NCBI RefSeq assembly: GCF_004349105.1
Contig: NZ_SMLB01000001.1
Coordinates: forward strand, 186,001 to 250,000
Length of the DNA stretch: 64,000 bases
Direction of reading: 5' to 3'
Source of the DNA: Jiangella aurantiaca
GTDB taxonomy: Bacteria; Actinomycetota; Actinomycetes; Jiangellales; Jiangellaceae
Under the pieces are notes generated by a model. That model saw only the letters and a list, made by a program, of their open reading frames with translations. It did no database searches and was not told the DNA's origin. The position numbers and the translations under genes were made by a program. Positions 1 through 64,000 of the stretch are shown piece by piece (positions within the stretch are counted from its first letter, which is position 1; each line of letters starts with the position of its first letter).

Positions 1-1
1 G

Positions 2-67
2 AAGTTCAAGCGCTGCCACGGCGATCCGCGGCACGCCGCGCAGAGTTCGGAGCAGTCGGCGAACTAG
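2..67 (+). CDS. secA: SecA C-terminal end (partial, 5' end outside window)
   Basis: The first bases read in frame as KFKRCHGDPRH followed by ten more residues and a TAG at 65-67. This matches the end of the SEC-C zinc-binding tail of the SecA preprotein translocase ATPase, whose usual pattern is CPCGSGKKYKRCCG; only the CH pair of that motif is inside the window. The Rv3235-family gene a little further on supports the call, because that family typically sits beside secA in actinobacteria. Only 21 residues are visible, so identity rests on one motif plus context. Confidence 0.7.
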   Translation, partial: KFKRCHGDPRHAAQSSEQSAN

Positions 68-199
68 CCGTTGTTGCCGGAATGTCGCCCGCATACGGCT
101 TCCGTCCGCTATCGTCCATTGTGACGTTCGGTGATGCCGAGTGTCACAATCCCCGGACGGCGGATGGGAGGAGCGGCTGCTACCGGCCGTGCAGCGCTC

Positions 200-1165
200 A
201 TGAACCAGACCTCGACCACCCACCCCCAGCGATCCCCCCGCTCCATCGCCCGAACGGCCGTCACGCTCAGCGTGGCGGCCGTCGTGCTGGTGGGGGCGGC
301 CCTCGGCGCGGCGGCGGACGCGTCGGCGACAGAGCCGGCGGAGGCTGCGGACGACGCGCCGCCGGCCGTCATCTCCTTGGGCGACTCGTACTCGTCCGGC
401 CTGGGTGCCGGCGGTTACCTCGACGACTGCGACCGCACGCCACAGGCGTGGAACAACCTGGTCTTCGGCAATGCCGTGACCGACCGGACGCTGCTGGCCT
501 GCTCCGGCGCGGCGATTCCCGAAGTGATGCAGCAGGTGCGGCAGCTGGCCGGGATCCCCGGCGCCGGCGACCGGCTGATCACCGTCACGGTGGGCGGCAA
601 CGACGCCGGTTTCGCCGACGAGCTGGTCAACTGCTTGGTGTCGTTCGTGTCCTGCACCCGCCGTGAGGCCGACCTGACCGCACTCATCACCAGCCTGCGC
701 CAGCCACTCGTCCAGCTCTACGACGCGGTCCAGGCGGCCGCGCCGGGCGACGAGGTGATCGTCGGCGGGTATCCGATGCTCGTCCCCGACCCGGCGGTGC
801 GCAGCGACTGCCCGGCGCTGACCGGCCTGCTGTCGACGTCCGAGCGGCAGATGATCCGCCGGCTGGGTGCGCTGCTCAACGACGTCATCGACGACGCTGC
901 CGCCGAAGCCGGCGTCGAGTCGGCGTCAGACGAGGTCGCCGCCGTGTTCGATGGTCACGAGGCGTGCGCCAACACACCCGGCGACTGGCTCTACGGGCTG
1001 AAGATCTCGTGGACCGACTCGACCGAGCCGACCACCGCGAGCGCGTCGCCGTATCAGCCGCAGTGGGACATCGTGTCGTCCTTCGTGCGCGACTCCTTCC
1101 ATCCGACAGGGAACGGCCAGGCGGGTTACGCGGTCGCGTTCGAGGAGGCCTGGGCCTCGCGCTGA
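200..1165 (+). CDS. Secreted SGNH/GDSL-family esterase
   Basis: A 321-residue exported hydrolase expected to cleave esters (lipid or acyl-sugar type). A signal peptide with a basic stretch (RSPRSIAR) and a hydrophobic core lies at about residues 10-44, with a likely cut after ADASA. The SGNH blocks are clear: GDSYSSG at 61-67 with Ser63 as nucleophile, GGND at 132-135 (oxyanion Gly/Asn), and DSFHPTGNGQ close to the C-terminus carrying the catalytic Asp-x-x-His. Several cysteines suggest disulfides, as in Streptomyces secreted esterases. I chose ATG 200 because it gives a normal signal peptide; in-frame ATGs at 131, 134 and 164 would add an unusual leader. It lies between secA and the convergent Rv3235-family gene, with which it overlaps by 40 bp. 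The substrate is unknown. Confidence 0.88.
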   Translation: MNQTSTTHPQRSPRSIARTAVTLSVAAVVLVGAALGAAADASATEPAEAADDAPPAVISLGDSYSSGLGAGGYLDDCDRTPQAWNNLVFGNAVTDRTLLACSGAAIPEVMQQVRQLAGIPGAGDRLITVTVGGNDAGFADELVNCLVSFVSCTRREADLTALITSLRQPLVQLYDAVQAAAPGDEVIVGGYPMLVPDPAVRSDCPALTGLLSTSERQMIRRLGALLNDVIDDAAAEAGVESASDEVAAVFDGHEACANTPGDWLYGLKISWTDSTEPTTASASPYQPQWDIVSSFVRDSFHPTGNGQAGYAVAFEEAWASR

Positions 1166-1944
1166 CCCCGGGCGGCACCCGGGACGCCGGGACGGCCGAG
1201 GCCGCGGGCGGCGGCGCGGTTGCTTCGGCGGTTGGTGCGGCGGGCCGGGTTGGGCTCCACGAGGTCGAAGGCGGTGCACAACCACCGGCCGTCGTCGGCC
1301 TCGAGGCGGACGGCCACGGCCCGCGTCGCCCGCCCCAGCTGCACGACGACGCTCGCCTCGGCCACGGAGGCGGTGACGCGGCAGACCCGTAGCGCCCGGA
1401 TCCGTGGCCGTTCGGCGGGCGCCGCCTCCGGGGCGCCGGCCCGGCGGGTCAGCTCGCGATAGACCGGTTCGGCGGTCCAGCGCACCAGCTGCTGCACCGG
1501 GCGGCGGCCATGCAGGCACTCCAGCGCCGACCGCGCCAGCCGGGCGGTCCACCGGCGCGGATCGGGAAGCTCGTCCGCGTCGGAACTGGCTCGTCGCCTC
1601 CGCGCCGAAGTAGGTGCTGGCACTGAGGCGCGCGCGAGCGGCGGGCCGGGAGTGGCGGCATGAGGCTCGGGCCCGGGGTAGCGCAGCCACAGACTGTCCG
1701 TCACTGCCGGTTCACCGGCGATGATCGGCCGCAGCTGGTCGTCGAACGCGGCGTCGGGCTCCAGGCCGAGCGGCAGCGTCCCCTGGATCGGCGTCCCCGG
1801 GGCGGGCGCCCCACCTAGCGGCCACGGTTCGCCGCGGGGCAGGACGATGCCGAGCTCGTCGTCGAAGGGCGGCTCCGTGACCGGCACCGGCAACCGGCGC
1901 ACGCGGCTCACGTACTGTTCGGGCGGCGCGGACGTGGCGGTCAT
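1126..1944 (-). CDS. Rv3235 family protein
   Basis: A 272-residue protein. Its N-terminal half is low-complexity and rich in Pro and acidic residues. The conserved part is at about residues 135-230: an arginine/alanine-rich helix (RLARSALECLHGRRPVQQLVRWT), then RIRALRVCRVTASV and VAVRLEADDGRWLCTAFDLVEP. This arrangement is that of the actinobacterial Rv3235 family, which lies beside secA in mycobacteria and streptomycetes and has no established function. Its fold resembles small cystatin/NTF2-like sheets. ATG 1944 has a good AGGAGG site just upstream. The last 40 bases overlap the 3' end of the convergent esterase gene, so this basic C-terminal tail may be an extension peculiar to this strain. 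Confidence 0.8.
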   Translation of the reverse strand: MTATSAPPEQYVSRVRRLPVPVTEPPFDDELGIVLPRGEPWPLGGAPAPGTPIQGTLPLGLEPDAAFDDQLRPIIAGEPAVTDSLWLRYPGPEPHAATPGPPLARASVPAPTSARRRRASSDADELPDPRRWTARLARSALECLHGRRPVQQLVRWTAEPVYRELTRRAGAPEAAPAERPRIRALRVCRVTASVAEASVVVQLGRATRAVAVRLEADDGRWLCTAFDLVEPNPARRTNRRSNRAAARGLGRPGVPGAARGQREAQASSNATA

Positions 1945-2030
1945 CGAGGCCTCCTGGGTGGGCGGGGTCGTGCGGCGTCACGAGCATCGAATCCACCGGG
2001 GGCCGCAGGGGTCAACGGCGTCGCGGAGAC

Positions 2031-2119
2031 GGGCAGTTGCCCGGCGGTCCGGGCAACCAGGGCAACTTCTGGAGACCGCCGGACGGGTAGCCGGGCAACC
2101 GGTGGGGTGACCGGGCAAT
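2031..2119. promoter_or_regulatory. Cluster of GGGCAA repeats upstream of the patatin gene
   Basis: The 250-bp gap between the divergent Rv3235 and patatin genes holds a short palindrome GGGCAGTTGCCC (2031-2042). Four further GGGCAA cores follow: CCGGGCAAC near 2049, GGGCAAC near 2060, CCGGGCAAC near 2091 and CCGGGCAAT near 2111. Such a cluster could be an array of regulator sites or a simple local duplication. No known operator is recognised and no clear promoter can be assigned. Confidence 0.35.
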
Positions 2120-2194
2120 CACGGCTCGGTCACATTCGGACCCATTCGCCTATGGCCGACCGCGAGGTCTGACGCCAGTCTCGGATGGTGATCG

Positions 2195-3214
2195 GTGGCA
2201 CGAACCAGTCTGTTACAGCAGAATCAACAGATGGAGGCCATTCGTCAGACGGGACCCCGACGGGGGCTGGTGCTCGGCGGTGGTGGTGTCCTGGGCGCGG
2301 CGTGGATGGTCGGCGCGCTGAGTGCCATCGAAGAGTCGACCGGTGCCGATCTCCGGTCGTTCGACTACATCCTCGGCACGTCCGCGGGCTCGGTGCTGGC
2401 CGCCCTGCTCGGCGCCGGTGTCGACGCCCAGCAGTTGCGCGACCATCAGCTCGGCCAGCCCATCGCCGGGCCGCTCGCCGACCACACCTGGGACTACGAC
2501 ACCGCCACCGGCGGCTCGCGCCCGCAGCTGCCTCGGTTCGGCGTCGGCTCCCCGGCCATGGTCCGCCGCAATGTCCGCCGCCTGCGCCGCATGCCGCCGA
2601 CGGCCGTCCTGTCGGCGCTGCTGCCGGTCGGCCGCGGCTCGCTCGACGGCATCGGCGACCTGGTCGACGCGGTCACCGGGCCCCACGCCGGGTGGTCGCC
2701 GCACTCCGGCGTCTGGATCGTCGCGATGGACTACGAGACCGGGCGCCGGGTCCCGTTCGGCCGGCCGGGCGAGCCGCGCGCGTCCCTGCCGCAGGCCGTC
2801 ATGGCCTCGTGCGCCATCCCGGGCTGGTTCGCGCCGGTCGTCATCGGCGGCCACCGCTACGTCGACGGCGGCACCTGCTCCGCCACGTCGGTCGATCTGC
2901 TCGGCGGGCTCGGCCTCGACGAGGTCTACGTCGTCGCGCCGATGGTGTCGTTCGAGCTGGACCACCCGCGGGCGCTGCTGTCGCGGCTGGAGCGGCGCTG
3001 GCGACGGCGCTGCACCCGGCGCTGCCTGCACGAGGCGGAGAAGCTGCGCGCCGCGGGCACCGACGTCACCATCCTCGGCCCCGGCCCGGAGGACCTCGCA
3101 GCGATCGGCGCGAACGTCATGGACACAGGCCGGCGGATCGCCGTGCTGGAGACGTCGCTGCGGACGTCGGCGGCGGCGCTCGCGCAGGGACGGTCGTGGG
3201 CTGACGCCGGTTGA
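2195..3214 (+). CDS. Patatin-like phospholipase
   Basis: A 339-residue cytoplasmic acyl hydrolase of the patatin/RssA type, which cleaves fatty acids from phospholipids with a Ser-Asp dyad. The glycine-rich oxyanion loop LVLGGGGVLGAAW is at about 26-37. The nucleophile elbow GTSAGS is at 61-66 (Ser63), and the catalytic Asp is in YVDGGTCSATS near residue 225, the usual DGG/DGA motif. Length and order fit bacterial patatins. There is no signal peptide or membrane segment. GTG 2195 is the longest start; ATG 2231 (MEAIRQTG) is a possible alternative, since neither has a strong ribosome site. The gene is transcribed alone, 79 bp before pruA. The physiological lipid substrate is not evident. Confidence 0.87.
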   Translation: MARTSLLQQNQQMEAIRQTGPRRGLVLGGGGVLGAAWMVGALSAIEESTGADLRSFDYILGTSAGSVLAALLGAGVDAQQLRDHQLGQPIAGPLADHTWDYDTATGGSRPQLPRFGVGSPAMVRRNVRRLRRMPPTAVLSALLPVGRGSLDGIGDLVDAVTGPHAGWSPHSGVWIVAMDYETGRRVPFGRPGEPRASLPQAVMASCAIPGWFAPVVIGGHRYVDGGTCSATSVDLLGGLGLDEVYVVAPMVSFELDHPRALLSRLERRWRRRCTRRCLHEAEKLRAAGTDVTILGPGPEDLAAIGANVMDTGRRIAVLETSLRTSAAALAQGRSWADAG

Positions 3215-3293
3215 CCTCCGGCTGCGGCACCTGCGGCGCGGTGAGACCGTTGGACGTAGTGGCAGGAGCCGAACGATCGGAGCAGTGAGAACC

Positions 3294-4934
3294 ATGCCTG
3301 GTGGGTTTGACGCCGTCACGAACGTTCCGCCGGCGGTCAACGAGCCGGTCCTGACCTACGCTCCCGGCACGCCGGAGCGCACCGAGCTGGAGAACGCGCT
3401 CACCGACATCGCCTCGCGGCAGTACGAGCTGACCACGACCATAGGCGGCGAGCAGCGGATGGGCAGCGGCCCGGAGGCCGACGTCGTCCAGCCACACGCC
3501 CGCGCGCACGTACTGGGCACCTTCCGGCATGCCGGCAAGGACGACGCCCAGGCCGCGATCGACGCCGCGCGGGAGGCCGCGCCCGGGTGGCGGGCGCTGT
3601 CGTACGACGACCGCGCGGCGGTGTTCCTCAAGGCCGCGGAGCTGCTGGCGGGCCCGTGGCGGCAGACGCTGAACGTGGCGACGATGCTGGGCCAGTCGAA
3701 GACCGCCTACCAGGCCGAGATCGACGCCGCGTGCGAGCTGATCGACTTCTGGCGGTTCAACGTCGCGTTCGGACGGCAGCTGCTGGCCGACCAGCCGGTC
3801 GCGCACGCGCCGGGCGTCTGGAACCGCGTCGACCACCGGCCGCTCGAGGGCTTCGTCTACGCGATCACACCGTTCAACTTCACCGCGATCGCCGGCAACC
3901 TGCCGACCGCGCCCGCCCTCATGGGCAACACCGTCGTCTGGAAGCCGAGCCCGGCCCAGCAGCTGGCCGCCCACTACACGATGCGGCTGCTCGAGGCGGC
4001 CGGCCTGCCGCCCGGCGTGATCAACATGCTGCCCGGCGACGGCCTGGCGGTGTCCGAGGTCGCTCTGACCCACCCGGACCTCGCGGGCATCCACTTCACC
4101 GGCTCGACTGCGACCTTCCAGACGCTGTGGCGGACGGTCGGCGAGAACATCGCGACCTACAAGACCTACCCGCGGCTGGTCGGCGAGACCGGCGGCAAGG
4201 ACTTCGTCGTCGCCCACCCCAGCGCCGACGTCGACGTGCTGCGGACCGCGCTCATCAGGGGCGCGTTCGAGTACCAGGGGCAGAAGTGCTCCGCCGCCTC
4301 CCGCGCGTACGTCCCGCGCAGCGTCTGGGCCCGCATGCGCGACGACTTCCTGTCGCTGACGGAGTCGCTGCCGATGGGGCCGGTCACCGACCTCGCGAAC
4401 TTCCTCGGCGCCGTCATCGACGAGCGCGCGTTCGCCAAGCACGCCGCCGCCGTCGAGCGGGCCAAGGCCGACGCGTCCGTCGACATCGTCGCCGGTGGCG
4501 TCCTCGACGACTCTGAGGGCTGGTTCGTCCGGCCGACCGTGATGGAGAGCACAGATCCCGAGAACGACGTCTTCGTCACGGAGTACTTCGGCCCGCTGCT
4601 CGGTGTCCACGTGTTCGACGACGGCGACTACGACACGGTCGTCCGGCAGCTGGAGGGCGTGGCGAAGTACGCGCTGACCGGCTCCGTCATCGCCCAGGAC
4701 CGGACGGCTGTCGCTCATACCACGGAAGCGCTACGCTTCGCAGCCGGTAACTTCTATGTCAATGACAAACCCACCGGAGCGGTCGTCGGGCAGCAGCCAT
4801 TCGGCGGAAGTCGGGCCAGTGGGACGAATGACAAGGCGGGTTCGGTGCAGAATCTTCTACGGTGGACGAGCACTCGAGCCGTGAAAGAGACGTTCGCCCC
4901 GCCGCACACGCACGAGTACCCGCACATGGGTTGA
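3294..4934 (+). CDS. pruA: L-glutamate gamma-semialdehyde (P5C) dehydrogenase
   Basis: A 546-residue NAD-dependent aldehyde dehydrogenase that oxidises glutamate semialdehyde to glutamate in the second step of proline (and arginine) breakdown. The length and the motifs are those of the long P5C dehydrogenase branch: TPFNFTAIAGNLPTAPALMGNTVVWKP-type cofactor region near 190-225, FTGSTATF near 265, catalytic base Glu298 in ETGGKDF, nucleophile Cys332 in GQKCSA, and the C-terminal PFGGSRASGTNDKAG signature. The reading frame stays open far upstream, but ATG 3294 is the family start and opens MPGGFDAVTNVP. No proline dehydrogenase gene is next to it; the product would feed the glutamate dehydrogenase encoded further on. 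A small unknown gene follows 33 bp later. Confidence 0.95.
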   Translation: MPGGFDAVTNVPPAVNEPVLTYAPGTPERTELENALTDIASRQYELTTTIGGEQRMGSGPEADVVQPHARAHVLGTFRHAGKDDAQAAIDAAREAAPGWRALSYDDRAAVFLKAAELLAGPWRQTLNVATMLGQSKTAYQAEIDAACELIDFWRFNVAFGRQLLADQPVAHAPGVWNRVDHRPLEGFVYAITPFNFTAIAGNLPTAPALMGNTVVWKPSPAQQLAAHYTMRLLEAAGLPPGVINMLPGDGLAVSEVALTHPDLAGIHFTGSTATFQTLWRTVGENIATYKTYPRLVGETGGKDFVVAHPSADVDVLRTALIRGAFEYQGQKCSAASRAYVPRSVWARMRDDFLSLTESLPMGPVTDLANFLGAVIDERAFAKHAAAVERAKADASVDIVAGGVLDDSEGWFVRPTVMESTDPENDVFVTEYFGPLLGVHVFDDGDYDTVVRQLEGVAKYALTGSVIAQDRTAVAHTTEALRFAAGNFYVNDKPTGAVVGQQPFGGSRASGTNDKAGSVQNLLRWTSTRAVKETFAPPHTHEYPHMG

Positions 4935-4967
4935 GCCGAGAGACGAGAACACGAGGTGTCAAGCGTG

Positions 4968-5546
4968 ATGGATGACCGGCTGTCGACCAGGCCGTACGTT
5001 GCACGAGCGGTGCGGTTGCTGTCCCAGCCCCGTCGGAGTCCGGCCGACGGCGCACTGGTCACCGCAGTAGCACTGCGGCTGGCCTCCCTCGACAGCGACA
5101 GCGAGACCGCCGAGCGTCTCGTCGCCGCGTCCGACCGGGTGATGGCCGGTGTCGCCGGCCTCATCGGCGAGCAGGCGCCGGCGTCAGACTGGAGCGACAC
5201 CGCCGAGGCGCTGGCCCTGATGATCGCCGGCCGGCCGCTGCAGCGCGGCCACCTGATGGCCGCGCGGGCCACGCTCGGCACCGCCGACAAGGTCATCGAC
5301 CTGTCCGACCGGCTGCGCCGCACCGCCGAGGAGCCCATCGACCGCGACGACCTCGGCCGCGCGCTGGCCATGGCCGTCACGGGCCCGGCCGAGCTGGCCG
5401 AGGCGCTGCTCGAGCGCGAGTCGTCCGATGCCGGGTCCACGCCGGCCACAGAGGCGCCCGCGCCGCGGCAGCCCGGGCGCCGCGCCGGCGCCGCCGAGCG
5501 GAACGTGTCGCTGCGCGCTCTCGACGGCGGCGTCCCAGGCCGTTGA
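4968..5546 (+). CDS. Hypothetical actinobacterial protein
   Basis: A 192-residue protein without a recognised domain. It is mostly helical, rich in Ala, Leu, Arg and Glu (for example a segment with SETAERLVAASDRVMAGVAG). Its tail from about residue 155 is a low-complexity Pro/Ala/Arg stretch. There is no signal peptide or membrane span. I prefer ATG 4968 (MDDRLSTRP), which has a GAGG motif about 11 bases upstream; GTG 4956 would add four residues. The gene lies 33 bp after pruA on the same strand and could be co-transcribed, which is the only hint of function. High third-position GC favours real coding. Confidence 0.65.
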   Translation: MDDRLSTRPYVARAVRLLSQPRRSPADGALVTAVALRLASLDSDSETAERLVAASDRVMAGVAGLIGEQAPASDWSDTAEALALMIAGRPLQRGHLMAARATLGTADKVIDLSDRLRRTAEEPIDRDDLGRALAMAVTGPAELAEALLERESSDAGSTPATEAPAPRQPGRRAGAAERNVSLRALDGGVPGR

Positions 5547-5633
5547 AGGGGAGTTCCGTCGCGTAGGTGACGGCCGGGTGCCGGCGCATGTGGGCCGGGA
5601 CGACGGCGGACGTGCGCCGTGACCGGCCGTGAG

Positions 5634-6131
5634 TCAGCGGCGGCCGGCGAGCCAGTCGCGCCCGACCCGCTCCTCGATCTTCGCCGCCTCGGTGAGCCCC
5701 TGGTGGAGGGCCTGCTCGATCTTGCCGCCGACCAGCGGCACCGACGCCTTCAGCAGGCCCTTGATGGTCAGTACGGTCGACGTGCCGCCGTTGCGGGACA
5801 GCGTCATGGTGCCGGTGGCCTTCACCGGCGCCCCGGACATCTCCAGCGCGATGCTGCCCTCGCGCGACCCGTCGGCGGCCGCCGGACCCCAGGTGTCCTT
5901 CTGCTTGATGTTGATGGTCTCGCCGACGAACCGGCGGACGAAGTCCGGGACGTCCGGCGGCATCACCCGCAGCAGGTCGATGGTGACGCGGTCGCCGTCG
6001 CGCCGGACGGTCACCTCGTGCCGGATCGCGTTGGCGGCCATGGTCTTCTTGCCGATGTAGGCCTCGTCGGTCAGCATCGCGAAGACCGCTGCCGGATCGG
6101 CGTCGAAACGCAGCTCGCTGTACAGGTCCAT
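5634..6131 (-). CDS. DUF2505 domain-containing protein
   Basis: A 165-residue protein of the DUF2505 family, which is common in actinobacteria and related in fold to START/SRPBCC lipid-binding proteins. It opens with MDLYSELRFDADPAAVFAMLTDEAYIGKK, the typical start of the family in which a short strand is followed by the vAfamLtDpayl helix. The middle contains the curved-sheet segment VTIDLLRVMPPDVPDFVRRFVGETINI, and the C-terminal helix (KIEQALHQGLTEAAKIEERVGRDWL) closes the pocket. ATG 6131 fits the family start. Transcription is away from the tryptophan dioxygenase gene and the two starts are about 30 bp apart, so the promoters overlap. The ligand and role are unknown. Confidence 0.85.
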   Translation of the reverse strand: MDLYSELRFDADPAAVFAMLTDEAYIGKKTMAANAIRHEVTVRRDGDRVTIDLLRVMPPDVPDFVRRFVGETINIKQKDTWGPAAADGSREGSIALEMSGAPVKATGTMTLSRNGGTSTVLTIKGLLKASVPLVGGKIEQALHQGLTEAAKIEERVGRDWLAGRR

Positions 6132-6150
6132 GGCTCCACATCCTGACCCA

Positions 6151-6165
6151 TACGCTGGCGACGTG
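6151..6165 (+). promoter_or_regulatory. Leaderless-type promoter of kynA
   Basis: A -10 hexamer TACGCT (6151-6156) is followed after six bases by the GTG codon at 6163. This spacing is typical of actinobacterial genes transcribed directly from the start codon without a leader. It decides the choice of GTG 6163 over the upstream ATG 6130, which would overlap the divergent DUF2505 start. Confidence 0.5.
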
Positions 6166-6987
6166 ACACACGACCACCACATCCGGGCGACGGAGGCGGC
6201 CATCAGCCCGCCCTCCGCGCACTTCGGCGAGGACGGTGCCCGGCTCAGCTACGGCACGTACCTGCGTCTCGGGCAGCTGCTCGACCAGCAGCGCCTCGAG
6301 ACCGATGCTCACGACGAGCTGCTGTTCATCACCATCCACCAGGTCTACGAGCTGTGGTTCAAGCAGCTGCTGCACGAGCTGGAGGCGACCCGGCAAGCGA
6401 TGTTCGACGACCGCCTATGGTGGGCGCGGCACCTGCTGAACCGGGTGCACGAGATCGAGCGGATCCTGATCGAGCAGGTCGGCGTCCTGGAGACGATGAC
6501 GCCGCAGGACTTCCTCCAGTTCCGCGCACGGCTGGCGCCGGCGAGCGGCTTCCAGTCGGTGCAGTTCCGGGAGCTGGAGTTCATCTCCGGCGCGAAGGAC
6601 GAGGCGTTCCTGCGCCGGTTCCGCGGCCTGACGGAGGAGGAGTCGGCCCGGCTGCGCCGCCGTCTGGAGGAACCGACGCTCTGGGACGCGTTCGTCGCCG
6701 TGCTGCGTGCCCACGACCTCGCGGCCGGCAGCGACGGCGAGGTCAGCGCGTCGCTGCGGATCGCGGCGCACGACCGCGGCGGGTACGGCGACGTCTGGGA
6801 GCTGGCCGAGGCGCTGATGACGCACGACGAGATGGCCGCCGGCTGGCGGGCCCGGCACGTCACGATGGTCGAGCGGATGATCGGCACGAAGACCGGCACC
6901 GGCGGCTCGTCCGGCGCCTCCTACCTGCGCAGCCGCCTCGACGTCCGCTACTACCCGCTGCTCTGGGAGCTGCGTTCCTGGCTCTGA
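6163..6987 (+). CDS. kynA: Tryptophan 2,3-dioxygenase
   Basis: A 274-residue heme enzyme that opens the indole ring of L-tryptophan to N-formylkynurenine, the first step of the kynurenine pathway. The family hallmarks are present: LSYGTYLRLGQLLDQQ near the N-terminus, the distal-pocket segment FITIHQVYELWFKQLLHE, SGFQSVQFRELEF, and the C-terminal HVTMVERMIGTKTGTGGSSG followed by YLR, which carries the proximal heme-ligand His and the ammonium/carboxylate-binding GTGGSSG loop. Length is normal for a bacterial TDO (about 270-285). The start is GTG 6163, supported by a -10 element six bases upstream. Neither kynureninase nor formamidase is adjacent, so the rest of the pathway must lie elsewhere. 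A dispersed repeat follows the gene. Confidence 0.95.
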   Translation: MTHDHHIRATEAAISPPSAHFGEDGARLSYGTYLRLGQLLDQQRLETDAHDELLFITIHQVYELWFKQLLHELEATRQAMFDDRLWWARHLLNRVHEIERILIEQVGVLETMTPQDFLQFRARLAPASGFQSVQFRELEFISGAKDEAFLRRFRGLTEEESARLRRRLEEPTLWDAFVAVLRAHDLAAGSDGEVSASLRIAAHDRGGYGDVWELAEALMTHDEMAAGWRARHVTMVERMIGTKTGTGGSSGASYLRSRLDVRYYPLLWELRSWL

Positions 6988-7039
6988 CCCACCGCCGAGC
7001 CCGAAATGACGCTCGCCTGCTGCTTCCGTGGGTCGCGGG

Positions 7040-7180
7040 GCACGTCACCACGTTTTCTGGAGCATCACCACGCCTGCAATCGTGGTGAGGCTCCAGAAAT
7101 CCTGGTGATGCAGGCGATCCTTGATGATCACGCTAAGCAGGGCTGTTCACGCTTCGGCAGGCATGCATGCCTGGGGAAGC
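7040..7180. repeat. Dispersed intergenic repeats, copy 1 (elements A and B)
   Basis: The 338-bp gap between kynA and the glutamate dehydrogenase gene holds two short elements. Element A (about 7054-7132) folds into a long hairpin. Arms TTTCTGGAGC (7054-7063) and GCTCCAGAAA (7090-7099) enclose a second stem CACCACG/CGTGGTG. An alternative pairing GCATCACCA (7062-7070) with TGGTGATGC (7103-7111) is mutually exclusive with it. Element B follows: TTCACGCTTC (7146-7155) then ATGCATGCCTGG (7163-7174). Both recur near 18.5-18.8 kb, and A again near 57.55 kb. No gene is seen in this gap. Confidence 0.7.
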
Positions 7181-7325
7181 GGGAACATGCCTGGTGGAGG
7201 GCCGTTCCGGCGGCGGATGATCATGAGATCGGGGTCCGGCGAGCGGCCGCGCCAGCGAGCTACTAAGGTTCTGAGAGGTTCCGTACAACGACGTGCGGGG
7301 TCTGGCACTCGGGGGTTGGTGGATC

Positions 7326-10300
7326 ATGCGTAATCGGCTCGACGAAGCCAAGTCCGAGCTCCTCGCGAAGGCCGCGCTGGTCGGCGACCGCGGGAGCCGC
7401 GACCAGGACGAGGCCTTCCTTCGCCGGTACTACCGGCACGTCGCCGCCGAGGACCTGGTCGACCGCGACGTCGTCGACGTGTACGGGGTCGCCGCCTCCC
7501 ACCGCCGCTCGGCCCAGCTCCGCCCGCAGGGCACCGCCGTCGTCAACGTTTACACGCCCACCATCGACGAGCACGGCTGGGCGTCCGGGCACACCATCGT
7601 CGAGGTCGTCATCGACGACATGCCGTTCCTGGTCGACTCCGTCACCATGGCGCTGTCCGAGCACGACCACACGCTCCGCCTCGTCGTGCACCCGCAGCTG
7701 GTGGTCCGCCGCGACATCACCGGCCAGCTGGTCGAGGTGCTCGACCTCAACGAGAACGACCCTCGCCGCGACCCCGACACCATCGTCGAGTCGTGGATGC
7801 ACGTCGAGATCGACCGCACCGACGACCCTGACGACCAGGCCGCCATCGAGCGGATGCTGCGCGACGTGCTCCGCGACGTCCGCGAGGCGGTCGAGGACTG
7901 GCCGCGCATGCGCCAGCGAGCCATCGACATCGCCGAGGAGCTGGAGCAGCCGCCGTCGTCGATCAAGTCGCCTGAGGCCGAGGAGGCCCGCGAGCTGCTG
8001 CGCTGGCTGGCCGACGATCACTTCACGTTCCTCGGCTACCGCGAGTACCAGCTCGACGTGGTCGAGGGCGAGGACGTGTTGCGTGCGGTCACCGGCACGG
8101 GCCTGGGCATCCTGCGCTCCGACCAGGACCTCTCCGGCTCGTTCGGCAAGCTGCCGCGTGAGGTGCGGGCCAAGGCGCGCGAGAAGCAGCTGCTGATCCT
8201 GACCAAGGCCAACTCGAAGGCGACGGTGCACCGCCCGGCCTACCTCGACTACGTCGGGGTGAAGTCGTTCGACGAGGCCGGCGAGGTGGTCGGCGAGCGG
8301 CGCTTCCTGGGCCTGTTCACGTCGGCGGCGTACACCGAGAGCGTCCTGCGCATCCCGGTGCTGCGGCGCAAGGTCTCCGAGGTCATCGAACAGGCCGGGT
8401 TCGCGCCGTCCGGGCACTCCGGCAAGGACCTGCTGCGGGTGCTCGAGACGTACCCGCGCGACGAGCTGTTCCAGATCCCGGTCGAGGAGCTGCTGCCCAC
8501 CGCGCTCGCCGTCGTACACCTGCAGGAACGCCGTCACCTGCGCATGTTCATCCGGCGCGACGACTACGGCCGGTACCTCTCGTTCCTGGTCTACCTGCCG
8601 CGCGACCGGTACAACACCGACGTGCGCGAGCGCATCCAGCGCCTCCTGCTGGCCGCCACCGACGGCGTCTCCATCGACTTCACGGCCCGGGTCGGCGAGT
8701 CTGCCCTGGCCCGGCTGCACTTCGTGGTCCGCATGAAGCGCGACCAGGGTCTGCCGGAGATCGACGTCGCGGCGCTGGAGAAGCAGCTGGTGGGCGCCAC
8801 CCGGTCGTGGGGCGACGAGCTGTCCGACGCGCTGGCCGAGCAGGTCGGCGAGGAGGGCGCGGCGAAGCTGCTGCGGCGCTACCGCCAGGGCTTCCCCGAG
8901 GGCTACAAGGCCGACTTCCCGGCGCGGACGGCGGTGGCCGACGTCCGCCGCCTGGAGGAGCTGCCCGCCGCGAACGGCCTGGGCATGAACCTCTATCAGC
9001 CGGTCGGCGGGCTCGCCACCGACCGCCGGTTCAAGATCTACCGCACGGGCAGGCCCATCTCGCTGACCCAGGTGCTGCCGATCCTGTCGCGCATGGGCGT
9101 CGAGGTCGTCGACGAGCGGCCGTACGAGATCGTCCGGCGCGGCCCCGACGGTGAGTCGACGGCGTACATCTACGACTTCGGGCTGCGCTACCGCGGGCTG
9201 CGCGCCACCGACGCCGACCGCCTCAAGGTGCTGTTCCAAGAGGCGTTCGCCGCGGTGTGGCGGGGCGACGCCGAGAGCGACGGGTTCAACGCGCTGGTGC
9301 CGCAGGCCGGACTGTCGTGGCGGCAGGCGTCGATCCTGCGCGCGTACGCCAAGTACCTGCGCCAGACCGGCACGACGTTCAGCCAGAACTACCTCGAGGA
9401 GGCGCTGTCCGGCCACGTCGAGGTGGCGCGCATGCTCGTCGACCTGTTCGAGATCCGGTTCGACCCCGACCGCTACGGCGACGACGACACCGGTCGCGCG
9501 GCCCGGCAGTCGGCGGCCGAGCAGCTCACCGAGCGCATCGGCGAGGCCCTCGACCAGGTCGCCAGCCTCGACCAGGACCGCATCCTGCGCTCGTTCCTGC
9601 GGCTGGTCAACGCCACGCTGCGGACCAGCTACTACCGCGCCAGCGTCGGCGGTCCGCAGACGGTGACCAGCTTCAAGCTGGACTCCCGGTCGCTGCCGGA
9701 CCTGCCCGACCCGAAGCCGATGTACGAGATCTGGGTCTACTCGCCCCGGGTCGAGGGCGTCCACCTGCGCTTCGGCGCCGTCGCCCGCGGCGGCCTGCGC
9801 TGGTCCGACCGGCGCGAGGATTTCCGCACCGAGATCCTCGGCCTGGTCAAGGCGCAAGCGGTGAAGAACTCCGTCATCGTGCCAGTCGGCGCTAAGGGCG
9901 GCTTCGTCGGCAAGCTGCTGCCCGATCCCGCCGTCGACCGCGAGGCGTGGCTGGCCGAGGGCGTCGAGTGCTACAAGACGTTCATCCGGGCCATACTCGA
10001 CATCACCGACAACCGCGCCGCCGACCGCAGCATCGTCCCGCCGCCGAAGGTGGTCCGGCACGACGGCGACGACCCCTACCTCGTGGTCGCGGCCGACAAG
10101 GGCACCGCGGCGTTCTCCGACATCGCCAACGACGTGTCGAAGGAGTACGGCTTCTGGCTCGGCGACGCGTTCGCGTCCGGCGGGTCGGCCGGCTACGACC
10201 ACAAGGCCATGGGCATCACCGCCCGCGGCGCCTGGGAGTCGGTGCGGCGGCATTTCCGCCAGCTCGGCCGCGACATCCAGGCAGAGGACTTCACCGTCGT

Positions 10301-12203
10301 CGGCATCGGCGACATGTCCGGCGACGTGTTCGGCAACGGCATGCTGCTGTCCGAGCACATCAAGCTGGTGGCCGCGTTCGACCACCGGCACATCTTCCTC
10401 GACCCCGACCCCGACCCCGCGGAGTCCTACGCCGAGCGCCGTCGCCTCTTCGAGCTGCCGCGGTCGAGCTGGAACGACTACGAGCCCAAGCTGATCAGCG
10501 AGGGCGGCGGCGTGTATCCGCGCACCGCCAAGACGATCAAGCTGTCGGCCGAAGCGAAGCTGGCGCTGGGCATCGACCCGTCGGTCGAGACCATGACGCC
10601 GCCGGAGCTGATGCACGCGATCCTCGGCGCCCCCGTCGACCTGCTGTGGAACGGCGGCATCGGCACCTACGTCAAGGCGTCGACGGAGTCGCACGGCGAG
10701 GTGGGCGACAAGGCCAACGACGCCATCCGCATCGATGCCGGCGACCTGCGCTGCCGGGTGGTCGGTGAAGGTGGCAACCTCGGCCTCACCCAGCGCGGCC
10801 GCATCGAGTTCGCCCAGGCCGGCGGCCGGGTGAACACCGACGCCATCGACAACTCCGCCGGCGTCGACACCTCCGACCACGAGGTCAACATCAAGATCCT
10901 GCTCGACGGCATCGTGCGGGCCGGCGACCTCACCGAGAAGCAGCGCAACGAGCTGCTGGCCGAGATGACTGACGAGATCGCCGAGCTGGTGCTGGCGCAC
11001 AACTACGGGCAGAACATCGCGCTGGCCAACGGCGTCCACCAGGCGGCGAACCTGGCCCACGTCCACCGGTCCTACCTCGCCAAGCTGGAGGGCCAAGGCA
11101 AGCTCGACCGCGCGCTGGAGGCGCTGCCGACGGACCGGCAGCTGGCCGAGCGGATGGCCGCCGGTAAGGGGCTGACCAGCCCGGAGCTGTCCGTCGTGCT
11201 CGCCTACACGAAGAACCTCATGTACGAAGAGCTGCTGGCCAGCGCCATGCCCGACGACCCGTACCTCGGCGCCGCGCTGCACGCGTACTTCCCGAGTGCG
11301 CTGCGCGACCGCTACGGCGAGGCCATCGACGACCACCCGCTGCGCCGCGAGATCATCACGAACGTCGTGGTCAACGAGCTGGTGAACACCGCCGGCACGA
11401 CGTTCGCATACCGGCTGGGCATGGAGACCGGCGGGACGGTCGAGGACCTCGCCCGCGCGCACATCGTCGGCGGCGTGGTCTTCCAGATCCCGGAGCTCAT
11501 GACCGCCATCAAGGAGCTGGACAACGTCGTGCCGTTCGACGTCCAGACCCGCATGCGGCTGGAGGGGCGGACGATCACCGAGCGGGCCACCCGATGGCTC
11601 ACCGTCAACCGCCGGCCACCCATCGACATCGCCTGGCAGATCGGATTCTTCGAGGAGCCGATCGCCCGGCTGCTGGTGGCGCTGCCCGACGTCCTGTCCG
11701 GCCGCGAGCTCGACCTCTACCACGAGCGGCTGCAGTCGCTGACGTCCGACGGCGTGCCGGAGCCGCTGGCCAACCGGGTGGCCGTGCTGCCGCCGGCCTA
11801 CGCCGGGCTCGGCATGGTCGAGAACTCGCTGGCCACCGGCACCGACCTGCTCGAGGTCGCCCGGGTGCACTTCACTCTGGGCGCGTTCCTCGAGCTGGGC
11901 CGGCTGCTGGAGCGGATCATCTCGCTGCCGCGGCGCGACCGCTGGCAGACGATGGCCCGCGCCGCCCTTCGCGACGACCTCCACGCCGTGCAGGCGGCGC
12001 TGACCGCGCAGGTCATCCAGCACACGCACGAGGAGGCCGCTCCGCAGGACCGGGTCGAGGCCTGGGCGGCGCAGGACGAGGTCGTCGTCGCCCGGACCCA
12101 GGGCATGCTCCGCGAGATCGTCGAGGGCGACAGCTTCGACCTCGCCCGGTTGTCGGTCGGCCTCCGCGCCGTCCGCGGCCTGCTCCGCCCCGACGCGACG
12201 TAG
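7326..12203 (+). CDS. gdh: NAD-specific glutamate dehydrogenase, large (~180 kDa) type
   Basis: A 1,625-residue enzyme that interconverts glutamate with 2-oxoglutarate and ammonium using NAD. The length is that of the very large L_180 class known from Streptomyces clavuligerus and mycobacteria. The N-terminal half carries ACT-like regulatory segments (TIVEVVIDDMPFLVDSVTMAL near residue 95, and ELFQIPVEELLPTALAVVHLQERR near 380). The catalytic core lies at about 800-1150: KAQAVKNSVIVPVGAKGGFVGK with the reactive Lys, VVAADKGTAAFSDIAN, the GDMSGDVFGNGML nucleotide-binding loop, and LLWNGGIGTYVKAS. ATG 7326 follows a GG-rich spacer and opens MRNRLDEAKSELL. It is monocistronic. The reverse strand is also open over most of this length, but only as a codon-bias shadow. 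Confidence 0.96.
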   Translation: MRNRLDEAKSELLAKAALVGDRGSRDQDEAFLRRYYRHVAAEDLVDRDVVDVYGVAASHRRSAQLRPQGTAVVNVYTPTIDEHGWASGHTIVEVVIDDMPFLVDSVTMALSEHDHTLRLVVHPQLVVRRDITGQLVEVLDLNENDPRRDPDTIVESWMHVEIDRTDDPDDQAAIERMLRDVLRDVREAVEDWPRMRQRAIDIAEELEQPPSSIKSPEAEEARELLRWLADDHFTFLGYREYQLDVVEGEDVLRAVTGTGLGILRSDQDLSGSFGKLPREVRAKAREKQLLILTKANSKATVHRPAYLDYVGVKSFDEAGEVVGERRFLGLFTSAAYTESVLRIPVLRRKVSEVIEQAGFAPSGHSGKDLLRVLETYPRDELFQIPVEELLPTALAVVHLQERRHLRMFIRRDDYGRYLSFLVYLPRDRYNTDVRERIQRLLLAATDGVSIDFTARVGESALARLHFVVRMKRDQGLPEIDVAALEKQLVGATRSWGDELSDALAEQVGEEGAAKLLRRYRQGFPEGYKADFPARTAVADVRRLEELPAANGLGMNLYQPVGGLATDRRFKIYRTGRPISLTQVLPILSRMGVEVVDERPYEIVRRGPDGESTAYIYDFGLRYRGLRATDADRLKVLFQEAFAAVWRGDAESDGFNALVPQAGLSWRQASILRAYAKYLRQTGTTFSQNYLEEALSGHVEVARMLVDLFEIRFDPDRYGDDDTGRAARQSAAEQLTERIGEALDQVASLDQDRILRSFLRLVNATLRTSYYRASVGGPQTVTSFKLDSRSLPDLPDPKPMYEIWVYSPRVEGVHLRFGAVARGGLRWSDRREDFRTEILGLVKAQAVKNSVIVPVGAKGGFVGKLLPDPAVDREAWLAEGVECYKTFIRAILDITDNRAADRSIVPPPKVVRHDGDDPYLVVAADKGTAAFSDIANDVSKEYGFWLGDAFASGGSAGYDHKAMGITARGAWESVRRHFRQLGRDIQAEDFTVVGIGDMSGDVFGNGMLLSEHIKLVAAFDHRHIFLDPDPDPAESYAERRRLFELPRSSWNDYEPKLISEGGGVYPRTAKTIKLSAEAKLALGIDPSVETMTPPELMHAILGAPVDLLWNGGIGTYVKASTESHGEVGDKANDAIRIDAGDLRCRVVGEGGNLGLTQRGRIEFAQAGGRVNTDAIDNSAGVDTSDHEVNIKILLDGIVRAGDLTEKQRNELLAEMTDEIAELVLAHNYGQNIALANGVHQAANLAHVHRSYLAKLEGQGKLDRALEALPTDRQLAERMAAGKGLTSPELSVVLAYTKNLMYEELLASAMPDDPYLGAALHAYFPSALRDRYGEAIDDHPLRREIITNVVVNELVNTAGTTFAYRLGMETGGTVEDLARAHIVGGVVFQIPELMTAIKELDNVVPFDVQTRMRLEGRTITERATRWLTVNRRPPIDIAWQIGFFEEPIARLLVALPDVLSGRELDLYHERLQSLTSDGVPEPLANRVAVLPPAYAGLGMVENSLATGTDLLEVARVHFTLGAFLELGRLLERIISLPRRDRWQTMARAALRDDLHAVQAALTAQVIQHTHEEAAPQDRVEAWAAQDEVVVARTQGMLREIVEGDSFDLARLSVGLRAVRGLLRPDAT

Positions 12204-12263
12204 GCGGCGGCCACCCACCTGGGCGACCGCCGTCCTCCGTTCGGCCCGTTGTGCAGCTCAGCG

Positions 12264-14531
12264 TCAGCGCGCGGGGGCGAGCTCCGGCTCGTCGGCCCGC
12301 CGGCCGGCACCGTCCACGTCGGCCAGGTACACTTCCGGCCGGCCCTCGACGTGCAGTTGCGGCAGCCGGCGCTCCAGCCAGGCCGGCAGCCACCAGTTGG
12401 CCCGGCCGAGCAGGTGCATGACCGCCGGGACGAGCAGCATCCGCACGACGGTGGCGTCGACGAGGATCGCGGCGGCCATGCCGACGCCGATGACCTTGAG
12501 GAACACCTCCGGGCTCGGGATGAACGCCGCGAACACCGCCACCATGATCGCCGCCGCGGCAGTGATGACCCGGCCGGTGCCGGCCAGCCCCTCGACTATG
12601 GCGCGGGCGTTGTCGCCGGTCCGCGTCCACGCCTCGCGCATGCGGCTGATGAGGAACACCTCATAGTCCATCGAGAGCCCGAACAGCACCGCGAAGACCA
12701 GCACGGGGATGAACGCCGGCATCGGCGTCTCGGTGTCGATGCCGATCAGCTGGCCGGCCCAGCCGCCCTCCAGCACCAGCGCGACCACGCCGTAGGCGGC
12801 GGCGACGGAGAGCAGGTTCATCAGCGCGGCGGTGATCGGGATGACGATGCTGCGGAACGACACCAGCAGCAACAGCATCGACAGCGCCACCACGCCGCCG
12901 ATCAGGAGGGGCAGCCGCTCGGCCGTGTTCTCCGTCGAGTCGATGGACGTGGCCGTGACGCCGCCGACGTGCACCTCGACGCCGGCGCCAGGGAGGACGT
13001 CGTCGCGCAGGGCGTGGACGAGGTCCTCGGTGGCGGCGTCCTGCGGGCCGGTCGTCGGCAGGACGGTGAGCAGTGCGGCGTCGCCGGCCTCGTTGACGAC
13101 CGGAGGCATCACGGCGGCGACCCCCGGTGTGGCCGCGACCGCCTCGCCCAGCGCCGGCAGCGCGTCGGCGTCACGCGGCGACTCCAGGTCCGCGACCAGC
13201 AGCAGCGGGCCGTTGGCGCCGGCGCCGAAGCCCTCGGACAGCAGGTCGTAGGCCTGCCGCGACGAGCGGTCCTCCTCGTTGTTGCCCGCGTCGGGGAAGC
13301 CGAACCGGACGCCGAGGAACGGCGCCGCCAGCGCCAGCAGCAACCCGACGCCGACCACCGTCGCGACGATGCTGTGCCGGTCGACCAGCCGGCCCCAGCG
13401 CAGCCAGGTCCGCGACGGCTCGACGTGCCCGCCCGCGGCCAGCTGCGCCGTCCTCCGGCGGCCCAGCGGCAGCCGCAGCCGGTCGACCCACGTCCCGAAG
13501 AAGCCGAGCAGCGCGGGGAACAGCGTCGCGGCCGCCGCCATGACGACGAGGACGGCGACGATCGTCACCAGCGAGGCGCCCTGCATGAACGACAGGCCCA
13601 TGGCGAACAGGCCGAGCATGCTCACCATGACGGTGCTTCCGGCGACCATGACCGCTCGGCCGGCGGTGTCCAGCGTCGCGACGGTGGCCCGCTCGGGGTC
13701 GAGCCCGGCGGCGCGCCACTCGCGGAACCGCGTGACCATGAGCAGCACGTAGTCGATGCCCAGCGCGATGCCCATCATCGTCGCCAGGGCGGTCGACCAG
13801 TCCGGGACGTCGACCACCGCGGCGACGAGCCCGGTGAGCAGGCCGCTGAGCGCCAGCCCGGCGACCGCGACGACGAGCGGCAATCCGGCGGCCACCACCG
13901 TGCCGAACGTGATCAGCAGGATCACCGCGGCGGCCGCCATGCCGATCGCCTCGGAGCCGATCTCGCCCTGCTCGGCAAGCGCGACGGTCTGCCCGCCGAG
14001 AGCGATCTCCAGGCCGGGCCGCTCCGCGGCGTCGGCCAGCGCCATCAGTTCCTCGGTCTCCTCGACCGGCATGTCGTCGGGCAGGACGACGTCGAGGTTG
14101 ACGGTCGCGACGAGGATGTCGCCGTCCTCGCTGATGCCGCCCGGCGTCGTGTACGGGTCGTCGACGGTGACGACGTGCGGCTGGGTGCGCAGCTGGTCGA
14201 GCAGCGCGGTCACGTCGGCCTGGACCGCGGGGTCGGCGACCCCGCCCTCAGCGCGCACGACGACGTCGATGGTGTCGCCGGACTGCGCCGGGAAGCGCTC
14301 TTCCAGCAGGTCCTGCGCCTGACGCGAGTCGGAGCCCGGCGCGGAGTAGTCGGCGGTGAAGTCACCGGAGAAGGCCGCCGACAGCCCGAACGCGGCCGCG
14401 ATGGCCAGTACCCAGGCGGCGACCACGCGGCCGCGGCGGCGATAGGAGGCGCCGGCCAGCCGGCCGAGCACGCCAGGTCGTGGGAGAGCGGCGGCGGTCC
14501 GCTCTCCGTCGGTGGTCGTGGACTCGTTCAT
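12264..14531 (-). CDS. MMPL/RND family transporter
   Basis: A 755-residue inner-membrane exporter of the MMPL type, driven by the proton gradient and typically moving lipids, siderophores or drugs. The architecture is a duplicated one. A first TM near residue 30 is followed by an extracytoplasmic loop, then five TMs (about 165-345) with the sequence TMMGIALGIDYVLLMVTRFREW. A second loop precedes another TM bundle (about 510-720) with FAVLFGLSMDYEVFLISRMREAW. The paired GxDY/SMDYE motifs carry the proton-relay Asp residues. ATG 14531 has a GAGGGGCAGG site upstream. The gene diverges from a TetR regulator across a palindrome, which suggests substrate-induced export. The substrate cannot be told. 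Confidence 0.93.
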   Translation of the reverse strand: MNESTTTDGERTAAALPRPGVLGRLAGASYRRRGRVVAAWVLAIAAAFGLSAAFSGDFTADYSAPGSDSRQAQDLLEERFPAQSGDTIDVVVRAEGGVADPAVQADVTALLDQLRTQPHVVTVDDPYTTPGGISEDGDILVATVNLDVVLPDDMPVEETEELMALADAAERPGLEIALGGQTVALAEQGEIGSEAIGMAAAAVILLITFGTVVAAGLPLVVAVAGLALSGLLTGLVAAVVDVPDWSTALATMMGIALGIDYVLLMVTRFREWRAAGLDPERATVATLDTAGRAVMVAGSTVMVSMLGLFAMGLSFMQGASLVTIVAVLVVMAAAATLFPALLGFFGTWVDRLRLPLGRRRTAQLAAGGHVEPSRTWLRWGRLVDRHSIVATVVGVGLLLALAAPFLGVRFGFPDAGNNEEDRSSRQAYDLLSEGFGAGANGPLLLVADLESPRDADALPALGEAVAATPGVAAVMPPVVNEAGDAALLTVLPTTGPQDAATEDLVHALRDDVLPGAGVEVHVGGVTATSIDSTENTAERLPLLIGGVVALSMLLLLVSFRSIVIPITAALMNLLSVAAAYGVVALVLEGGWAGQLIGIDTETPMPAFIPVLVFAVLFGLSMDYEVFLISRMREAWTRTGDNARAIVEGLAGTGRVITAAAAIMVAVFAAFIPSPEVFLKVIGVGMAAAILVDATVVRMLLVPAVMHLLGRANWWLPAWLERRLPQLHVEGRPEVYLADVDGAGRRADEPELAPAR

Positions 14532-14548
14532 CGTCCTGCCCCTCGATG

Positions 14549-14588
14549 CGTTACGTGACGTTACGTCAGCACTGTTATGCGTCATAAC
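14549..14588. promoter_or_regulatory. Probable TetR operator between MMPL and TetR genes
   Basis: A palindrome GTTATGCGTCATAAC (14574-14588; 6-bp arms, 3-bp centre) lies in the divergent gap. Next to it is a direct repeat of the hexamer TTACGT at about 14551 and 14561. Both fit sites for the adjacent TetR-type protein, which would repress both genes until its ligand binds. No clean -35/-10 pair can be assigned. Confidence 0.5.
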
Positions 14589-14684
14589 AAACACGATGGA
14601 GCTAAACTTGTCAAGAGACTTCACGTCTGTGACGATGCTTCACGCATTGCCGCCATCAGGACGAACACAAGGAGGTGGGCGCAG

Positions 14685-15473
14685 GTGGTAGGCCAGAACC
14701 CGGAACCCGGCGCCGAGCCGGAACGGCCGCCTTCCCGGCGAGAACGCGCTCGCGCCGCGACCGTCGACGAGATCAAGCAGACCGCGATGGGGCTGATGCG
14801 CGAGCAGGGCACCACCGACTTCCGGTTCTCCGACATCGCCCGGCTCATGGGCATGACGGCGCCGGCCCTGTATCGCTACTTCGCCGACCGCGACGAGCTG
14901 CTCACCGGCCTCATCGTCGACGCCTACGACGACCTCGGCGAGGCCGTCGCGGAGGCCCGCGACAAGGTCCCGCTCGACGACCCCGGCGCCCGCTTCGTCG
15001 CCGTCGCAGAGTCGTACCGGCGCTGGGCCCGGGAGGAGCCGGTGAGGTTCGCGCTGATCTTCGGGCTGCCCGTCCCGGGCTACCAGGCGCCCGAGGAGGG
15101 GCCGACGACAGAGGCCGCCCGGCGCGCGATGGCGCAGCTCAAGGCGCTGTTCTACGAGGCGGCTCAAGCGGGCGTGCTTCGGCCGCCGCAGCTGCACGAC
15201 GACGACGGCGTCATCGCCGGACTGCTGGCCGAGCACCATGAGCCGACGGAATCACCCGCGATCGACGGCCCGCCGATCCCGCCGGAGACGTTCCAGGCCA
15301 TGCTGTTCTGCTGGTCCAACGTGCACGGCTTCGCCGGTCTGGAGGCCTACGGTCACCTCGAGTGGATGCCGCAGGAGCTGCGCGACGCGATCTTCGAGTC
15401 CAGCATCCGCCAGGTCGCCGAGGTCGCCGGCCTGCCCGAGCCGCTGGCCGCGGGTCCGTCCCGCGAGGACTGA
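14685..15473 (+). CDS. TetR family transcriptional regulator
   Basis: A 262-residue one-component repressor. The N-terminal HTH is at about residues 20-80: RRERARAATVDEIKQTAMGLMREQGTTDF, then FSDIARLMGMTAPALYRYFADRDELLTGLI, the standard TetR tri-helix with the YRYF recognition helix. The C-terminal part contains YRRWAREEPVRFALIFGLPVPGY, typical of the TetR_C_33/WHG-type ligand domain. GTG 14685 is chosen because AAGGAGG sits 9-10 bases upstream; the frame stays open further back without a ribosome site. It diverges from the MMPL exporter across a palindromic site and most likely controls it and itself. Confidence 0.9.
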   Translation: MVGQNPEPGAEPERPPSRRERARAATVDEIKQTAMGLMREQGTTDFRFSDIARLMGMTAPALYRYFADRDELLTGLIVDAYDDLGEAVAEARDKVPLDDPGARFVAVAESYRRWAREEPVRFALIFGLPVPGYQAPEEGPTTEAARRAMAQLKALFYEAAQAGVLRPPQLHDDDGVIAGLLAEHHEPTESPAIDGPPIPPETFQAMLFCWSNVHGFAGLEAYGHLEWMPQELRDAIFESSIRQVAEVAGLPEPLAAGPSRED

Positions 15474-15583
15474 CGTCAGGCGGCGGGCCTCCGGCCCCGG
15501 GAGCACCCCATTGGGCGTGACCTCGGCCTCGTCGGGCACAGGTATGCGGGCGACCGGCGCCGGAGCGCGTACCCTTGTGCGAC

Positions 15584-16702
15584 GTGGCAGCACGTGACAT
15601 AGACGCCGAGATCGCGGAACTCTCGCAGACCCTGGCCAGCATCGAGAACGTCCTCGAGCCGGAGAAGATGCGGGAGCGCATCACCGACCTCGAGGCGCAC
15701 GCGGCCGCGCCGGACCTGTGGGACGACGTCGAGCAGGCGCAGCAGGTCACGAGCCAGCTGTCGTATCTGCAGGCCGAGCTGCGCAAGGTCACCGAGCTGC
15801 GGCAGCGCATCGAGGACCTCCCCGTCATGGTCGAGCTGGGCCGCGAGGAGAGCGACGCCAGTGCGATGGCCGAGGTCGAGCGCGAGATCGACGACCTCCG
15901 CAAGGTCATCTCCGACCTCGAGATCCGCACGCTGCTGTCCGGCGAGTACGACGAGCGCGAGGCGGTCGTCACGATCCGCTCCGGCGCCGGCGGCGTCGAC
16001 GCCGCGGACTTCGCCGAGATGCTGCTGCGCATGTACCTGCGCTGGGCCGAGCGGCACGGCTACAAGACCGAGGTCCTCGACACCTCCTACGCCGAGGAGG
16101 CCGGCCTGAAGTCGGCGACGTTCGAGGTCAAGGCGCCGTTCGCCTACGGGACGCTGTCCGTCGAGGCGGGCACGCACCGGCTGGTGCGCATCTCGCCGTT
16201 CGACAACCAGGGCCGCCGGCAGACGTCGTTCGCCGCGGTCGAGGTGATCCCGCTGATCGAGACCACCGACCACGTCGACATCCCCGAGACGGACATCCGC
16301 ATCGACGTGTTCCGGTCGTCCGGGCCGGGCGGGCAGAGCGTCAACACCACCGACTCCGCCGTCCGCATCACCCACCTCCCTACCGGCATCGTCGTGTCGA
16401 TGCAGAACGAGAAGTCGCAGATCCAGAACCGCGCCGCCGCCATGCGCGTCCTGCAGTCCCGGCTGCTGCTGCTGCGCCGCGAGGAGGAGCAGGCGCAGAA
16501 GAAGGAGCTGGCCGGCGACGTCAAGGCGTCGTGGGGCGACCAGATGCGCTCGTACGTCCTGCACCCGTACCAGATGGTGAAGGACCTGCGCACCGAGCAC
16601 GAGGTCGGCAACCCGCAGTCGGTGTTCGACGGCCAGATCGACGACTTCCTGGAGGCCGGCATCCGCTGGCGCAAGCAGCAGGAGCAGGCCGAGGCGCAGT
16701 GA
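15584..16702 (+). CDS. prfB: Peptide chain release factor 2
   Basis: A 372-residue class I release factor that reads UGA and UAA stop codons and triggers peptidyl-tRNA hydrolysis on the ribosome. The RF2-specific codon-recognition tripeptide SPF is at about 204-206 ([11 protein letters not shown]) and the catalytic GGQ is at 249-251. The N-terminal coiled coil and the C-terminal domain are complete. GTG 15584 gives the usual actinobacterial N-terminus. A TACCCT hexamer eight bases upstream suggests a leaderless or short-leader transcript. As in other actinobacteria the gene is read in one frame, without the programmed frameshift found in E. coli prfB. It precedes ftsE by 148 bp in the conserved prfB-ftsEX-smpB-ssrA order. 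Confidence 0.97.
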
Positions 16703-16778
16703 GCTCTCTGCTGCCGTACGGGAACCTTCGGGGCGCCACGCCGCGTTGGTTCTCCCAGCGTGCGGTCACATCCGGACG

Positions 16779-16784
16779 TACACT
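16779..16784 (+). promoter_or_regulatory. Possible -10 element for ftsEX
   Basis: The 148-bp gap between prfB and ftsE contains a TACACT hexamer (16779-16784), a good actinobacterial -10 match, about 67 bp before the ftsE start. It suggests ftsEX has its own promoter rather than depending on prfB. No clear -35 is seen. Confidence 0.3.
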
Positions 16785-16850
16785 CACAGACGAGCTTCAG
16801 GCGGTCAGGGCCATCGCAGGAGCGTCTGACATCCACATCGGCGAGGCATC

Positions 16851-17540
16851 GTGATCCTTTTCGACAACGTCAGCAAGCTGTACCCGACGCAGAACCAGGC
16901 AGCGCTGGACAGCCTGTCCCTGGAAATCGAGAAGGGCGAGTTCGTCTTCCTCGTCGGTCCGTCCGGCTCCGGCAAGTCCACCTTCCTGCGGCTGACGCTG
17001 CGCGAGGAGAAGCCGACGGCGGGCCGCATCCGCGTCGCCGGCAAGGACCTCCACCGGCTGTCGAACTGGAAGGTCCCGCACCTGCGCCGCCGCATCGGCA
17101 CCGTGTTCCAGGACTTCCGGCTGCTGCCGAACAAGACGGTGTTCGAGAACATCGCGTTCGCGCTGCAGGTCATCGGCAAGCCGCGCCGCCAGATCAACCG
17201 CGACGTCCCCGCCGTCCTCGAGCTCGTCGGGCTGGACGGCAAGGAGGACCGGCTGCCCGACCAGCTCTCCGGTGGTGAGCAGCAGCGGGTCGCCGTCGCG
17301 CGGGCGTTCGTCAACCGGCCGCTGATCCTGCTGGCCGACGAGCCCACCGGCAACCTCGACCCAGCCACCAGCGTCGGCATCATGAAGCTGCTCGACCGCA
17401 TCAACCGCACCGGCACCACCGTCGTCATGGCCACCCACGACCAGTCCATCGTCGACCAGATGCGCAAGCGCGTCATCGAGCTCGAGCACGGCAAGCTGGT
17501 CCGCGACCAGTCGCGCGGCGTCTACGGCTACACCCGCTGA
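16851..17540 (+). CDS. ftsE: Cell division ATP-binding protein FtsE
   Basis: A 229-residue ABC ATPase that pairs with FtsX at the septum and powers activation of cell-wall hydrolases rather than transport. Walker A is GPSGSGKST at about 37-45, the Q-loop is [16 protein letters not shown], the signature is LSGGEQQR near 139, Walker B is LILLADEP near 160 and the switch His is in ATHD near 193. These are FtsE-type sequences (FDNVSKLYP at the start; GNLDPATS after Walker B). GTG 16851 follows a GCGAGG site. FtsX follows 39 bp later in the same operon. Confidence 0.97.
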
Positions 17541-17579
17541 CGCCGCCCTTCGTCCCGACCCGCCGACCCGGAAGAAACC

Positions 17580-18485
17580 ATGCGCTTCCAGTACGTCCTG
17601 TCCGAGATCACGACCGGCCTGCGCCGCAACCTCACGATGACCATCGCGCTCGTCATCGTGGTGGCCATCTCCATCGCGATGCTCGGCGCCGGGCTGTTGA
17701 TCCGGTCCCAGGCCGACACCACCAAGGGCTACTGGTACGACCGCATCGAGATCTCGGTGTTCATGTGCAACGAGTTCTCCACCGGAGCCGGTTGCGCCGA
17801 CGGTGCCGTCACCGACGCGCAGCGCGACACCATCCGGCAGACGCTGGAGTCGCACCCCGAGGTCGACGAGGTCTTCTACGAGAACCAGGAGCAGGCGTTC
17901 GAGCGGTTCAGCGAGCAGTTCGACGACTCCGACATCGGCGGCATCATCACGCCCGACCAGCTCCCTGAGTCCTTCCGTGTCGCGCTGCGAGACCCCGAGG
18001 AGTACGACGGCGTCGTCTCGGCGGTGTCCGGCCTGCCCGGTGTGCAGGAGGTCACCGACCAGCGGCAGCTGCTCGAACCGCTCTTCCGGACCCTCGACGG
18101 CTTCCAGCTCGTCGCGTTCGCCATCACCGTCATCCAGATCATTGCGGCGGTCCTGCTGATCGGCAACACGATCCGGCTGGCCGCGTTCAACCGGCGCCGC
18201 GAGACCGGCATCATGCGCCTGGTCGGTGCGTCGAACTTCTACATCCAGCTCCCGTTCATCCTGGAGGCGGCGATCGCCGGGCTGCTCGGCTCAGTGCTCG
18301 GCGTCATCGCCCTGTTCGTGGGTGTGGAGCTCATCGTCGGCCGGTTCATCGCGCCCAACCTCCAGTTCACCTCGTGGGTCGACAGCGCCGACGTCTGGGC
18401 GGCGACCCCGTGGCTGCTGGTGGCCGGCGTGCTGTTCTCGATGCTGGCGTCCTTCATCACGCTCCGCCGCTACCTCCGCGTCTAG
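17580..18485 (+). CDS. ftsX: Cell division protein FtsX
   Basis: A 301-residue membrane partner of FtsE. It has a short cytoplasmic start (MRFQYVLSEITTGLRRN), TM1 at about 20-43, a large extracellular domain (about 45-175) that contacts periplasmic or wall hydrolase regulators, then three TMs around 178-200, 222-250 and 275-295. The FtsX signature RREIGIMRLVGAS appears as RRETGIMRLVGASNFYI. Two cysteines in the extracellular domain (MCNEFSTGAGC) could form a disulfide, as reported for mycobacterial FtsX. An M23 peptidase with a long coiled coil is encoded downstream and is the likely activated hydrolase. Confidence 0.96.
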   Translation: MRFQYVLSEITTGLRRNLTMTIALVIVVAISIAMLGAGLLIRSQADTTKGYWYDRIEISVFMCNEFSTGAGCADGAVTDAQRDTIRQTLESHPEVDEVFYENQEQAFERFSEQFDDSDIGGIITPDQLPESFRVALRDPEEYDGVVSAVSGLPGVQEVTDQRQLLEPLFRTLDGFQLVAFAITVIQIIAAVLLIGNTIRLAAFNRRRETGIMRLVGASNFYIQLPFILEAAIAGLLGSVLGVIALFVGVELIVGRFIAPNLQFTSWVDSADVWAATPWLLVAGVLFSMLASFITLRRYLRV

Positions 18486-18520
18486 CAGCGCACGGTGCGT
18501 TGGGCGTCGGACTAGGAGTC

Positions 18521-18552
18521 TTCACGCTTCACTAGGTGTGATGCATGCCTGG
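18521..18552. repeat. Dispersed repeat element B, copy 2
   Basis: TTCACGCTTC (18521-18530) followed ten bases later by ATGCATGCCTGG (18541-18552). The same two blocks occur at 7146-7155 and 7163-7174 with a seven-base spacer. It lies in the 695-bp gap between ftsX and the M23 peptidase gene, just outside the left end of the foldback element. No coding capacity is seen here. Confidence 0.5.
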
Positions 18553-18603
18553 TAGAGCGAGTACACCCCTACTCAACGTGATCATTTACGGCTCTTCTGA
18601 CGC

Positions 18604-19022
18604 ATCCGTGGGTCATCGGCCGGGGGGTGCGGCGTTGGCCGTCCCCCTGCCGCCCATTCTCTTGGCCCGCGCACGCGCGCCCCAAGTCCGCGGCCTGTGC
18701 TGGGTGCGGTTCGCTGGTGTCCACGTGGTGAGATTTCCCAGTGATCCGGAGGGCATCATGAGGTTGTCTCGAGCCTCAACACGCCTGCAATCGTGGTGCG
18801 GCTCGGGTAATCCTGGTGGTGTACGCGATCGTGGATGATCATCGCTGTCCACAGACAGCAGCGCCACACCGAACCACGGCTGCGCGGGGTCGAGGTGTGC
18901 CCAGACTCGCCCCGTCCCCTGATAGCTGCGGCTAAGACAATGGGCGGCAGGGGGACGGTGGACGTGGCAACCCCCGGCCGACGCGGCATCCCCGGCTAGC
19001 CGAACGCGACCGACCCACGGAT
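18604..19022. mobile_element. 419-bp foldback/MITE-like element
   Basis: Most of the 695-bp gap between ftsX and the M23 gene is one large imperfect inverted repeat. The outer ends match perfectly over 11 bp: ATCCGTGGGTC (18604-18614) and GACCCACGGAT (19012-19022). An inner 20-bp arm, CCGTCCCCCTGCCGCCCATT at 18639-18658, is perfectly mirrored at 18939-18958. Further partial mirror matches lie between. No transposase or other ORF is convincing inside. The shape is that of a non-autonomous foldback or MITE element, or of two inverted copies of one repeat; a target duplication was not evident. Dispersed repeat A copy 2 lies in its middle. Confidence 0.55.
18766..18842. repeat. Dispersed repeat element A, copy 2
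   Basis: The stretch containing CGCCTGCAATCGTGGTG (18782-18798) and AATCCTGGTG (18809-18818), ending GATGATCA, closely matches 7071-7131. Short arms CGAGCC (18770-18775) and GGCTCG (18800-18805) replace the longer arms of copy 1, with compensating changes that keep pairing. It is nested within the foldback element. Confidence 0.6.
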
Positions 19023-19180
19023 CGGGCAGAAGAGCCTCATTTGCGCCGGCGGCGTTTCGCGCCACTTGCCCCTCTTGTGCGGTCGCCGCAGAAATGACAG
19101 TGATGTAGTTATCCCGGCCTCCTTCGCGGCCAGAGTGATTGGTGTTACGGTCGTGCACGAGTGGTGCGAAGGGGGCCGCT

Positions 19181-20551
19181 GTGAAGACTGTGACAAGAGA
19201 GACGGCTTGGGTGCGACGGCTGACCGTACTGGCTGTCACCATCGGCGTTCTCTGCACCGGTCTGAACCAGGCGGGGGCCACGTCCGACGCCGAACAACGT
19301 CTGAAGGACGCCCAGAACAGCCTGGCGCACGCCCAGGACGAGCTCGCCCACTCCACCCAAGCGCTCGCCGACGCCACGGCGGCGTATCAGGCGGCGACGG
19401 CGCAGCTGCCGGCCGCGGAGGCGAGCCTGGCGACCGCCGAACAGGGCCTGGCCGCGGCGGAGCACGAGGTCGAGGTCGCGCGCGGCGAGGTCGCCGCGGC
19501 GCGAGCGGCCGATGAGGCGGCGGCGGAGAAGCTGGCCGAGGCCGAGCAGAAGGTCGAGGACCAGATCGCGAAGATCGACGACGTCACCGAGCGGATCGAC
19601 GGCAAGCGGGCGTCGATCAGCCAGGTCGCCGTGCAGGCGTACACGCGCGGCGTCGGTGCCGATCTCGCCAGCCTCACCATTCTCATGCAGGCCGACAGTA
19701 TGGACGAGCTGGCCGCGCGCGCGGCGGCATCGACGTCGGTGCTGACCGCCGAGAACAGCATCATGTCCGACCTCAAGGTGGACCGCGCCGAGCTCGCGAA
19801 CGAACGGGTCGTCCTCGAAGACCTGGAGGCGGCGGCCGAGGAGGCCCGTCAGCTGGCAGCGGCGACGCTGCAGGCGACGGAGCAGCGTGAGCAGGAGGCC
19901 GAGGCGGCCCGGGCCGCGGCGCAGGCCGCCAGCGACGCCGCCGCGGCGGCGAAGGCGCAGGTCGACCAGCTGGTCGCGGCTCGTGACGGCGCGGTGACGG
20001 CGGCCCAGGCGGCGCAGGCCGCGGACCAGCAACAGACGGCGGCATGGGCCGCTGAGCGGGACCAGATCGAGGCCGAGATCGCCGCGATCCAGCAACAGCA
20101 GCAGGAGCAGGCCGAGCAGGAGGCCGAGGAGAACCAGGACGACGGCGGTGGTGACGGCGGGTCCGTCACGCTGGCCTACCCGACCGCGAACCCGTACGTC
20201 ACCTCGCCCTACGGCATGCGCGTCCACCCGGTCACCGGCATCTACAAGCTGCACGACGGCACCGACTTCCGGGCCTACTGCGGCACGCCGATCCGCGCGG
20301 CCGCCGCGGGCACCGTCGAGTGGGCCTACTACCGGGGCGCGTACGGCAACCAGGTCGCGATCAGCCACCGGCGGATGGTCACGACGTACAGCCACCTGTC
20401 CCGGTTCGCCGTCAGCGACGGCGAGAGCGTCTCGCAGGGCGAGGTCATCGGGTACTCCGGCACGACCGGCAGCTCGACCGCCTGCCATCTGCACTTCATG
20501 CTCTATGTCGGCGGCGAGCGCGTGAACCCCATGAACCATCTCGGCCGCTAA
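19181..20551 (+). CDS. Secreted M23 family peptidoglycan endopeptidase with N-terminal coiled coil
   Basis: A 456-residue exported enzyme of the EnvC/RipC-like type. A signal peptide spans about residues 1-36 (RRLTVLAVTIGVLCTGLNQAGA). A long Ala/Glu/Gln-rich coiled coil runs from about 38 to 320, with a DDGGGDGG linker. The C-terminal lysostaphin-like LytM domain follows. It has the Zn ligands HDGTDF (His and Asp) and CHLHF (HxH), with GNQVAISH and TYSHLSRF between them, so the catalytic set looks complete. GTG 19181 has a GAAGGGGG site. Position after ftsEX and before smpB matches the actinobacterial arrangement in which FtsX recruits a coiled-coil hydrolase at the division site. The gap of about 700 bp implies a separate promoter. 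Confidence 0.93.
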   Translation: MKTVTRETAWVRRLTVLAVTIGVLCTGLNQAGATSDAEQRLKDAQNSLAHAQDELAHSTQALADATAAYQAATAQLPAAEASLATAEQGLAAAEHEVEVARGEVAAARAADEAAAEKLAEAEQKVEDQIAKIDDVTERIDGKRASISQVAVQAYTRGVGADLASLTILMQADSMDELAARAAASTSVLTAENSIMSDLKVDRAELANERVVLEDLEAAAEEARQLAAATLQATEQREQEAEAARAAAQAASDAAAAAKAQVDQLVAARDGAVTAAQAAQAADQQQTAAWAAERDQIEAEIAAIQQQQQEQAEQEAEENQDDGGGDGGSVTLAYPTANPYVTSPYGMRVHPVTGIYKLHDGTDFRAYCGTPIRAAAAGTVEWAYYRGAYGNQVAISHRRMVTTYSHLSRFAVSDGESVSQGEVIGYSGTTGSSTACHLHFMLYVGGERVNPMNHLGR

Positions 20552-20593
20552 ACGCAGTCGTCTCGGCGGCTCCGGAGATGCGATCCTTGGGGC

Positions 20594-21067
20594 ATGGCAC
20601 GAGAGCGCGGACGCACCGTGGTGGCCCAGAACCGCAAGGCCCGCCACGACTACCACATCGACGACACCTACGAGGCCGGCATCGTCCTGACCGGCACCGA
20701 GGTGAAGGCGCTGCGGGCGGGCAAGGCGTCGCTGGTCGACGGGTTCGCCGAGGTCCGCGACGGCGAGGTCTGGCTGCGCAACGTGCACATCCCCGAGTAC
20801 GACCTCGGCACCTGGAACAACCACGCGCCGCGCCGTTCCCGCAAGCTGCTGCTGCGCAAGGACGAGATCAACCGGCTGATCGGCAAGACCCGCGAGACCG
20901 GGTTCACGCTGGTGCCGTTGTCCCTGTACTTCAAGGACGGCTACGCGAAGATCGAGCTGGCGCTGGCCCGAGGCAAGAAGTCCTACGACAAGCGGCACAC
21001 CATCGCCGAGCGGGAGGCCAAGCGCGAGGCCGAGCGGGCCATGGCGCGCGCCCGCCGGCGCGGCTGA
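20594..21067 (+). CDS. smpB: SsrA-binding protein SmpB
   Basis: A 157-residue partner of tmRNA needed to rescue ribosomes stalled on broken mRNA. The OB-fold features are present: [26 protein letters not shown], the [12 protein letters not shown] segment, NVHIPEY, and the basic C-terminal tail [23 protein letters not shown] that enters the mRNA channel. ATG 20594 is the family start. It follows the M23 gene by 42 bp; ssrA itself lies 4.6 kb further on, separated by five other genes and a DUF234-type remnant. Confidence 0.97.
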
Positions 21068-21075
21068 GCCCGCCG

Positions 21076-22095
21076 GTGGGTCCGCGACGCCGGGTCCCGA
21101 CGGTGTCAGCCCTCCTCCTCGCAGGTGTGCTGCTGCTCGCCGCCTGCGGCGGGGGCGACGCTGCGCCGACACCGACGCCGTCCGCATCGCCCGTCTCGGC
21201 CGCCGCTACCCCGTCGCCGACCCCTACGCCGGCTCCGGTGTGGCCGCTGACCGGCCTGCCCGCGCCGTCGGCCGCTGACGCCGCGAGCCCGGCGCTCGTC
21301 GTGAAGATCGACAACACCCGGCCGGCGGCGCCGCAGCTCGGTCTGTCGTCCGCCGACCTCGTGGTCGAAGAGCTGGTCGAGGGCGGGCTGACCCGGCTGG
21401 CCGCGCTGTTCCAGTCGACGATGCCGCCGGTCGCCGGCCCGGTGCGCTCGGTGCGCACCACCGATGCCGGCATCGCGCTGCCGGCCGGCGGCCTGCTGGT
21501 CGCCTCCGGCGGGGCCGAGCGGGTGCTGAAGGCGCTCGGCGAGGCCGGCCTGACGGTGCTCAGCGGCGGCGGCAACGGCCTGTCCCGCGACCACGGCCGG
21601 CCGGCGCCGTATAACGTCATGCTCGACCCGGCCGAGGCGCTGGCGGGGCTGCCCGCCGGCGCGGGCGTTCCCACCGGCCCGTATCTGCCGTGGGGCACCC
21701 CGCCCGCGGGCCGGCCGGTTGCCGGTGCCGACGTCACGTTCTCCGGCGCTCACACCTCGCGGTGGACGTGGGCGGACGGGACCTGGCGGCTCGAGGACGA
21801 CCCTGCCGCCGAGGGCGCGGAGTTCGCGCCGACCTCGGTCCTCATCCTGTACGTCAACGCTCGCGATGCCGGGTACGAGGACCCGGCCGGCAATCCGGTA
21901 CCCGAGACCATCCTGGTCGACGCCGGCGCCGCGACGCTGCTGACCGCCGGCACCGCCGTCGACGGGCACTGGTCCAAGGCGTCGCTCGACGCGCCGTTGG
22001 TACTTCTGGACGCCGACGGCGCGCCTCTGCGCGTCGCGCCGGGCCGGGTGTGGATCGAGCTGGTCCCGCCGGGCGGTGGCGTGCAGCTGCGCTGA
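21076..22095 (+). CDS. DUF3048 domain lipoprotein (YerB-like)
   Basis: A 339-residue surface protein. The start VGPRRRVPTVSALLLAGVLLLAACGGG is a lipoprotein signal with lipobox LLAAC, so it should be lipid-anchored outside the membrane. A Pro/Thr/Ser linker (PTPTPSASP) precedes the DUF3048 domain from about residue 55: WPLTGLP, VVKIDNTRPAAPQLGLSSADLVVEELVEGGLTRLAALFQS, then GPVRSVRTTD, all family signatures. The C-terminal half has the paired DUF3048 C-domain (VLILYVNARDAGYED). GTG 21076, eight bases after smpB, provides the basic n-region; GTG 21103 is possible but would leave none. The function of the family is unknown; YerB of Bacillus subtilis is a relative. Confidence 0.87.
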   Translation: MGPRRRVPTVSALLLAGVLLLAACGGGDAAPTPTPSASPVSAAATPSPTPTPAPVWPLTGLPAPSAADAASPALVVKIDNTRPAAPQLGLSSADLVVEELVEGGLTRLAALFQSTMPPVAGPVRSVRTTDAGIALPAGGLLVASGGAERVLKALGEAGLTVLSGGGNGLSRDHGRPAPYNVMLDPAEALAGLPAGAGVPTGPYLPWGTPPAGRPVAGADVTFSGAHTSRWTWADGTWRLEDDPAAEGAEFAPTSVLILYVNARDAGYEDPAGNPVPETILVDAGAATLLTAGTAVDGHWSKASLDAPLVLLDADGAPLRVAPGRVWIELVPPGGGVQLR

Positions 22096-22114
22096 CGTGT
22101 GCGAGGCTGGCGCG

Positions 22115-22612
22115 ATGAGCACGGACGAGGACTGGGAACGACGGGTCGCCGCGGCGTGGGCGGCCATCGACGAGTACGACGAGGAGTCGTTCCGGGCGCT
22201 GATCGACGGGCTGGCGGGGGAGCTGCCCGACGGGCACCCGGTCGCGGCGTTCGAGCGGGCCTGCGCGTTCGACTCGACCGGCCGGCCCGACCTCGCCGAG
22301 CCGCTCTACCGCGAGGCGCTGGCCGGCGAGCTGCCGGGCGAACGCCGTCGCCGGGCAGTGATCCAGCTGGCCAGTACCGTCCGAAACCTCGGGCGGCCGC
22401 AGGAGAGCATCGACCTGCTCACCGCCGAGCCTGACCGCGCGTCCGATCACCTCAACGACGCCGTCAGCTGCGTGCTCGCGCTGGCACTCACCGACGCCGG
22501 CCGCGAGCGCGAGGCGGTCTCCGTCGCCGTCGGCGCGCTGGCCCGGCACCTGCCGCGCTACCAGCGCTCGATGGCCGCCTACGCCCGGGCGCTGGCCGAT
22601 CCGGGCGCCTGA
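22115..22612 (+). CDS. Tetratricopeptide-repeat protein (TPR_5 type)
   Basis: A 165-residue soluble protein built of TPR-like helix pairs: WERRVAAAWAAIDEYDEESFRALIDGL, HPVAAFERACAFDSTGRPDLAEPLYREAL, RRRAVIQLASTVRNLGRPQESIDLL and HLNDAVSCVLALALTDAGREREAV. This matches the small actinobacterial TPR_5 proteins, which act as interaction scaffolds. ATG 22115 has a GAGG motif about nine bases upstream. It stands alone 19 bp after the DUF3048 gene. The partner and role are unknown. Confidence 0.8.
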   Translation: MSTDEDWERRVAAAWAAIDEYDEESFRALIDGLAGELPDGHPVAAFERACAFDSTGRPDLAEPLYREALAGELPGERRRRAVIQLASTVRNLGRPQESIDLLTAEPDRASDHLNDAVSCVLALALTDAGREREAVSVAVGALARHLPRYQRSMAAYARALADPGA

Positions 22613-22719
22613 CCGCCCAGCGCGGTAGTGATCAACGACTCACCCAGTAGGTCTTGCCCACGACCTAAATAGAAGGGATATTCGTTTTAGATCGATCGGC
22701 AGATCCACGGAGGCACCCC

Positions 22720-22905
22720 GTGACACCACGACGCGCGCAAGCAGGGCAACCGACGGTGACGATGGAACGGGTCGCGGGGCGCTGGTGGTGGGTCCGGCGC
22801 GACTGCTACGGCAGGGTCGCCGCGATGGCGGCGAGCCTCGAGTCCGTGCGGGTGCTCGACGTCGCCGTCGTCACCCGGCGCGGCGCGGCGGGGACCCGCC
22901 GGTGA
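22720..22905 (+). CDS. Small hypothetical basic protein
   Basis: A 61-residue ORF starting with GTG 22720 behind a strong GGAGG site about seven bases upstream. It contains an aromatic-basic patch, GRWWWVRRDCYGRV, followed by a helix-prone segment. Its stop overlaps the start of the next gene in a GTGA junction, which argues for translation coupling and real coding. The 107 bp before it are AT-richer than the surroundings (an ATATTCGTTTTAGAT stretch) and may hold the promoter. No family is recognised. Confidence 0.55.
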   Translation: MTPRRAQAGQPTVTMERVAGRWWWVRRDCYGRVAAMAASLESVRVLDVAVVTRRGAAGTRR

Positions 22906-23321
22906 CGTCGTCCGTGCCGGACTCGGGTCTCGCCAGTGGTGCCGTCGTGGCCGGCGAGGAGTATCGGCTCAGCCGCGCGGACCTGGTGCGCTACGCCGGT
23001 GCGTCCGGCGACTTCAACCCGCTCCACTGGAGTCCCCGGATCGCCGCCGCAGCAGGGCTGCCCGGCGTGATCGCGCACGGCACGCTCGTCCTGGGTCTGG
23101 TGACCCGGCTGCTGGCCGGCTGGCTCGGCGACCCGGCGCGCATCACCGAGGTCACGTTCCGCTTCGTCCGCCCCGTCGTCGTGCCCGACGACGGTGTCAC
23201 GGTTACCCTGCAGGCGCGCGTCGCGGAGCATCGCCCGGACGGCCGGCTCGCCCTGACGGTCGTCGCGTCGGTCGCCGGCACCGGTTGCGTGGGGCGCGGC
23301 CGGGCGATCGTGCGGCCGTGA
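22902..23321 (+). CDS. MaoC-like (R)-hydratase/dehydratase, HadB type
   Basis: A 139-residue hot-dog-fold protein expected to add or remove water on acyl-CoA or acyl-ACP. The hydratase-2 motif is seen as YAGASGDFNPLHWSPRIAAAAGLPGVIAHG, containing the catalytic Asp (D in GDFNPLH) and His of the ASGDxNPLH signature, followed by HGTLVLGLVTRLL. FVRPVVVPDDGVTVTLQARV is the second-strand region. Length matches single-domain HadB/MaoC proteins. GTG 22902 overlaps the stop of the small upstream gene by four bases. The convergent fadE gene ends 13 bp after it, so both may act in fatty-acid metabolism. Confidence 0.88.
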   Translation: MTSSVPDSGLASGAVVAGEEYRLSRADLVRYAGASGDFNPLHWSPRIAAAAGLPGVIAHGTLVLGLVTRLLAGWLGDPARITEVTFRFVRPVVVPDDGVTVTLQARVAEHRPDGRLALTVVASVAGTGCVGRGRAIVRP

Positions 23322-23334
23322 CCTCGCCGCCCAC

Positions 23335-25248
23335 CTAGAGGGCGCGGCGGGCGACGTTCTCGGCCGGCGGGCCGCTCGGCGGCGGCGCGATCCAGGGGCC
23401 GGTGCCCTCGCTCTGGTCGAGCACGTCGGCCTCGAACCAGGTGTGCTCGCCGGCCAGCACGGCCCTCGCCAGCGCCTCGTCGGGGCCGTCGGTGTTGTGC
23501 CAGAGTGCGTCGAACAGCCGCTCGACCCGTAGCCGCGCCTGGCGCGCGAACACGTCGGCGAGCTGGACCGCGCCGGACTCGGGCAGCATCCGGGCCCGCA
23601 CACACGACGCCGCGATGGCGAACAGCTCGGCGCCGATGTCGACGACGCGGCTGAGGAAGCCCTGCTTCTTCTCCAGGCCGCCCTGCCAGCGGGCCATCCC
23701 GTAGAACGTCGACCGTGCCAGCCGCCGGGACGCGCGCTCGACGTAGCGCAGGTGCGGCGCCAGCACGCCGAAGTCCTGGTACGACGTGGGCAGCTGGCCG
23801 GCCCCGGTGACCAGCTGCGGCAGCCACTTCGCATAGAACCCGGTGGCTTTGACCGCCGCCTTCGCCTTGGCGGGCAGCGCGACGTCGGGGTCGACGATGT
23901 CGCCGGCGGCCTGCAGGTGGGCGTCGACGGCCTCGCGGGCGATCAGCAGGTGCATGATCTCCGTCGACCCCTCGAAGATGCGGTTGATGCGCAGGTCGCG
24001 CAGGATCTGCTCGGCCGGGACGGCGCGTTCGCCGCGAGCTCGCAGCGAGTCGGCGGTCTCGTAGCCGCGGCCGCCGCGGATCTGGACCAGCTCGTCGGCC
24101 ACCCGCCACGCCGTCTCGCTGCACCACAGCTTCGCCAGTGCAGCCTCGATGCGGATGTCGCGACGGCCCTCGTCGGCCAGGTGCGCGGAGAGGTCGAGGA
24201 CCGCCTCCTGCGCGTACGCCGTCGCCGCGATGTAGGAGAGCTTGTGCGCGACGGCGGCGTGCCGGCCGATAGGGCGGCCCCACTGGACGCGCTCGGCCGA
24301 CCACTCGCGGGCGATCTTCAGGCACCACTTCGACGCCCCCGTGCACAGCGCCGGTATCGACAGCCGGCCGGTGTTCAGCGTGGTCAGCGCGATGCGCAGG
24401 CCGCCGCCCTCGCGGCCGATGCGGTTCGCCGCCGGGACGCGGACGCGGTCGAGCCGGGTGACGCCGTTCTCGATGCCCTTGAGCCCCATGAACGCGTTGC
24501 GATGCTCGACGGTGACGCCGGGGGAGTCGGCCTCGACGACGAACGCCGTCACGCCGCCGCGCCCGCCGTCGTGCTCGGGGACCCTCGCCATGACGACCAG
24601 CAGCTCCGCGATGACGCCGTTGGTGGTCCACAGCTTGGTGCCGCTGAGCTCGTAGAACCGCCCGCCGTCGACGGGTACGGCCTGCGTGGCGAGGCGGGCG
24701 GGGTCGGAGCCGACGTCGGGCTCGGTGAGCAGGAACGCGCTGATGGCGCCCGCCGCGCACCGCGGGAGGTAGGCGCGCTTCTGCTCGTCGGTGCCGAACA
24801 GCTTCACCGGCTCGGGCACACCGATGGACTGGTGCGCCGACATCAGCGCACCGATCGACGGATGCACGCCGCCCAGCAGCATGAGCGCGCGGTTGTAGCC
24901 GACCTGCGTCAGGCCGACGCCGCCGTACTCACGCGGGATCTTCATGCCGAAGGCGCCGGCGCGCGCCAGCGCCTTGACGTACTCGTCGGGAACGCGCGCC
25001 TCGCGCTCGATGACGGCGCCGTCGAGCTCCTCGCAGACGTCGCGCAGCCTGGCCAGGAACGCCGTCGTCGCCGCCTCGTCCTCGGGCGACTGCGACGGAT
25101 GCGGGTGGATGAGGTCGAGCCGGAACCGGCCGAGGTAGAGCTCCTTCGCGAACGACGGCTTCTCCCACCGCGTCTCGCGGGCGGCCTCCGCGACTCGCCT
25201 GGCCTCCCGCTCGTCGACGTGCTGCGTGCCGGGCTGGGTGCTGCTCAT
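23335..25248 (-). CDS. fadE: Acyl-CoA dehydrogenase (FadE-type, long form)
   Basis: A 637-residue FAD enzyme for the first dehydrogenation of beta-oxidation. The N-terminal helical domain includes KIPREYGGVGLTQVGYNRALMLL. The middle beta domain has FLLTEPDVGSDPARL and LSGTKLWTTNG, the FAD-binding signatures. The C-terminal helical domain has QWGRPIGRHAAVAHKLSYIAATAYA and QIRGGRGYET, with RINRIFEGSTEIMHLLIAREA close by. About 190 extra C-terminal residues make this the long form seen in actinobacterial FadE proteins, not the 390-residue short form. ATG 25248 has AAGGAGG seven bases upstream. Overlap of its 3' side with the convergent MaoC gene region fits a fatty-acid locus. Confidence 0.93.
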   Translation of the reverse strand: MSSTQPGTQHVDEREARRVAEAARETRWEKPSFAKELYLGRFRLDLIHPHPSQSPEDEAATTAFLARLRDVCEELDGAVIEREARVPDEYVKALARAGAFGMKIPREYGGVGLTQVGYNRALMLLGGVHPSIGALMSAHQSIGVPEPVKLFGTDEQKRAYLPRCAAGAISAFLLTEPDVGSDPARLATQAVPVDGGRFYELSGTKLWTTNGVIAELLVVMARVPEHDGGRGGVTAFVVEADSPGVTVEHRNAFMGLKGIENGVTRLDRVRVPAANRIGREGGGLRIALTTLNTGRLSIPALCTGASKWCLKIAREWSAERVQWGRPIGRHAAVAHKLSYIAATAYAQEAVLDLSAHLADEGRRDIRIEAALAKLWCSETAWRVADELVQIRGGRGYETADSLRARGERAVPAEQILRDLRINRIFEGSTEIMHLLIAREAVDAHLQAAGDIVDPDVALPAKAKAAVKATGFYAKWLPQLVTGAGQLPTSYQDFGVLAPHLRYVERASRRLARSTFYGMARWQGGLEKKQGFLSRVVDIGAELFAIAASCVRARMLPESGAVQLADVFARQARLRVERLFDALWHNTDGPDEALARAVLAGEHTWFEADVLDQSEGTGPWIAPPPSGPPAENVARRAL

Positions 25249-25306
25249 GCGCGCCTCCTTCGTCGGTGGCGTCGTACCCAATGTTACCCGCTGGTAGCCG
25301 CCGGCG

Positions 25307-25600
25307 GTGATACACAAACTGTTTGTAGTGCTATCTGTTCGCACAACACTCCTCGGCCTCGTCGACGACCGCGCGGTTCTGCTCGGCCAGGCGAAGTGGC
25401 AGGCCGGACCGGTCGACGCGCGAGACCTGCGCGAGCTGCACCGGAAGGCGGCCCTGCTGCCGCGTGAGCCTGTCGACCCGAAGCTCGCCTTCTGGGCACG
25501 CTCGGGGGTGCATCCCGATCTCACCGCGGCCGGTGTCTGGGGCTTCAGCCCGGCCGGCCTCCTGGGTGACGGGGAATCTCGCTCGCCCGTTCGGCGTTGA
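25307..25600 (+). pseudogene. C-terminal remnant of a DUF234-type AAA ATPase
   Basis: The open stretch encodes VDDRAVLLGQAKWQAGPVDARDLRELHRKAALL, then FWARSGVHPDLTAAGVWGFSPAGLL. This is the C-terminal nuclease-like part of archaeal-type ATPases (DUF234), where the usual text is GEAKW near an ARDL...L..KA segment and a FSRSGF block. The ATPase core with Walker motifs is missing; there are only about 15 residues before the conserved block. So this is a 5'-truncated fragment ending 55 bp before ssrA, probably left by an insertion or deletion. The GTG at 25307 is unlikely to be a real start. Confidence 0.45.
25314..25326. promoter_or_regulatory. Palindrome ACAAACTGTTTGT upstream of fadE
   Basis: A perfect 6-bp-arm palindrome with a single central base lies about 65 bp upstream of the fadE start and overlaps the 5' end of a gene remnant on the other strand. 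It could be an operator for a fatty-acid regulator, but no matching second site is present in the window. Confidence 0.35.
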
Positions 25601-25654
25601 AGGTTGTAATCTGGGCAGACCTTCGGGCGTGCCCGGGGGATTGACAACTCCAGA

Positions 25655-26026
25655 GGGGCTGAGCGGTTTCGACTTCGTTCGTCGAACCAGGGGAAGCGGG
25701 CCGAGGAGGCCGCGTTATCTCGTTAACGCTCGCGGCAAACGTTACAAGTGCCAACGCTAAGCGCACTGACTTCGCCCTCGCCGCCTGAGGCAGGGAACTG
25801 AAGTCTGTCGACCCGGGGTTGCTTCCGACCCGGTGTTCGGCATCATTCAGGAGGCTCACCTTCCGGTACGGTCGCGGGACCGGAAGGGACACTCACGCGA
25901 CTGGGCTCGTCACGGTGAACTCGCCTGTGTGATCACCGGAGCCGAGTAGAGGCATAGCAGGCTGCGCCCGGAGAAGCCCTGGAGAAGCGTCGAAGGACCC
26001 GGGTTCGATTCCCGGCAGCTCCACCC
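25655..26026 (+). ncRNA. ssrA: Transfer-messenger RNA (tmRNA)
   Basis: The RNA begins GGGGCUG and ends CAGCUCC plus ACC, giving a seven-pair acceptor stem with one G-U. The 3' part has the T-arm GGGTTCGATTCCC and the 5' part the usual GAGCGGTTTCGACTTCG. The tag frame opens with the resume GCA at 25735 and reads ANVTSANAKRTDFALAA with TGA at 25786-25788, a normal actinobacterial tag ending in the ALAA degron. With SmpB this rescues stalled ribosomes. The genome-encoded end is ACCCA, so the mature CCA is probably partly added. The 3' end coincides with the reading frame of a serine recombinase remnant on the other strand. Confidence 0.96.
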
Positions 26027-26815
26027 AATGCTTCATGTTCAAACCCTGGTCCGTTGAAGGATGGGCCGGGGTTTGGGCGTGAGGCTCCCCGTTCACGAGA
26101 GCGGGGTCACTGGACTCGTCGCGCTGGCGCCGGGCCTCTCGCTGGAGTTCCTCGTCGAGGAGCGCAGCGAAGGGCCCGGCGTTCTGTGTCTGCACGGTGT
26201 CGTCGTCGATAAAGATTTTCTCGAAGAACGCCTGGTTGAAGAGCCGGCGGACGCTGTCTGGGGTGTCTCGATAGACGGCTTGACAGTTGCCGATCAACTG
26301 GATGCAGTCGTTGGGCTCGGCTTCTGCCTCGGCATGGTTGGCGCAGGCGTCGTAGAGGCGGGCGTCGATGCGTGTCAGCATGCTCCCGACGCGGGCCTGC
26401 TCGTCCTTGAGCTGGTCCAGCGGGACCGCTCCGGCGTAGTGGGCCTGGAGGAGTTTGTCCCGTTGCGTCAGGAGATCGCGCCGTTGCTTGGTCAGGTCGT
26501 CGACCTCCATCTTCGCTTCGGCGTTGAGGACGGCGAACTCTTCGGCGATGACGGCCTCGAGTGATCGCTGTGTGGTCTCGTCGAGCTGGATGGTCGCGTA
26601 GTAGTCGACGATGAGCTGCTCGACGTGATCCACGTGCATCGCCTTGCGGGTACAGCCGGTTCGCTTCTGGTGCCGGCCCCACGCAGATGAAGTAGGGGTA
26701 GACCACGCCGTGCCGGTTGCGGGCATGCATGAGCAGCAGGCGTGCCCCGCAGGAGCGACAGAACAGCATGCCCTTGAGGTAGTGATCGTGGACACCACTA
26801 GCTCCGATGCAACCG
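25893..26815 (-). pseudogene. Large serine recombinase, C-terminal remnant with frameshift
   Basis: Only the back half of a phage or ICE-type serine integrase is left. Near 26815-26680 the minus strand reads SGVHDHYLKGMLFCRSCGARLLL, the start of the zinc-ribbon (recombinase zinc beta-ribbon, CxxC), then YFICVG. At a run of four G (26677-26680) the frame breaks. The next frame continues RHQKRTGCTRKAMHVDHVEQLIVDYYA and the long coiled coil (about 26650-26120), as in integrases. One fewer G would restore the frame, so this is a single-base frameshift or a sequencing slip. The N-terminal catalytic domain with its Ser is absent. The frame runs on across the ssrA 3' end to a stop at 25893, as expected for an integrase gene abutting its attachment site. 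Confidence 0.8.
26040..26075 (+). terminator. Hairpin terminator after ssrA
   Basis: A 13-bp stem with two G-U pairs: left arm 26040-26052 (CAAACCCTGGTCC), ten-base loop, right arm 26063-26075 (GGGCCGGGGTTTG). It begins 14 bases after the tmRNA end. No long T run follows, as usual in high-GC actinobacteria. Confidence 0.65.
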
Positions 26816-26895
26816 TGCGCACAACGGGAGAGTCATGGCTATGTGAGGGGCACCACATTCGCCCCCGCATTGCAGTCTCGACCTCGGAGAGCGGC

Positions 26896-27828
26896 ATGAG
26901 AGTGACCGCAACAGCTGTCGGCGTCATCGTCGCGGCCGTCGTGAGCAGCGGTGTCACCTCTAGCGCCACCGCACCCTCGAGCACCTCTGCGGCGCCCGCC
27001 GCAGCACCAGCGGCCGTGTGCCAGACACACCTCGGCACGTTCGACCACAGCGGCAACTACCGCAAGGTGAACGTGTCCAGCGACCTCACGATCGTCATCG
27101 GCGAGGGCGGCGACCTTCCTGGCGCGGCCGACCTCCGAACCCTGGGCACGGGCAGCATCGACTACGGAGACGACGCCGAACCACAGCCGTTCCACGACAA
27201 CTGGCACCTCGCGACGTCCTCGGCCGCGCTGTACCTGATCCGCGCCCAGAGCAATTCCTGGACCGGTGAGCACGACAGCGTCACTGCCGAACTGGTGGCG
27301 CCGCGATGGGGTGGTTTCCGTCACCTGGTGCAAGCCGGTCAGCCGGGCGAATCAGTGCCCAACCTGATCTACGGCCTGCACGACAACGGCACCTTGTACC
27401 GGTATCAACTCAACTGGGGAGGAGGGACACCCAGTGTCAGCTCCTACGGCAGCGTGGACGGATTCGGCGACCTCCGAACAATGACGTTGATCAGCCGCAG
27501 ATCCGGCTACGATACGCTGCTGGCCACCACGACCACTGGGCAGCTGACCTCGATCAGAATTCCCACGACGGCCACCATGACTGCCGCCCGCTCGGTGATC
27601 CGAGCGCGCACCTGGGGAGCACTCGACCAGCTCGCCATCGGGGTGTGCGACTCCGGCACGATGCTCGTCGCCATCAACAGTGCGACCGACCTGGCCTACG
27701 CCTACCACCTCGGCGTTCTCAACGGCACGAGCACCCCGATCACCAGCTGGGGACAGCTCCAGGGCCAGTGGGCCTACCGGCTCGTCACCAACAGCTTTCC
27801 CTTCGACACCATCCCACGTGGAGCGTGA
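26896..27828 (+). CDS. Secreted protein, paralog 1 (possible beta-propeller)
   Basis: A 310-residue exported protein of unknown function. The signal peptide is MRVTATAVGVIVAAVVSSGVTSSATA, followed by an Ala/Pro/Ser linker. The mature part has repeated motifs: LIYGLHDNGTLYRYQL, YDTLLATTTTGQLTSIRIPTTATMTAARSVI and MLVAINSATDLAYAYHLG. These look like blades of a tachylectin-like beta-propeller, an inference from pattern only. ATG 26896 starts a good signal. The next gene is a full-length paralog of exactly the same length, four bases downstream, so they form an operon. Both sit inside the ssrA-linked island, between recombinase remnants. A lectin or toxin-like exported role is possible but unproven. 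Confidence 0.75.
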   Translation: MRVTATAVGVIVAAVVSSGVTSSATAPSSTSAAPAAAPAAVCQTHLGTFDHSGNYRKVNVSSDLTIVIGEGGDLPGAADLRTLGTGSIDYGDDAEPQPFHDNWHLATSSAALYLIRAQSNSWTGEHDSVTAELVAPRWGGFRHLVQAGQPGESVPNLIYGLHDNGTLYRYQLNWGGGTPSVSSYGSVDGFGDLRTMTLISRRSGYDTLLATTTTGQLTSIRIPTTATMTAARSVIRARTWGALDQLAIGVCDSGTMLVAINSATDLAYAYHLGVLNGTSTPITSWGQLQGQWAYRLVTNSFPFDTIPRGA

Positions 27829-27832
27829 TCAA

Positions 27833-28765
27833 GTGAGACCACGATTCGCCATCATCGCCGCCAGCCTCTTCGTCGGCGCGACCGTCGCCGCGGCGCCGGT
27901 CGCCAACTCGACGCCGGTCACCCCCGACATCCCTGCGGTTCGCGCCGCCGCGTCGTCGACCTTGCCCTGCAGCATCGAAATGTCGATCATCGGCGCCGGA
28001 AGGTACCGAGAAATCCGCGTGAGCGACACGACAAGCCCGCGCACCGTCACCGACTTCGGCGAGGTGCCCGGCGGAAGCTCGGTCCGCTCGTTGGCCACCG
28101 GCCACTTCCACGCCGACTTCGGCTTCAAGATCCGCTACCACCTGGGCAACACCTCGACCTCGCTGTTCAGCCTCTCCGCTCGCGACGACCAAGACAGCAA
28201 GGAGATCACCGTCACGTCCATGGGTCGCGGCTGGGGCGGCTTCCGACGCCTGGTGTCCTCTGGGGAGGCCGTGGAATCCGCCAGCCCCGTGAGCCTCTAC
28301 GGTCTGCACGACAACGGATCGATCTACCGCTATCGGGTCGCCGCCCGCGAAGGCGGACAGCGAGTGGTCACCGGCGCCGGATCCGTCGCCGGATTCTCCG
28401 ACCTGAAGACCATCGCGTTGATCGGTGTCACCTCGAGTTACCACGCACTCCTGGCCAACACCACCTCGGGTCAGCTCGTCGTGATCAAGATCCCGACGTC
28501 GTCGACGATGACTGCCACCCGGACCGTGATCAGGACCCGCACCTGGCAAGGTTTCGAGCACCTCGCAGTGGCGGACTGCAACGAGGGCTCGACGAACGTC
28601 CTGGTCGGAATCGACCACGACACGTCATCGGCCTATGCCTACTCGATGGCGTTCCTGAAGAACACCACCAGCTCGATCCTGGGCCATGGGCAGGTCGCCG
28701 GCTCCTGGCCGTGGCTGGTCTTCACCAGCCTGCACGAGGCCGAGAACCCGCCTCAGGGCGCATAA
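27833..28765 (+). CDS. Secreted protein, paralog 2 (possible beta-propeller)
   Basis: A 310-residue exported protein that is clearly homologous to the upstream gene: SLYGLHDNGSIYRYRV, YHALLANTTSGQLVVIKIPTSSTMTATRTVIRTRTW and a DHDTSSAYAYSMAFLKNTTS block align with it throughout. The GTG start at 27833 gives the signal RPRFAIIAASLFVGATVAAAPVANS. The two copies have diverged widely in sequence but keep identical length, so selection on both is likely. Each mature protein has two cysteines in similar places (one near the N-terminus after the signal, one near the last third), compatible with a disulfide. No family name can be given with confidence. Confidence 0.75.
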   Translation: MRPRFAIIAASLFVGATVAAAPVANSTPVTPDIPAVRAAASSTLPCSIEMSIIGAGRYREIRVSDTTSPRTVTDFGEVPGGSSVRSLATGHFHADFGFKIRYHLGNTSTSLFSLSARDDQDSKEITVTSMGRGWGGFRRLVSSGEAVESASPVSLYGLHDNGSIYRYRVAAREGGQRVVTGAGSVAGFSDLKTIALIGVTSSYHALLANTTSGQLVVIKIPTSSTMTATRTVIRTRTWQGFEHLAVADCNEGSTNVLVGIDHDTSSAYAYSMAFLKNTTSSILGHGQVAGSWPWLVFTSLHEAENPPQGA

Positions 28766-28786
28766 GGCAGCAACGAGCGGTATGGC

Positions 28787-28821
28787 GAGTGGGCCACGAC
28801 GAAGTTCGTCGTGACCCACTC
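28787..28821. terminator. Bidirectional hairpin terminator
   Basis: A 17-bp stem with one mismatch and a one-base loop (left arm GAGTGGGCCACGACGAA, right arm TTCGTCGTGACCCACTC) starts 21 bp after the second secreted paralog. It faces the 3' end of a minus-strand fragment, so it could end transcription from both sides. Confidence 0.6.
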
Positions 28822-28839
28822 GTCTCGTCTGTCGCCCAC

Positions 28840-28941
28840 TCAGTGCGGCAGTTCGGCCAGGCCTTGCAGCAGCAGGGCTTCGGCCAGGCAGACCTTGGCG
28901 AACTGCTCGACATGCAGACTCTCGTCGACCCCGTGGGCCCG
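28840..28941 (-). pseudogene. Possible C-terminal fragment of an M20-type peptidase
   Basis: The minus strand reads RAHGVDESLHVEQFAKVCLAEALLLQGLAEL, then PH and stop. The pattern resembles the tail of M20 metallopeptidases, where an AHxxxE motif is followed by a helix. It is cut off after about 35 residues because the upstream frame no longer looks homologous. I treat it as debris of the island. The remaining bases of the 329-bp gap (28766-29094) show only the terminator hairpin and no other gene. Confidence 0.3.
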
Positions 28942-29094
28942 TTGACCAGTTGGTTTTCGGGTCCGAGGGGGTGCCGATCGCGTTGAACGGGCGCGACCCG
29001 TACGAACCACGCTCGCAGCTGATGCTGAACGGTGCGGATCCGAACGCGCTCGATGGCAGTCGTCAGATCTGCTTGGGTCGCCCGGAGTCGTTGA

Positions 29095-29289
29095 TCACTC
29101 GTCTTCTTCTCGCTTCGCCCGTGTCGCGGCTTCGCGCCAACGGACGACCGGTAGGAGGAGTGCTGCCAGGGTGCGCGCGGCCTCATCGCGCTGCGCGTCG
29201 GTCATGGGGACGACGGTCGGAGGCAGGATCTTGACCTCGCGTCGTGGGCCTCTGCGCCGGATGGGTTCGGGGCGATCGGGATTGGACAT
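29095..29289 (-). CDS. Small hypothetical protein of integrative elements
   Basis: A 64-residue basic protein, MSNPDRPEPIRRRGPR onward, with LPPTVVPMTDAQRDEAARTLAALL then VRWREAATRAKREEDE. ATG 29289 has a GTGGAGGT site a few bases upstream. Small proteins of this pattern are commonly encoded immediately before large serine recombinases in actinobacterial integrative elements. Here, on the same strand, the next recognisable piece is the recombinase C-terminus 2.3 kb away, so the recombinase N-terminus has probably been lost between them. The function is unknown. Confidence 0.6.
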   Translation of the reverse strand: MSNPDRPEPIRRRGPRREVKILPPTVVPMTDAQRDEAARTLAALLLPVVRWREAATRAKREEDE

Positions 29290-29454
29290 CTGTACCTCCA
29301 CGGGAGGTGTCGCAGCTCGGAAGCTGCGCGCATCTACGCAGCGGCCTGTATCCAGCTCTGGTTCGGGCCAGCTGTTGTGTGACGTATTGGAATCGTCGAG
29401 TCCGGATCTCCGGGGGAACTGGTGAGCTCCCAGCGAGATGACATAGGCCGCACA

Positions 29455-29475
29455 GATGCATGTAATATGCATGTA
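29455..29475 (+). promoter_or_regulatory. VapB-type operator
   Basis: ATGCAT-GTAAT-ATGCAT: two palindromic ATGCAT blocks separated by five bases, immediately before the antitoxin ATG at 29475. Ribbon-helix-helix antitoxins bind paired short sites like this in their own promoters. A small deviation from perfect symmetry is present in the spacer. Confidence 0.5.
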
Positions 29476-29738
29476 TGACGGTGGCGCTGCAGATCAGAGA
29501 TGTTCCCGACGAGGTGCGTGACATCATCGCGCAGAGGGCAGCTTCGCGCGGACAGTCGATGCAGGCATACCTGCTCGATGTGCTTCGACGTGAGGCGCGT
29601 TTTGCGCGCAACGCCGTCGTGTTCGAGTCCACCGCTGCTCACCGTCAGGCCCTTCCTGAGGAGTTGAGCCCCGAGCGGATCGTTCGTGAGGGTCGTGACG
29701 GCGGCTTCCAGATCGATCGCGGCACAGTTGCCGGATGA
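29475..29738 (+). CDS. vapB: Antitoxin of a VapBC/FitAB-type pair
   Basis: An 87-residue antitoxin. The N-terminal half is a ribbon-helix-helix DNA-binding domain: VALQIRDVPDEVRDIIAQRAASRGQSMQAYLLDVLRREA, as in FitA-like proteins. The C-terminal tail (FESTAAHRQALPEELSPERIVREGRDGG) would fold over the toxin active site. The stop overlaps the toxin ATG by four bases (ATGA), the standard coupling. The ATG start sits directly on an ATGCAT-rich operator, so little or no leader is available, which suggests autoregulated leaderless expression. It lies inside the ssrA-linked island and probably helps stabilise it. Confidence 0.88.
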   Translation: MTVALQIRDVPDEVRDIIAQRAASRGQSMQAYLLDVLRREARFARNAVVFESTAAHRQALPEELSPERIVREGRDGGFQIDRGTVAG

Positions 29739-30163
29739 TTGTCGTCGATGCGGGTGTGTGGGTGAGGGCATTGGTTGACGGCGGTCTCTCGGGTGATGCC
29801 TGTCGGCAGGCGCTGAGCGACGATCTGGAGTGGGCGGCGCCAGCGCATGCCCCCATCGAGGTTCTGAGGACCATTCGCAGGTACGAGTCCGCCGAGTTGA
29901 TCACCACTGCCCAAGCTGACGCGTTCGCTAGCGCGGTCCGCGAGGTCGAGGTCCAGTACACAGGACCGGAAACGTGGCTTCTCGCAATGATCTGGGACCG
30001 ACGGCACAACGTCAGCCCGTACGATGCACCGTACGTCGCGCTCGCCCAGCGCTACGGCGTGCCCTTGGTGACACTGGATGAACGGCTTGGTCGCGCTGCT
30101 GCGGCGGCCGGAATCGACGTTGTGATTCCCACCCCGGCGAGCGGTGAGCAGCGATCTCAGTAG
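29735..30163 (+). CDS. vapC: PIN-domain toxin VapC
   Basis: A 142-residue Mg-dependent ribonuclease of the PIN family, which inhibits translation by cutting specific RNAs unless bound by VapB. The acidic residues expected in the active site are present: Asp5 (VVDAGVWV), Glu42 (IEVLRTIRR), Asp97 (SPYDAPYVALAQ) and Asp115 (LVTLDERLG). So the toxin looks catalytically intact. ATG 29735 overlaps the antitoxin stop. After the pair, the sequence degrades into gene fragments. Confidence 0.9.
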   Translation: MIVVDAGVWVRALVDGGLSGDACRQALSDDLEWAAPAHAPIEVLRTIRRYESAELITTAQADAFASAVREVEVQYTGPETWLLAMIWDRRHNVSPYDAPYVALAQRYGVPLVTLDERLGRAAAAAGIDVVIPTPASGEQRSQ

Positions 30164-30456
30164 TCGATGCGTCGCGGGGCGGTGCCGCGCTGTTCGGTGT
30201 GGGTTGCGTCGTCGGCGCGTCGGCTGGCCGTCGCCGAGCGGCCCGACCTGCTGGCCTCGCCTGCCCCATCAGGTGCACGCAGCGGTTGACGACGATCGAT
30301 CACTCTTGTACGCCAGAGGGGACCGCTGACGACTGGCTCGGTTCGAAACGGCCGATCTGTTCATGGACAGCGAGTCCGGCGCCTCGGCGTGACGGCGAGG
30401 ATCACTGCGTTTGGCTGTTGCCGCGGTGACCGGCAGCGTCGGACCGAGGGGAGATC

Positions 30457-30738
30457 GTGGCCCAGGAAGACGAAGTGTGGCAGCAGCGCGCGGAGCCCGG
30501 CAGCGCCAACGAGAGGCTCAACCTCTGCCGATACGTCACCACAGAGAACGCCGGTGAGTACATCCAGCTGATGCGCCTGTTCACCGGCACACTGCTGACC
30601 GACCTGTCCGCCGCTGAAGCGCATGACGTCCTTGTCCGCATCGACCCCGACACCGCTCTCGGCATCGACGCCGGTCGAGACGCCGTGGGACCCACAACTC
30701 GCGGCGGACATGTCACGCCGGGGCATCGCCGTGCATGA
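30457..30738 (+). pseudogene. N-terminal fragment resembling DUF2397 (TIGR02677) protein
   Basis: A GTG at 30457 with a GAGGGGAGA site opens an ORF of 93 residues containing LNLCRYVTTENAGEYIQLMRLFTGTLL. This resembles the start of DUF2397 proteins (PFxYVTAENAxLYRxIMRxF), the first member of the four-gene TIGR02677-TIGR02680 cassette that includes an SMC-like protein and is related to Wadjet-type plasmid defence. The full protein is about 450-500 residues, so nearly all is missing and the other cassette genes are absent. After about residue 72 a different frame (DPQLAADMSRRGIAVHEESL) looks protein-like, suggesting a junction of two fragments. The match is from memory of the pattern. Confidence 0.35.
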
Positions 30739-31020
30739 GGAGTCGCTACTCGGAGTGCTGCTAGGGGATCTCGGCCTGGCAGATGGCGTCCCTGAACGGT
30801 GAGCACCCAGCGGTCCACCCCGACGCCTTCGCCATTGCCGCGCATCGAACCCGACCCACAGGAGCCGGAGACGTATCGGTCAAGAATTGTCGGGCTCAGC
30901 TCGCTCCGCTCGAACTCTGACATGATCATGCCTTTTGACCTCTGCACTGAGGAACGTGTGACCACGTCGCCGCATCGATCACTGAGAGTCGGGCGGCGGC
31001 CAGCTTGCGCTAGCAAGTGA

Positions 31021-31238
31021 TCATCTGTGAGGCCCGCATCGGCGCGCGGCGCTTCTGCCGACATCGGTGAGCCGAAAGCTTCCGCGACCCCATTGGAGAA
31101 GTCCTCTGCGCGCCATTCGGCGAACCGTCTTGTAGACGGTGCCGCGGGCATCGCGTGCGTCACCTTCAGCGAGGACGCGGTCGAGTTGGTCGGCCGAAAC
31201 CGCTCGGCCGACTAGATCCGGGGTCCGAAACGAGAGCG
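31021..31238 (-). pseudogene. Winged-helix-like gene remnant
   Basis: The minus strand encodes SADQLDRVLAEGDARDARGTVYKTVRRMARRG, then LLQWGRGSFRLTDVGRSAARR and a TGA at 31021-31023. The text resembles a winged-helix DNA-binding domain. No start codon exists between the upstream in-frame stop near 31240 and the domain, so this is probably a truncated remnant. The rest of 30739-31020 and 31239-31353 shows no convincing gene. Confidence 0.3.
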
Positions 31239-31353
31239 TTCAGAATTGCCTCGTGGCATGATCCGGCGCGTATCCGCAGGTCACGTAGGTGAATGGGCGG
31301 CGCTTGGATGGTCAACGTGCGGTTCGTATTAGGAGGCGCCACCACCACACAGC

Positions 31354-31392
31354 CGAAGCGGCTGGTCAGGAAGGTTCTGACCAGCCGCTTCG
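31354..31392. repeat. Dispersed hairpin, copy 1 (terminator-like)
   Basis: A perfect 16-bp inverted repeat: left arm CGAAGCGGCTGGTCAG (31354-31369), seven-base loop, right arm at 31377-31392. The same arms with a different loop recur at 63602-63639. The strong stem without a T tract resembles the I-shaped terminators of actinobacteria. It lies between the ssrA-linked island and a minus-strand secreted-protein gene (31554-32471), with no other gene in 31393-31553. Confidence 0.65.
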
Positions 31393-31553
31393 CCGCGTCG
31401 CGACCACTTGACGATCGCGTAGGAGGTCGCGCGCCCTCTTGACGAGACTGGCCGCGCCGCGGGGCGACGAAGGTGAACTCACCGGGTGCGGGAATGACCC
31501 GGCGATTTCCCGCTACCCCCACGGCGCGGCCACGCGCAACCGCTGGGCGACCT

Positions 31554-32471
31554 CTACTCGCAGTCGACGTCGACGAAGACCGTGTCCTGTCTCATGTTGC
31601 GACGGATGTCCACCGAGACCGTCCGGGCGCCCTGCCCGACATGGCGGCCGTCGACGCTGACGTCGTGCACTACGCAGCCAGGCTGGTCCGCGATCGTGAT
31701 GTGATGCCGGCCGACCTCGACGGCCTCGACGTGCGCCTCGTGGAAGACCATGAGTTCAGGCGCCCAGTAGGAGTACTTCTTGTTCTTGGCACCGTGAGTG
31801 TCCGTCCAGGTCACGCCGAAGCCGTCCTGGGCCTGCCCGTCCTTCCAGAACCGGGTGTCGATCTCCATGGGCCGCTGCGGGCCGACCTTGAAGTTGTCGG
31901 TCTTGCTGTGTCCGCCGACGAAGCCGTGCTTGTTGCCGCCTTGGGAGCCGCAGTCGATCACGTTGAGCCCGTTCGGCACACCGAACTCGGCACAGCCGGC
32001 CAAGAAGTCTTCGACGGTTGTCACCCACACCTTGTACTCCCCGCCATTGTTCGGGGTGTCGGCGTACGGCATCAGCTGAACGGTGACCGCGTTGTGGTCC
32101 ACGTCGACACCGGTGGCGTGCTCGCAATCCGTGTCGACCACGCCGGTGATCACCCCACCGGCCACCGTGAACTGACGGCAGCGGGCCGGGTCTTGCGACA
32201 GCAGCACCTTGCCGGACGGGTCGGTGACCTGGAAGACGTACGTCCCGTCATCGAGCCCCGCCGCGTCTTGCGGCGCGCCGATGCCGGGTCCACCGTCGAG
32301 GTACACGTCGTCCTTGGAGTCGTAGATGTTGAAGTTGACCTCCGACCCGTCCGGGAGCGTGGTGAAGATCGCTCCGGATGGTGCGTGGGCCGTGGCGACG
32401 GGCGCGGCCAGAACGGCTGCACCCATCAGCGCGGCGCATGACGCCGACGCGAGCAGGATCGACTTGCGCAT
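31554..32471 (-). CDS. Conserved secreted protein of unknown function
   Basis: A 305-residue exported protein. The signal peptide is MRKSILLASASCAALMGAAV to about residue 29, with a likely cut at VATA. The mature part has six cysteines, which suggests disulfides (ARCRQFTVAGG, VDTDCEHATG, LAGCAEFGV, VIDCGSQGG, QPGCVVHDV and the C-terminal VFVDVDCE). Motifs such as TVQLMPYADTPNNGGEYKVWV and KTDNFKVG recur in a family of Streptomyces-type secreted proteins that I recognise only as conserved hypothetical. ATG 32471 has an AAGGGGGG site. The C-terminal domain looks beta-rich (surface adhesion or binding is possible). It diverges from the LacI-controlled fructan operon; the 273-bp gap between them carries that operon's promoter. 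Confidence 0.75.
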   Translation of the reverse strand: MRKSILLASASCAALMGAAVLAAPVATAHAPSGAIFTTLPDGSEVNFNIYDSKDDVYLDGGPGIGAPQDAAGLDDGTYVFQVTDPSGKVLLSQDPARCRQFTVAGGVITGVVDTDCEHATGVDVDHNAVTVQLMPYADTPNNGGEYKVWVTTVEDFLAGCAEFGVPNGLNVIDCGSQGGNKHGFVGGHSKTDNFKVGPQRPMEIDTRFWKDGQAQDGFGVTWTDTHGAKNKKYSYWAPELMVFHEAHVEAVEVGRHHITIADQPGCVVHDVSVDGRHVGQGARTVSVDIRRNMRQDTVFVDVDCE

Positions 32472-32663
32472 GGTTGGGCCCCCCCTTGAGTAGTACTCCG
32501 CACGCCGCCCCTCTGGGCATCGCGCGGACGTTCCCGCATTCTGCTCCCTGCAGTCCATTCGCGCCAGGGGTTGGCTCACAGCGCTCGAGCACCATGACGA
32601 CGACCACCCTCCGCGCCACTCCGAAGTGTCCTGCCCGATGACCAGGCCGGCCGTCACGAGGTA

Positions 32664-32721
32664 TTGACGGCGCCTCGGCTCGGCTCTACTCTCAACGCAA
32701 TCGATTACGCAATCGATTACG
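32664..32721 (+). promoter_or_regulatory. Promoter and tandem LacI operator of the fructan operon
   Basis: TTGACG (32664-32669), a 17-bp spacer and TACTCT (32687-32692) form a near-consensus sigma-70-type promoter. Directly after the -10 lie two exact tandem copies of CAATCGATTACG (32698-32709 and 32710-32721), each with the palindromic core AATCGATT typical of LacI-family sites. Binding here would block the transcription start, so the downstream LacI gene probably represses itself and the operon. Confidence 0.75.
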
Positions 32722-32744
32722 TCCGCTGCCCAAGGGAGTGCTTC

Positions 32745-33773
32745 ATGAGTGGACCTACGTATCGGGACGTGGCCAGAGAGCTGGGCGTCTCGACTGCGAC
32801 GGTGTCCCGGGCGCTCTCCGGCGAGCTCGGCGTGAGCGAGGAACTGGCCGAGCGGGTGCGGCGGACGGCCGAGGCGCTGGGCTACCGCTCCAACCGAGCG
32901 GCCCGGGCGTTGCGGAAGAAGCGGGCCGAGGCGGTCGGGCTGGTGATCTCCGACGTCGAGAACCCGTTCTTCGCGTCCGTGGCGCGGACCGTCGAAGGGG
33001 CTGCGGCCGAACGGCGGCACGCGGTGCTGCTGTGCAACACCGATGAGGATCTGGACCAGGAGCGGCTCTACCTGGACCTGCTGATCGAGGAGAACGTGGC
33101 CGGCGTGATCGTGGCGCCCTCGGCGGAGCAGATCGGGCCGCTCGCGCAGCTACGCGAGCAGGGCATCCCGACGGTGACCTTGGACCGTCGCGTCGAGGAC
33201 GATCCCTTCGACGCCGTCCTCGTTGACCACCGTGCGGGCGCGCGGGAGCTCGTAGCGCACCTGCTCGAGCACGGCCACCGGAGCATCGCGGCCGTCATGG
33301 GCACGACGGCGGCCACGCCCAGCCGCGAGCGACTGGCCGGCTGCCGCGAGGCGATCGACGCGGTCGACGGAGCCGAGCTCAGCGTCGTCGAGGGTGAGAT
33401 GCGCGACGCCGTCGGCGTGCAGGGGACCTTCGAGCTCGGCGAGCGGCTGGCGATGGAGATGCTTTTAGGTGACGACCGCCCCAGCGCCGTCTTCTGCGCC
33501 AACGGCCTGCTCTCGCTCGGCGTCCTGCGTGCGGTGCGTCGGCTCGGGCTACGTGTGCCGGATGACATCGCGGTCGTCGGCTTCGACGACCAGCCGTTCT
33601 TCGATCTGCTGGACCCGCCGCTCAGCGTCGCGGCCCAGCCACTGGACCAGCTGGGACGGACCGCCGTCGAGTTGCTCTTCGATCGGATCGCCCACCCCGA
33701 CCGGGACGTCAGCACGGTCATCCTGCCGCCCTCGGTGCGGCTGCGCCGCTCATGCGGCTGCTCAGACACGTGA
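32745..33773 (+). CDS. LacI family transcriptional regulator (fructan operon)
   Basis: A 342-residue repressor. The HTH and hinge are at residues 1-60 (YRDVARELGVSTATVSRALSG, then SNRAARALRKK). The C-terminal periplasmic-binding-like domain has GLVISDVENPFFASVARTVEGAA and the dimer/ligand segment DDIAVVGFDDQPFFDLLDPPLS. ATG 32745 has an AAGGGAG site. It is the first gene of an operon with an ABC importer, GH172, GH32 and a sugar kinase, and is separated from the next gene by only 16 bp. Its likely effector is a fructose-containing saccharide. Confidence 0.92.
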   Translation: MSGPTYRDVARELGVSTATVSRALSGELGVSEELAERVRRTAEALGYRSNRAARALRKKRAEAVGLVISDVENPFFASVARTVEGAAAERRHAVLLCNTDEDLDQERLYLDLLIEENVAGVIVAPSAEQIGPLAQLREQGIPTVTLDRRVEDDPFDAVLVDHRAGARELVAHLLEHGHRSIAAVMGTTAATPSRERLAGCREAIDAVDGAELSVVEGEMRDAVGVQGTFELGERLAMEMLLGDDRPSAVFCANGLLSLGVLRAVRRLGLRVPDDIAVVGFDDQPFFDLLDPPLSVAAQPLDQLGRTAVELLFDRIAHPDRDVSTVILPPSVRLRRSCGCSDT

Positions 33774-33789
33774 CCGAAAGGACAAGCTC

Positions 33790-35220
33790 ATGAACGCTCT
33801 CAGCTCCTCTCGTGGTCAGTTATGGACGCCCACCCGGCGCCGGTTCCTGACCGGTTCGCTGGCCCTCGGGGTCGGCGCGGTGGCCGGGAGCAGTCTGCTC
33901 TCCGCTTGTGGCAGCGGCGACGGCGGCACCAGCGGCGACAGCGCCACCATCGACTTCTGGCAGTGGTATTCGCCGCAGGAGGGTGGCAGCTACTCCGTCG
34001 CGGCGCAGAGCACCTGGTTCGCCGACCTGGCCGACGAGTGGAACGCCCGGGGCGGTGCGCAGGTGCGGCTCACGTACATCCCGATCGCGGAGTACATCGA
34101 GGGCACGCAGCTGCAGTCCGCGTTCTCGGCGGGCGAAGGGCCGGACATGTTCGTCATCAGTCCGGGCGACTTCCTGCGCTACTACAACGGCGACGTGCTC
34201 TACGACCTGACCGACGCACTCGGTAGCGCGGCCGGCGACTTCTACGCGTCGGCCATGAGCAGCCGGACGGTCGACGGCCGCGTCTACGGCATCCCGATGG
34301 AGAGCGAGCCGCTGACGATGTTCTACAGCATCGCCGCGTTCGAGGAGGCAGGGCTGTCAGAGGGCGACATCCCCGCCACCTGGGACCAGCTGCTCACCGT
34401 CGCCGACCGGCTCACCACCGGCAGCCGGTTCGGCGTCCTGTTCGAGACCAGCCCGAACGTCTACCAGAACTTCACCTGGTACCCGTTCCTCTGGCAGGGC
34501 GGCGGCGATGTCGTCGACGACAGCGGGCTGGCGTCCGCGTTCGACTCGCCGGCCGCCGCGGCGGCGCTGAAGTTCTGGCAGGACAGCATCGCCGCGGGCG
34601 TCGCGCCGCGGACCATGCAGGGTGGCGGTGGCGGTGACCTCGTCGCCAACCTCGCCAGCGGTTACACCGCGATGGCGCAGATGGTGACGGCGGGCGGCTC
34701 GTTCCTCGAGGCGGGCGCGCCGGACTTCGAGTACGGCATGTTCCCGCTCCCGGTACCGGAGGCCGGTGCCGACCCGATCACGGACATGGGCGGCTGGGCG
34801 TTCTGCGTGAACAAGAACAGCGCGAACGCCGAGGCCGCCGCGGAGTTCTGCGCCTGGGCACTGGCCGGCGAGGAGAGTGTCGATCGGATGGTGGCCTGGG
34901 CGTTCGACGCCAAGAAGAGCCTTCCGGTGCGCAAGTCGGTGATGCAGAAGGCCGCCGACGAAGGGCTGTTCGAGCAGGACTCCCTGATGGCGTACGCCGC
35001 TTTCGACGTCGTCGGACTCGACGCGGCCGCCCTCGACAGCGACGACACCCCGTTCGGCCGCGGTGAACCGCGGTTCACGCCAGAGGTGGTCAAGGCGGTC
35101 ACCGACGCCGTCCAGGCGGCGCAGCTCGACGGCGTCGACCCGGCCGAGGCGGCCGGACAGGCGCACGAGCAGATCGACGCCGCGCTGGCCGGGTACGACG
35201 GCGCCCCGCTGGGCTCGTAG
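33790..35220 (+). CDS. ABC sugar transporter, substrate-binding lipoprotein
   Basis: A 476-residue family 1 extracellular binding protein that would capture oligosaccharides for the two permeases downstream. The N-terminus has a twin-arginine-type motif TRRRFLTGSLALG and a lipobox LLSAC, so it is probably exported folded by Tat and then lipid-anchored. The mature part begins ATIDFWQWYSPQEGG. The family blocks FSAGEGPDMFVISPGDFLRYY and GIPMESEPLTMFYS, plus the C-terminal RKSVMQKAADEG region, are intact. No ATPase gene lies in the operon, so a shared MsiK-like ATPase is expected, as in other actinobacteria. ATG 33790 is ten bases after a GAAAGGACAAG site. Confidence 0.93.
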   Translation: MNALSSSRGQLWTPTRRRFLTGSLALGVGAVAGSSLLSACGSGDGGTSGDSATIDFWQWYSPQEGGSYSVAAQSTWFADLADEWNARGGAQVRLTYIPIAEYIEGTQLQSAFSAGEGPDMFVISPGDFLRYYNGDVLYDLTDALGSAAGDFYASAMSSRTVDGRVYGIPMESEPLTMFYSIAAFEEAGLSEGDIPATWDQLLTVADRLTTGSRFGVLFETSPNVYQNFTWYPFLWQGGGDVVDDSGLASAFDSPAAAAALKFWQDSIAAGVAPRTMQGGGGGDLVANLASGYTAMAQMVTAGGSFLEAGAPDFEYGMFPLPVPEAGADPITDMGGWAFCVNKNSANAEAAAEFCAWALAGEESVDRMVAWAFDAKKSLPVRKSVMQKAADEGLFEQDSLMAYAAFDVVGLDAAALDSDDTPFGRGEPRFTPEVVKAVTDAVQAAQLDGVDPAEAAGQAHEQIDAALAGYDGAPLGS

Positions 35221-35228
35221 GGGGCGTC

Positions 35229-36185
35229 ATGGCCACCACCCTGCAACGCCCGCCCACCGCTGGCGCGAGCCCGCCGGTGACGCTCCGCCGCCCCCGGCGT
35301 CGCCGGGAGGCGCTGGCCGGCTACGCCTTCGTCGCGCCGTCGGCCATCGGGGTAGGCGTCTTCGTGCTGGTGCCGATGCTGCTGGCCTTCGGGCTGAGCT
35401 TCACCTCCGCCGACGGCTTCGGCAGGACGGAGTTCGTCGGCTTGGAGAACTACCGGCGGATGTTCGCCGACCCGCTGTTCACGAACAGCCTGAAGGTCAC
35501 GCTCCTGTACGTCGGCGCCTTCGTGCCGGGCCTCTACGTCCTGGCGCTGATCATGGCGCTGCTCGTGCACGGCGATCTGCCCGGGCGAGCCTTCTTCCGG
35601 GCGGCGTTCTTCGCCCCGTACACGGTGAGCCTCGTGGTCGTCGGGCTGATCTGGCGCTACATGCTGGCCGACCGGGTCGGCGTGGTGGACACCGTGCTGC
35701 GCCGGCTCGGCGTGGAGCAACCACCGTCGTTCCTCGGCGATCCCGACCTCGCGCTGTGGACGGTCGTGTTCATCAGCATCTGGTTCTTCGTCGGCTTCTA
35801 CATGATCATCCTGCTCGGCGGCCTGCAGGACATCCCGTCGGAGTTGTTCGAGGCCGCGAAGCTCGACGGCGCCGGCTACGTGCGGACCGTGTTCAGTGTG
35901 GTGTTGCCGCTGCTCCGCCCCACCACGTTCTTCGCGCTGGTGCTGGCGACCATCGCCGGGCTGGCGGGCCTGCAGGCGTTCGACCTGATCTTCGTGATGA
36001 CCGAGGGTGGTCCGGCCAACTCGACCAGCCTCGGCATCTACTACATCTACCAGCAGGCCTTCCGCGGCAACCAGTTCGGCTACGCCTCGGCGATGGCGGT
36101 CTGGTACGCGCTGGCGCTCATCGCGCTGACCGGCATCGCCTTCTGGCTGACGAAGGGAGGCCGCTTTGACTCCGCTGATCGTTGA
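35229..36185 (+). CDS. ABC sugar transporter permease (MalF type)
   Basis: A 318-residue integral membrane protein with six predicted TMs, the first at about residues 33-55 (AGYAFVAPSAIGVGVFVLVPMLL). The EAA coupling loop is EAAKLDGAGYVRTVFSVVLPLLRP, the standard MalF-type ATPase contact. It follows the binding protein by eight bases and its end overlaps the next permease by 20 bases. Together they would import the sugar later split by GH172 and GH32. Confidence 0.93.
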   Translation: MATTLQRPPTAGASPPVTLRRPRRRREALAGYAFVAPSAIGVGVFVLVPMLLAFGLSFTSADGFGRTEFVGLENYRRMFADPLFTNSLKVTLLYVGAFVPGLYVLALIMALLVHGDLPGRAFFRAAFFAPYTVSLVVVGLIWRYMLADRVGVVDTVLRRLGVEQPPSFLGDPDLALWTVVFISIWFFVGFYMIILLGGLQDIPSELFEAAKLDGAGYVRTVFSVVLPLLRPTTFFALVLATIAGLAGLQAFDLIFVMTEGGPANSTSLGIYYIYQQAFRGNQFGYASAMAVWYALALIALTGIAFWLTKGGRFDSADR

Positions 36186-37038
36186 GCCGGCCCTCAACTC
36201 GAGGGACCGGAGCAGGCGGCGGCGCGGGCTGCGGATCTCCACCGCGCTGGCGGTGGTCCTGGCCTCCGTCCTGGCGTTCGTGCAGCTGTTTCCCCTGATC
36301 TGGATGGTGTCCGGCGCACTGAAGCCGTCGGGGGAGACGGCCGGGGCGAGCCTCGTCCCGTCGAACCCGACCTTGGACAACCTGGTCACCGTCTTCACCC
36401 GCATCCCGTTCGCGCGCTACCTGCTCAACAGTGTCCTCACCTCCGTTGCCGTGACGGTGCTGCTGGTCGGCTTCGGGGCGCTGGCCGGATACGCGCTGGC
36501 CAGGTTGCGCTTCCCCGGCCGGGGCCTGGTGTTCGGCATGTTCTTCGCGACGCTGCTGGTGGCGCTGCCGGTGATCCTGGTCCCGCTGTTCTACGTGGTG
36601 AGCCGGATGGGCCTGACGAACAGCTACGCCGGGCTGATCCTGCCGGTGGCGTTCACCGCGTTCCCCGTCTTCCTGATGCGGCAGTTCTACCTGTCGTTCC
36701 CGACCGAACTGGAGGAGGCGGCGGACCTCGACGGTGCCGGCTACCTGCGCCGGTTCGCCCAGGTGGTACTGCCGCTGAGCGCTCCGATGCTCGCCTCGCT
36801 GAGCGTCATCACGTTCCTGGCCACCTGGAACAGCTTCCTGTGGCCGCTCACCGTGGCCCGTGACAGTGACCTGTGGGTCGTGCAGGTCGGCATCGCGTCG
36901 TTCCAGAGCCAGTACGGCGGCGAATGGAACCTGGTGATGGCCGCGTCGCTGCTCGCCGCCGTCCCCACGCTGCTCGTCTTCCTGGTGCTGCAACGCCAGA
37001 TCATCGAGTCCGTCAAGGCCTCCGGCCTCAAGGGCTGA
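36166..37038 (+). CDS. ABC sugar transporter permease (MalG type)
   Basis: A 290-residue second permease with six TMs. The EAA loop is EEAADLDGAGYLRRFAQVVLPLSAPM. The start is TTG 36166, seen from a strong AAGGGAGG site five bases upstream; the start lies inside the end of the preceding gene, so translation is coupled. The unusual TTG is the best supported choice because no ATG or GTG is near. Confidence 0.9.
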   Translation: MTPLIVEPALNSRDRSRRRRGLRISTALAVVLASVLAFVQLFPLIWMVSGALKPSGETAGASLVPSNPTLDNLVTVFTRIPFARYLLNSVLTSVAVTVLLVGFGALAGYALARLRFPGRGLVFGMFFATLLVALPVILVPLFYVVSRMGLTNSYAGLILPVAFTAFPVFLMRQFYLSFPTELEEAADLDGAGYLRRFAQVVLPLSAPMLASLSVITFLATWNSFLWPLTVARDSDLWVVQVGIASFQSQYGGEWNLVMAASLLAAVPTLLVFLVLQRQIIESVKASGLKG

Positions 37039-37059
37039 CCGACCGACGAAAGGATTCCC

Positions 37060-38436
37060 GTGCCCGACAACCTCCCCTTCGCCCTCGGTGACGACCTGCT
37101 CGGCCGCGCCGCCAAGCGGCGTCGCGCCCGCTCCGCCCGGGTGTCCAGCTGGGACCAGACCGGCGGCAACGAGGACGCGTTCGTCGTCATGCCGGGCGAG
37201 ACCGCGGTGCTCGCCGACATCGAAGGGCCGGGCTGCATCACGCACCTGTGGTTCACCCAGACCTGCCGGCGGATCATCGGGCCCGGGCTCATCGACCCAA
37301 CCCTCGCTGGTGTCGCGATGCTGGAGATCCACAACGCACTGGGCGTGAACTGGGAGATCACCGACCCGGACTACTACCGCAAGGTGGTCATCCGGATGTA
37401 CTGGGACGACCAGGAGCACCCCAGCGTCGTCGCACCGCTGGGTGACTTCTTCTGCGTCGGCAACTCCATCGCCGGCAACTTCGCGTCGCTGCCGTTCACC
37501 GTCTCGGTCAAGGACGACGAGCGGCTGAAGTTCGGCGGGCCCGCCGCACTGAACTGCTACCTGCCGATGCCGTTCAACAGCCGCGCCCGCATCGAGGTCG
37601 AGAACCAGAACGACGTGCCCTACGTGCAGTATTACTACGTCGACTACGAGCTCTACGCCGACCCGCTGCCCGACGACCTGCTGTACTTCCACGCGCACTG
37701 GCGGCGCGAGAACCCCTGCGACGGCTGGGGCCCGGACCTGCAGGTGAACAGCCTGGAGACACAGGTGCCCAACCTCGACGGCGCGGGCAACTACGTCATC
37801 CTCGAGACGGAGGGCGCCGGCAACTACATCGGCTGCAACCACTCCGTCGCCCACTTCCCGGGCACCTGGTGGGGCGAGGGCGACGACATGATCTTCATCG
37901 ACGACGACGTCTGGCCGCCCAGCATGCACGGGACCGGCGGCGAGGACTACTTCAACCAGGCCTGGGGAATGCAGCGCAACGCCTACCCGTTCTGCGGCAC
38001 CATCGTGCACGAGGGCGACGTGCCCGGCTACCAGGTCAGCTACCGGTTCCACCTGGCCGACCCGGTCCGGTTCGACAAGCGCATCCGCGTGACGATGGAG
38101 CACGGGCATGCCAACCACCTCGCCGACGACTGGGCGTCGACGGCGTACTGGTACCAGACGTTGCCCGGCCCGCGGCTGGACATCCTGCCGGTGGAGCAGC
38201 GGCTGCCGCGCCGCCCGCAGACACCGCCGTCCGACGGCATCGTGCCGCCGGACCGCGCCGGGCTGGACGAGATCCGCCAGGCGATGCTGCGGCAGCGCGA
38301 CGAGCGGATGGGGGAGTTCGAGCGCAAGCGCGCCGAGTGGTTGGAACGCCGTGCTCGTGACACCCGGGCCCGTCAGGTCGCCAACGCCGAGCAGGCCCGG
38401 CGGATCCGCGCCGCCTACCTCGACAGCCTGCGATGA
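37060..38436 (+). CDS. GH172 (DUF2961) fructofuranosidase / difructose-anhydride hydrolase type
   Basis: A 458-residue cytoplasmic enzyme (no signal peptide) of the DUF2961/GH172 family, whose characterised members include the alpha-D-fructofuranosidase/difructose dianhydride I hydrolase of Bifidobacterium dentium and D-arabinanases. The jelly-roll blocks are visible: DIEGPGCITHLWFT near 48, FFCVGNSIAGNFASLPF near 130, the ETEGAGNYIGCNH stretch near 250 and the family hallmark GTGGEDYF near 290, whose Glu is an expected catalytic residue. An added helical tail (after about 410) is rich in Arg and Glu. GTG 37060 has a GAAAGGA site. Its place before GH32 and a fructokinase favours a fructose-containing substrate over arabinan. 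Confidence 0.85.
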   Translation: MPDNLPFALGDDLLGRAAKRRRARSARVSSWDQTGGNEDAFVVMPGETAVLADIEGPGCITHLWFTQTCRRIIGPGLIDPTLAGVAMLEIHNALGVNWEITDPDYYRKVVIRMYWDDQEHPSVVAPLGDFFCVGNSIAGNFASLPFTVSVKDDERLKFGGPAALNCYLPMPFNSRARIEVENQNDVPYVQYYYVDYELYADPLPDDLLYFHAHWRRENPCDGWGPDLQVNSLETQVPNLDGAGNYVILETEGAGNYIGCNHSVAHFPGTWWGEGDDMIFIDDDVWPPSMHGTGGEDYFNQAWGMQRNAYPFCGTIVHEGDVPGYQVSYRFHLADPVRFDKRIRVTMEHGHANHLADDWASTAYWYQTLPGPRLDILPVEQRLPRRPQTPPSDGIVPPDRAGLDEIRQAMLRQRDERMGEFERKRAEWLERRARDTRARQVANAEQARRIRAAYLDSLR

Positions 38437-39800
38437 CACATCGAGCGCCGGCGCCCGCCGACGTCGCCGCCGCCCCCGGTCACTGGCGGCCGCGCTACCA
38501 CATCACAGGCGTCCGGAACTGGATCAACGACCCGAACGGACCGATTCACCTCGACGGTCGCTACCACCTGTTCTTCCAGGCCAACCCGCACGCACCGGCC
38601 TGGGGACCGCCGCACTGGGGCCACGTCAGCTCGCCCGACCTGGTGCACTGGACCCGCCACCGCACCGCGCTGGCACCGGAGAACGGCAGGCCCGACGCCG
38701 ACGGCTGCTGGTCGGGCTGCCTGCGCATCATCGACGGCCGGCCGGTCATCTACTACACCGGCGTCGTGGGCGAGGACGACGACCGCGTGGAGTCGGTGTG
38801 CCGGGCCAGGGGCTCGGCGGACCTGCTGACCTGGGAGAAGGACCCTGCGGGCCCGCTGCTGCCCGGGCCGCCGACGGAGCTCGGCAGCGGCTTCCACCGA
38901 GACCCGTTCCTCTGGCAGGACGGCTCGCGCTGGCAGCTGCTGCTCGGCAGCGGCACCACCGCCGGGGAGCGGCACGGCCAGGTACTCCGTTACGAGTCGC
39001 CGGACGGTTCCCAATGGCGGTACCGCGGGGTGTTCTTCGCCGCGCCGCGGCGGATCGACGGGCTGGATCTCGGTGAGCTGTGGGAGTGCCCGCAGCTCGT
39101 CGCCTCCGGGTCGTCCACGGCGCTCGTGGTCAGCTGTCAGGTGCCGGACGCGCCGCGCCCGCTGATGCACGCCGTCGGCTTCGTCGGCTCGATCGTCGAC
39201 GGCCGGTTCCAGGGCGCGCCGGCCGGGCTGCTCGATCACGGCGACGTCTTCTACGCCCCGGCGCTGACCACAGATGCAGCCGGGCGGACGCTGCTGTGGG
39301 GTTGGGCTCAGGAGGTGGTGCCGCCGTCGACACAGGCGACGATGGGTCATGTCGGCGCGCTGACGGTGCCGCGACGGCTGACCGTCGGCGACGGCCGGCT
39401 CGAACAGGAGCCCGTTCCCGAGCTCGCCGCGCTGAGGCTTGCGCCGGTCGGGGCCGCGGACGCGCCCGTCGAGCCGGCGCTGGAGCTCGCCGGAGCGCCG
39501 GTCGACGACGGCTGGACCGTGACAGACGACGTGGCGAGGCTACGGATCAGGGCGGCGGATTCCGGCGGATCCCTGGTCGTCGAGGTGGCGGACCCGGTCG
39601 GCGGCGAACGCGCCTTCACCCTACGGCGGGCCGCCGGCAACCAGGTCCGCGTGTTCGTCGACGGTTCGCTTGTCGAGGTCTTCAGCGACGGCGCCGCTCT
39701 GACCACGCGCACGTACTGGGCACGGCCGCGGGTGCGGGTGAGTGCGCCGCGTCGGAGTGATCTGCGGGTCTGGCAGCTCGATGGCGCGGTCGTCCGGTAA
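38433..39800 (+). CDS. GH32 beta-fructosidase (cytoplasmic)
   Basis: A 455-residue glycoside hydrolase family 32 enzyme that splits sucrose or fructo-oligosaccharides. The nucleophile is Asp33 in WINDPNG. The transition-state stabiliser is Asp157 in FHRDPFLW, and the acid/base is Glu218 in WECPQL. The C-terminal beta-sandwich (from about 320) is present, ending with RVFVDGSLVEVFSDG. There is no signal peptide, so it acts on imported sugar. Its ATG overlaps the GH172 stop (ATGA) and its end overlaps the kinase start by 20 bases, so the three proteins are translationally coupled. Confidence 0.93.
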   Translation: MTHRAPAPADVAAAPGHWRPRYHITGVRNWINDPNGPIHLDGRYHLFFQANPHAPAWGPPHWGHVSSPDLVHWTRHRTALAPENGRPDADGCWSGCLRIIDGRPVIYYTGVVGEDDDRVESVCRARGSADLLTWEKDPAGPLLPGPPTELGSGFHRDPFLWQDGSRWQLLLGSGTTAGERHGQVLRYESPDGSQWRYRGVFFAAPRRIDGLDLGELWECPQLVASGSSTALVVSCQVPDAPRPLMHAVGFVGSIVDGRFQGAPAGLLDHGDVFYAPALTTDAAGRTLLWGWAQEVVPPSTQATMGHVGALTVPRRLTVGDGRLEQEPVPELAALRLAPVGAADAPVEPALELAGAPVDDGWTVTDDVARLRIRAADSGGSLVVEVADPVGGERAFTLRRAAGNQVRVFVDGSLVEVFSDGAALTTRTYWARPRVRVSAPRRSDLRVWQLDGAVVR

Positions 39801-40728
39801 CGGCCCGGCGCCGCGTTGCGACGCGGCCGTCCTCGTGGCCGGTGAGGCGCTCATCGACGAAGTGCGCCGCGTGGACGGAACCACGGCGGCGTACCCCGGC
39901 GGCAGTCCTGCCAACGTCGCGCTCACCCTGGGCCGGCTGGGGTGCGACGTGCGGCTCGCGACCTGGATCGGCGCCGACCAGGGGGGTGGCGCCGTCCGGG
40001 CATGGCTGCGGGAGTCCGGGGTTCGGCTCGTCCCGGGCAGCGGCGCCGCACCGCGGACTCCGGTCGCCGTGGCCACCCTCGACGGGACCGGCGTGGCCAG
40101 CTACGACTTCGACCTGACCTGGGATCTCCCGCGTGGTGTCGCCGTGAACGGCCTGGCCGCCGTCCACACCGGCTCGATCGCCGCGGTGCTCCAGCCTGGC
40201 GGGCGCGCCGTTGTCGACCTGATCCGCCGGGCCCGGGCGCACGCGACGATCACGTACGACCCCAACCTGCGCCCGGCGCTCCTGGGTCCGCGGCAGGCGG
40301 TGCTCCGGCGCGTCGAGGAGTGTGTCGGACTGGCCGACGTCGTCAAGGTCAGCGACGAGGATCTGGCTTGGCTGTTCCCAGGCTCCGACGCGATGGCCGT
40401 GGGACGTCGGTGGCTGGCGGCTGGGCCGTCGATCGTGGTCGTCACGTTCGGTGGGAACGGGGCCGCGGCGGTCGCGGCGTGCGGGACCGTCGAGACAGCC
40501 GCGCCGCGGGTGGCAGTGGTCGACACCGTCGGCGCCGGCGACTCGTTCATGGGCGCGTTGATCCATGGGCTGTGCCGGGCCGGCCTGCTGGGTGCCGGTC
40601 GCCGCGACCGGCTGCGCGCCGTCGACGGACCGATGCTCACTTCGCTGCTCGAGCACGGTGTCGGCGTCGCCGCGGTCACAGTGGGCCGGGCCGGTGCCGA
40701 CCCGCCACGACTGGCCGACCTTCCGTAG
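39781..40728 (+). CDS. PfkB family sugar kinase (fructokinase)
   Basis: A 315-residue ribokinase-fold enzyme, most likely phosphorylating the fructose released by GH32/GH172. Signature 1 appears as YPGGSPANVALTLGRLG near residue 45. The ATP/catalytic signature 2 is DTVGAGDSFMGALIHGL, with Asp254 as base. The anion-hole GAGD is intact. ATG 39781 lies inside the GH32 coding end. The 3' end overlaps the convergent GH68 gene by about 50 bp, so this gene closes the operon. Confidence 0.9.
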   Translation: MARSSGNGPAPRCDAAVLVAGEALIDEVRRVDGTTAAYPGGSPANVALTLGRLGCDVRLATWIGADQGGGAVRAWLRESGVRLVPGSGAAPRTPVAVATLDGTGVASYDFDLTWDLPRGVAVNGLAAVHTGSIAAVLQPGGRAVVDLIRRARAHATITYDPNLRPALLGPRQAVLRRVEECVGLADVVKVSDEDLAWLFPGSDAMAVGRRWLAAGPSIVVVTFGGNGAAAVAACGTVETAAPRVAVVDTVGAGDSFMGALIHGLCRAGLLGAGRRDRLRAVDGPMLTSLLEHGVGVAAVTVGRAGADPPRLADLP

Positions 40729-41884
40729 GTCTTGTCGCGTTCGGTGACGGGGCGTGGCGCAGGGCGGTGCTGGCCCCGTCGACGACGAGGCCGAGCACCG
40801 GAGCGAAGGTGCCGCCGAACCGGGATCGCGCCTCGCCTGCGGCGGCGGACCTCGGGTCGTCGCCGTCCGGGGCGAGGTAGTCGACGAAGCTGTGGACGTC
40901 GAGGGTGGGGAGGACGAGCCAGGCGTAGGCCTGGTCGGGCTGCTCCGGCGGGTTCTGGATGACCAGGCCGGTGCCGTTGAGGGGTTCGTACGGGCCGTCC
41001 ACGGCGGGAGCGACGAAGCCGTACAGGCCGGTGGGCGCGCCGCCGGCCGGGTGGAACGCCCGCCGGCTGGTGCAGACGAACAGGTAGTAGCGCGACCGGT
41101 GGACGACGATGTGCGGCCGCTCGATCTCGTGGTTGATGCCGTCGGCCACCATCACGGGAGGACCGAGCGCCCAGCCGCCGGCGGTGGCGGAGGCGAGCGC
41201 GATCGCTCCCGTGAACCGGTCGCCCCACGGGACGCACGCGGCGACGAGGAGGTGCTCGCGGCCGTCGGCGGGGTCGCGGAAGCGGTAGGGGTCGCGGAAC
41301 GCCCGGATCCGTCCCGGCCCGCCGTCGACCTCGTCCGCCGGCAGGTAGTGCGGGCCCTCCGCGCGGACGATCTCGCGGTGCTCGGCGTTCGCGCCGACGC
41401 GGATGCCGTCCGCGGTGTCGGCCAGCCGGCTCCGGGCCTCGACGACGCGCTGATGGAACGTCGGGCGGGCGGTACCGGGCAGGCCGGCGGCGGTGTAGAA
41501 CGTCGAGACCGTGTCGTCGGGTCGGCGAACCGCTGAGCCGGACCACTCCCGGCTGCCCAGCGAGGTGCCCGGCTCGAAGACGTCGCCGCGGTCGGTCCAT
41601 CGCCCGTCCGCGTGGGTCAGCAGGCGCAGGCGGGCGCGGTCGTGCCGCTCCTCGGGATGGCCGTAGGCCGGTGCGGCAAGCGCCATCCAGAGCTCCGCGC
41701 CGTCGACGACCGCGGTCGACCCATCGTGCTCCTGGACCGGCCACATGTCCCAGACGTCGTGGCCGGGCAGCACCCGGGGAGGCGGGGAGACGATCAGTGG
41801 GGCGGTGGTGTCGGAGGTCTGCGCGATCCGGTCGAGGTGGTCGGCGGTCCACCGTGCCGGCCGGTCCCCGCGGCGTCGGTGCAT
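40676..41884 (-). CDS. GH68 family enzyme (levansucrase/invertase fold) without signal peptide
   Basis: A 402-residue protein of glycoside hydrolase family 68. The catalytic triad is readable: Asp46 (VWDMWPVQ), Asp198 (AFRDPYRF) and Glu255 (NHEIERPHIV), with EWSGSA at 113-118. Most GH68 proteins are secreted and make levan or inulin. This one opens MHRRRGDRPARWTADHL with no signal peptide and lies four bases after an ABC permease, so it should act on an imported saccharide inside the cell. It may serve as an invertase or transfructosidase. The ATG start is supported by the short distance to the previous stop. Confidence 0.87.
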   Translation of the reverse strand: MHRRRGDRPARWTADHLDRIAQTSDTTAPLIVSPPPRVLPGHDVWDMWPVQEHDGSTAVVDGAELWMALAAPAYGHPEERHDRARLRLLTHADGRWTDRGDVFEPGTSLGSREWSGSAVRRPDDTVSTFYTAAGLPGTARPTFHQRVVEARSRLADTADGIRVGANAEHREIVRAEGPHYLPADEVDGGPGRIRAFRDPYRFRDPADGREHLLVAACVPWGDRFTGAIALASATAGGWALGPPVMVADGINHEIERPHIVVHRSRYYLFVCTSRRAFHPAGGAPTGLYGFVAPAVDGPYEPLNGTGLVIQNPPEQPDQAYAWLVLPTLDVHSFVDYLAPDGDDPRSAAAGEARSRFGGTFAPVLGLVVDGASTALRHAPSPNATRPTEGRPVVAGRHRPGPL

Positions 41885-41888
41885 CCGG

Positions 41889-42713
41889 TCATCCCTTCAC
41901 AGAGCCCTGCAGGAGGGCGGCGACGAATCGGCGTTGGAAGACGAGGAAGACGAGGAGGGTGGGCGCCAGGATGAGCAGCGACCCCGCGCACAGAAGCGGA
42001 ATGTTCGTGCCCCACTGGCCCTGGAACGCGCCCAGCGCCCCGGCCATGGTGCGTTTCGCGGGATCGTCGACGAGGACGATGGCGAGCAGGAACTGGTTCC
42101 AGCTCCACAGGAACATGAGGATCGCCAGCGACGAGATGGCCGGCATGGCCAGCGGCACGTGGATCCGCCAGAACTGCTGCCACACGCTGGCGCCGTCCAT
42201 CTCGGCCGCCTCGGAGATCTCGTCGGGCACGTTGATGAAGTGCGCGCGCATCCAGAACACCGCGAACGGCATGAACAGGCCGATGAGCGGCAGGATGATC
42301 GCCCAGCGCGTGTTCAGCAGCCCCAGGTCCCGGATCTGATAGTAGAGCGGGGTGACGATGCCCTCATACGGAAGGGTCAGTCCGAAGACGAACAGCAGGA
42401 ACAGCGCCCGGCGGCCAGCGATCCGCAGATGACCGATGGCGAAGCCCGCCATCGTCCCCAGCAGCAGTGCGACGGGGACCACCCCGGCCACGATCAGCGC
42501 ACTCGACTCCAGGAGCGCGCTCATGTTCGACACCCGGAACGCCTCGGCGAAGTTGCCCCACTGCGGGTCGTCCGGCCACTGCAGCCCCAGCGGGTAGCTC
42601 CCCGACGGGTGCAGCGCGGTGACGAAGAGGCTGACGAACGGGATGATGGTCACCGCCATCAGCGCGACGAGGAACAGCCGGCCCGTCCAGGCCTCACGGC
42701 GCCCGACGATCAC
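41889..42713 (-). CDS. ABC sugar transporter permease (MalG type)
   Basis: A 274-residue inner-membrane component with six TMs. The coupling loop is EAAEMDGASVWQQFWRIHVPLAMPAI. It is transcribed with the MalF-type permease, overlapping it by four bases, and is followed by the GH68 gene after four bases. The N-terminus MIVGRREAWTGRLFLVALMAVTIIPF gives a typical first TM. No ATPase gene is present in this operon either. Confidence 0.92.
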   Translation of the reverse strand: MIVGRREAWTGRLFLVALMAVTIIPFVSLFVTALHPSGSYPLGLQWPDDPQWGNFAEAFRVSNMSALLESSALIVAGVVPVALLLGTMAGFAIGHLRIAGRRALFLLFVFGLTLPYEGIVTPLYYQIRDLGLLNTRWAIILPLIGLFMPFAVFWMRAHFINVPDEISEAAEMDGASVWQQFWRIHVPLAMPAISSLAILMFLWSWNQFLLAIVLVDDPAKRTMAGALGAFQGQWGTNIPLLCAGSLLILAPTLLVFLVFQRRFVAALLQGSVKG

Positions 42714-43666
42714 GATGTCTCCCGGGTGAGTCGCTGGATGGGCAGCACGCAGGCCAGCACGAGGACCATCAGCACGACCGCCAGGGCGGAGGCGACACCG
42801 ACCTCACGGTTGAAGAACGCCTGCCGGTAGATCTCCAGGCCTGGAACCATCGTCGAGTTGCCCGGACCGCCCTGGGTCGAGATGTAGATGATGTCGAAGC
42901 TGGCCAGCGCCGCGATGACGGTGACGGTGACGCAGACACCGATCTCCTGCCGCACGCTCGGCACCGTGATCGAGAAGAACTCCCGCAGCGGCCCGGCGCT
43001 GTCGATCCGCGCGGCCTCGTACAGCGCCGGGTCGATCTTGCTCATCCCCGCGAGGAGGAGCAGCGTGCACAGGCCCAGCAGCACCCAGGCGCCGATGACG
43101 CCCACCGCGGGCAGCGCGGTGCCGAAGTCACCCAGCCAGGCACGGGTGACGCCCCCGAGCCCGACGGCGGACAGGACCTGATTGACCAGGCCGTCGGAGG
43201 CGAGCAGCCAGCTCCAGGTGATCCCGGCCGCGACCAGTGGGATGACCTGGGGAATGAAGATGACCGTCCGGGCCACCAGTGCGAGCCGGGTCGTGGCGAT
43301 GCGCCGGATGGTGTTCGCGATGGCCAGCCCCAGCACCACCGGGACCACGCAGAAGTACAGGATGAGCTCGAACGCGTGGAGGATGGTGTCGAACAGCTCG
43401 GGGTCGGTGAAGACCCGCCGGTAGTTGTCGAGCCCGACCCAGGTCGACGCGCCGATGCCGTTCCACTGGTACAGGGAGTACTGGACGGTCAGGCCCATGG
43501 GCCACAGGACGAAGATCGTGTATGCCGCCAGCGCCGGTGCGGCGAACAGCCAGCCCGCCGTCTGCCGGGCGCGGCGTCGCGTGCGACGAACGGTCCAGCC
43601 GTTCGGCACCGTCGCCGGCGGGGACCCCGCGGCCTCGACCGCGGGATCCAGGATCGGCCGTGCCAT
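42710..43666 (-). CDS. ABC sugar transporter permease (MalF type)
   Basis: A 318-residue permease with an Arg-rich cytoplasmic N-terminus (RRTRRRARQ at about 28) and six TMs. The EAA loop is YEAARIDSAGPLREFFSITVPSVRQEI. It follows the binding-protein gene by five bases and overlaps the next permease by four, so the operon is tight. The partner ATPase is expected elsewhere. Confidence 0.92.
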   Translation of the reverse strand: MARPILDPAVEAAGSPPATVPNGWTVRRTRRRARQTAGWLFAAPALAAYTIFVLWPMGLTVQYSLYQWNGIGASTWVGLDNYRRVFTDPELFDTILHAFELILYFCVVPVVLGLAIANTIRRIATTRLALVARTVIFIPQVIPLVAAGITWSWLLASDGLVNQVLSAVGLGGVTRAWLGDFGTALPAVGVIGAWVLLGLCTLLLLAGMSKIDPALYEAARIDSAGPLREFFSITVPSVRQEIGVCVTVTVIAALASFDIIYISTQGGPGNSTMVPGLEIYRQAFFNREVGVASALAVVLMVLVLACVLPIQRLTRETS

Positions 43667-43671
43667 CGATG

Positions 43672-45033
43672 TCAGCTCCCGACCTGACTCTCGTAGTCGC
43701 TCTGGACGGTCCGTAGCAGCTCCTCAGGGGTCTGCTCGCCCGCGAACAGCCGCTGCAGCTGCGGGGTCCAGCTCTGCGCGTAGATGGCGCCGGTGGCGTT
43801 GGCGATGAAGTCCATCGCGCCGTTGTCCTCGGCGATCTGTGCTCCCGCGGCGAGCGTCTCGGCGGTGACGGTGCCCTCCTGCACCTCCGGCATGGGGGCG
43901 TCGGGCAGGCCCATCGGGTGGGATCCGCCGACCTCGACGGCGACCGTCCGCGCCTCGGGATTGGTCGCCACCCAGTCGAGGAAGAACGCCGCGCAGTCGG
44001 CGTTCGCCGAGTTCGTGCCGATGCCGAAGGTCAGCGGCGCGGACATCGTCGCCAGCGCCCCGCCCTCCTCCGCCGACGGGAACAGGAAGAAGCCGACCTC
44101 GCCAGGCAGCTGCTGGTCGAGGTTGCCGGACTCCCAGTCGCCGTTGAACATGAACAGTCCGCCGCCGGCGATGAACTTGCTCATCATCGTGGCGTAGTCC
44201 ATGGCGTTGGCGTCAGGGTCGAAGTAGCCGGCCTTGATCCACTCGTCGAGGTGCTGCACGGCTTCGAGGTTCGACGGGGTGTCGATGGTGGCGCCGTCCT
44301 TCTGGAAGATCCAGTCGTTGATCGGGCCCGGCTCGCCGTAGGCGGCCATCAGGTTCTGCAGCGGGAACGCGAAGCCGCCGGTGGCGCCGCCGTTGAACTG
44401 GACGATCGGCGTGACGCCGGCCTGCTGGGCACGTGCCAGGAGATCGTCGAACTCGGCCAGCGACGCCGGCGGCGCGGTCATGCCGATCTGCTCGGCGAGG
44501 GTCTTGTTGTAGAACACACCGGTCATGCTGAAGTTCAGCCCCATCGCGTACAACGATCCCTCGCCGCGCGGGCGGCCGCCATCGCCGAGCCGCAGCTGCT
44601 CCAGCTGCGATGCCGGCCACTGGTCCCAGCCGAACGCCTCGGCGTAGCCGTCGAGGTTCTTCAGCAGGCCGTCCTTGACCAGCTCCGAGACCTGTGGCAG
44701 CCGCATCAGGTCCGGCGGGTCGTCGGCCAGGACGCGGGGCGCGTTCTGGGTGATGACCGCGAACTGGTCCTCGCGGATCTCCCAGGTGACGTTGGGGAAC
44801 TGCGCGGTGAACTCGTCGGTGAGCGCCGTCGGCATCGGGAACCCGGTCTCGAAGTAGGCGTTCATCGTGATGGGCTCGTCGCCGCAGGTGGGCGCGCCGG
44901 CAAGAGCGGCGCCCGTCCCGGTCTCCGACGGCTCGGAACTGTCGCTCCCGGGGCCACCGCAGCCGGCGGCCAGGGTGCCGGTCAGCGCGACGAAACCCAG
45001 CGCTGCGCGACGGCGGCTGATGCGACGCGACAT
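43672..45033 (-). CDS. ABC sugar transporter, substrate-binding lipoprotein
   Basis: A 453-residue extracellular binding protein, the first gene of the minus-strand operon. The N-terminus is MSRRISRRRAALGFVALTGTLAAGC, a lipoprotein signal with a twin-arginine-like charge cluster and lipobox LAAGC. The mature start has a Ser/Gly linker. Family blocks include PDLMRLPQVSELVKDGLLKNLDGYAEAFG and GGGLFMFNGDWESGNLDQ. ATG 45033 has a GAGGGAG site. It diverges from a LacI gene across a 16-bp palindromic operator at 45095. The import of a fructoside is inferred from GH68. Confidence 0.92.
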   Translation of the reverse strand: MSRRISRRRAALGFVALTGTLAAGCGGPGSDSSEPSETGTGAALAGAPTCGDEPITMNAYFETGFPMPTALTDEFTAQFPNVTWEIREDQFAVITQNAPRVLADDPPDLMRLPQVSELVKDGLLKNLDGYAEAFGWDQWPASQLEQLRLGDGGRPRGEGSLYAMGLNFSMTGVFYNKTLAEQIGMTAPPASLAEFDDLLARAQQAGVTPIVQFNGGATGGFAFPLQNLMAAYGEPGPINDWIFQKDGATIDTPSNLEAVQHLDEWIKAGYFDPDANAMDYATMMSKFIAGGGLFMFNGDWESGNLDQQLPGEVGFFLFPSAEEGGALATMSAPLTFGIGTNSANADCAAFFLDWVATNPEARTVAVEVGGSHPMGLPDAPMPEVQEGTVTAETLAAGAQIAEDNGAMDFIANATGAIYAQSWTPQLQRLFAGEQTPEELLRTVQSDYESQVGS

Positions 45034-45094
45034 TGCGTCTCCCTCGGTAGATTTGGGTGACCGACCGGCAGGTCCGTAGAGGCGAACGCCGGTT

Positions 45095-45110
45095 GCTAAA
45101 TCGGATTAGC
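45095..45110. promoter_or_regulatory. LacI-family operator, copy 1
   Basis: GCTAAATCGGATTAGC lies between the divergent binding-protein and LacI genes. Its exact reverse complement occurs at 46303-46318 before the esterase operon. The near-palindrome (GCTAA/TTAGC arms) and the position make it the probable site of the LacI protein encoded at 45184. Confidence 0.8.
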
Positions 45111-45183
45111 ATCGTTAGTGTTTCCACGGCCGCGGCGGCGTGTCAAGCTTCGATCTCGCTTCGTTACGTTGGAGGTTCCTGGG

Positions 45184-46242
45184 GTGAGCCCACGACGGGT
45201 CACGATGGCCGACGTCGCCAGGCGGGCCGGCGTTTCGCCCACCACGGCCTCGCTGGTCCTGTCCGGGCGAGGGCGTGAGCTGCGGATATCCCAGGCCGTG
45301 GAGCAGCGGGTCCTCGCGGCCGCCGACGAGCTCGAGTACCGCCGGAACATCGTGTCCGTGGGTCTGCGCACCGGCACCACCCGGACCATCGGCTTCGTGT
45401 CCGACACCGTCGCCACGTCGCGGCTGGCCGGCGACATGATCAAGGGGGCGCTCGAGGCCGCACGCGAGCGGGGCGTGATGCTGTTCATCGGTGAGACCGA
45501 GGGCGAGGTCGATCTCGAACGCGGCCTGCTCCAGGCGATGCACGACCGTCAGGTCGACGGCATCATCTTCGCCTCGATGTTCACCCGGACGCTCAAGGTT
45601 CCCCCGGCGCTGACCTCCGGTCCCGCCGTCCTGCTCAACGCCGTCCCCAAGCCGGCGGCCGAACTCCCGTCGGTGGTCCCGGACGAGACGGAGGCGGGCC
45701 GCGCCGCGGCGCGCATCCTGCTCGACGCCGGGCACCGCGACGGCATCCACACCATCGGCGCCGGGCCGCGGGTCCGCGACGTGCCACCCGGGGCCCTGGC
45801 GGGCGTCGAACGCCTCGACGGCATCCGCGAGGTGCTCGCCCAGGCGAAGGTCGAGCTCGCCGGGGGCCGCGTCTGCCCCGACTGGCTGCCCGAGTACGGC
45901 TACGAGGCCACCCGGCACCTCCTCGAGCACGAGCGGCCCCGCGCGCTCATCTGCCTCAACGACCGGATCGCCCTCGGCGCCTACCAGGCGCTCGACGACT
46001 ACGCGCTGAAGGTGCCCACGGACGTGTCCGTGGTCTCGTTCGACGATCACCCGATCGCCACCTGGATCCGCCCCAAGCTGACCACGGTCGCGCTCCCGCA
46101 CTATGAGCTCGGCCGGAAGGCGGTCGACGTGCTCTTCGGTGTCATCGAGCGGCATCGGGACGGGGCGGCCGCGGGCCGCGAGAGTCATCGCGTGTCCATG
46201 CCGGTGCGGATCCGCGAATCCGTCGCGACGCCCGGGGCCTGA
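45184..46242 (+). CDS. LacI family transcriptional regulator (GH68/esterase regulon)
   Basis: A 352-residue repressor with the HTH VTMADVARRAGVSPTTASLVLSGRGRELRIS at the N-terminus (a variant where the hinge is followed by RNIVSVGLRTG). The effector-binding domain includes GFVSDTVATSRLAGDMIKGALEAA and the segment DVSVVSFDDHPIATWIRPKLTTV. GTG 45184 has a GGAGG site eight bases upstream; the frame is open further back without a site. It sits between two copies of its presumed operator, so it probably controls the ABC/GH68 operon to its left and the esterase pair to its right. Confidence 0.92.
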   Translation: MSPRRVTMADVARRAGVSPTTASLVLSGRGRELRISQAVEQRVLAAADELEYRRNIVSVGLRTGTTRTIGFVSDTVATSRLAGDMIKGALEAARERGVMLFIGETEGEVDLERGLLQAMHDRQVDGIIFASMFTRTLKVPPALTSGPAVLLNAVPKPAAELPSVVPDETEAGRAAARILLDAGHRDGIHTIGAGPRVRDVPPGALAGVERLDGIREVLAQAKVELAGGRVCPDWLPEYGYEATRHLLEHERPRALICLNDRIALGAYQALDDYALKVPTDVSVVSFDDHPIATWIRPKLTTVALPHYELGRKAVDVLFGVIERHRDGAAAGRESHRVSMPVRIRESVATPGA

Positions 46243-46267
46243 CGTCGGCGCTCGGCGCCGGCCGACC

Positions 46268-46318
46268 TTGACAGCGGCGAGGGCGTCGCAGCACACTACC
46301 GAGCTAATCCGATTTAGC
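46268..46318 (+). promoter_or_regulatory. Esterase promoter with LacI-family operator, copy 2
   Basis: TTGACA (46268-46273) is followed by CACACT (46292-46297) with an 18-bp spacer. GCTAATCCGATTTAGC (46303-46318) lies just downstream, over the likely start point; it is the exact reverse complement of the site at 45095. A short GC hairpin (GTCGGC 46244-46249 / GCCGAC 46261-46266) before the -35 may end the LacI transcript. Confidence 0.7.
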
Positions 46319-46384
46319 AGCGGATCTCACTACGTCTCGGAACCTCGCACCACGCGCAACGTCGCCCGACTGGACGGAGGTCCC

Positions 46385-47680
46385 ATGATCACTCGCCGCC
46401 TCGCCGGCGCCGCCTTGGTCGTCGCCGCACTGGCCGGCACCTCGGCCACGCCGGTCTCGGCCGCCCAGCCGCCCGCCGGTCTTCCGCAGCAGGGCATTCA
46501 GAGCGTCACGGCGATCACGCAGGTCCACACCTACGGCCAGAAGGTCGACGCCGTCGCCGTCGAGTACTCGGCGCCGGTGAACCCGCGGGAGCTGGACCTC
46601 GACACGTTCACCGTGTCCGACAGCATCTACAACTTCCGCTACAACCCGATCGACGATCTCGGCGTCCGCGCCGACCGGACCATCACCCGGGTGTACACGA
46701 ACGACATGATCGCGCTGAACCCGTACGGCCGGTCGACGCCGGGCCGCTACGTGATCGTCGAGCTCGCGCCCACGGACGCCGGCGGCAACACCGTCATCGC
46801 AGAGGGGCGCTACGTGAAGGTCAACCCCGACCAGCCGACACAGGTCATGCAGAACGAGGACGTGTACGCGCGCCCCGGCGGCGGGATCGGCCGGGGGAGA
46901 GTGCTGTCCGAGGCGTCGTCGACGGCGCATGCACTGACCGGCCAGTCCGTCGATCTCCTGGTCGACGACTTCGCGTACGAGACGTTCGTGCAGGGCGGCA
47001 CGGTGCTCCCGTACGCCTACCACCTGCCCGACGACTACCACCCGCAGCGTGACTACCCGCTTGTCGTGATCCTGCCCGGCCACGGGATGGGGTGGAACGG
47101 CACCAACACCGGTGTCCAGGTCGCCGCCGACATCCCGGCGACCGCCTGGCTGCAGCCCGAGTGGACCGGCGCCGGCGAGGACGTCATCGTCCTAGCACCG
47201 CAGAACCAGCGGGTCGGCGCCGCGGCCGAGGCGGCGCTCATGGTCGCACTCGTCGAGAACTTCATGGGCCGCTTCAGCGTCGATTCCGAGCGCGTCTACG
47301 CCTCGACGGTGTCCTACGGCTCCACCCTCGCCTGGCAGACGCTGGCCACCGAGCCCGGCCAGTTCACCGCCGTGCTGCTCACCGGGGGATTCCGGGTCAG
47401 CGCCGACCAGGCGGCTCGGATCGCCGCCCACCCGACGCCCATCTGGATCACGCACGGCACCAACGACCACCTCCTCCCGGTGGCGTTCGCCCGCGACTCG
47501 GCCGTTCTGCTGCGCGACGCGTACGTGGCCGCCGGCGTCGCCCCCTCCGTAGCGGCCGACATCATCCGCTACACCGAATACGGCAACAACGCGTTCACCG
47601 AGCCGGACTACCACGCCGCCTACGGACCGACGTACGAGGATGCGTCGATCCTCCGGTGGCTGCTGGCCCAGGAGGGATGA
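46385..47680 (+). CDS. Secreted alpha/beta hydrolase esterase with Ig-like N-domain, paralog 1
   Basis: A 431-residue exported esterase-like protein. The signal is MITRRLAGAALVVAALAGTS, cut near VSA. Residues about 35-165 form the Ig-like domain seen in EstA-type esterases (VTAITQVHTYGQKVDAVAVEYSAPVNPRELDLDTFTVSD). The hydrolase domain follows: YPLVVILPGHGMGWNG, the nucleophile region VYASTVSYGSTLAWQ with Ser310, the Asp in THGTNDHLLP and the His in PDYHAAYGPTYED. The elbow is TVSYG, not the usual GxSxG; the first Gly is replaced by Thr. ATG 46385 has a GGAGG site. Together with its paralog it forms a LacI-controlled operon. Confidence 0.83.
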   Translation: MITRRLAGAALVVAALAGTSATPVSAAQPPAGLPQQGIQSVTAITQVHTYGQKVDAVAVEYSAPVNPRELDLDTFTVSDSIYNFRYNPIDDLGVRADRTITRVYTNDMIALNPYGRSTPGRYVIVELAPTDAGGNTVIAEGRYVKVNPDQPTQVMQNEDVYARPGGGIGRGRVLSEASSTAHALTGQSVDLLVDDFAYETFVQGGTVLPYAYHLPDDYHPQRDYPLVVILPGHGMGWNGTNTGVQVAADIPATAWLQPEWTGAGEDVIVLAPQNQRVGAAAEAALMVALVENFMGRFSVDSERVYASTVSYGSTLAWQTLATEPGQFTAVLLTGGFRVSADQAARIAAHPTPIWITHGTNDHLLPVAFARDSAVLLRDAYVAAGVAPSVAADIIRYTEYGNNAFTEPDYHAAYGPTYEDASILRWLLAQEG

Positions 47681-48996
47681 CCGTGTGCATCCGCCGGCTC
47701 GCCCTCGCGATCGCGACGGCCGCCGTACTCGCGGCGACCCCGTCCGCAGTCGCCTCGGCGGCGGACCCGACGCATGACCGCCCCGGCCGCGGCATCCAGG
47801 GCGCCACCGCGATCACGGAGGTCTACACCTTCGGCCAGAAGGTGGCCGCCGTCGCCGTCGAGTACGCCGCTCCCGTCAACCCGCGGACGCTCGACCTGGA
47901 CACCTTCACCGTCTCGGACAGTCCGTACAACTTCCGCTTCGACCCGCTGGAGGACCTGCAGAGGCGCGAAGACCGGACCGTCACCCGGATCTACACCAAC
48001 GACGCGCCCGCGCTCGATCCCGGCGGTGTCTCGGAGCACGGGCGCTACGTCATCGTCGAGCTCGACCCGGGCGACCGCGGCGGCAACACCGTCATCAGGT
48101 CGACCTGCTCCGGCTTCCTCTGCTACGAGAAGATCAACACCGACCTCCCGGCCGAGGTGGTGCAGAACGAGGACGTCTACGCCGCCTATGGGCGGCCGGG
48201 CGCCGGCCACGGCCGTGGACCGCTGCTCGGCGCCGGCGGCCCCACCCGGTACGGGCTCACCGGCGATCCGGTGAACCTGCTCGCCGACGACTTCCATCAC
48301 GAGAGCCACCTCCACTCCGGCACGGTGCTGCCGTACGCCTTCCACCTGCCGGCCGACTACGACCCGGCCCGCGACTATCCGCTGGTAGTGGTACTGCCCG
48401 GCTGGGGCTCCGGGTACAACGGGGAGAATCGCGGTGTGCAGGTCGCGGTCGACATCTCGGCGACGGCCTGGCTTCAACCGGAGTGGACCGGCACGGACGA
48501 GGACGTCATCGTGCTCACGCCGCAGAACCCACGCGTGAGCACCGACGCCCAGTCCGCCGCCGTGGTGGCGCTGGTCCGCTCATTCATGGAGCAGTACAGC
48601 GTCGACACCGAACGCGTCTACGTCCAGGGCTTCTCCATGGGCACCGCCCTGGCCTACGACGCCATGGCCGACCATCCGGGCCTGTTCGCCGGCGCGCTGA
48701 TCACCGCCGGCTTCGGTGTCAGCCCCGACCAGGCGGCGCGGATCGCCATGGCCCGCACCCCGATCTGGATCACCCATGGCACCAGCGACCCGGTGCTGCC
48801 GGTCGCGAACGGCCGCACCTCGACGCAGCGGCTGCGCAGCGCCTATGTCGCCGCCGGCGCCGAGCCCGCCGAAGCGGAGAACCTGATCCGCTACACGGAG
48901 TTCCCGGACGAGGCCTACAGCCTGCCGGACTACCACGCCGTGGTCGGACCCACGTACGAAGATCCGTCGATCCTCCGGTGGCTCCTGCAACAGTAG
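47677..48996 (+). CDS. Secreted alpha/beta hydrolase esterase with Ig-like N-domain, paralog 2
   Basis: A 439-residue paralog of the preceding protein, with the same layout. The signal is MTVCIRRLALAIATAAVLAAT, followed by the Ig-like domain (ATAITEVYTFGQKVAAVAVEYAAPVNPRTLDLD) and the hydrolase domain with YPLVVVLPGWGSGYNG. The nucleophile elbow is GFSMGTALAYD, with Ser320 in a normal GxSxG-like turn (the Gly after Ser+2 is kept). Asp is in THGTSDPVLPV and His in PDYHAVVGPTYED. An extra cysteine pair (CSGFLC) is inserted near residue 145. ATG 47677 overlaps the first gene's stop. An acetyl- or feruloyl-sugar ester is a reasonable guess for the substrate given the neighbouring sugar importer. 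Confidence 0.85.
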   Translation: MTVCIRRLALAIATAAVLAATPSAVASAADPTHDRPGRGIQGATAITEVYTFGQKVAAVAVEYAAPVNPRTLDLDTFTVSDSPYNFRFDPLEDLQRREDRTVTRIYTNDAPALDPGGVSEHGRYVIVELDPGDRGGNTVIRSTCSGFLCYEKINTDLPAEVVQNEDVYAAYGRPGAGHGRGPLLGAGGPTRYGLTGDPVNLLADDFHHESHLHSGTVLPYAFHLPADYDPARDYPLVVVLPGWGSGYNGENRGVQVAVDISATAWLQPEWTGTDEDVIVLTPQNPRVSTDAQSAAVVALVRSFMEQYSVDTERVYVQGFSMGTALAYDAMADHPGLFAGALITAGFGVSPDQAARIAMARTPIWITHGTSDPVLPVANGRTSTQRLRSAYVAAGAEPAEAENLIRYTEFPDEAYSLPDYHAVVGPTYEDPSILRWLLQQ

Positions 48997-49079
48997 TGTC
49001 CGCAGCCCTTGGCGCGCCGCCGTGCACCACGCGGCGGCGCGCAGAGGTGCGGGCGGTGGGCCGCACCGACGCGGACGAC

Positions 49080-49096
49080 TAGGGTCAGGTGCCGTG
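49080..49096 (+). promoter_or_regulatory. Leaderless-type promoter of the alpha/beta hydrolase gene
   Basis: TAGGGT (49080-49085) lies eight bases before the GTG at 49094, the spacing of a leaderless actinobacterial promoter. No ribosome site is present, which agrees. Confidence 0.4.
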
Positions 49097-49747
49097 ACCC
49101 CCATCCTGTTCTTGTCCGGTGCCGGCCTCCGCACGTGGATCTGGGACGACGTACGCGCCGCGCTCGAGGTCGAGACCCGCGTCGCAGGCCGCCCCGGTGC
49201 CGACGCCGGGCTTGACGAGTACGCCGACGCGGCTCTGCGGACCGCTGAAGGGTGGGCGTCCTTCCGGGTCGTCGCGCACTCGATCGGCGGCGTGGTCGCC
49301 TCGGCGCTGGTGGCGCGCGCGCCCGAACGTGTCTCCGGCGTCGTCGCGGTGTGCGCGTCGGTGCCTGAGGTGGGCTCTTCGTTCATCGGAGCGCTCCCAG
49401 TGCCCCAGCGCTACGTGATGGGGCTGGTGACACGGGTGCTCGGCACGCGTCCGCCCGACTCGGCGATTCGCAAGGGCCTCGCGGCCCGCCTCGAACCGGA
49501 GCTCGCCTCGCGGATCGTGGCCGACTTCGCGCCGGAGTCGAAGGCGCTGTACCGTGATCGGGTCCCGGAGCGACGCTTTCCCGCGAGCTCGACCTACATC
49601 CTCACTGAGAGGGACAGCGAGTACCCGGCCGCGCTCCAGGAGCGCTACGCCGCCCGGCTGGGTGGCGACGTGGTCCGGCTCGCGACCGGGCACCTTCCGA
49701 TGCTGGAGGATCCGGCCCGGCTGACCGAGGTGATCGGTCGCCAGTGA
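49094..49747 (+). CDS. Alpha/beta hydrolase
   Basis: A 217-residue cytoplasmic hydrolase of the small alpha/beta fold. The oxyanion strand is ILFLSGAGLRTWIWDDV, the nucleophile elbow VVAHSIGGVVAS (Ser in HSIGG), the acid probably in TERDSEYPAALQERYA and the catalytic His in LATGHLPMLEDPARL. It is the length of minimal esterase/thioesterase-like members. Transcription is separate from the esterase operon upstream; the start is the leaderless GTG. The substrate is unknown. Confidence 0.82.
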   Translation: MTPILFLSGAGLRTWIWDDVRAALEVETRVAGRPGADAGLDEYADAALRTAEGWASFRVVAHSIGGVVASALVARAPERVSGVVAVCASVPEVGSSFIGALPVPQRYVMGLVTRVLGTRPPDSAIRKGLAARLEPELASRIVADFAPESKALYRDRVPERRFPASSTYILTERDSEYPAALQERYAARLGGDVVRLATGHLPMLEDPARLTEVIGRQ

Positions 49748-49863
49748 TGACCGGGTCAGGTGCCGGCCAGCCGGCGTCCTCTGGGCATGCCCGCGTTGTG
49801 GGCACCGTCGCTGCGGCCCTGCGTCCAGGCTAGGCGCGGAGCGTCGGCACGTGTTCTGGCCAA

Positions 49864-49885
49864 TATCCAGAATTCTGGATAGTAT
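49864..49885 (+). promoter_or_regulatory. Perfect 18-bp palindromic operator and leaderless promoter of the yhf operon
   Basis: TATCCAGAATTCTGGATA (49864-49881) is a perfect palindrome. It overlaps the -10 hexamer TAGTAT (49880-49885), which lies six bases before the yhfZ ATG at 49892, so the transcript should be leaderless. A half-site-like TTCTGG also occurs just before it (49854-49859). A dimeric YhfZ bound here would shut the promoter off. Confidence 0.75.
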
Positions 49886-49891
49886 GCCCGC

Positions 49892-50806
49892 ATGTCGCGC
49901 ATCCAGATGCTCATGTCGAAGGCCGGGGCCGTCGCCCACCTCCTGGCCGTCGAGCTATCCGCGGCATCTGCAGGCGACCGTATGGCCACGGTTCAGGAAC
50001 TCAGCGAGCGGTACGAGGTCGGCAAGGGCACCGTCCAGGCGGCGTTGGCGCTGCTCGAGGAGGCCGGCGCGGTCGAGATCCGGGCGCGCGGCAAGCTGGG
50101 CACCTTCGTCGCGGCCATCGATCACGGGTTGATCTGGGAGTTCGCCGGCGGTCGGTCGATCTCGATCGCCATGCCGCTGCCGTACTCGCGTCGCTATGAA
50201 GGCCTCGCGACAGGGATCCACGCGGCGTTCCAACACGCTGGCGTGCCGCTGACGTTGATGTTCGTGCGCGGAGCGGCCGACCGCATGCGGGCACTGCGTG
50301 AGGAGCGGGCCGACTTCGCCGTGATGTCGCGGTTCGCGGCGCTGTCCGATCCGGAGCTGGACATCGTCCGCGACTTCGGCCCTCACTCCTACGTCGGCGC
50401 ACATGGCCTGGTGGTCGCCGAGGGGCGGGCGCCGGACGATCCGCAGCTGCGGGTCGCCGTCGACCCGGCGTCGGTCGACCAGGCAGAGCTGACCGCGGCC
50501 GTGTTCCCCGACCTTCCGCCGCAGCGGCGGGTCGAAGTGTCCTACAACCAGCTGAACAGGTACTTCGCCGACGGGCTCGTCGACGCCACGGTGTGGAACC
50601 TCGACGAGATCGACGCTCACATCTCCAGTCCGGTCACGGTCCATCCGGTCGAGGGGCTCGAGGACGATGCAACCACCTCGGCCGTCATCGTCGCGCGCCG
50701 GGACGCCGAAGCGGTGCCCACCGCGGTCGGGGCCGCGCTCGGGGACGACGTCGTCAGGACGGCGGCGGACGACGTCGTGGCCGGCCGGCTGATCCCCACG
50801 TACTGA
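49892..50806 (+). CDS. yhfZ: YhfZ-type GntR-like regulator
   Basis: A 304-residue regulator. The N-terminal winged helix (about 10-75) reads MATVQELSERYEVGKGTVQAALALLEEAGAVEI. The remaining 220 residues look like a periplasmic-binding-type effector domain (RSISIAMPLPYSRRYEGLATGIHAAF, DFAVMSRFAAL, EVSYNQLNRYFADGLVDATVWNLDEI). This two-domain order is that of YhfZ, the regulator of the E. coli yhf/php locus. The ATG is six bases after a -10 hexamer that overlaps an 18-bp palindrome, so it most likely represses its own operon and responds to a small ligand. It is first in an eight-gene set. Confidence 0.88.
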   Translation: MSRIQMLMSKAGAVAHLLAVELSAASAGDRMATVQELSERYEVGKGTVQAALALLEEAGAVEIRARGKLGTFVAAIDHGLIWEFAGGRSISIAMPLPYSRRYEGLATGIHAAFQHAGVPLTLMFVRGAADRMRALREERADFAVMSRFAALSDPELDIVRDFGPHSYVGAHGLVVAEGRAPDDPQLRVAVDPASVDQAELTAAVFPDLPPQRRVEVSYNQLNRYFADGLVDATVWNLDEIDAHISSPVTVHPVEGLEDDATTSAVIVARRDAEAVPTAVGAALGDDVVRTAADDVVAGRLIPTY

Positions 50807-50834
50807 ACCCACCCATCTATCGACGGAGCGATGC

Positions 50835-51215
50835 ATGGACGACCGACTCCGCCTGCGCCTCGGCATGTTCGGTGAGATGGCGCAGACCCCGCCGGGTGTC
50901 GTCGAGTTCGTGGCGAGCGAGCTCGCCCTGCTCGAGCCGGATTTCGAGGTCACCGACGACACCGCGGGGTCGCTGACCTCGCATCTGGTCGCCGCGCTGG
51001 GGCGGATGGTGCGGGGCGAGCCGGACATCGACCCGCCGGCCGACCTGGTTTACCAGCAGGTCGTGAATGAGGTTCCGGCCGCCGTGGACGCCGCCGCGCG
51101 GGTGTCCGACCGTGCGGAATCCGCGCTCGGCGTTCCGCTCTCCGCCGTCGAACGGCAGTACCTCAGCCTCCATCTCGGCGTCCTGGCGCTGACCGCAACC
51201 AAGGAGAACCGATGA
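50835..51215 (+). CDS. yhfY: YhfY-like PRD domain protein
   Basis: A 126-residue protein consisting of one PTS-regulation-type (PRD) domain, as in E. coli YhfY. It is helical, with GVVEFVASELALLEP and the C-terminal VERQYLSLHLGVLALTAT, where the His of SLHL matches the usual phospho-acceptor position of PRDs. No PTS enzymes are encoded nearby. It begins 28 bp after yhfZ with a moderate GGAG site. Its role in the locus is unknown; it could sense or modulate YhfZ or YhfT. Confidence 0.8.
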   Translation: MDDRLRLRLGMFGEMAQTPPGVVEFVASELALLEPDFEVTDDTAGSLTSHLVAALGRMVRGEPDIDPPADLVYQQVVNEVPAAVDAAARVSDRAESALGVPLSAVERQYLSLHLGVLALTATKENR

Positions 51216-51580
51216 AGATCATCGCTGGTGGAGTCGCGAAGACCGAGGTCGCGGAGGTCCTGCGACCACTGCTCCGCCCCGGCGACACCGTCGTCGTGGG
51301 CACGGACATGGACGCGGCCGTCCAACTGCGCTCCGGTGAGGCGGACTACTACCTCGGGACGTGCCACACTGGCGCCGGCGCGAGCCTCGGCGTGCTCGTG
51401 GGCCTGCTCGGTTCGGACAAGACGCACACGTTCGGCCGGTCGCTCCCGTCCGTGGAGACGATCCAGGCCGCTGTCGACGAGGGCAACCTCGCCTTCGGGT
51501 TCTCCCTGGATCAGGCGCAGGAGGTCGTGCCGGCGCTGTGGGCAGCGCTCGACGAAAGACGGCAGAGGGCAGACTCATGA
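51212..51580 (+). CDS. yhfU: YhfU-like DUF2620 protein
   Basis: A 122-residue small soluble protein, MKIIAGGVAKTEVAEVLRPLLRPGD, of the DUF2620 family (YhfU in E. coli). The conserved core is ADYYLGTCHTGAGASLGVLVGLLG, a glycine/threonine-rich loop that could bind phosphate or a nucleotide, followed by a Rossmann-like alternation. It is linked by ATGA-type overlaps to yhfY before it and yhfT after it. No function has been assigned to this family; coupling with the membrane protein YhfT suggests a complex. Confidence 0.85.
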   Translation: MKIIAGGVAKTEVAEVLRPLLRPGDTVVVGTDMDAAVQLRSGEADYYLGTCHTGAGASLGVLVGLLGSDKTHTFGRSLPSVETIQAAVDEGNLAFGFSLDQAQEVVPALWAALDERRQRADS

Positions 51581-52971
51581 CCCTCCTTGCCGCCACCGAG
51601 ACCTCGTCCGTCTCGTTCGAGCCATGGCAGGGCGCGCTGGTCATCGTGCTGTGCGCGTTCGCGGCGCTCATCGCGAACGCGGCGCTCGCGGTCTTCAACG
51701 ACGGCGCCCGGCCGTTCCTGCTCGACTACATCCAGGGCCGGTCCACACGGCTGGCCACCGCGACGATCGTCACCGGTCTCTCGGCCGGGTTCATCTTCGG
51801 CCTGGGTGCGCCGATGGCGCTGTCCACCGGGGTGCTCAATCCGTGGCTGGTCTTCCTGCCGGTCGAGATCATCGGCCTGGTGGCACCGTGGCGGTGGCTC
51901 GCGGCCACCGGCGGCGCCGCCTGGGGCGCGGTCTGCGTCTTCGGCCTCAACGCCGCCAACTCGGCCGCCACCTCCCTGCCGATCGACTTCGTCACGGCCT
52001 TGCAGCAGATCTCCACCCCCATCCTCTGGCTGTTCACCCTCTTCCCCGTGCTGGCGATCACCCGCCAGTTCGGCCGGGTGAAGGGCCTGGCCACGTTCGG
52101 TGCCGAGGTCGCCGTCGTCCTGCTGTCGATGAACGTCTGGCCGGACCTGTTCCCCGGCTCGCTGGCCATGGCAGTGGGCGTGGTCATGCTGCTCGGATTC
52201 GCACTCACCCAGGACCGGTCCGCCCGTCGCGCCGAGCAGCTGGTGCTGGCGGGCAGCTCCGCGGCCGAGCGGGCCGCGCACGACGAGCAGCGGGCCGCGA
52301 CCGCCGCGGCCTCTGATCAGCTGTTCGGTCCCAACGCGGACCGGCTGCGCAAGAACGTGCTCCCGCTGGGCCTGCTCGGCGGCCTGGTCGCGGCTCTGGC
52401 GGCCAGCGGCATCTTCGGTGGCGGCGAGGCGACCAGCTTCCTGGTCGCCGACGGCTCGTACTCGGAGGCCGCCCAAGTCGACTTCCTGCGGGCCTTCGGC
52501 TTCGTGCCGCTGATCGCCACGACGGCGCTGGCCTCGGGCGCGTACGCGATGGCCGGGTTCACCTTCGTCTACCCGATCGGCTACCTCGCCCACGTCTTCG
52601 TGGACGCCTGGCCGCTGGCGATCGCGGTCGCGTTCGTGCTGGGCGCGCTGGTCATGTCCGCCGAGGTGCTGCTGCTCAGCGCCGTCGGACGATGGCTGCA
52701 GCATTGGCCGAGCGTGCGCGAGTCGGCCGACCACATCCGGCACGCCATCACCGAGTCGCTCTCGCTGGCGATCCTGGTCGGCTCCCTGATGGCCGGCCTG
52801 GCCATGGGCGGCGGTCTTGGCATCGCGCTGGTCGGTGGCCTGTACCTGCTCAACGAAGCGATGGGACGTCCGGTCGTGCGGATGGCGTCCGGCCCGGCGG
52901 CGGTCATCGTCGGCGGCATCGTGCTCAACCTGCTGTATCTGGTCGACCTCGTCGCCCCGGTGAGCGGCTGA
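51577..52971 (+). CDS. yhfT: YhfT-like membrane transporter
   Basis: A 464-residue integral membrane protein with about 10-12 predicted TMs, starting with a segment at about 20-42 (GALVIVLCAFAALIANAALAV). Conserved loops include NDGARPFLLDYIQGR and SRLATATIVTGLSAGFIFGLGAPMAL, as in YhfT proteins. A cytoplasmic loop (about 208-265) is rich in charged residues. It is coupled by a four-base overlap with yhfU and a one-base overlap with php. Membership of a transporter superfamily is suspected from topology, but the substrate is unknown. Confidence 0.85.
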   Translation: MTLLAATETSSVSFEPWQGALVIVLCAFAALIANAALAVFNDGARPFLLDYIQGRSTRLATATIVTGLSAGFIFGLGAPMALSTGVLNPWLVFLPVEIIGLVAPWRWLAATGGAAWGAVCVFGLNAANSAATSLPIDFVTALQQISTPILWLFTLFPVLAITRQFGRVKGLATFGAEVAVVLLSMNVWPDLFPGSLAMAVGVVMLLGFALTQDRSARRAEQLVLAGSSAAERAAHDEQRAATAAASDQLFGPNADRLRKNVLPLGLLGGLVAALAASGIFGGGEATSFLVADGSYSEAAQVDFLRAFGFVPLIATTALASGAYAMAGFTFVYPIGYLAHVFVDAWPLAIAVAFVLGALVMSAEVLLLSAVGRWLQHWPSVRESADHIRHAITESLSLAILVGSLMAGLAMGGGLGIALVGGLYLLNEAMGRPVVRMASGPAAVIVGGIVLNLLYLVDLVAPVSG

Positions 52972-53909
52972 TGCCGATCACGACGGCCAGCGGCCGCGTG
53001 CTCGCGCCGGCGGACGTGCCCGGCACTGTCCTCGCCCACGAGCACCTGGTCCTGGACCTCACCCAGCCGGGCGACCCCGGAGCGCGAGTGAGCGACGACG
53101 CCGCGGTGGCGGCCGAGCTGGCCGCGGCCCGGAGCGCGGCCGGGCTGGGCCTCGTCGTCGACCTGACCTGCCGCGGGATGGGCGGCGACCCGGCGCGGGC
53201 ACGCGCGATCGCGGAGCAGGCCGGCGTCGAGGTCGTGCTCGCGACCGGGTGGTACTACGACCGGTTCCACCCGGACGGCGAACCCGGCGACTCCGTCGAG
53301 CGCGCGACGCAGCTGCTGGTCGACGACGTCTATGACGGCCTCGGCGGCGGCGCGGTGCGTACCGGGATCCGCCCCGGGGTGATCGGCGAGATCGGCAGCC
53401 ACGGCGAGCAGGCCAGCCCGTCCGAGCGGGTCGGCCTGGTCGCGGCCGCCGGCGCCGCGCTGCACACCGGCCTGTCCGTCGCCACCCACGCCCACCTCGG
53501 GCGCGGCGGACTGGAACAGCTGGATCTGCTCACCTCGGCAGGCATGCCGCCGCACCGCATCTGCATCGGCCATCAGGACCTCATCGACGACCCCGGCCAG
53601 CACGGCACCATCGCCGCCGCCGGTGCCTACGTCGCCTTCGACACCGTCGGCAAGGCGTCCTACCAGCCCGACGAGCAGCGGATCGAGCTGCTGCTCGCCC
53701 TGCTGGACGCCGGCCACGCCCGGCGAGTGCTGCTCAGCAATGACATCTCCCGTGACGCCTACCTGACCAGCCGCGGCGGGCAGGGCTTCGGCCACGTGCT
53801 CGGCCCGTTCCGCGCTGCGCTCGCGGCCCGCGGCGTCGACCCGCCGACCCTCGACCTGCTCTACCGGACGAACGCACTGCGCTGGCTGGACGGAATGGAG
53901 GAACCATGA
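52971..53909 (+). CDS. php: Phosphotriesterase-homology protein Php (YhfV)
   Basis: A 312-residue TIM-barrel metallohydrolase of the phosphotriesterase family. The binuclear metal ligands are visible: His23 and His25 (LAHEHLVLD), Glu140 (GVIGEIGS) in place of the carboxylated Lys of true PTE, His in VATHAHLG, His in CIGHQDL and Asp in LLSNDISRD. A Glu bridge is exactly what E. coli Php uses. The in vivo reaction of Php is unknown; only a tight link with the yhf genes is conserved. The start is the ATG sharing one base with the yhfT stop. An intact active site predicts hydrolysis of an ester, lactone or phosphodiester made by the neighbouring enzymes. Confidence 0.88.
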   Translation: MPITTASGRVLAPADVPGTVLAHEHLVLDLTQPGDPGARVSDDAAVAAELAAARSAAGLGLVVDLTCRGMGGDPARARAIAEQAGVEVVLATGWYYDRFHPDGEPGDSVERATQLLVDDVYDGLGGGAVRTGIRPGVIGEIGSHGEQASPSERVGLVAAAGAALHTGLSVATHAHLGRGGLEQLDLLTSAGMPPHRICIGHQDLIDDPGQHGTIAAAGAYVAFDTVGKASYQPDEQRIELLLALLDAGHARRVLLSNDISRDAYLTSRGGQGFGHVLGPFRAALAARGVDPPTLDLLYRTNALRWLDGMEEP

Positions 53910-55030
53910 CCCCGACGCCCGCGCGCCCATCGCTGCCCCAGACCACGACGCTGCCCATCGCGACCGCCGACGACGCCCTGGCGGCGCAGCAGCGCCTGGT
54001 CGCGGCGGTCGCGACCCACTTCACCGACGGCGCCCTGTTCCGCGCCGACATCGGTGTCGTTCCCGGTCTCGGCCGGCCGGACACGACCGCGCGCGCGGAG
54101 GCGGCGCTGGCCGACGCGTTCGGTGCCGAGGACGCCTGCCTGGTCCAGGGCGCGGGCACCGGTGCCATCCGCGCCGCGCTCTCCGCCGGCCCGTGGTCGC
54201 AGCAGCGGCGGCGGATCATCGCCCACGACGCACCCGACTACTCGACGACGGCGACGACGTTCCGCGACGGCATGGCCGAGCTCGTCCGGGTCGACTTCGA
54301 CGACGACAGCGCCCTCGACGCCGTCCTGGCCGGCGACCCGGCGCGCTGGGTCTACGTCCAGCACTCCCGGCAACGGCTCGCCGATCGGCACCAGCCCTCC
54401 AGCGTGATCGCGCGGGCGGTCGCGGCCGGCCGCGGGGTCGTCGTCGACGACAACTACGCGGTCTTCCGCACCCCGCGGATCGGCGTCGAGCACGGCGCCA
54501 CCGTCTCGGCGTTCTCCCTGTTCAAGCTGCACGGGCCGGAGGGCGTCGGTGTGGTCGTCGGCGACGGCGAACTCGTCGGCCGGGCCCGGGCGGCGAACTA
54601 CTCCGGCGGCGGCCAGGTCCAGGGCGGCCAGGCGCTGGCCGCGCTGCAGGCGCTGGTGATGGTGCCGCTGAACTGGGCCGCGCAGGCCCGCGCCGTGACG
54701 GAGCTGGCCGGCCGGTTGGCGGCCGGCGAGGTGCCCGGTGTGGTGGACGTCCGGCTGGCCAACGCGCAGGACTTGTGCGTCGTCGCGCTGCTGGACCGGC
54801 CTGTGGCGGCTCATGTGCCGGCGTGGGCCGCGCGATACGGTGCGGCACCGTTCCCCGTCGGCTCCAACTCGCGGCACGAGATCACGCCGCTGGTCTACCG
54901 GCTGTCGTCGTCCACGCTCGCCGCCCAGCCGGAGCTGGCGGACTGGGCGATCCGGGTCAACCCGATGCGTGCCGGCGCGGAGCTGACCGCACAGATCCTG
55001 CGGTCGGCCCTGGCCGAGGGGGACCGTTGA
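53906..55030 (+). CDS. yhfS: YhfS-like PLP-dependent transferase
   Basis: A 374-residue fold-type I PLP enzyme, like E. coli YhfS. The PLP Lys is Lys207 in FSLFKLHGPEGVGVVVG. The cofactor ring-stacking area is CLVQGAGTGAIRAALSAG near residue 80. The Asp that binds the pyridine N is in VVDDNYAVFRTPRIG. The N-terminal part is GALFRADIGVVPGLGRPDTTARAE. It has the length of aminotransferases/cystathionine lyases. The start overlaps php by four bases and the end overlaps yhfX by one. Amine transfer or elimination on an amino-acid-like intermediate is inferred. Confidence 0.85.
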   Translation: MTPTPARPSLPQTTTLPIATADDALAAQQRLVAAVATHFTDGALFRADIGVVPGLGRPDTTARAEAALADAFGAEDACLVQGAGTGAIRAALSAGPWSQQRRRIIAHDAPDYSTTATTFRDGMAELVRVDFDDDSALDAVLAGDPARWVYVQHSRQRLADRHQPSSVIARAVAAGRGVVVDDNYAVFRTPRIGVEHGATVSAFSLFKLHGPEGVGVVVGDGELVGRARAANYSGGGQVQGGQALAALQALVMVPLNWAAQARAVTELAGRLAAGEVPGVVDVRLANAQDLCVVALLDRPVAAHVPAWAARYGAAPFPVGSNSRHEITPLVYRLSSSTLAAQPELADWAIRVNPMRAGAELTAQILRSALAEGDR

Positions 55031-56193
55031 TGTTCCTGGCGATGACCGAGCGGCGCAATCCACCGCTCATCGAGGCCGCGATCGACCTGCACCGCTCCGG
55101 CGCCATCGAACCGGACACGTACGTGGTCGACCTCGACGCGGTGGACCACAACGCGGCCGCGCTGGCGGCGACCGCCGCGCGGCACGGCGTGCAGCTGTGG
55201 TTCGTCGCCAAGCAGTACGGCCGCAACCCCCTCATCACCGCCACCGTTGCCCAGCACCTACCGATGGCGGCCGCGATCGACCATCGCGAGGCCGCCGCGC
55301 TGCTCGACGCAGGCGCCCGGCTGGGTAACCTGGGCCATCTCGTCCAGGTGCCGCGCCGCCGGCTGCCCGGCCTGCTCGCCGAGCGGCCGGCCTACGTGAC
55401 GGCGGCGGATCGGCAGAACCTCGAGGCCATCGCCGCGGCCGCGCGCGGACTCGGTCGGGTCCAGCCGGCGCTGCTGAAGATCCGGGGCGCGGCGGAGTCG
55501 ACATTCCCGGGCCAGGACGGCGGCTTCGAGCTCGACGAGGTCGCCGGTGTGCTCGAGTACGCCGCGCGGCTGGACGGGGTACGCGTCGCCGGCGCGACCG
55601 GGTTCCCCTGCCTGAGCTTCGACCCCGTCGCGGGCCGGCCCCGGCCGACCGGCACGCTGCGCCGGGTGCTGGCCGCTTCCGCGACCATGCGCGAGACGGG
55701 CCTCGACCCGGTGCTGTCGCTGCCCAGCCACACCAGCGTCAGCACGATCCCGCAGATCGAACGCCTCGGCGGCACCGTCGGCGAGCCCGGCCACGCGCTC
55801 ACCGGCACGACACCCGAGCACGCCGTCGACGCCGGCCTGACCGAGAGGCCGGCACTGGTGTACGTGTCCGAGGTCGCCCAGCTCGGCTCGGCACCGAGCG
55901 TGTTCGGCGGCGGCTTCTACAGCCGCGGACGGGCCCGCGGCCTGCTCGTCGCCACCGACAGCGGCCTGCGCCGGGCGACCCTGCACGACACCCCGGCCGG
56001 GAGCATCGACTACTACCGGCGGTTCGACTGGGCCGGCGACGGGACCGCGGCGCGAGTCGGCGACACGGCGGTGATGGCGTTCCGTACCCAGATCTTCGTC
56101 ACGCGCTCCCGGGTGGCCGTCGTCTCCGGGATCGCCTCGGGACGGCTGCGGCTGGAGGGCGTGTTCGACGCGCTCGGGAGCCGGGTCGGATGA
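55030..56193 (+). CDS. yhfX: YhfX-like alanine-racemase-fold PLP enzyme
   Basis: A 387-residue protein with an alanine-racemase-type N-terminal barrel. The PLP Lys is Lys61 in LWFVAKQYGRNP. Other features are NLGHLVQVPRRRLPGLL, the FPGQDGGFELDEVAGV segment and a C-terminal beta domain (GGGFYSRGRARGLLVATDSG). It is YhfX-like rather than a true Alr because the Tyr-rich second-subunit motif of Alr is not evident. ATG 55030 shares one base with the yhfS stop. It probably works on an amino intermediate together with YhfS. Confidence 0.85.
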   Translation: MFLAMTERRNPPLIEAAIDLHRSGAIEPDTYVVDLDAVDHNAAALAATAARHGVQLWFVAKQYGRNPLITATVAQHLPMAAAIDHREAAALLDAGARLGNLGHLVQVPRRRLPGLLAERPAYVTAADRQNLEAIAAAARGLGRVQPALLKIRGAAESTFPGQDGGFELDEVAGVLEYAARLDGVRVAGATGFPCLSFDPVAGRPRPTGTLRRVLAASATMRETGLDPVLSLPSHTSVSTIPQIERLGGTVGEPGHALTGTTPEHAVDAGLTERPALVYVSEVAQLGSAPSVFGGGFYSRGRARGLLVATDSGLRRATLHDTPAGSIDYYRRFDWAGDGTAARVGDTAVMAFRTQIFVTRSRVAVVSGIASGRLRLEGVFDALGSRVG

Positions 56194-57488
56194 AGCCGAG
56201 TCACCTCGAACCAGCGGGGCGCTCGGCCACCGTTCTCATCCTCGACGGCTTCGGCAGCGGGGCGATGCCGGACGTGGCCACCGTCTGGGAGTCGGACACG
56301 GCAGCAGACACCGTCGCCGCCGTCGCGACCTGGTCGGTGCGTGAGCGGGGCCGCCCGCTGCGGGTGCCACACCTGGCCGGGCTAGGACTGGCGGCGCTCC
56401 GGCCGGACCTGAGCGACGTGCTCGCCGCTCCGCTCCCGCTGCTGCGCGCCGCCGGTGCCCGGGCCGGACTCGGCTACCCCGGCGCGGACTCCTTCGCCGG
56501 CCATCAGACGCTCATGGGCGCCGACATGTCCCACGTCGTCCTGTGCCGGCTGGCCGACCGGATCGACGTGGTGACGGCGGCGCTGCGGGCACGCGGACAC
56601 CGGGTGCGGCCGCTGGACCACCGACCCGTGCTCGTGGTCGACGGGGTCGCGCTCGTCCACGACAACCTGGAGGCCGACCCGGGGCTGAACTGGAACGTCT
56701 CCGCCCGCCTGGGCGATCTCCAGTTCGCCGCGATCCTCGAGATCGCGCAGATCGTGCGCGAGGTGGCACCGGTCGCCAGGGTGATCGCCGTCGGCGGCCA
56801 CTCCGACCGGCCACTGGCCGCCGCCGTACGTCCCGGCCCTGGCGACACCGTCGGGCTGGACACCCCGGCCAGCGGCTTCTACCGCAACGGCGGGCTTCGG
56901 GTGCAGCACCTCGGCGCCCAGGTCGACCACGCCCGCCAGCTGCACGAGGCGGCGGCCCGATCCGGCCACCGGGTGGTCCTGATCGGAAAGGCCGCGGACC
57001 TGCTGGTGACGGACTCGCCGGTCGACCGGCGCCCGGGCGTGGACACCGCCGCCGTTCTCGCGGACGTCGCCCGCGCTGCGGGGCACGGGCTCGTGGTCGC
57101 AAACGTCCAGCAGACCGACCTCGCCGGGCACTCGCAGGACCCCGCCGCGTTCGCCGACCAGCTGGAGGCGGTCGACCGTGCGCTGCCCCGGATCGTCGAG
57201 CGGCTTGGCCCTCGGGACCTGCTGGTCGTCACCGGCGACCACGGCAACGACCCGACCGCCGGGCACCCGTTCCACACCCGCGAGTGGGTCCCGGTCCTGG
57301 CCGGGACGGGGACCGAGGGCGGGACGGGCGCGTCGATGCGCCGAGGCCGTGACCTGGCCTCGCTGGCGGACATCGGCGCCTCGGTCGCCCACTGGCTGGG
57401 ACTGCCCGCTCAGTCGACCGCCATTGGTGTCGCCGGCGACCTCGTCGCCGGAACCTCGGCCGAGCCGGCTCACTCCGGGCTCGGCTAG
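56190..57488 (+). CDS. yhfW: YhfW-like phosphopentomutase-family protein
   Basis: A 432-residue member of the alkaline-phosphatase superfamily closest to phosphopentomutase. The first metal Asp is Asp19 (LILDGFGSGAMPD). The metal site residues are in NVQQTDLAGHSQDP, VTGDHGNDPTAGHPFHTRE. The nucleophile loop reads GADSFAGHQTLMG (98-110). In phosphopentomutase the Thr before GH is the nucleophile; at the matching place here is Ala103, with Ser101 two residues before. So the chemistry may differ from a mutase. It ends the operon, overlapping yhfX by four bases; the TAG is at 57486-57488. Confidence 0.85.
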   Translation: MKPSHLEPAGRSATVLILDGFGSGAMPDVATVWESDTAADTVAAVATWSVRERGRPLRVPHLAGLGLAALRPDLSDVLAAPLPLLRAAGARAGLGYPGADSFAGHQTLMGADMSHVVLCRLADRIDVVTAALRARGHRVRPLDHRPVLVVDGVALVHDNLEADPGLNWNVSARLGDLQFAAILEIAQIVREVAPVARVIAVGGHSDRPLAAAVRPGPGDTVGLDTPASGFYRNGGLRVQHLGAQVDHARQLHEAAARSGHRVVLIGKAADLLVTDSPVDRRPGVDTAAVLADVARAAGHGLVVANVQQTDLAGHSQDPAAFADQLEAVDRALPRIVERLGPRDLLVVTGDHGNDPTAGHPFHTREWVPVLAGTGTEGGTGASMRRGRDLASLADIGASVAHWLGLPAQSTAIGVAGDLVAGTSAEPAHSGLG

Positions 57489-57543
57489 GACCCTTCTCGC
57501 GAACAGCGGGGTCGGCAATCGCTTTCCGGTGCGTTGGCGCGGG

Positions 57544-57620
57544 CCATCACCAGGATTCTGCGAGCGTCAACACGATCGCAGGCGTAGTGCGACACGCGTT
57601 TTCGTAGTGAACGTGATCAT
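57544..57620. repeat. Dispersed repeat element A, copy 3 (reverse orientation)
   Basis: On the minus strand this stretch reads CGCCTGCGATCGTGTTGACG and AATCCTGGTGATG, matching 7071-7110 and 18782-18820 with a few substitutions. It occupies the 153-bp gap between the convergent yhfW and ABC permease genes. The lengths of the pairing arms are shorter than in copy 1. Confidence 0.55.
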
Positions 57621-57641
57621 TCCGGCCCCGCGGCGCGGCCG

Positions 57642-58700
57642 CTACCCCTGTTGTTCTGCTCGGCGCCGGGCGGCGAGGACGCGCTGCAGGATGACGAAGA
57701 CCAGCAGGATGCCGCCGGTGATGATGGTCGTCATCTCCGGACGGATGCCGCCGTCGCGGGTGATGAGGACGTTCATCAGGCCGAGCACGAGCGCGCCCAC
57801 CACCGAGCCGAGCACGAAGCCGGTGCCGCCGGTGAGCAGCGTGCCGCCGATGACGACCGCCGCGATCGCGTCCAGCTCCCAGCCGATGCCGGTGATGTTC
57901 TGGGCGCTGCCCAGCCGCGACGTGTAGACGACGGCGGCGATGCCGGCGAGCGTGCCGCTGATCACGTAGATGCCCAGTTTGGTGGCCGGCACCGGCAGGC
58001 CCATGAGCGTGGCCGACTGCTCAGAGCCGCCGATCGCGTAGACGGTGCGGCCGAACCGGGTCCGGTGCAGCACGAGGAACCCGAGGACGACGATCACGAC
58101 GGCGGCGACAACGCCCGGCGTGATCACCAGGTCGTTCACCTTGTCGCCGTCGATGATCTTCAGCTGGGTCGCCAGCTCGCGGATCGAGGAGTCGTCTGCC
58201 AGCCGCTCCGGGACGGTGCTCAGCATCGATGCGAGCCCGCGGGCCAGGAACATCGTCGCCAGTGTCGCGATGAACGGCTGTACCCCGAAGTACTGGATGA
58301 GCACGCCCGAGACCAACCCCAGCGCCGAGCCGATCAGCACCATGACCAGCACGGCGGCGGCCGGATGCCAGCCCGCGTTGGCCAGCATGACCCCGGCGAC
58401 GCTGCTGAACGCGATGACGGCGCCGACGGACAGGTCGATGCCGCCCGTGAGGATCACGAACGTGAGCCCGACCGCGAGAATGATCAGGTGAGAGTTGTTG
58501 ACCAGCAGGTTCGACAGCGTGCTGAACTGCACGATGCGCCCGTAGGCGGCCTCGCCGTAGATGATCATCCCGACGAAGATGAGCAGCGCCGCCACGGTGG
58601 GCAGCGCGCTGAGCCGGGCGCCCAGCCGGTCGGCCAGCGAGCGGCGCGACGGAGCGGGGCCGGGCGCGGACCCGGTCGGCGGTCGAGTGGTGACGGTCAT
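57642..58700 (-). CDS. ABC transporter permease, YjfF-like (galactofuranose type)
   Basis: A 352-residue permease of the ribose/galactofuranose class, with about 8-10 TMs. The start MTVTTRPPTGSAPGPAPSRR precedes TM1 at about 35-55. Family text includes LTFVILTGGIDLSVGAVIAFSSVAG, FIATLATMFLARGLASML and TKLGIYVISGTLAGIAAVVYTSRLGSAQ, as in E. coli YjfF. The ATG overlaps the previous permease gene by four bases. It is the last gene of a four-gene operon. Confidence 0.88.
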   Translation of the reverse strand: MTVTTRPPTGSAPGPAPSRRSLADRLGARLSALPTVAALLIFVGMIIYGEAAYGRIVQFSTLSNLLVNNSHLIILAVGLTFVILTGGIDLSVGAVIAFSSVAGVMLANAGWHPAAAVLVMVLIGSALGLVSGVLIQYFGVQPFIATLATMFLARGLASMLSTVPERLADDSSIRELATQLKIIDGDKVNDLVITPGVVAAVVIVVLGFLVLHRTRFGRTVYAIGGSEQSATLMGLPVPATKLGIYVISGTLAGIAAVVYTSRLGSAQNITGIGWELDAIAAVVIGGTLLTGGTGFVLGSVVGALVLGLMNVLITRDGGIRPEMTTIITGGILLVFVILQRVLAARRRAEQQG

Positions 58701-59761
58701 GCCGCAACGGCCTCCTTCTGCGACTGCGCCCGGAGGGCACGGCGGTGTCGGAACAGCGACCGGACGCGCTCGGACTGCAGCAGGCAGAGCACGACGATCA
58801 CGATGGCCTTGAACGCAGGGGTGGCCGAGGCCGGGATGCCCAGGAACACGACCGTCTTGTCCAGCGTCGCGATGAGCAGCCCGCCGATCACGGCGCCGCC
58901 GATGGAGAACTTGCCACCGGCCAGCGACGTCCCGCCGATGACGACGGCGAGGATCGCGTCCAGCTCCAGCTGGTAGCCGGTGCGCGACACGTCCACCGTC
59001 ATGACGCTGGCGGTGGCGAACACGCCGGCGATGCCGGCTAGCAGGCCGCTCGCCGAGTACACCGTCAGCTGCAGGTTGCGCCGCTTCACGCCGGCCAGCC
59101 GGCTGGCCCGCGAGTCCATGCCGATCGCCTCGAGCATGAGCCCGAGCGCGCTGCGCCGCACGAGCAGCGCCACCAGCACGACGATGACGATGGCGAGCAG
59201 GAACACTACGGGGACGCCGACGATGTAGCCGTTGGCCAGCCAGGCGAACGAGTCGTTGTCGGCGGTGGTGTTCTGCCCGCCGGTGATGACCTTCGCGATG
59301 CCGCGACCGGCCAGCATCATCACCAGCGTGCTGATGAACGGCTGCAACCCGACGACGGAGACCAGGACGCCGTTCACCGCGCCCAGCGCCGTGGCGATGC
59401 CGAGCGCGACGGCCAGCGTGAGCACTGCGTCGCCGGTGGTACCGTCCATGCTGCTCAGCAGCTCCATCGACACCGCGCCGGCCACCACCATGATCGAGCC
59501 GACCGAGAGGTCGATGCCGCCGGTGGCGACCACCAGGCACATGCCGACGGCGATCATCAGGATCGGCGCGGAGGCGCGCAGGATGTCGATGAGGTTCCCG
59601 GACAGGTGCCCGGTCTCGCTGTTGTAGCCGATCGAGAGATACCCCGGGTCGGAGATGACGTTGATCGCCAGCAGCAGCACGATGGCGACGACACCCCAGA
59701 ACGCCTGGTTGCGCACGATCGCGCCGCGCTTGGCGGCCAGCCGCGAGGCCACGTCGGTCAT
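58697..59761 (-). CDS. ABC transporter permease, YtfT-like (galactofuranose type)
   Basis: A 354-residue second permease of the same class: IVRNQAFWGVVAIVLLLAIN, MIAVGMCLVVATGGIDLSVGSIMVVAG, and QLELDAILAVVIGGTSLAGGKFSIGGAVIG near the C-terminus. The GGIDLSVGS/A motif is the signature of the RbsC-like family. It overlaps the ATPase gene by four bases and the next permease by four, so the pair is translated together as a heterodimer. Confidence 0.88.
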   Translation of the reverse strand: MTDVASRLAAKRGAIVRNQAFWGVVAIVLLLAINVISDPGYLSIGYNSETGHLSGNLIDILRASAPILMIAVGMCLVVATGGIDLSVGSIMVVAGAVSMELLSSMDGTTGDAVLTLAVALGIATALGAVNGVLVSVVGLQPFISTLVMMLAGRGIAKVITGGQNTTADNDSFAWLANGYIVGVPVVFLLAIVIVVLVALLVRRSALGLMLEAIGMDSRASRLAGVKRRNLQLTVYSASGLLAGIAGVFATASVMTVDVSRTGYQLELDAILAVVIGGTSLAGGKFSIGGAVIGGLLIATLDKTVVFLGIPASATPAFKAIVIVVLCLLQSERVRSLFRHRRALRAQSQKEAVAA

Positions 59762-61302
59762 TCGGAGTCACCTTCCTCGTCGTCGCCTTCGTCGGCGATG
59801 ACGGCGACGATGGTCTCCGCCGTCACGTGCGGGCCGTTCTCGAGCTCGGCGAGCTTGCGGTGGTCCTTCATGACGATGATGCGATCGCTGAGCCGGACCA
59901 CCTCCTCGAGCTCGGAGGAGATGAACACGACGGCCACGCCCTTGGCGGCGAGCGCGGCGACGGCGGCCTGGATCTCCGCCTTGGCGCCGACGTCGATGCC
60001 GCGGGTGGGCTCGTCGAGGATGAGCAGGTCCGGCTCGGTCGCCAGCCACCGGCCGAGCAGCACCTTCTGCTGGTTGCCGCCGGACAGGAGCTTGATCGGA
60101 CGCTCCGGGTCGGCCGGCCGCACGTTCAGCTCGGTCAGGTACTTGCGGACCAGCGCGTCCTGCTCCTTGCGCGACAGCGGCCGGAACCAGCCGCGCTTGG
60201 CCTGCACGGCCAGGACGAGGTTCTCCCGGACGGTGAGGTCGCGGATGACCCCCTCGTCGCGCCGGTTCTCGCTGGAGAACGCGATGCGGTGGGCCAGCGC
60301 GGCAGTCGGCGAGTGGATGTCGGTCTTCTTCCCGCGCAGCCAGACGGTGCCGCTGTCGGGTTTGTCCGCCCCGTACAGCAGCCGGGCCAGCTCCGTCCGC
60401 CCGGAGCCGAGCAGCCCGGCGAGGCCGAGCACCTCGCCCTTGTGCAGCTCCAGGTCGGTCGGCTCGGACGAGCCCTTGCGGCCGAGGTCTTCGGTGCGCA
60501 GCAGCGGCTCGCCCCGTGGCTCGTAGTGGTGCGACTGCCGCTCGCTGCCCAGGGAGCGCAGCGTCGCGAAGTCCTTGCCGATCATCTTCGAGATCAGCGT
60601 GGTGCGGTCCAGCTCCCGGGTCGGGTACTCGCCGACGAAGCCGCCGTTGCGCAGCACGGTGATGCGGTCGCTGATCGCGTAGACCTGGTCGAGGAAGTGC
60701 GTGACGAACAGGATCGCGACGCCCTGGTCACGCAGCCGCCGGATGACGGTGAAGAGGTTGGCCACCTCGTTGGCGTCCAGGCTGGAGGTCGGCTCGTCGA
60801 GGATGAGCACCTTCGGCCTCGTGACCATGGCCCGGCTGATCGCGACCAGTTGCTGGATGGCCAGCGAGAGCGTGTCGAGCGGGCGTCGCAGGTCGAGTTG
60901 CTCCAGGCCGAGCGTGGCCAGCACCTCGGCCGCCGCCCGGTGCGTCGCCTTCCAGTTGATGCCGAACGGGCCGCGTACCTCGTGCCCCAGCATCACGTTC
61001 TCGCCGATGGACAGGTTGGCGCAGAGGTTGACCTCTTGGTAGACGGTGGCGATCCCGGCCGCCTGGGCGTCGGCGGTGCCACCGAAGTGGCGCTCCTCGC
61101 CGGCGACCAGGATTCGCCCCTCGTCGATCTTGTAGACCCCGGTGAGCGCCTTGATGAGCGTCGACTTCCCGGCCCCGTTCTCGCCCATGAGGGTGTGCAC
61201 CTCGCCGGGGAACAGGCGGAAGTCGACGGCGTCGAGGGCCTTCACCCCTGGGAACGAGATCGAGATGCCGGTCATCTCGACGATCGGTGGCGCTCCGGTC
61301 AT
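59758..61302 (-). CDS. ABC transporter ATPase with two nucleotide-binding domains, YtfR-like
   Basis: A 514-residue sugar-import ATPase with two fused NBDs. The first has Walker A GENGAGKSTL and the Walker B segment KVLILDEPTSSLD. The second has GLLGSGRTEL in place of a normal Walker A, LSGGNQQKVLLGRWLATEPDLLILDEPTRGID, and is the degenerate half usual for RbsA/YtfR. The first signature LAIQQLVAISRAM is of the divergent type seen in this class. ATG 61302 is 16 bases after the binding-protein stop. Confidence 0.92.
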   Translation of the reverse strand: MTGAPPIVEMTGISISFPGVKALDAVDFRLFPGEVHTLMGENGAGKSTLIKALTGVYKIDEGRILVAGEERHFGGTADAQAAGIATVYQEVNLCANLSIGENVMLGHEVRGPFGINWKATHRAAAEVLATLGLEQLDLRRPLDTLSLAIQQLVAISRAMVTRPKVLILDEPTSSLDANEVANLFTVIRRLRDQGVAILFVTHFLDQVYAISDRITVLRNGGFVGEYPTRELDRTTLISKMIGKDFATLRSLGSERQSHHYEPRGEPLLRTEDLGRKGSSEPTDLELHKGEVLGLAGLLGSGRTELARLLYGADKPDSGTVWLRGKKTDIHSPTAALAHRIAFSSENRRDEGVIRDLTVRENLVLAVQAKRGWFRPLSRKEQDALVRKYLTELNVRPADPERPIKLLSGGNQQKVLLGRWLATEPDLLILDEPTRGIDVGAKAEIQAAVAALAAKGVAVVFISSELEEVVRLSDRIIVMKDHRKLAELENGPHVTAETIVAVIADEGDDEEGDSE

Positions 61303-61318
61303 GACGACTCCCGGGTCC

Positions 61319-62317
61319 TCAGTACTGGCGGCTTGGCAGCGCGGCCGTCGCGGCCTCGGGCGAGTCGAAGGTCTCGCTCGGCACGACGATGTACGGCTCG
61401 ACCTCCTCGCCGTCCAGGACCTGGTTGACGACCTCGAGCAACGTCTCGCCGAACAGCGGGTTGTACTCGGCGACGAAGCTGAGCCGGCCCTCGCCCAGCG
61501 CCTCCAACGCGGGCCGGGTGCCGTCGATCGTGGCGATCTTGACGTCGACGCCCGGGGTCAGGCCGGCCTCCTCGACCGCGATCGCGGCGCCGAGGCCCAT
61601 CTCGTCGTTCTGTGCGAAGACCAGCTGGATGTCGTTGTTGTTGGCCCGGAGCACCGTCTCGAAGACGCTCTTGGCCTCCTCCGTCGACCAGTTGGCGGTT
61701 TGCGCGCCGACCTTCACCAGGCCCGGGACGGAGGAGACGGTGTCGTCCCAGCCCTTGTTGCGCTCGTTGACGACGGAGACGCCGGCCGGGCCCTCGAGCA
61801 CGAAGTAGTTGCCGCCGTCGGGGAACTGCGAGACCGCCCACTGGGCGACGGACGTGCTGACCTCGTAGTTGTCCGGCGCGATCCGGGTGACGTAGAGGCT
61901 GTTGTCGTCCGGCTCGATGCCGCGGTCGACGAGGATGACCGGGATCTCGGCCTCCTGGGCGCGGCGCAGGGAGTCTTCCCAGCCGGCGCCTTCCGTGGCC
62001 GAGAGCAGGATGACGTCGACGCCCTCGTCGACGAACGAGGTGAACGCGTCGATCTGGGACCGCTGGTCGAGGTTGGTCGCCGGCGCGTACTTCAGCTCGA
62101 AGCCGGCCTCTTCGGTGAACGTGTCCTGCACGTTCGCCTCGTTCGCCTGCCGCCAGCCGCCTTCGGGGCCGACCGCGACGAAGCCGACCGTGACGAGGTC
62201 GCCGCCGCCGTCGCCGCTGGTGCTGGTGTCATCGTCGCCTCCGCCGCATGCGGCGAGACCCAGGGCGAGTGCCCCGGTGACCGCGAAGGCCCGTGCGACT
62301 CGTGGGATGCTGCGCAT
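61319..62317 (-). CDS. Sugar-binding lipoprotein, YtfQ-like
   Basis: A 332-residue periplasmic-binding-type I protein. The N-terminus RSIPRVARAFAVTGALALGLAACGGG has lipobox LAAC. The mature text follows YtfQ: VGFVAVGPEGGWRQANEANVQDTFTEEAGFELKYAPA, VDVILLSATEGAGWEDSLRRAQEAEIPVILVDRGI, and FAQNDEMGLGAAIAVEEAGLTPG. YtfQ binds galactofuranose in E. coli, so this operon probably takes up that sugar or a similar furanose. ATG 62317 has an AAGGAGG site. The operator lies about 80 bp upstream. Confidence 0.92.
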   Translation of the reverse strand: MRSIPRVARAFAVTGALALGLAACGGGDDDTSTSGDGGGDLVTVGFVAVGPEGGWRQANEANVQDTFTEEAGFELKYAPATNLDQRSQIDAFTSFVDEGVDVILLSATEGAGWEDSLRRAQEAEIPVILVDRGIEPDDNSLYVTRIAPDNYEVSTSVAQWAVSQFPDGGNYFVLEGPAGVSVVNERNKGWDDTVSSVPGLVKVGAQTANWSTEEAKSVFETVLRANNNDIQLVFAQNDEMGLGAAIAVEEAGLTPGVDVKIATIDGTRPALEALGEGRLSFVAEYNPLFGETLLEVVNQVLDGEEVEPYIVVPSETFDSPEAATAALPSRQY

Positions 62318-62398
62318 CGATCTCCTCCTTGAGACCCGTGCCTTCCGGCGTGGTTCGTGGGGCATGCCGACATAGACATGTCGGGAGAACGGGCGAGA

Positions 62399-62412
62399 TG
62401 TTACCGGGAACA
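62399..62412. promoter_or_regulatory. LacI-type operator TGTTACCGGGAACA, copy 1
   Basis: A near-perfect palindrome about 80 bp before the sugar-binding gene and 38 bp after the LacI stop. The same twelve-base core GTTACCGGGAAC recurs before the LacI gene at 63539-63550, which marks both as targets of that LacI protein. Confidence 0.75.
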
Positions 62413-62450
62413 CCTAGGGTGCGCAAGATGTGAAATTTTACTGTTATCCG

Positions 62451-63473
62451 TCACATACTTCGAGGCCGGGCCGTCGATTCGCGCACGATGAGCTCCGGTG
62501 CAATCCGCGAGCTCCGCTCGCTGCGGTCGCCCTCGAGCGCCGCGACGAGGAGCTCGACCACGAGCGTCCCCAGCGCGTGGAAGTCCTGCCGCACCGTCGT
62601 GAGGGTGGGCAGGAAATGCCGCGACACCGAGAGGTCGTCGAACCCGACGACGCTGACGTCCTCGGGAACCCGGATGCCGCGGTCGCGGAAGCCGTGCAGG
62701 ATGCCCAGCGCCATCTGGTCGTTCGCGGCGAAGATCGCGGTGAACGGCGGCAGTTCGTCGAAGGCGACCGCGAACTCGTACCCGGAGTCAGCCGACCAGT
62801 CGCCGACGAACGCCGGCGGGATGTGCAGGCCGGCCTTCTTCAGGTGGGCGTGCCAGCCGCGCTCGCGCGCCCGCGCGTCCAGCCAGTCGAGCGGGCCGGC
62901 GACGTGCACGATCTCGCGGTGGCCGAGGTCCATGAGGTGCTGGACGGCGAGCGTGGCGCCCAGGCGCTGGTCGACTGACGCGGTGAGGAAGTTGGCGTCG
63001 TCGTCGGCCTTGACGATCAGCGTCGGCAGGCCGTCGGTCAGCTCGCGCAGCACGTCGACGGAGGAGGCGCGCGGCGCGATGACGCAGAGCGCGTCGATGC
63101 CGTGCGCGGTCAGGTAGGACATGGCCTCGCGCGGCCGCACGCCGTCGTCGTCGGGGGAGGCGGCGACGGAGCTTACGGAGTAGCCGGCCTCGCGCGCGGC
63201 GTGCTCCACGGCGCGCAGCGTGCTGTCGGGTCCGATCTCGACCGGCCGGTCCACGATGACGCCGATGCGCCGCGACTTGCGGGTGGCCAACGCCCGGGCG
63301 GCGCTGTTGCGCTGGTAGTTGAGCTCCTCGACGACGCGCAGGACCTTCTCGCGGGTCTCCGGGCGGATGTTGGGGTGGTCGTTGAGGACGCGGGAGACGG
63401 TCATGTGCGAGACGCCGGCGAGGGACGCGATGGACCGCAGGTTCGGCTTGTCCTCCGAGTTCCCGGCGCTCAT
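62451..63473 (-). CDS. LacI family regulator (galactofuranose-type operon)
   Basis: A 340-residue repressor: HTH LRSIASLAGVSHMTVSRVLNDHPNIRPETREKVLRVVEELNYQRNSAARALAT, then the effector domain with IGVIVDRPVEIGPDSTLRAVEHAAREAGY and VPEDVSVVGFDDLSVSRHFLPTLTTVRQD. ATG 63473 is preceded by an AGGGAAG site. It is transcribed toward the ABC operon on the same strand and lies 133 bp before it. Matching operators before both genes indicate autoregulation plus control of the importer. Confidence 0.92.
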   Translation of the reverse strand: MSAGNSEDKPNLRSIASLAGVSHMTVSRVLNDHPNIRPETREKVLRVVEELNYQRNSAARALATRKSRRIGVIVDRPVEIGPDSTLRAVEHAAREAGYSVSSVAASPDDDGVRPREAMSYLTAHGIDALCVIAPRASSVDVLRELTDGLPTLIVKADDDANFLTASVDQRLGATLAVQHLMDLGHREIVHVAGPLDWLDARARERGWHAHLKKAGLHIPPAFVGDWSADSGYEFAVAFDELPPFTAIFAANDQMALGILHGFRDRGIRVPEDVSVVGFDDLSVSRHFLPTLTTVRQDFHALGTLVVELLVAALEGDRSERSSRIAPELIVRESTARPRSM

Positions 63474-63537
63474 CTTCCCTCCCACGCTCGGCACGACGCA
63501 CCGCGGCGGCACAGTGCCGGGACTCCGGCCGACGTGA

Positions 63538-63551
63538 CGTTACCGGGAACA
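63538..63551. promoter_or_regulatory. LacI-type operator, copy 2
   Basis: CGTTACCGGGAACA lies 65 bp upstream of the LacI start. Thirteen of fourteen bases match the site at 62399-62412. Confidence 0.75.
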
Positions 63552-63601
63552 TAGCGCACGCGACAATCCCGCGTTGCCGCGACGCGCCTACGGGAAAAGG
63601 T

Positions 63602-63639
63602 GAAGCGGCTGGTCAGTGGGGACTCTGACCAGCCGCTTC
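63602..63639. repeat. Dispersed hairpin, copy 2 (terminator-like)
   Basis: Left arm GAAGCGGCTGGTCAG (63602-63616), eight-base loop, right arm 63625-63639 with perfect pairing. The arms are identical to those at 31354-31392 but the loop differs in sequence and length. It lies downstream of a minus-strand small ORF and LuxR gene, so it probably ends their transcript. Confidence 0.65.
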
Positions 63640-63683
63640 GCGTGCCGTGACGGCCGGCGAGCGATGTCAGCCGGCGCCACTCC

Positions 63684-63845
63684 TCACACTGGAAGCCAGC
63701 CGTTGTCGTCGTCAGGATCGCTGCCGGCGGCGGTCGGCTCCGCGTCCGGCCCGGCCGTCGCGGCGGCGCCGTCGGGCTCGTTCGGAGACCCGTCGGAGCC
63801 GCGGCGGCGCTGCGGAGTGAGCTGGGAGCCGGGGCTGTCCTCCAT
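63684..63845 (-). CDS. Small acidic hypothetical protein
   Basis: A 53-residue ORF, MEDSPGSQLTPQRRRGSDGS, continuing through a Pro/Ala/Asp stretch to DPDDDNGWLPV. It lies 49 bp downstream of the LuxR-type gene on the same strand and is followed by a strong hairpin. No ribosome site is clear. The low-complexity text and lack of a known family make it only a candidate. Confidence 0.35.
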   Translation of the reverse strand: MEDSPGSQLTPQRRRGSDGSPNEPDGAAATAGPDAEPTAAGSDPDDDNGWLPV

Positions 63846-63894
63846 GACGTCCAGCCTGGTCGCCGTGGCCGCCCGCAGCTATGCCCAGTTTCGG

Positions 63895-64000
63895 TCAATT
63901 TTGGTCGAGCTGGTGTGCGATGGCGGCCCGGGACCGGACCCCGAGCTTGCGCATCGCCGTGGTGATGTGCCGGGCGACGGTGTTGACCGACAGGTAGAGC
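63895..64000 (-). CDS. LuxR-type regulator, C-terminal end (partial)
   Basis: The minus strand reads LYLSVNTVARHITTAMRKLGVRSRAAIAHQL, then DQN and TGA. This is the recognition half of a LuxR/NarL helix-turn-helix (usual text LSxxTVxxHxxxIxxKLGVxxRxxA). The rest of the gene is outside the window, so its input domain and class cannot be told. Confidence 0.8.
   Translation of the reverse strand, partial: LYLSVNTVARHITTAMRKLGVRSRAAIAHQLDQN

Follow-up and report, generated by a model that had tools for sequence, protein, structure and literature searches.

How is the yhf operon of Jiangella aurantiaca controlled, and by which protein? The window (the whole 64,000-nucleotide stretch that was analysed) holds all eight yhf gene families in the order Z-Y-U-T-V-S-X-W. 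The E. coli K-12 annotation names YhfZ as a putative regulator; we found no substrate for the yhf pathway, and know of none, nor of any job for E. coli YhfZ. A sequence-only reading of the window had pointed to a perfect 18-bp palindrome over a leaderless promoter at the head of this operon and had taken it for an operator. The analysis presented here suggests that the palindrome is the core of a YhfZ operator, that a YhfZ dimer bound there represses its own operon and that a ligand releases it, a reading to which we give a probability of about 0.85. It is built on sequence, conservation, spacing, confinement to the locus, co-occurrence with yhfZ and the fold class of the protein, and from these we infer binding by YhfZ, repression, the start site and induction.

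All the genes of the operon lie on the forward strand, and yhfZ stands first, as had been claimed. The yhfZ gene (49892..50806) encodes a protein of 304 aa, a predicted autorepressor with a winged helix and a ligand-binding-type domain, and both family profiles match above their cut-offs, PF14502 (HTH_41) at 5e-16 and PF14503 (YhfZ_C) at 1.4e-52. Seven yhf families follow it: a yhfY-like PRD domain protein (50835..51215), yhfU (DUF2620, by profile match, 51212..51580), the function-unassigned yhfT (PF10797, 51577..52971, its start inferred from an ATGA overlap), php/yhfV of the phosphotriesterase family (PF02126, 52971..53909, start inferred), the PLP enzyme yhfS (PF22475 and PF00266, 53906..55030), the alanine-racemase-like PLP enzyme yhfX (PF21279 and PF01168, 55030..56193, start inferred) and the phosphopentomutase-like metalloenzyme yhfW (PF01676, 56190..57488). 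Among the 41 loci described below, complete operons were checked in the window, in L016 and L021 and in 14 Streptomyces-type stretches, and the same gene order was found in each. Two tandem, similar ORFs at 46103-48996 of the window appear, when read by eye, to encode related secreted hydrolases.

At E 0.001, YhfZ alone among the eight operon products matches a DNA-binding Pfam family; its winged-helix N-terminus is also matched by PF00392. The predicted model of YhfZ has a mean pLDDT of 76.7 and places the recognition helix at residues 45-57 within the winged helix. The Shigella YhfZ structure 2OZZ is matched both in sequence (1.4e-24) and in structure comparison (Z 18.8 over 197 residues, 4.1 Å), and the next matches of the C-terminal domain in the model comparison are MetQ-type and other amino-acid-binding proteins and the effector domains of LysR proteins. 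The nearest named relatives of the protein belong to Jiangella (91-96% identical), followed by those of Aeromicrobium (76-80%) and of Cellulomonas and the Streptomyces-type genomes (43-47%). Regulators of the FadR, HutC and DasR types are autorepressing members of the GntR superfamily, and YhfZ resembles them in its winged-helix N-terminus (PF00392) and in the inverted repeat in its own promoter. It differs from them in having HTH_41 and YhfZ_C domains, with an effector domain like those of LysR and MetQ. The classical GntR operator is of the GT...AC type, a palindrome with GT and AC half-sites, and the site ahead of yhfZ is not, its core reading CCAG-N4-CTGG by inspection against that consensus. 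Autorepression through a dyad that overlaps the promoter is ordinary in kind.

The palindrome itself, TATCCAGAATTCTGGATA, is present at 49864-49881 of the window and is its own reverse complement. Could it have arisen by chance? In 60 Markov-1 simulations of the window, which has 70.6% G+C, perfect palindromes of at least 18 bp occurred with a mean of 1.0 per simulated window, and at least one was found in 45 of the 60 runs. About one such palindrome is thus expected per 64-kb window, so that the palindrome by itself proves nothing, and its rarity was dropped as evidence. This expectation is the one point in favour of a chance feature. Against it, a counterpart stands at equal spacing in 41 loci, and we regard a chance origin as practically excluded. 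The element is real: its conservation at a fixed place exceeds what chance would give.

The 41 loci come from a sample of 46 actinobacterial YhfZ-family genes and comprise 6 Jiangella, 4 Aeromicrobium, 1 Cellulomonas and 30 Streptomyces-type main copies, the last under a genus label that is presumptive. Left out of the set and viewed separately were the actinobacterial YhfZ-family loci L070, L071, L072, L064 and L058, together with L078 from a Microbacterium plasmid. Duplicate rows were dropped (L015 equals L008, L020 equals L003 and L001 equals L007), and matches that fell short of the PF14503 cut-off, L010-L014, L024 and L025 among them, were not counted as YhfZ. When the palindrome was looked for ahead of yhfZ orthologs, an equal element at equal spacing was found for 41 of the 46 genes, and in these 41 loci a conserved inverted repeat lies over the regulator's own promoter. 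Mismatches to the window's 18-mer number 0-4 in 41 of 42 rows (one genome counted twice) and 6 in L047, and the runner-up in each stretch is 5-9 mismatches away. Among 22 loci with YhfZ proteins less than 90% identical, information averages 1.87 bits over the 24 site columns and 0.13 in the upstream flank, the sites having been picked as best-scoring, which inflates the value. In the window and in the 6.62-Mb genome, TATCCAGAATTCTGGATA is the sole match with at most 3 mismatches.

Column conservation extends the element to an operator dyad of 22 bp, AATATCCA-GAATTC-TGGATAGT, at 49862..49883 on the forward strand. The full unit is a dyad of 22-24 bp with arms of 8-9 bp, AATATCCA and TGGATATT, separated by N6, and the window dyad has 13/14 matches to the general form AATATNCA-N6-TGNATATT and 7/8 arm pairs. 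The 18-bp element of the earlier claim behaves like an operator that is conserved, specific to the locus and placed in the promoter, but the unit is longer than 18 bp. Perfection of the repeat is inessential: it holds in the window, whereas the number of pairs within the 18-mer ranges from 5 to 9 of 9 across the 41 loci. In the 22 loci the same range has a mean of 6.6, with control 18-mers mostly at 1-4, and in the Streptomyces-type loci the right arm departs from perfect symmetry (5-8 of 9 pairs). The dyad in general is looser, and its perfect version is that of Jiangella.

The promoter overlaps this dyad. The -10-like TAGTAT lies at 49880..49885 and the -35-like TGGCCA at 49857..49862, 17 bases ahead of it and matching TTGACA at 4/6, both on the forward strand. 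The bases GCCCGC (49886-49891) separate the -10 from the ATG of yhfZ at 49892. The overlap of two bases (TA) between the palindrome and the -10, and the ATG six bases on, were both read in the sequence as described; the two-base figure applies to the 18-mer, but the -10 is largely inside the longer right arm. A simple promoter scan of 49300-50300 scored no sigma-70-type site because both the -35 (TGGCCA) and the -10 are degenerate.

Might the conserved sequence be a constitutive promoter and nothing else, made up of a -35, a spacer and a -10? In favour of this, the -10 has the form TA...T in all 41 loci, and a -35 matching 4 or 5 of 6 positions stands 16-18 bases before it in 36 of them. The -35 matches 3 of 6 in the other 5, and 25 of the 30 Streptomyces-type loci have TTGNCA there. 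Conservation is not expected in the spacers of ordinary promoters, and yet AATATCCAGAAT shows strong conservation across the 22 diverse loci. A second copy of the site provides a further argument. Found in 25 of the 30 Streptomyces-type loci (L002, L027, L029 and 22 others), it starts 42-197 bases past the yhfZ stop and ahead of yhfY, and is absent from the other 5 and from all 11 loci of the other genera. In the second copy the dyad is retained, with TTACTGT or a similar sequence as part of it, although the best -35 there matches only 1-3 of 6 positions in 23 of the 25 cases; the remaining two, in L037 and L048, match at 4/6, equal to the window's own -35. Since the dyad is kept there mostly without a -35, an operator is a better reading than a mere promoter, and we consider a promoter alone very unlikely. 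A loose Shine-Dalgarno-like pattern follows the second copy in 23 of 25. A DNA loop joining the two copies of the Streptomyces-type loci was considered and rejected: they are 1015-1168 bp apart, and these distances do not fall on a shared helical phase (n=25, vector length 0.05), which makes a roadblock, or else repression of a separate promoter, likelier than a loop.

The operator could also belong to another regulator, encoded elsewhere and controlling yhf. Binding by YhfZ is a prediction, and the PRD domain of YhfY could sense the PTS state, both of which leave room for such a regulator. YhfY shows the PRD domain only, with no DNA-binding family at E 0.001, and the distribution of the sites also argues against this explanation. 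In Jiangella, one site was found in each of 6 genomes with yhfZ and in 0 of 6 without it, and a reversed-pattern control gave 1 match (G006) among the 12 genomes. In the Streptomyces-type genomes the site occurs in 27 of 30 with yhfZ and in 1 of 216 without it, the control giving 0 of 246; because the search pattern came from this very genus, the 27 of 30 is partly circular, a reservation that does not touch the 1 of 216. L030, L047 and L052 were missed because their sites have diverged further than the 3 mismatches allowed. Across the scanned genomes, the sites are confined to the yhf locus and co-inherited with yhfZ, with one exception, and control by a regulator other than YhfZ is accordingly improbable. 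The exception is an operator-like sequence in G739 (L061:8006), a genome with no yhfZ match; no yhf gene was found in an 18-kb stretch there.

A wider regulon in the organism's own genome was considered and set aside. With the general dyad at up to 3 mismatches, the yhf site (1 mismatch) was recovered, and so were three weaker places, of which two overlap; the reversed control gave 1 hit. The weaker places lie near ArsR-like and LacI-type genes, as judged from ORFs read by eye. The overlapping pair (L080:1501-1522 and 16 bases upstream, contig C23) is near the ArsR-like gene and is possibly another regulator's operator.

The start of yhfZ has the features of a leaderless gene. A TANNNT about 12 bp ahead of the start codon has been published as the mark of such genes (PMC3160421). 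Such a TANNNT precedes yhfZ by 12 bp in the window, where no in-frame start lies upstream. Across the 41 loci the distance is 12 bp in 13 cases, 13 bp in 27 and 14 bp in 1, which places the start codon 6, 7 or 8 bases past the -10, respectively. The TAG at 49880, within the -10, is in frame, so yhfZ cannot begin upstream of it, and in 11 of the 41 loci an earlier start is ruled out by an in-frame stop no more than 18 bases upstream. The leaderless-type start that had been claimed is thereby strengthened, and leaderless initiation is predicted to be conserved along with the site across the 41 loci. The resemblance to the published leaderless genes of Actinobacteria includes the TANNNT 12-14 bp ahead and the lack of room for a Shine-Dalgarno leader (PMC3160421); at yhfZ the -10 differs in doubling as part of the operator.

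How would such an operator work? A YhfZ dimer would bind the 22-24-bp dyad with its 6-bp spacer. The dyad fills the 17-bp promoter spacer and most of the -10, and bound YhfZ would thus exclude RNA polymerase and keep yhfZ and the other seven genes of the operon repressed. Transcription is predicted to start at the yhfZ start codon or immediately beside it. An RNA hairpin or attenuator was ruled out, as the predicted transcript begins only downstream of the dyad. YhfZ may be released from the DNA by a small ligand, perhaps amino-acid- or phosphonate-like, bound in its C-terminal domain, which resembles periplasmic binding proteins. It can be asked instead whether YhfZ binds the dyad and activates transcription, since its C-terminal domain resembles the LysR effector domains and amino-acid-binding proteins and many LysR proteins are activators. 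However, the dyad covers the spacer and the -10 at a normal spacing of 17-18 bp, where a bound dimer would block the polymerase. Activation of the MerR type goes with long promoter spacers of 19-20 bp, and these are absent. Activation is therefore unlikely, and repression by YhfZ remains the preferred reading.

Does the site extend beyond the Actinobacteria? The E. coli yhf operon is like that of the window in having the eight gene families with yhfZ first and in carrying dyads of the 8-6-8 form, three in number, between genes. It differs in gene order (yhfZ-yhfY-yhfX-yhfW-php-yhfU-yhfT-yhfS), in the half-site (TTCA in place of the TCCA of the window group) and in the placement of the dyads, with a tandem pair ahead of yhfZ and a third ahead of yhfX, as against the single one before yhfZ in the window. 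In the 20-kb yhf stretch of E. coli K-12, exactly three sites have at least 10/14 matches and 7/8 pairs. These TTCA-N6-TGAA dyads (L026:12374-12395, 12350-12371 and 11008-11029) are candidate YhfZ operators, all intergenic within the operon, and the nearer yhfZ site ends 4 bases ahead of the ATG. Six control stretches of 50 kb from the same chromosome gave 2 such sites in 300 kb; at 13/14 matches and 7/8 pairs, two of the three operon sites are retained and none in the controls. The match score alone (at least 12/14, pairs ignored) gave 3 in the 300-kb controls versus 2 in 20 kb. Six other E. coli strains have the same arms as K-12 at the outer yhfZ site and at the yhfX site, the differences falling in the 6-bp spacer; the inner yhfZ site is over the threshold in only 2 of the 6. 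This comparison is weakened because the N was put into the pattern after E. coli had been viewed. The same site probably recurs in variant form in E. coli. Whether YhfZ proteins across phyla share the code AATATNCA-N6-TGNATATT (N being C in the window), with E. coli YhfZ controlling its own operon through the three sites (N being T), is an evenly balanced question.

It was also considered whether N follows the first residue of the recognition helix, which is K or N in the TCCA loci, V in E. coli, A in G012 and Q in G221. The variable base is A in 16 of the 25 second Streptomyces-type copies, which are served by the same YhfZ, and this makes a simple residue-to-base code doubtful. No site was found upstream of the divergent genes of G012, G221 and G554 or of the second YhfZ copies in G573 and G708, and no full yhf operon was found beside these five genes (G554 being on a 4.8-kb contig). 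The second copy of G573 has the same GNGTVQ recognition helix though it is without a site. In G012, CAATAATCA-N6-TGATTATTG lies ahead of the gene after yhfZ, where a near-perfect 24-bp dyad, CAATAATCAGAAATCTGATTATTG, is placed directly 5' of the small ORF following the divergent yhfZ (L070:3707-3730). A variant dyad, CAATATACA-N6-TGTAGATTG, lies near the divergent yhfZ of G221 (L071:12314-12337), flanked by an aldo-keto-reductase-like gene and by a cluster of PTS-IIB-like and phosphotriesterase-family genes (names partly by eye). The dyad search gave no good site at G554, at the second copies of G573 and G708 or in Vibrio, where Vibrio halioticoli has a weak one (11/14, 4/8 pairs). Cetobacterium has 11/14 with 7/8 pairs ahead of yhfZ, and an equally good site within the yhfZ gene indicates that chance matches are frequent in that A+T-rich DNA. 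The yhf operon on the Cetobacterium somerae plasmid (L077) is in the actinobacterial order with an added amidase-family gene.

Among the literature matches listed, from a search that most subscription papers lay outside, no YhfZ operator is described, and nothing was found there that joins a leaderless start with GntR autoregulation and an operator. A ChIP-exo study, reportedly of 40 uncharacterised factors (PMC8464067), was not among the yhfZ matches. The value of the finding is a concrete candidate operator for the orphan YhfZ family of regulators, together with predicted sites in laboratory E. coli. With an operator defined, binding can be assayed, a reporter built and ligands screened, and a compound that lifts repression from the dyad would point to the substrate of the yhf pathway.
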